Notes under the pieces: model-generated
Databases searched by the model: none
The model's input: the letters and a program-made list of their open reading frames with translations, nothing else
What the model was told of the DNA's origin: nothing
NCBI GenBank assembly: GCA_947178085.1
Contig: CAMWWS010000040.1
Span: 1-12,593 of the forward strand
Reading direction: 5' to 3'
DNA length: 12,593 nucleotides
From: an uncultured Lachnospiraceae bacterium
GTDB lineage: Bacteria; Bacillota_A; Clostridia; Lachnospirales; Lachnospiraceae
Part shown: positions 1 through 12,593 of the stretch, piece by piece
Numbering within the stretch: the stretch's first letter is position 1
Layout of the letters: each line of letters opens with the position of its first letter
Translations under genes and position numbers: made by a program

Positions 1-738
1 ATCGTGGGAATCTCGATTATGATCAATAATCTTAGCAGGATTCCTCTGGGAGCTCTGACTTTTGTCCTCAACCTTCCGTTCCTGATCGTCGGTATGCGGA
101 AGCTGGGGAAAAAATTTATTGCCAAATCTGCGGTTGCCATGGTAACATTTTCGATTTTTCTGGAAATATTTGCACCTCTTACGGATATGACGCATGATTA
201 TCTTCTGGCCGTATGTTTCGGCGGAGTGTTTCTGGGAGTAGGCGTGGGGCTTGTCATTCGCTCCGGCGGCTGCTTAGATGGAACGGAGACTGTGGCAATT
301 TTTCTGAACCGACGTTTTAATCTTCCGGTGGGACAGACGGTTCTTTTCATCAATGTCATGATCTATACGATCGCAGGTAAAATGTTTGGATTTGACAGGG
401 CTATGTATAGCCTTTTGACGTATTTTATCACGTCGAAGGTGATCGATTTTGTAGAGACAGGCGTAGAGCAGGCAAAAGCCGCCATGATAATCACTAATGA
501 GGGACGTGAGATTGCGGATGAAATCTATAAGAAGATGGGGCGTACAGTGACAATCTTGGAAGGCGAGGGTCTGATTAGTGGGAAAAAGGTAATCCTCTAC
601 TGCGTACTGAACCGGCTTGAGATTTATCAACTAAAGCAACTGATCAATGAAGTAGATGCGAGTGCTTTTATCACGATTAGTGATGTGTCAGAGATTATTG
701 GAAATCATATTAAGAAGATAGCAGATAAAGATAAGTAA
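1..738 (+). CDS. YitT family membrane protein, 5' end cut off by window edge
   Basis: The frame is open from the first base (an in-frame ATC precedes a GTG at position 4), so the start lies outside the window and about 40 N-terminal residues are probably missing. The visible 245 residues show hydrophobic segments (for example the stretches around ALTFVLNLPFLIVG and AVCFGGVFLGVGVGLVIRSGG) and then a soluble C-terminal domain of about 80 residues beginning near ITNEGREIADEIYKK. This is the family layout: a YitT membrane domain followed by a DUF2179 domain. The glycine-rich IRSGGCLDGTETVAIFLNRR segment is typical. Members are integral membrane proteins of unknown transport or regulatory role. 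The gene stands alone with its own terminator and is not obviously connected to the operon downstream. The family assignment is firm and the function is not. Confidence 0.85.
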   Translation: MVGISIMINNLSRIPLGALTFVLNLPFLIVGMRKLGKKFIAKSAVAMVTFSIFLEIFAPLTDMTHDYLLAVCFGGVFLGVGVGLVIRSGGCLDGTETVAIFLNRRFNLPVGQTVLFINVMIYTIAGKMFGFDRAMYSLLTYFITSKVIDFVETGVEQAKAAMIITNEGREIADEIYKKMGRTVTILEGEGLISGKKVILYCVLNRLEIYQLKQLINEVDASAFITISDVSEIIGNHIKKIADKDK

Positions 739-780
739 TAAAGCGATATGTATTATATTAATTAAAATAAACATTATAAG

Positions 781-810
781 AAAAGAGGTTTATTCCTCTT
801 TTTTCTTTTT
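781..810 (+). terminator. intrinsic terminator after the YitT gene
   Basis: A perfect 8-bp stem AAAAGAGG (781-788) / CCTCTTTT (795-802) has a 6-base loop and is followed by a T-rich tail to 810. It lies 42 bases after the yitT-type stop codon and before the promoter of the next operon, so the two units are separated. Confidence 0.85.
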
Positions 811-840
811 ATCTAAGCAAATATTAAAAAATTTTAAATA

Positions 841-877
841 TTACCCTGCGTAATATATTGCTTGTGACGCTGCGTAA
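841..877 (+). promoter_or_regulatory. two tandem 13-bp dyads, candidate MerR operators
   Basis: The first dyad is TTACCCTGCGTAA (841-853) and the second is TGACGCTGCGTAA (865-877). Each is an inverted repeat around a central T with one mismatched pair out of six. The shared core CTGCGTAA recurs at a 24-bp offset. The second copy lies between the -35 and -10 boxes, where MerR-family dimers bind. The first lies just upstream of the -35. The binding protein is inferred from position only. Confidence 0.5.
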
Positions 878-888
878 TGTTGTAAAAT
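858..888 (+). promoter_or_regulatory. MerR-type promoter with 19-bp spacer
   Basis: A -35 box TTGCTT (858-863) and a -10 box TAAAAT (883-888) are separated by 19 bp (864-882). That overlong spacer is the signature of promoters activated by MerR-family proteins, which untwist the DNA to realign the two boxes. A 13-bp dyad sits inside the spacer. An AT-rich tract (about 818-842) lies just upstream. The predicted start point near 895 leaves only a short leader before the ribosome binding site. The regulator encoded immediately downstream is the likely ligand-responsive activator or autorepressor. Confidence 0.6.
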
Positions 889-897
889 CAGCAGTGT

Positions 898-904
898 AAG
901 GAGG
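898..904 (+). promoter_or_regulatory. ribosome binding site fixing the merR-like start at 913
   Basis: AAGGAGG (898-904) sits 8 bases before ATG 913. A GTG at 904 opens the same frame three codons earlier but overlaps this Shine-Dalgarno sequence, so it is not the start. Confidence 0.8.
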
Positions 905-912
905 TGAAAGCT

Positions 913-1647
913 ATGTCAAAATACACGACTGGAGAAATTGCGAAGCTCTGCGGCGTATCAGTCAGAACGGTGCAGTACTATGATACTCGTGGAATTTTGA
1001 TACCCAGCGAACTCTCAGAGGGTGGCAGAAGACTTTATTCAGAGGATGACTTCAAGCGAATGAAGATCATATGTTTTCTTCGTGACGCCGGTATCTCTAT
1101 TAATAATATAGGAGAATTGCTGTCAGGAGACAATCCCGGAAGTGTTATTTCCGTTCTGCTTGAACAACAGGAGCAGTTTCTTCGGGAAGAAGTAAATGAA
1201 AGACAAGCAAAACTTGATATGCTTGATGGGATAAAAAAGGAGCTTAAGAGCGTTGAAAATTTCTCCGTTGAATCTATCGGTGATATAGCTTATGCAATGG
1301 AAAACAAGAAGAAAATGAGACAGTTACATGCAATCCTGCTGATTACAGGTATCCCTATTTCCATACTTCAATGGGCATCTATCATTCTGTGGATTGCCGC
1401 AGGAATATGGTGGCTTTTTGTCCTTTATGTCTTAGCATTCATTCCATATGTGGTTTGGGTAACAAACTTTTATTTCAAAAGAGTTGCGTATATCTGTCCA
1501 CAGTGCCACGAGATATTTAAGCCTAATTTCAAAAAGGCTTTTTGGGCGAGCCATACCCCGACACTCAGAAAATTGACCTGTACCTGCTGTGGGTATAAAG
1601 GATTCTGCGTGGAAACTTATGGAAAGGAGGAAAAAAAGAATGGATAA
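913..1647 (+). CDS. MerR regulator with membrane hairpin and C-terminal zinc ribbon
   Basis: This 244-aa protein begins with a complete MerR winged-helix domain (residues about 4-70: YTTGEIAKLCGVSVRTVQYYD, then the wing SEGGRRLYSEDD). A helical linker follows (about 75-115), of the kind that forms the MerR dimer coiled coil. Residues about 138-188 are almost wholly hydrophobic and look like two closely spaced membrane helices, which would place both ends in the cytoplasm. The C-terminus has CX2C pairs at C195/C198 and C223/C226, 24 residues apart between the pairs, a probable zinc ribbon. The protein is likely a membrane-anchored transcription factor controlling its own operon through the 19-bp-spacer promoter. 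Its stop overlaps the next start by 8 bases, which implies translational coupling. The MerR domain is certain. The membrane sensing role is inference. Confidence 0.9.
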   Translation: MSKYTTGEIAKLCGVSVRTVQYYDTRGILIPSELSEGGRRLYSEDDFKRMKIICFLRDAGISINNIGELLSGDNPGSVISVLLEQQEQFLREEVNERQAKLDMLDGIKKELKSVENFSVESIGDIAYAMENKKKMRQLHAILLITGIPISILQWASIILWIAAGIWWLFVLYVLAFIPYVVWVTNFYFKRVAYICPQCHEIFKPNFKKAFWASHTPTLRKLTCTCCGYKGFCVETYGKEEKKNG

Positions 1648-1843
1648 GATTATGGAATTTCTTCCGTTTTTGATTCCGTTGGCAATCGCTGAGTTTGCTC
1701 TGTTGGGTTACACGCTTTTTCACATTTTAACCCATAAGAATTATAAAAGAGGCAATCGTACTCTGTGGCTCGTTGTTGCGATTGTCGGCATGGAGTTTAT
1801 CGGTCCGATCCTGTACTTCCTGCTTGGAAAGGAGGACGACTGA
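1640..1843 (+). CDS. small two-helix PLDc_N-type membrane protein
   Basis: A 67-aa protein starts at ATG 1640 behind GGAAAGGAGG (1621-1630), inside the 3' end of the MerR gene. It consists of two hydrophobic helices (about residues 6-30 and 41-63) joined by a basic loop (HKNYKRGNR), with an acidic tail after a PILYFLLGK motif. This matches the short PLDc_N (phospholipase D/nuclease N-terminal) family, which has no nuclease residues. Such proteins commonly sit directly before ABC-2 exporter genes in Bacillota. B. subtilis YxlE, upstream of YxlF/YxlG, is an example. It is probably an accessory or regulatory membrane subunit of the following transporter. The role is inferred from context. Confidence 0.8.
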   Translation: MDKIMEFLPFLIPLAIAEFALLGYTLFHILTHKNYKRGNRTLWLVVAIVGMEFIGPILYFLLGKEDD

Positions 1844-1844
1844 C

Positions 1845-2741
1845 ATGGATGTGCTGGCAATACAAAACCTGAAAAAGAATTTTGGCAGCAAAGAAGTACT
1901 TTGCGGGATTGATCTGTCTGTACCTGAACACAGCATTTTCGGATTTATCGGTAAAAACGGCGCAGGAAAAACAACGACGATGAAGGCAATTCTTGGACTT
2001 CTAAAACCGGACAGTGGTGAAGTTTATGTCATGGGGGAAAAAGTGCATTTCGGGCAGACCGGTACCAATCGTTACATCGGATATCTGCCTGATGTGCCGG
2101 AATTTTATTCCTATATGACGCCGCTTGAATATCTGAATTTTTGCGGAGAGGTAAGCGGGATGGACAAATCCGATATTGTTGCGAGAAGCAAGGAACTCAT
2201 AGATCTGGTTGGTCTTGGAAAGGAACGCCACCGCATCAAAGGATTTTCAAGGGGGATGAAGCAACGTCTGGGAATTGCACAGGCACTTCTAAACCGGCCC
2301 AAACTGCTTATCTGTGATGAGCCGACATCAGCGCTTGATCCTGTAGGGCGTAAGGAAATTTTGGATATTCTTCTTGCAGCAAGGGAACAGACAACAGTGC
2401 TTTTTTCCACGCACATTCTTTCTGATGTGGAACGAATCTGCACTGCAGCAGCTTTTTTGAATAACGGAAAAATCGCCATGCAGGGAACTATTGCAGAACT
2501 GCGAAACAAGCGGTCATCTGACGGATTTATCATCGAAACAGAACAAAAAGGAGATACCGATACACTTATAAAAACATTTGGCGACCTCCGACGCACGGAA
2601 CAAAATGCGCTTGTTTTTCATGGCAGCGAGGAGCGTTTCTTTGCCATCATGCAATATGTTGCTGAAAATAGAATACCCGTACAGAAAATTGAACGAATAG
2701 AGCCAACGCTTGAATCAATGTTTTTGGAGGTTACAAAATGA
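1845..2741 (+). CDS. ABC exporter ATP-binding protein (YxlF/BcrA type)
   Basis: The start is ATG 1845, one base after the preceding stop, with GGAAAGGAGG (1826-1835) as ribosome binding site, giving 298 aa. The nucleotide-binding domain is complete. Walker A is GKNGAGKTT at residues 36-44. The signature is FSRGMKQR, the non-LSGGQ variant usual in BcrA/YxlF ATPases. Walker B is LLICDEPTSALDP, and the H-loop is STHILSD. A C-terminal extension of about 80 residues, ending ESMFLEVTK, is also typical of the DrrA/BcrA-like exporter class. It powers the permease encoded next, with which it shares an ATGA stop/start overlap. Related systems export peptides or antibiotics, or act in envelope stress. 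The substrate here is unknown. Confidence 0.93.
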   Translation: MDVLAIQNLKKNFGSKEVLCGIDLSVPEHSIFGFIGKNGAGKTTTMKAILGLLKPDSGEVYVMGEKVHFGQTGTNRYIGYLPDVPEFYSYMTPLEYLNFCGEVSGMDKSDIVARSKELIDLVGLGKERHRIKGFSRGMKQRLGIAQALLNRPKLLICDEPTSALDPVGRKEILDILLAAREQTTVLFSTHILSDVERICTAAAFLNNGKIAMQGTIAELRNKRSSDGFIIETEQKGDTDTLIKTFGDLRRTEQNALVFHGSEERFFAIMQYVAENRIPVQKIERIEPTLESMFLEVTK

Positions 2742-3508
2742 AGTCATTGCTTGCTTTTATGAAAAAAGAGTATCTTGAAGTTACACGGACAGGAAAAATC
2801 ATTATTCTCATACTGCTGTTTGTCCTGTTTGGTATTATGAATCCTGCGATTGCGAAGCTGACGCCGTGGTTAATGGAAATGCAGTCAGAAACACTGGCAG
2901 AAAGTGGGTTGATTGTCACAAATATTCAGGTAGATGCAATGACTTCATGGACACAGTTTTTCAAGAACATTCCCATGGCGCTTATTGCTTATGTATTAAT
3001 TTTCAGCGATATATTTACGAAAGAATACAAATCAGGAACATTGTTACTTGTGCTGACAAAAGGCTTATCGAGATACAAAGTTGTGCTTGCAAAAACTTTA
3101 CTGTTACTGTCGCTTTGGACATTAGGCTACGGGATTTGCTTCGCAATTACATATGGCTATAATGCTTATTTTTGGGATAACGGTGTTGCTGATAACATAT
3201 TTTCCTCGGTAGCTATATGGTGGCTGTTCGGTGTATGGGTGATATGTCTTGTTGTCCTGTTCTCGTCACTGCTGCAGAATACCACAGGAGTTTCCCTGTG
3301 TACCGGCGGGACGGTGCTTTTAGCGTATTTATTGAGCATCATACCTAAAGTAAAGGCGTATTCACCTACGATGCTGATGGATACTAATTCACTTTTGATT
3401 GGTGCTGAGGGAGCTGACACATATATAAAAGCTGTCGTTGTTGCGGCTGCATTGTGTATAGTATGCGTTGCTGTTAGTTTGCCGGTTATAAACAAAAAAG
3501 AGATTTAG
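2738..3508 (+). CDS. ABC-2 type permease (YxlG-like)
   Basis: This 256-aa integral membrane protein overlaps the ATPase stop by ATGA (2738-2741). It opens with the ABC-2 N-terminal pattern (FMKKEYLEVTRTGK followed by the first hydrophobic helix). It has an extracytoplasmic loop rich in polar residues, then the characteristic IFTKEYKSGTLLLVLTKGLSR coupling segment at about residues 91-111. About six membrane helices can be counted. The length agrees with the YxlG-type single-domain permease, which would dimerise with two copies of the ATPase. It is the last gene of the operon. Only 11 bases separate it from the convergent cysG stop, and no terminator is visible there. Confidence 0.9.
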   Translation: MKSLLAFMKKEYLEVTRTGKIIILILLFVLFGIMNPAIAKLTPWLMEMQSETLAESGLIVTNIQVDAMTSWTQFFKNIPMALIAYVLIFSDIFTKEYKSGTLLLVLTKGLSRYKVVLAKTLLLLSLWTLGYGICFAITYGYNAYFWDNGVADNIFSSVAIWWLFGVWVICLVVLFSSLLQNTTGVSLCTGGTVLLAYLLSIIPKVKAYSPTMLMDTNSLLIGAEGADTYIKAVVVAAALCIVCVAVSLPVINKKEI

Positions 3509-3519
3509 TGAGGTCCTTT

Positions 3520-4872
3520 CTATTGGTCGAGTGGGGCGGATAGGTCCATAGCCGTCACATCGCCAACTATAATGATTGCCGGTGCGGATACATTGGCATC
3601 TTTTACAGCCTGCTCAAGTTGGGAGAGCGGTGCGCGAACCCGAATAGGGTTTGGCGCATTGCCGCCGGAGACCACGGCAGAAGGCGTGTTTTCATCTTTG
3701 CCGGCTGCCATCAACCGTGTGATGATGGTAGACAGTCGTTCTAAGCCCATTAGAAATACCAGCGTACCTGACAGCTTTGCCAGAGCATCAAAATCTGCCG
3801 GTAATCCGTCCGGCGTGTCGGCGGTATGGGCTGTAATGATATGCAGACTACGGCTTATTCCACGATGGGTAACAGGAATTCCCGCCTCAGCCGCTATGCC
3901 GATTGCAGATGGAATGCCCGGAATCTCCTGACAGGAAATTCCGGCAGCTTTTAATGCCAGTATCTCTTCGCCGCCGCGTCCAAAGAGGTAGGGGTCCCCG
4001 CCTTTCAGACGAACCACTTGTAAGCCGGAACGTGCCAATTCGATAAGCTTCCGGTTGATTTCGGTCTGTGATGCGGCATGTACTCCGCTGCGCTTACCCA
4101 TGTAGAAGCGTTTGGCAGATTCCGGTACTACATCCAGCAAGGCCGGATCGATCAGGTCATCATACACCACTGCCTGACACTGCTGCAGCAGCCGCAATCC
4201 GCGCATGGTGATAAGATCTGATTTACCGCAGCCTGCGCCCACTAACGCAACGCTGCCAAGCGGTTTGTCGGCAATATATTTTTCAGTTTCCGCCTGCGAC
4301 AACGGTGCGCCTTTTGCCATGCAGGCGTCAAACAGTCTGCGAAACACCGCTGCACGCTTATTCTGTTCCGGTATGGAAGCTTTCAGTGTCGGGCGTAGAG
4401 ACTCTAACCATGAAAGAAGCTTGTCTAAACCTTCAGGAAGCAGTTCCTTCAATCTTTCTTTAAAATATGCCGCCGCTACAGGGCTTGCTCCGCCGGTGGA
4501 AATACCCGCTGAGAAAGAACCCTGTTGTACCAATGCCGGAAACAGGAAACTGCAAAGCGCCGGATCATCTGCCACATTTACTGGAATATGGCGTTTCCTA
4601 CAAAGAACGGAGATTTTGCGATTTATGGTTTTATTGTTTGTAGCGGTAATGACCAGCGAAGGGCGTGGACGCAGATCAGAAGTATTGAAACTACGTTTGC
4701 GCAGCTTCACATTATGAAGCGATTCAAATTCTGGCAGGATGTGTGGTGCGACCACTGTTGGGAGCACACCGTAAGGCATCAGCTTTTGCAGCTTGCGAAG
4801 CGCGACAGTTCCACCGCCAACAATCAGAACAGGTTTATTTTTTAAATCTATGAATATAGGAAAATAGGGCAT
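3520..4872 (-). CDS. cysG: fused siroheme synthase: precorrin-2 dehydrogenase/ferrochelatase plus uroporphyrinogen-III methyltransferase
   Basis: The 450-aa length and domain order match enterobacterial CysG. Residues 1-150 form the NAD-dependent precorrin-2 dehydrogenase/sirohydrochlorin ferrochelatase (LIVGGGTVALRKL at 16-28). D102, in VADDPALCSF, aligns with the CysG aspartate needed for dehydrogenation and chelation. Residues about 207-445 form the SAM-dependent uroporphyrinogen-III C-methyltransferase (VVRLKGGDPYLFGRGGEE, then PVTHRG, then TLVFLMG). Together they convert uroporphyrinogen III to siroheme, with Fe2+ inserted last. The usual GAGPGD loop of the methyltransferase reads GAGCGK (212-217), so the conserved Asp is a Lys. 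The gene starts at ATG 4872 behind AGAAGGAAGG, 29 bases after the ABC ATPase stop, so it is the distal gene of the transporter operon. Siroheme is required by the reductase encoded upstream on the same strand. Confidence 0.93.
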   Translation of the reverse strand: MPYFPIFIDLKNKPVLIVGGGTVALRKLQKLMPYGVLPTVVAPHILPEFESLHNVKLRKRSFNTSDLRPRPSLVITATNNKTINRKISVLCRKRHIPVNVADDPALCSFLFPALVQQGSFSAGISTGGASPVAAAYFKERLKELLPEGLDKLLSWLESLRPTLKASIPEQNKRAAVFRRLFDACMAKGAPLSQAETEKYIADKPLGSVALVGAGCGKSDLITMRGLRLLQQCQAVVYDDLIDPALLDVVPESAKRFYMGKRSGVHAASQTEINRKLIELARSGLQVVRLKGGDPYLFGRGGEEILALKAAGISCQEIPGIPSAIGIAAEAGIPVTHRGISRSLHIITAHTADTPDGLPADFDALAKLSGTLVFLMGLERLSTIITRLMAAGKDENTPSAVVSGGNAPNPIRVRAPLSQLEQAVKDANVSAPAIIIVGDVTAMDLSAPLDQ

Positions 4873-4901
4873 TTTTATAACCTTCCTTCTTTATCAATCT
4901 T

Positions 4902-5663
4902 TTACTTTGGGATACAGTAATATTGCGTACCGTGTGGGGTATTCATACGGTGTACACCTACGCCGAACACCTGCGCAAGAATACCGCTTTGGTAAACGTA
5001 ATCCGGTGTACTGCAACAAAGAAGACTGCCTTCCTGTAATACGGCAATGCAATCCGCTTCACGCAGCGCCAGTGAAATATCGTGAAGTACCAGTACCACT
5101 GCTTTTCCTTCCCGAGCAAGGGAATGAGCGGTCTGCATCATTTGAAACTGGCGGCTGATATCTAAATAAGTGTTAGGTTCATCCATAAAAACAGTTTGTG
5201 TATCCTGTGCCAGAGCCATTGCTAAATATACGCCCTGGCGTTGACCGCCGCTGAGCTGACTGACATTGGTATCCTCGTGCTGCAGGCTGCCAGTGGACTC
5301 CATAGCTTTGCGGGAAATGGCATAATCCTGCCGGCTGTAGTATCTGGGATAGGTCAGATATGGAAAACGTCCGTGCAGAACCATTCGCAGTGCCTGAATA
5401 GAGGGCGTGTTTCGGCTTTGGGTCAGAAACGCTGCTTTTTGGGCAATCTGCCTGTGCTTCAGCTGCCGGATGTCCACGCCGTCATACAAAACCTCACCGT
5501 TCATTGAAGGCAGCAGTCCAAGCGCAGCTTTCAGCAGAGTTGACTTTCCGCTGCCGTTAGGACCGATCAGAACAGTTACTTTTCCCGGTAGAAAATCCAT
5601 CGTAATGTTCTGTATAATAGGTTTTCCCAAATATCCGGCAGAGAGATTGTTAAGTTGAATCAT
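4902..5663 (-). CDS. metal-chelate ABC importer ATPase (FecE/FepC/BtuD type)
   Basis: This 253-aa cytoplasmic ATPase has Walker A GPNGSGKST (residues 34-42), a Q-loop in FLTQSRNTPS, signature LSGGQRQG, Walker B VFMDEPNTYLD and H-loop VLVLHDISLALREAD. The HDISLALREAD pattern and the length are typical of the iron-siderophore/heme/vitamin B12 import family. The start ATG overlaps the permease stop (ATGA, 5660-5663), which is tight operon packing. It would drive uptake through the FecCD-type permease. Sequence alone does not separate siderophore, heme, cobalamin or other chelates. The downstream siroheme gene makes iron or heme the likelier cargo. Confidence 0.92.
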   Translation of the reverse strand: MIQLNNLSAGYLGKPIIQNITMDFLPGKVTVLIGPNGSGKSTLLKAALGLLPSMNGEVLYDGVDIRQLKHRQIAQKAAFLTQSRNTPSIQALRMVLHGRFPYLTYPRYYSRQDYAISRKAMESTGSLQHEDTNVSQLSGGQRQGVYLAMALAQDTQTVFMDEPNTYLDISRQFQMMQTAHSLAREGKAVVLVLHDISLALREADCIAVLQEGSLLCCSTPDYVYQSGILAQVFGVGVHRMNTPHGTQYYCIPK

Positions 5664-6673
5664 GTGCGTACTCCTTTCTGCTTAAACAGAAGCCATAGGA
5701 AGAATGGAACTCCCGCAAAAGCAAGAATGATACCGACTGGCAGCTCAAACGGCGAAAATAAAATTCTTGCCAGCAAATCACACACCATTACAAAGAAAGC
5801 GCCTCCCAGTGCGGAGGAGAGTAACAGTGGCAGGCTGTTTTCGCCTAATAAACGCCGCATCGTATGGGGGACGATCAGACCCACAAAGCCCATCAGTCCG
5901 CAAAAACTCACTGCCGCACCGGCAAGAGCAGCAGCCAGAACCAACAAAATAAAGCGCATAAACTGAACAGAAAGACCGAGGCTTTGAGCTGTATCACTGC
6001 CCAGCGCAAGGATATCCATCTGCTGAGAGAGGGAGAGCGTAATGCCTAAACTTACAAGAATCAATATAGCTGCAGGAGCAAGCTGTTTCATGGTTACGCC
6101 TGTAAAGCCGCCAATGCGAAAATCTGTTATGCCGTTTACTGCATCAGGCACCAGAGTGACCACAGCGTCAATACCGGCACTGAACAAAGTGGATATGGCA
6201 ACGCCTGCGAGAATCACGGTCATACGGGAAGCACCGGTGCGCTGGGACAATGTTGTTACCAAAAGAACGCTGCCCAATGCGCCGCAAAATGCCATAAGGG
6301 GCGTATACTGCTGTGCCAGCGGCGAGACAGCACAGATTAAAGCCACGGCAAATCCCGCGCCGGAATTGACGCCGATAACACCGGGAGACGCAAGCGGATT
6401 ATTCAGAACCGTCTGAATGACCGCACCGGAAACTGCTAAGGCTGCACCCGCCAGCATTGCAGCGCAGGTACGTGGCAGACGGCTGTAAAGTATGATTCGT
6501 GCGGCTATTGAATTAATCTCCCTTCCGGTCAGCACATCAAGCACCTGTACAGGAGATAGTTTCACTGAGCCAATCCACAGGCTGATTATTGCTGTTGCCA
6601 AGGCCAAGATGAATAGCCCTGCAAAAAAAATACCGTTACTGCGCCGGGTAGAGAATATCCGCAAGTTTCTCAT
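5660..6673 (-). CDS. FecCD/BtuC-family metal-chelate importer permease
   Basis: About ten membrane helices can be followed. Family hallmarks are RLPRTCAAMLAGAALAVSGA (first cytoplasmic motif), NNPLASPGVIGVNSGAGF, and FCGLMGFVGLIVPHTMRRLL near the C-terminus, the coupling region that contacts the ATPase. The ATG at 6673 is preferred, giving 337 aa, because a GGGGGGAAG run lies 4-13 bases before it. The ATG at 6694 would add MKDGGKP and a longer overlap. With 6673 the gene still overlaps the end of the binding-protein gene by 38 bases, so translation is probably coupled. The subunit dimerises with two ATPases and receives substrate from the lipoprotein. Confidence 0.92.
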   Translation of the reverse strand: MRNLRIFSTRRSNGIFFAGLFILALATAIISLWIGSVKLSPVQVLDVLTGREINSIAARIILYSRLPRTCAAMLAGAALAVSGAVIQTVLNNPLASPGVIGVNSGAGFAVALICAVSPLAQQYTPLMAFCGALGSVLLVTTLSQRTGASRMTVILAGVAISTLFSAGIDAVVTLVPDAVNGITDFRIGGFTGVTMKQLAPAAILILVSLGITLSLSQQMDILALGSDTAQSLGLSVQFMRFILLVLAAALAGAAVSFCGLMGFVGLIVPHTMRRLLGENSLPLLLSSALGGAFFVMVCDLLARILFSPFELPVGIILAFAGVPFFLWLLFKQKGVRT

Positions 6674-7586
6674 AGGCTTCCCCCCATCTTTCATTTGGTT
6701 TCATGTTGTAAAGGTTTTGGTCCATCACATAATAACGTCCTTCCTGTACGGCAGTCAGAGAAGCCCAGGCAGGATTCTGTAAAAGCGTGGTTTTCAAAAC
6801 TGCCTGTGCATCTGTAGGGTCTGACCCTTGCAGAACCACAAATATATAGTCAGGATCATATAGCAGGATGGATTCTATGCTTAGTTGTTCCAAAAGACTG
6901 TCTTCGCTGTCTGCTATATTTTTACAGTCCAGATTGGCGAGCATCTCTCCGAGTACGCTTCCCTCACTGTTTTTTACCTTACAACTGCTTCCGGTGGCTC
7001 GGATATACAAAACACTCGGACACGAACCGTCTGCTCTTGCTATGGCATTTTTTACCTGTGACTGAACGGCGGTACCGTATTTTTCGTAATTTTCGGAAAA
7101 GCCGGTAATCTCCGTGCAGATCTTTAACATTCGCAGATAATCTTCAAATGTGTTGACGGAGAAATACGCCGTATTGATTCCCATTTCATCAAAGACAGAC
7201 TCCAGTTCCGTATTCCGGTCTGTGCCACAGCTTGCAATGACAAAATCAGGATTGCAGGCAATCAGTTCTTCTATGTTCAGCTCCTTTGCGGCACCCAGAT
7301 TGACAATATCCTTCCGCAGAGGTAAATCAAAATAGATCCAGGTAGAGTTGGTCGTAGCGACGATTTGATCCACCCCTCCGGCAAGATACCAAATATCCGC
7401 GAAGCTGGCAATCAGACAAACCACCCGTTCCGGGCGATCTATCGTTACCTGACGGCCTAAGTCATCCGTAAATGTCACTGCCGTGTTTGAATTTGTTTCC
7501 GAGGACGGCAACGCGTCAGCAGAACTGCCGCAGGCAGTCAGAAGCAGGAGACAGCATAACATAATAATAAAATAAAGTTTTTTCAC
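6636..7586 (-). CDS. metal-chelate ABC importer substrate-binding lipoprotein (TroA/FepB fold)
   Basis: This 316-aa protein starts at a GTG (7584-7586), with AGAAAGGAA about 8 bases upstream. The N-terminus is a lipoprotein signal: KK, a hydrophobic core rich in Leu, then lipobox LTAC with the modified cysteine at residue 19, followed by a Ser/Asn-rich linker. The mature part opens with FTDDLGRQVTIDRPERVVCL, the standard first strand of the periplasmic binding protein class that carries siderophores, heme and B12. It ends in a helix after NERWGEAYEKLADILYPAQ. It would be lipid-anchored on the outer face of the membrane and would deliver ligand to the permease. It is the first gene of the operon, which continues to cysG. 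Ligand identity cannot be read from the sequence. Confidence 0.9.
   Translation of the reverse strand: MKKLYFIIMLCCLLLLTACGSSADALPSSETNSNTAVTFTDDLGRQVTIDRPERVVCLIASFADIWYLAGGVDQIVATTNSTWIYFDLPLRKDIVNLGAAKELNIEELIACNPDFVIASCGTDRNTELESVFDEMGINTAYFSVNTFEDYLRMLKICTEITGFSENYEKYGTAVQSQVKNAIARADGSCPSVLYIRATGSSCKVKNSEGSVLGEMLANLDCKNIADSEDSLLEQLSIESILLYDPDYIFVVLQGSDPTDAQAVLKTTLLQNPAWASLTAVQEGRYYVMDQNLYNMKPNERWGEAYEKLADILYPAQ
6677..6685 (-). promoter_or_regulatory. ribosome binding site inside the binding-protein gene
   Basis: On the minus strand a GGGGGGAAG run precedes ATG 6673. It lies inside the last codons of the upstream lipoprotein gene. It favours the 6673 start of the permease over 6694, which has no good Shine-Dalgarno sequence. 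Confidence 0.5.
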
Positions 7587-7604
7587 AGGGCATTTCCTTT
7601 CTAT

Positions 7605-7637
7605 TTAAAATTATCTTAAAATTATCATAGATTTATC
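7605..7637 (-). repeat. 2.7 tandem copies of an 11-bp AT-rich repeat at the transporter promoter
   Basis: On the plus strand TTAAAATTATC occurs perfectly at 7605-7615 and 7616-7626, and a third degenerate copy (8/11) at 7627-7637. Read on the minus strand these are GATAATTTTAA units one helical turn apart. GATAAT is the hexamer from which Fur boxes are built, so this may be an iron-dependent operator. It overlaps the predicted -10 and start point. The regulator is inference. Confidence 0.5.
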
Positions 7638-7656
7638 TTAGACCTATTTCAGGTCT
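7624..7656 (-). promoter_or_regulatory. candidate promoter of the importer-cysG operon with a 6-5-6 dyad over the -35
   Basis: On the minus strand a CTGAAA -35 (7647-7652) and TATGAT -10 (7624-7629) are 17 bp apart. A perfect inverted repeat AGACCT-N5-AGGTCT (7640-7656) covers the -35. The -35 matches the consensus in only four of six bases, so this may be a repressed or activator-dependent promoter. Confidence 0.35.
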
Positions 7657-7686
7657 GTTTTCAGTAAAATAAAAGAATCGCAACAG

Positions 7687-7744
7687 ACAAAAGGGCATAG
7701 ATTTCCCTTACCATAATGGAAAGAGAAATCGTTTCAAAGCCCTT
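7687..7744 (-). terminator. long imperfect hairpin, probable terminator of the 852-aa reductase gene
   Basis: The arms are AAGGGC (7691-7696) / GCCCTT (7739-7744), then GATTTC (7700-7705) / GAAATC (7725-7730), then an inner CCA/TGG stem around a TTA loop, with small internal loops between. On the minus strand the outer arm runs into TTTT. It lies about 60 bases after the stop of the reductase gene and before the importer promoter. The T tract is short, so termination may be partial. Confidence 0.5.
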
Positions 7745-7805
7745 CATCGTCTTATGCGATCCGGCAGATTAATCTTAACTTTTAAATTCTGACAAAAATA
7801 TTCGT

Positions 7806-10364
7806 TTAGCAGGTCGCGCCGCCTTTTACGGTTTTTTGTAAAATGGCAGCTTTATCAATAGTATCGGAAAGCAGCTTTGCGTTAACATAGTCAAAGCCTA
7901 AGCGGTTGACGGTGTCGGCAAATCGCTCGCCGGAGATACCCTCGTCGCGGAATAGGAGAATTGCTTTCTCCACAACATCAATCACTTCTTCCTCGCTGCT
8001 GAAAATCTTGGTCAGCGGAGTGCCGTGTGCAACCTTTTTACCCCAACGGCCGCCGATATAGATTTTGAAGCCTTCTTTATACTCTTCCAGTGCGCCGAAT
8101 GGACATCTGCCCTTGCAGCGGCCACAGTTGTTGCAGGCATCGGGATCAATGCGTACCTTACCATCGACTACCTTAGCTACCTTGACAGGACAGTTCTCTT
8201 CAACTTGACACTTCTTGCAGCCACGGCATTTAGAAAAGTCCACCATAGGAACGCGCTGACCGATGATACCTAAATCATTCAGGTCAGGCTTAACACAGTT
8301 GTTAGGACAACCGCCTACTGCAATTTTGAACTTATGAGGCAGAGTAACGCCGTGATAACCCACATAGAAGCGTTCATGCAATTTTTCGGATAAGCCATAT
8401 GTATCGGCTAGACCATACTGACAGGTAGTACCTTTGCAGGAAACAACAGGTCGTACCAGTGAACCGGTGCCTCCAGTGGTCAGACCGTGCTCATTTAAAT
8501 AGTCAATCAACGGCTGGATGTTTTCGTGCTTAACACCCTGAATCTCCAGCGTCAGACGGGTGGTCATGGTAACGGCGCCTGAACCGAAAATTTCAGAAGC
8601 CTCAGCGATGGTCCGGTGTTCATCCGCTGTAATCTTTCCGTTGCGGGTAATGACGCGTACATTGAAAACATCGGGATAACGTTTATCCTGCAGACAACCC
8701 AGAGCTTTAACGCGCTTAATCTCTTCCGGAGGAAGAACGCCGCCCGCAAACTGTACCTTGACATTATTGATAAAGGCACCGCCCTCTAAAACGCGGGTGT
8801 TGGTGTAACCCAAAGCCTTCAAACGGTTTTGCAGGAAGTAGCCGCGCTTGCCTTTGGCACAAACGAGCAGAAGTTTTTCATCTGTTCCAATGCCGTCAAT
8901 CGGCGCGGTAACTTTGCCCAAATCAACCCACTTTGCACCGGGAATGGTAGCAGCGGGATGGGCATCGATGACACGGTAGCCATTGGCTTTTCCTGCGGCG
9001 TACTCGGCGGGCGTAAAAGTTTCAAATGAACCCATCATCTTGTTTTCCAGTATGTAGCACGCCTGCACAAAAGGATGAATGGCAGTGGAGAATGGAGGCG
9101 CATAGGCGAAATCCAATGTGTCAAAATCCTCAATCGCTGCGTTCATGGCAATGCCAGTAACAGCGATATCCACCATCTTATCTACCGCGCCTGCGCCTAA
9201 GACCTGAATACCTAACAGCTTATGGGTACTCTTGTCGGCAATCAGCTTGGTAACAAAAGAGGAGGCGTCAGAATAGTAATGCGCTTTGTCATCTGTAACA
9301 CAGGTGACTGTAATAACATCATAGCCTGCATCTTTTGCCTGAGCTTCAGTCAGACCGGTGCGGCCTGCGTTCAGATCGCCTGCCAGCTTCACAACACCGG
9401 TTCCCAGACAGCCACCATAGACAGCGTCCTTCCCGGTCAGATTTTTAGCAAGGCAGCGTCCTGTAATGTTTGCAGTTGAACCCATGGCTGACCACTGTCC
9501 TTTGCCGGTGATACGGTTATAAACCTGTGCGCAGTCGCCCACGGCATATATGTCATTTAAGTTTGTTTTTTGATGGTCATCTACCAGGATGGTGCCCCGG
9601 TTCATCTCCAGACCGGACTCCGACAGAAAAGCGGTAGCGGGACGGACGCCGATGGCAAGCACTACCAGTTCGCCCTCGAAGATGCCCACACTGGTGCGGA
9701 TACCGGTGGCTTTTTCATTACCCAGCACTTCCTCCAAAGCGGCGCCGGTAACAATCCGGATACCTTTATTCTGTAACTGACGACGGATATATGCAGCCAT
9801 TTCCACATCAAACAAGTTAGGCATGACCTGGTCCGCCATATCGACAACGGTAACTTTCAGACCCTTGGACAGCAGATTTTCTGCAATCTCCAAACCGATG
9901 AATCCGCCGCCTACGACTACGGCGCTGCCGCAGTGGTTATTTTCTATGTAAGCACGAAGGTCAATAGCATCATTAGGCGTACGCATAGTGAATACACCGG
10001 ACAAATCGGTACCTTTAACGTCAGGTACGAATGGAACGGCGCCTGTAGCAATGACAAGTTTGTCATAGGAAACAGTTTCACCGTTTGCAAAGCTGACGGT
10101 TTTAGCAGCTGCGTCCATGCTTACGGCTTCCATTTCAGTTCTGACTTCTACCCCTGTCAGACTGGTGTACTTTTCAGGCGTATTAACTATTAATTCTTCA
10201 CGGGTTTCGATACTTCCTCCCACATAATAGGGCAGACCGCAGCCGGCGTAAGAGATATCCTTACTCTTGGTATAGACTGTGACCTTTGCACTGCGATCCT
10301 GACGCATCAGTTTTGCAGCGGTTTTTGTGCCGGCAGCAACGCCTCCGATAACAATAACATTCAT
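7806..10364 (-). CDS. CoA-disulfide reductase - rhodanese - siroheme sulfite/nitrite reductase - ferredoxin fusion
   Basis: One 852-aa frame contains four units. (1) Residues 1-445 are an FAD/NAD(P)H CoA-disulfide (persulfide) reductase: GGVAAG at 7-12, the single redox cysteine C42 in SYAGCGLPYYVGG, GGGFIG at 152-157, YAVGDCA near 273, and the dimerisation YAPPFS at 421-426. (2) Residues about 447-535 are a rhodanese with active-site loop C502-AKGKRG. (3) Residues about 560-700 are a half ferredoxin-like domain with MTTRLTLEI, then siroheme/4Fe-4S cysteines C643, C648, C686 and C690. (4) Residues 713-754 carry two 4Fe-4S clusters (C713/716/719/725 and C744/747/750/754). Units 1-2 match the CoADR-rhodanese/Npsr class. 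Units 3-4 resemble AsrC-like small sulfite reductases. It is cytoplasmic and probably reduces persulfide, sulfite or nitrite using NAD(P)H. The start is ATG 10364 with AAAGGAG 8 bases upstream. Domain calls are firm and the net reaction is inferred. Confidence 0.9.
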   Translation of the reverse strand: MNVIVIGGVAAGTKTAAKLMRQDRSAKVTVYTKSKDISYAGCGLPYYVGGSIETREELIVNTPEKYTSLTGVEVRTEMEAVSMDAAAKTVSFANGETVSYDKLVIATGAVPFVPDVKGTDLSGVFTMRTPNDAIDLRAYIENNHCGSAVVVGGGFIGLEIAENLLSKGLKVTVVDMADQVMPNLFDVEMAAYIRRQLQNKGIRIVTGAALEEVLGNEKATGIRTSVGIFEGELVVLAIGVRPATAFLSESGLEMNRGTILVDDHQKTNLNDIYAVGDCAQVYNRITGKGQWSAMGSTANITGRCLAKNLTGKDAVYGGCLGTGVVKLAGDLNAGRTGLTEAQAKDAGYDVITVTCVTDDKAHYYSDASSFVTKLIADKSTHKLLGIQVLGAGAVDKMVDIAVTGIAMNAAIEDFDTLDFAYAPPFSTAIHPFVQACYILENKMMGSFETFTPAEYAAGKANGYRVIDAHPAATIPGAKWVDLGKVTAPIDGIGTDEKLLLVCAKGKRGYFLQNRLKALGYTNTRVLEGGAFINNVKVQFAGGVLPPEEIKRVKALGCLQDKRYPDVFNVRVITRNGKITADEHRTIAEASEIFGSGAVTMTTRLTLEIQGVKHENIQPLIDYLNEHGLTTGGTGSLVRPVVSCKGTTCQYGLADTYGLSEKLHERFYVGYHGVTLPHKFKIAVGGCPNNCVKPDLNDLGIIGQRVPMVDFSKCRGCKKCQVEENCPVKVAKVVDGKVRIDPDACNNCGRCKGRCPFGALEEYKEGFKIYIGGRWGKKVAHGTPLTKIFSSEEEVIDVVEKAILLFRDEGISGERFADTVNRLGFDYVNAKLLSDTIDKAAILQKTVKGGATC

Positions 10365-10437
10365 AACCTTCGCTCCTTTGTTTTTTATTGATGGAAACTG
10401 AAAATTCTGTTCCGATGTTTCTTGGTTTCACCTTTTC

Positions 10438-10466
10438 ATTGTAGCATGAGACTCGCGAAAAATCAA
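10438..10466 (-). promoter_or_regulatory. sigma-A type promoter of the reductase fusion gene
   Basis: Read on the minus strand, TTGATT (10461-10466), a 17-bp spacer and TACAAT (10438-10443) with an upstream TG give an extended -10. The leader of about 70 bases ends in AAAGGAG (10373-10379). The 17-bp spacer is not of MerR type, so the adjacent MerR protein is not expected to act here by DNA untwisting. Confidence 0.65.
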
Positions 10467-10510
10467 TTAACTGTGAGTATCTGATGGAATGGAAACAGGT
10501 TATATTTCTT

Positions 10511-11374
10511 TTAGCCTTTATGCAAATAATAGCGAAAAGCTTCTACAATATAATCGCTGCTGCCAGTACCGTGTTTTGTGTCAAATATTCTTTTTAAGTA
10601 ATCATTGGAGTAGGTTTCAATAATCATGTTGCAATAATTATCATCATCTCCAATTAATTCGGACGGAGCGTTTACACGGGCATAGGCAATAATTTCTTTA
10701 ACTAAATTTTGGATGTAGTCTGAAGCAACATCTTCTCCTTTACGTGAAGCTAATTTAAGAAACTTATCTTCTGTTCTCATTTCTTCCGGAATTTGTGAAT
10801 ACCGGTTGTCCATGATTTCAGAGAAATGTTCTAAATTATGTTTCATAGCTTCGGTGTATTTTTCGATACTGCCGAACTGTTGGATGGCTAGTTTGGCTAC
10901 CTCGGATTCATCATCTTTGATCTTCTGAATAAACATATCAAAATTCTCGATGCTTCCCCAGTGCTTGACGACCTCTTCTGTCTGGTTGGATTTAAAATCT
11001 TCTAAGGCGTTAATATAATCGGACATATCAAATTCTTTAAAACTCATACATTGTTCTCCCTTCTCTAAACGGCTAAGAAGCTGTATAAGTCGTTCCGTTC
11101 GATTACGCTTTAGAAGAAGTAATTCCTTTTGCTTCTTGAAAGCGGATATTTTATCAAAATCAGGCTTTTGCAGAATTTCCTTAATCTCATTTAACTTGAA
11201 ACCTAATTCCTTAAAAAACAGGATTTGTTGAAGTTTCTGCAATGCTTCATCATTATATAAGCGATAGCCGGACTGTGTTAATTCACTTGGTTTTAACAGC
11301 CCGATTTCATCATAGTATTGCAGAGTGCGTATGCTGATACCTGTTAATTCTGCAACTTGACTTATGGTTCTCAT
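10511..11374 (-). CDS. MerR-family regulator with TipAS-type ligand domain
   Basis: This 287-aa protein has an N-terminal MerR domain (residues 1-70: ISQVAELTGISIRTLQYYDE, then QSGYRLYNDEAL). A basic coiled-coil linker (about 78-105) follows. The C-terminal part of about 170 residues, containing TEEVVKHWGSIENF, fits the TipAS antibiotic-recognition fold. TipAL and Mta are full-length relatives that activate multidrug or self genes when the TipAS domain binds a drug. A second FGSIEKYTEAM segment in the TipAS part echoes the first. The start is ATG 11374, with AAAGGAG at 11384-11390. The gene has its own 19-bp-spacer promoter, so autoregulation is likely. No clear terminator separates it from the reductase gene 146 bases downstream, so read-through is possible. 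The ligand is unknown. Confidence 0.88.
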   Translation of the reverse strand: MRTISQVAELTGISIRTLQYYDEIGLLKPSELTQSGYRLYNDEALQKLQQILFFKELGFKLNEIKEILQKPDFDKISAFKKQKELLLLKRNRTERLIQLLSRLEKGEQCMSFKEFDMSDYINALEDFKSNQTEEVVKHWGSIENFDMFIQKIKDDESEVAKLAIQQFGSIEKYTEAMKHNLEHFSEIMDNRYSQIPEEMRTEDKFLKLASRKGEDVASDYIQNLVKEIIAYARVNAPSELIGDDDNYCNMIIETYSNDYLKRIFDTKHGTGSSDYIVEAFRYYLHKG

Positions 11375-11398
11375 TCTTATCAGCTCCTTTAGTTAGTA

Positions 11399-11442
11399 GA
11401 GAAGCAAGATAGAAATTGCCGGCTAATATCTATTTTGCTCTC
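11399..11442 (-). other. long imperfect inverted repeat in the leader of the TipAS-type regulator
   Basis: The arms GAGAGCAA..ATAGA..ATT and AAT..TCTAT..TTGCTTCTC surround an AGCCGGC loop (all read on the minus strand). Three paired blocks of 4+4, 5 and 3 bp are broken by single mismatches or bulges. The element starts about two bases after the predicted transcription start and ends 8 bases before the ribosome binding site, so the mRNA would begin with this hairpin. Confidence 0.5.
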
Positions 11443-11450
11443 TTGAGATT

Positions 11451-11481
11451 AGAATACAGTATCACGTAGCGTGGGAGTCAA
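11451..11481 (-). promoter_or_regulatory. classic MerR promoter and operator (19-bp spacer, CACG-CTA-CGTG dyad)
   Basis: On the minus strand a near-consensus TTGACT (11476-11481) and TATTCT (11451-11456) are separated by exactly 19 bp. The spacer holds the palindrome CACGCTACGTG (11462-11472). The layout is that of MerR-family targets such as those of Mta and BmrR. It reads into the MerR/TipAS gene, so autoactivation is expected. Confidence 0.8.
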
Positions 11482-11657
11482 TACTTTTTTCTAAAACTTT
11501 TATCATTTATTTTTGGGATAGATTTTGACAGATATACCTCTAGCTACTTTTGACAATCTTGTTGTCATCAAAAATACTTTGCTTAATAGTGTACTCGCAC
11601 TTTTTTTAAGTCCATTTTTAATAGTAAGGACAATGCATCTGATACAGTTTCTATATT

Positions 11658-11762
11658 TTAATCGATAAAGACATTGTTACTTATATCCAAAGCATTTACG
11701 ATTTTCGGCAGTTGGTTGGGATTGTGAATGCTATACTCAGATTTTGTGATTCTCTGTAGTGA
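11658..11762 (-). pseudogene. remnant of an XRE-type helix-turn-helix regulator
   Basis: The minus-strand frame ending at TAA (11658-11660) encodes 34 residues, with the segments SLQRITKSEYSIHNPNQ and LPKIVNALDISNNVFID. This follows the second half of an HTH_3 domain: the recognition helix with an 'L.RI.K.E' pattern, then the 'NP..L.KI..ALDIS...F' helices. An in-frame TAG at 11763-11765 precedes it, and no start codon or first helices could be found in any frame upstream. It is best read as the 3' end of a truncated gene. The match is by pattern only. Confidence 0.45.
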
Positions 11763-11843
11763 CTAGTTCAATTCTATCATACTGGGATAAATATATGTTC
11801 TGGAAATGAAAGGACAGGACTATGTGGAGAATGAAAAAATGTA

Positions 11844-11892
11844 GCGGCAAAAGAAGCAGGGGTTTCGTCGAGCTGCTTTTGTGTCTAGCCGC
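11844..11892. other. GC-richer hairpin in AT-rich DNA
   Basis: GCGGC (11844-11848) pairs with GCCGC (11888-11892), and AAGCAG (11854-11859) with CTGCTT (11873-11878). There is an internal loop and a 13-base apical loop. No T tract follows on either strand, so it is not an ordinary terminator. It could be a small structured RNA piece or a relic of a mobile element. Confidence 0.3.
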
Positions 11893-12261
11893 TTATGTTG
11901 AGGGAAGCGGTGGATAAAGAACTTGGTAGTATTTTGCTCATTAGCAGAAAAGTAAATTTCTATTTATTTTTTAAATAATATTGTAGGTTTGGATTTTGTA
12001 TGATAGTGATATAAAATTGTATTCATGTAAATTTTACTACATTTTTGACTTTTTTTGAAATACTATGGAAAGCTATAATTAAAAGAAATATAATAGAATT
12101 ATCATATATCAGAGAAAAGCATAAGTGTTTATATTCGTGAATAGCTATTAAGCAGTAAATTTATGGATAAAGTGAAAATTTTACATTAGGTGTTATCGTT
12201 TTGAAAATCTAACACTTTAGTAGTAATAAATTAATGGAGAAGCAGAACAATTGGCATGTAG

Positions 12262-12494
12262 AAATGTGATGGTAGTCTGGAAGAAAATCTTGCATTTGAC
12301 TTGCCTTTACTGGAAGAATTAATGAACAGGTTATTTGATAGTAAAAATAATTATTGTTTTGATTCCATTAGGCTGTTGCTGGAGTATTTAATGTACTTCT
12401 TATAGAAATGGGTGAAGAATATTTTGGAAGTAAAAACTCTAATATTGATGTACTGTTTTATATAGGAGTTCGAGATGTATGGTGGTTATTATAG
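12262..12494 (+). pseudogene. possible decayed ORF, two overlapping frames
   Basis: One frame is open from 12262 to a TAG at 12403-12405 (47 codons, including AFDLPLLEELMNRLFDSKNN). A second frame is open from 12372 to a TAG at 12492-12494 (including GVFNVLLIEMGEEYFGSKN). The two pieces overlap and have ordinary amino-acid composition, as expected of one gene broken by a frameshift. Neither has a start with a ribosome binding site. I do not recognise the family. Confidence 0.25.
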
Positions 12495-12527
12495 TGCCAA
12501 TTAATTTATAATGTTTAAAAATATCTT

Positions 12528-12582
12528 GGGTACAATTTGAGTACACCAGTTTGAAAACCGCATAAAGCAGCAAAAACCGTAT
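12528..12582. repeat. short direct repeats at the right edge, possible attachment-site region
   Basis: GTACA occurs at 12530-12534 and 12541-12545 (11 bp apart). AAAACCGCAT (12554-12563) recurs as AAAACCGTAT (12573-12582, 9/10 match, 19 bp apart). Short phased repeats of this kind are found near tyrosine-recombinase attachment sites. No integrase gene lies in the window, so this is only suggestive. Confidence 0.25.
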
Positions 12583-12593
12583 CAAAATGACAC

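Follow-up and report, generated by a model that had tools for sequence, protein, structure and literature searches.

Genes and features of the window

The window, the whole stretch of 12,593 nucleotides analyzed here, comes from an uncultured Lachnospiraceae bacterium and carries an open reading frame of 852 residues, intact from ATG to stop, among genes for an ABC transporter, a siroheme synthase, and a MerR-family regulator (Table 1). Pfam places Pyr_redox_2 at residues 1-282, Pyr_redox_dim at 330-429, rhodanese at 465-529 (25.2 bits; cut-off, 22.2), NIR_SIR_ferr at 565-625, and NIR_SIR at 634-829, with Fer4 matches at 712-767 inside NIR_SIR. The frame is a conserved fusion of a CoA-disulfide/persulfide reductase (CoADR), a rhodanese (the two together, CoADR-RHD), and a sulfite-reductase domain of the siroheme type into which two [4Fe-4S] clusters are inserted.

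Table 1. Features of the window, with residue ranges (aa) in the fusion protein
Feature	Coordinates	Strand	Evidence
Fusion, 852 aa: CoADR - rhodanese - siroheme sulfite-reductase domain with inserted 2x[4Fe-4S] - C-terminal Cys tail	7806..10364	-	ORF, Pfam, loci, invariant Cys
CoADR module, aa 1-440, active-site Cys C42	9045..10364	-	Pfam, alignment to 8a56/3icr/6pfz, Foldseek
Rhodanese module, aa 441-545, C502 loop CAKGKR	8730..9044	-	Pfam, alignment to E. faecalis CoAPR
Siroheme sulfite-reductase domain, aa 556-852	7809..8699	-	NIR_SIR_ferr + NIR_SIR; best PDB relative Fsr
Inserted two-cluster ferredoxin segment, aa 712-758 (C713 to C754)	8091..8231	-	Fer4; eight Cys invariant 162/162
C-terminal tail, aa 837-852, ends VKGGATC, Cys852 last	7809..7856	-	Conservation, co-occurrence with CoADR-RHD, model
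ABC substrate-binding protein (Peripla_BP_2)	6636..7586	-	Pfam
ABC permease (FecCD family)	5660..6694	-	Pfam
ABC ATPase	4902..5663	-	Pfam
Siroheme synthase CysG (precorrin-2 dehydrogenase + uroporphyrinogen-III methyltransferase)	3520..4872	-	NF007922, 416.9 vs cut-off 400 bits
MerR-family regulator with TipAS domain, upstream of fusion	10511..11374	-	Pfam, gene maps

The siroheme synthase shares a gene run with the fusion, and neither AsrA nor AsrB was found in that run of ABC transporter, siroheme synthase, and MerR genes. Clustering across the 46 loci recovered no relative of the MerR protein, which was therefore dismissed as a conserved regulator. Long antisense reading frames over the fusion (clusters c6 and c8) were judged to be artifacts of ORF picking; Rfam gave no match in the window, and promoter and terminator scans of it gave nothing specific. 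Beyond the window, fused or split loci have a YeiH-family gene nearby in 10 of 62 cases, compared to 0 of 46 loci without CoADR-RHD; in Salmonella, YeiE and YeiH function in sulfite sensing and resistance (PMC12880088). The LysR protein adjoining the fusion at locus L008 scored highest to a selenium-metabolism LysR and not to YeiE.

Recurrence of the fusion

The first-pass annotation of this DNA had described the 852-residue frame and its cysteines (C42, C502, four at the siroheme site, and eight of ferredoxin type) and had named a frameshift or an assembly error joining two genes among the possible objections to its reading. The frame and cysteine positions are confirmed: every one of 162 full-length fusion proteins has C42, C502, and the twelve cluster cysteines, although this set (the window, 39 loci, L082, L083, and 120 database proteins) includes many close relatives and hence does not amount to 162 independent observations. 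Because 41 of the 46 genome loci found encode the fusion, as do at least 120 database proteins, the fusion is genuine, and frameshift, read-through, and mis-assembly are ruled out as its origin. It is full length in 39 loci and cut by contig ends in two (L014 and L029); of the rest, L046 is an 87-residue fragment, and the siroheme part is absent from L042 to L045 (L042 and L044 examined by Pfam). The spread of the four-part architecture, which had been left to a search, thus comes to these 39 loci and at least 120 database clusters, all of which, among the matches listed, cover 100% of the query with 849-867 residues and 82-96% identity. The fusion recurs across many species, Parablautia intestinalis D8-82 and Ructibacterium gallinarum DSM 107454 being two of the named strains in which it occurs. 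No description of the fusion or its tail was found in searches of an open-access library of published papers.

The fusion is the sole NIR_SIR match in 30 of 39 fusion genomes. DsrC is absent from all 39 by a search that does recover the E. coli relative. In most of these genomes sulfate assimilation is unlikely to be the main role: the ATP sulfurylase family PF01747 was found in 0/39 and PF01507 in 15/39. PF01747 also misses E. coli and so does not speak against a CysDN route. For sulfoacetaldehyde as a sulfite source, Xsc exceeded the cut-off in 0/39 genomes, with two matches below it, in a search that had no positive control, since 0/14 control genomes passed either.

The siroheme domain and its clusters

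The best PDB relative of the siroheme domain, by sequence and by predicted fold, is Fsr (7np8 and 7npa, also 9tn7; 28-29% identity, TMq 0.80-0.81), which likewise joins a flavoprotein to one siroheme domain carrying an inserted ferredoxin. Basic active-site residues R355, R423, K460, K462, and R388 of MjFsr correspond, by counting along the alignment, to R570, R638, K678, K680, and R603, each present in 162/162. In contrast to Fsr, no F420H2-oxidase (FrhB-like) domain was found; Pfam gives Pyr_redox_2, and CoADR-RHD takes its place. The siroheme-cluster cysteines (C643-X4-C648-X37-C686-X3-C690) show CX4C where Fsr has CX5C and so depart from the CX5CXnCX3C motif, and the C-terminal tail extends past the Fsr-aligned region. 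The ferredoxin cysteines are C713/C716/C719/C725/C744/C747/C750/C754. AsrC likewise has a siroheme domain with inserted [4Fe-4S] clusters, but the fusion matches TIGR02912 at 96.6 bits, far under the cut-off of 324.1. DsrAB has a related siroheme fold (TMq 0.70-0.73), with scores of 87.8 against 392.85 bits for dsrA and 91.6 against 341.5 for dsrB. NirB likewise joins a Pyr_redox flavoprotein to a siroheme domain on one chain, but TIGR02374 gives 246.4 bits against a cut-off of 578.35, Pfam finds no BFD [2Fe-2S] domain, and the fusion has a disulfide-reductase type of dimerization domain and a rhodanese. Full membership in AsrC, DsrAB, NirB, or Fsr was rejected on these cut-offs or domains.

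The first-pass annotation had suggested that NAD(P)H feeds siroheme on a single chain, through FAD and the two clusters. A one-chain link between NAD(P)H and siroheme sulfur chemistry is supported by the recurrence of the fusion, the five Fsr-type residues, its standing as sole NIR_SIR protein in most fusion genomes, and the siroheme synthase in the same run. The proposed wiring fared less well. Here NADH would reduce FAD, and single electrons would pass over the inserted clusters to siroheme for all six electrons, with the rhodanese and tail as accessories. The fusion itself keeps donor and acceptor on one chain, for which there are precedents in NirB and in Fsr, where electrons run from F420H2-FAD over clusters to siroheme. 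Fsr, however, spans about 40 Å with a six-cluster relay, whereas only the two inserted clusters and the siroheme cluster are visible in the fusion. The mechanism described for the CoADR-RHD fold is thiol/persulfide chemistry at C42. Among standalone siroheme-domain relatives without the tail, none of 30 loci with at least 44% identity has a fused or neighboring CoADR-RHD, and no cluster cysteine varies in a siroheme-domain alignment that includes 15 tailless rows, so another donor evidently can serve the clusters. The wiring also leaves unexplained why the tail tracks the flavoprotein, as described below. We consider it unlikely.

The CoADR-rhodanese half

Foldseek comparison of the N-terminal 545 residues to CoADR-RHD/Npsr structures gave TMt values of 0.87-0.93 at 30-34% identity (8a56, 0.92; 3ict, 0.89-0.90; 6pfz, 0.92-0.93). 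The fold, C42, and the rhodanese cysteine are common to the fusion and the CoADR-RHD/Npsr/CoA-persulfide reductases (8a56, 3icr/3ict, 6pfz, and 3nta), and C502 aligned with C508 of E. faecalis CoAPR. Full membership in the CoA-disulfide reductase equivalog TIGR03385 was rejected, the score of 372.3 bits lying below the cut-off of 578.8. Residue 175 is D in 161/162, which we take to be an acidic residue of the kind favoring NADH. Unlike these reductases, the flavoprotein is fused to a siroheme domain or, in split loci, encoded beside one, and it forms its own clade with a long branch. CoADR-RHD-TusA-DsrE fusions (L042 and L044) likewise extend CoADR-RHD by sulfur-relay modules on one chain, but without a siroheme part. 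A second, separate siroheme fusion lies on a different CoADR-RHD branch; its type member, L041, was flagged in the flavoprotein tree for its long branch and unusual residue composition.

Positions 504 and 506 of the rhodanese loop are basic in 161/162 fusions and in 25/25 split partners showing the loop, whereas generic CoADR-RHD proteins have S at 504 and L at 506 (107/111 each). Bovine rhodanese has basic loop residues as well, and the feature counts toward a one-protein thiosulfate reductase, in which the rhodanese would split thiosulfate into a C502 persulfide and sulfite, and CoADR and siroheme would each reduce one of these, yielding two sulfides. In Halanaerobium, a rhodanese and Asr are reported to convert thiosulfate to sulfide (PMC5497025). 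Against such a role, the second fusion keeps the generic loop (7/7), the YeiH/YeiE-like neighbors indicate sulfite itself, and no thiosulfate-specific gene stood out nearby; we regard it as a serious though rather improbable alternative. Because the second fusion has the tail together with a generic loop, we also rejected the idea that the tail depends on the two additional lysines of the rhodanese.

The C-terminal cysteine tail

The last ten residues of the fusion are neither helix nor strand in the predicted model, and the pLDDT falls modestly (in the full model, 83 for residues 841-850 but 54 for 851-852; in the model of the domain, 78 over the final eight residues). Cys852, in the motif GGA[TS]C, is kept in 161/162, a conservation that the first-pass annotation had overlooked. 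The tail is present in 38 of 39 fusion loci (L040 lacks it), in 8/8 of the second fusion, and in 113 of 118 fusions to a C_GCAxxG_C_C redox domain (PF09719), being absent in five. It is thus paired with three modules: dedicated CoADR-RHD, generic CoADR-RHD, and the C_GCAxxG_C_C domain.

In a count that does not include the 39 full-length fusion loci, the tail, scored by a loose pattern that also counted VSGATC and TTATC, occurs in 32/33 siroheme ORFs with fused or adjacent CoADR-RHD compared to 9/86 without. These 119 ORFs comprise all 55 places with at least 45% identity, another 10 below that threshold, 6 found in fusion genomes (where L081 holds no qualifying ORF), and 48 of 57 further loci (nine left out as repeats); the searches behind these further loci each gave their best 30 or fewer. 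Five or six of the nine tailed ORFs without CoADR-RHD have no visible thiol partner (L116, L185, L186, L188, and L123; L079 is at a contig edge). A Pagel-type test preferred dependent evolution of tail and partner (LR 32.8, p 1.3e-6, 142 tips; LR 35.6, p 3.5e-7, 116 tips) on one quick tree, with a partner definition that includes the C_GCAxxG_C_C domain. Its rows retain the window, 14 of 39 fusion loci, 4 of 7 second-type fusions, and 22 of 120 C_GCAxxG_C_C proteins, chosen by hand, among them all five PF09719 members without the terminal Cys; L082 and L083, those of the 57 further loci with less than 44% identity, and six distant outgroup rows (L080 and L139-L143) were dropped. Independent contrasts gave no significant result in sign tests, with averages of about 3.1 concordant and 0.0 discordant of five starred pairs (1 of 200 pairings had one discordant pair) and, in a second test, 2.4 concordant and 0.0 discordant of five.

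Tail and partner each sit in clusters on the tree, with 9 changes across 84 rows and 4-5 starred independent contrasts, so that few independent events carry the correlation. This favors a tail that is structural, docking the siroheme domain to the flavoprotein, or that reflects mere joint descent, with no sulfur passing over Cys852. However, docking would not need an invariant terminal cysteine, the tail is found with three unlike partners, and L084, which is 72% identical and has no CoADR-RHD beside it, ends in GGAASL with the Cys missing; a tail over which no sulfur passes, whether structural or a product of joint descent, seems improbable to us. The tracking of CoADR-RHD by the tail points to thiol coupling.

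A possible cysteine arm in cis

The fusion, its intact active sites, its conserved tail, and the co-occurrence of that tail with CoADR-RHD or another thiol-redox domain are observed. We tentatively read them as an NAD(P)H-linked sulfite reductase of one chain, the tail of which would serve in cis as a cysteine arm resembling that of DsrC, an account that we hold to be marginally more doubtful than secure. Sulfite, which we infer to be the substrate, would bind at the siroheme, fed by ferredoxin or FAD through the two inserted clusters. Partly reduced sulfur would pass to Cys852 as a persulfide or a mixed tri- or disulfide, the tail would bring it to C502 of the rhodanese and/or the CoA/C42 site, and NADH, via FAD and C42, would free it as H2S and reset the thiol. 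DsrC uses two Cys. The putative carrier here is single and on the same chain, and we claim no homology to DsrC; the analogy would lie in a C-terminal Cys that carries sulfur.

The arm is favored by the invariance of the active-site cysteines, the terminal Cys, and the five Fsr-type residues; by the tail co-occurrence, the second fusion, the C_GCAxxG_C_C fusions, and the dependent-evolution test; and by the absence of DsrC, the YeiH-family neighbors, and the siroheme synthase beside the fusion. Against it stand the single tail Cys, too few independent contrasts, the tailless L040 and C_GCAxxG_C_C fusions, the nine tailed ORFs without CoADR-RHD, the L008 LysR that is not YeiE-like, and the modest drop in tail pLDDT. 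MtFsr, the nearest solved relative, also performs all six electron transfers with the arm absent. That nitrite or another small oxidant is the physiological substrate, and not sulfite, is very improbable: siroheme reductases often accept nitrite, and MtFsr has a lower Km for it than for sulfite, but two sulfur-chemistry modules sit on the same chain and YeiH-family genes lie nearby.

The cysteine arm may extend to a clostridial class of sulfite reductases with DsrC function in cis, in which a one-Cys arm would take sulfur from siroheme and a thiol-redox module of one of the three types, on the same or an adjacent chain, would reset it. The window protein would be the complete one-gene version, turning sulfite (possibly thiosulfate) and NADH to H2S in gut Lachnospiraceae and Oscillospiraceae. 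We put this generalization forward as possible but somewhat doubtful.

Significance

If the cysteine-arm reading is true, gut Clostridia would have a sulfide-making enzyme that scores far under the Asr and Dsr models, and model-based surveys may miss it. A trisulfide-style sulfur relay would be packed into one gene, and the question of how sulfur leaves siroheme, for which DsrAB, DsrC, and a membrane complex are the current objects of study, would gain a single-protein system. Since named strains carry the fusion, the reading is testable. Our analysis suggests a self-contained hydrogen-sulfide-making enzyme, perhaps passing sulfur along its own tail, as one protein in many gut Clostridia.

The fusion protein and its distribution

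The frame had been read as a single polypeptide, and that reading stands: the 852-residue ORF is uninterrupted, Pfam recognizes its domains (see the table), and it recurs in 41 of the 46 genome loci found, at full length in 39. L046 is a fragment at a contig edge, and L042 to L045 are without the siroheme half; among these, L042 (831 aa) and L044 (854 aa) encode CoADR-rhodanese-TusA-DsrE fusions, another one-chain sulfur relay. A protein search with the fusion scored 7,975 relatives, most of which need have only some domains in common, and the 120 matches listed showed 100% query coverage and 82 to 96% identity. The fusion is thus real and widespread. Record titles place its hosts in the Lachnospiraceae, Oscillospiraceae, Clostridia, or Bacillota, in most cases as metagenome-assembled genomes; few are named, e.g., Parablautia intestinalis and Ructibacterium gallinarum. 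In 30 of the 39 genomes with a full-length fusion, it is the sole match to PF01077.

A sequence check located C42, C502, and the twelve cluster cysteines where the first-pass annotation had placed them, and all (the twelve being four siroheme-cluster and eight ferredoxin cysteines) are invariant across 162 full-length fusions, many of which are close relatives. The full-length model is a confident one, with a pLDDT of 90.9 and a pTM of 0.68. CoA-disulfide/persulfide reductase-rhodanese proteins (CoADR-RHD), siroheme reductases, and flavoprotein-siroheme fusions (Fsr and NirB) are already known; a search of the open-access literature found no description of this domain combination or of the cysteine tail considered below.

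Features of the window and of loci compared with it
Feature	Position	Strand	Remarks
Fusion ORF, 852 aa	window 10364-7806	-	intact
Pyr_redox_2	fusion aa 1-282		Pfam
Pyr_redox_2 dimerization domain	fusion aa 330-429		Pfam
Rhodanese	fusion aa 465-529		Pfam, barely above cut-off
NIR_SIR_ferr	fusion aa 565-625		Pfam
NIR_SIR	fusion aa 634-829		Pfam; Fer4 matches fall within it
Peripla_BP_2 binding protein, FecCD permease, ABC ATPase	window 4902-7586	-	downstream of fusion
Siroheme synthase CysG		-	downstream of fusion
YitT/DUF2179 membrane protein, MerR regulator (Pfam), ORF clustering with ABC ATPases	window 1-3508	+
Tailless fusion	L040:8001-10556
Separate tailed siroheme protein	L079:4204-5151
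CysG-HemD fusions	L001:13658-15754; L027:5310-6992
Nitrogenase-like pair	L022:3470-6992
PF10712 match	L012:3071-5044
C_GCAxxG_C_C-siroheme fusion	L096:3268-4617
CoADR-rhodanese-TusA-DsrE fusions	L042:7953-10448; L044:6742-9306

The terminal cysteine and its association with a partner

The fusion ends in VKGGATC, and its final residue, Cys852, was overlooked in the first-pass annotation. A terminal cysteine is present in 161 of the 162 fusions, including the most divergent, L041 (44 to 46% identical). The one exception, L040, has a diverged siroheme half (63% identical to the window, compared with 85% for the flavoprotein part and 74% for the rhodanese), and its genome, G038, also encodes L079, a separate siroheme protein that is tailed. 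L040 looks like the product of recombination or of a chimeric assembly, and two-subunit use is a further candidate reading. The final ten residues of the full model form neither helix nor strand (pLDDT 83 for residues 841 to 850 and 54 for 851 and 852), and the siroheme domain modeled alone has a confidence of 78 over its final eight residues; these models would allow a mobile C-terminal arm.

Relatives of the siroheme half occur in 94 of the 391 genomes of the class that were searched, mostly as open frames of about 280 to 350 aa and therefore as standalone proteins, some directly adjoining a separate CoADR-RHD gene and others not. We scored 119 siroheme ORFs for a terminal cysteine tail and for a CoADR-RHD, either as part of the same protein or encoded no more than 600 bp away on the same strand. 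The tail was found in 32 of the 33 with CoADR-RHD versus 9 of the 86 without (24/25 versus 4/46 in the initial 71 rows by themselves). The sole tailless ORF with a partner, L114, reaches a contig end. As for the tailed ORFs without CoADR-RHD, three (L096 and L181 by Pfam, L180 by sequence) have a cysteine-rich N-terminal C_GCAxxG_C_C redox domain, four (L116, L185, L186, and L188) have a common VSGATC end, L123 ends in TTATC, and L079 begins near a contig edge. L084, with a siroheme half 72% identical and no adjoining CoADR-RHD, ends in GGAASL, as if the cysteine had been lost from its tail.

When the CoADR-RHD part was sought in 34 mostly tailless genomes, matches outside the G032 and G038 fusions, in 24 genomes, were 27 to 41% identical, versus 51 to 67% for adjacent partners. 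Fused, split (separate but adjacent), and partnerless states take nine changes on a quick tree of 84 rows. Independent contrasts between tail and partner run in the same direction and are too few to be significant; a Pagel-type likelihood test favors a model in which tail and partner evolve dependently (LR 32.8, p 1.3e-6, 142 tips; LR 35.6, p 3.5e-7, 116 tips), which is support, not proof, for dependence.

Three partners of the tailed siroheme domain

The first partner is a dedicated CoADR-RHD. On the flavoprotein tree its fused and split forms cluster together, and a long branch with an SH-aLRT of 100 sets them apart from generic CoADR-RHD. The second is represented by L041: its siroheme half places with the tailed family, while its flavoprotein half falls among generic CoADR-RHD, with 52% identity to L148. 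It thus seems that fusion happened on at least two occasions, a reading to be taken with caution given the long branch of L041 on the flavoprotein tree. Seven full-length database relatives (66 to 95% identical) have the same architecture, each of them with a GGA[STK]C end. The third is the C_GCAxxG_C_C domain: PF09719 was found in 118 of the 120 matches listed, and 113 of these 118 end in cysteine. This family (L096, L180, L181, and P0241-P0360) is separate, with N-terminal cysteines at four positions invariant in 118/118. A thiol/persulfide shuttle would predict just such a tail, found with modules that have thiol-redox chemistry in common.

Remoter siroheme domains, 34 to 35% identical (L139, L140, L142, L143, L080, and in part L141), lie beside ThiF-like and JAB-like genes, assigned by Pfam in L139 and by gene clusters in the remaining loci; perhaps they belong to a sulfur-carrier cysteine pathway.

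Gene neighborhood

The window's CysG scores above the NCBIfam cut-off; in L001 and L027 the siroheme synthase is additionally fused to uroporphyrinogen-III synthase HemD, which the window's copy lacks. In the sequence covered around 44 fused loci we counted CysG relatives at 14, FecCD at 19, the binding protein at 20, and a LysR regulator at 23, all lower bounds because the contigs are short. FecCD is also near 8/18 split loci and 15/30 tailless loci whose siroheme domain is at least 44% identical. The transporter recurs beside tailed and tailless siroheme domains (L085, L086, L088, L089, L131, and L132); our guess at its cargo is iron, heme, or another metal chelate. The plus-strand genes have no evident link to the fusion.

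A YeiH-family protein (PF03601 above cut-off, TIGR00698 below) is near 3/44 fused, 7/18 split, and 0/46 loci without CoADR-RHD. The LysR of split locus L094 scores best as YeiE (199.3 bits versus a cut-off of 480) and so is related to YeiE while falling below the cut-off for being YeiE; that of fused locus L008 scores best as a selenium-metabolism LysR (129.7), with YeiE lower (98.9). In Salmonella, YeiE is reported to bind sulfite and YeiH to be required for sulfite resistance (PMC12880088). Through these neighbors, albeit at few of the loci (a minority), the CoADR-coupled form is linked to sulfite.

In L022, two proteins assigned by Pfam are encoded next to the sulfite-reductase fusion, one a NifH-NifD-like fusion of 733 aa and the other, of 451 aa, also resembling a nitrogenase component; they form a putative nitrogenase-like reductase. 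Gene maps show the clusters recurring in L035 and L039, and in L022 and L039 they lie behind a LysR gene. In L012, an open frame of 657 aa that adjoins dnaJ has a match at 6e-155 to PF10712, "NAD-specific glutamate dehydrogenase"; it is probably dnaK antisense, a known kind of false family.

Comparison with known enzymes and proposed mechanism

Fsr is the closest match to the siroheme half, both by sequence (28 to 29% identity) and by predicted fold (TMq 0.80 to 0.81). The MjFsr sulfite-binding residues R355, R423, K460, and K462 and the assimilatory-type R388 (PMC10229431), counted along the sequence alignment, map onto R570, R638, K678, K680, and R603, invariant in 162/162. The flavoprotein half matches CoADR-RHD by fold and active site.

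The rhodanese loop is basic at 504 and 506 (161/162 fusions each; 25/25 split partners showing it), and R507 is retained in 162/162 fusions and 23/25 split partners; generic CoADR-RHD has serine at 504 and leucine at 506 (107/111 each). The loop of bovine rhodanese also has basic residues. The two extra positive charges hint at a sulfur donor that is an anion, e.g., thiosulfate. This loop, together with the account of Halanaerobium converting thiosulfate to sulfide by rhodanese plus Asr (PMC5497025), keeps alive a one-protein thiosulfate reductase, although the second, L041-type fusion retains the generic loop (7/7).

In the shuttle mechanism that we propose, Cys852 would take sulfur from siroheme, in the role that DsrC has for DsrAB, and would be discharged at C502/CoA/C42 with NADH as reductant. 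In E. faecalis CoAPR the two cysteines are reported to lie about 27 Å apart, with a CoA arm proposed as the bridge and C42 and FAD releasing H2S (PMC9405070). Ferredoxin is a plausible donor to siroheme, because the Fsr relay is reported to require six clusters across about 40 Å, whereas nothing beyond the siroheme cluster and a pair of inserted clusters is visible in the fusion, and because tailless relatives retain the cluster cysteines with no adjacent CoADR-RHD. A one-cysteine arm acting in cis would, if true, be a genuinely new mechanism.
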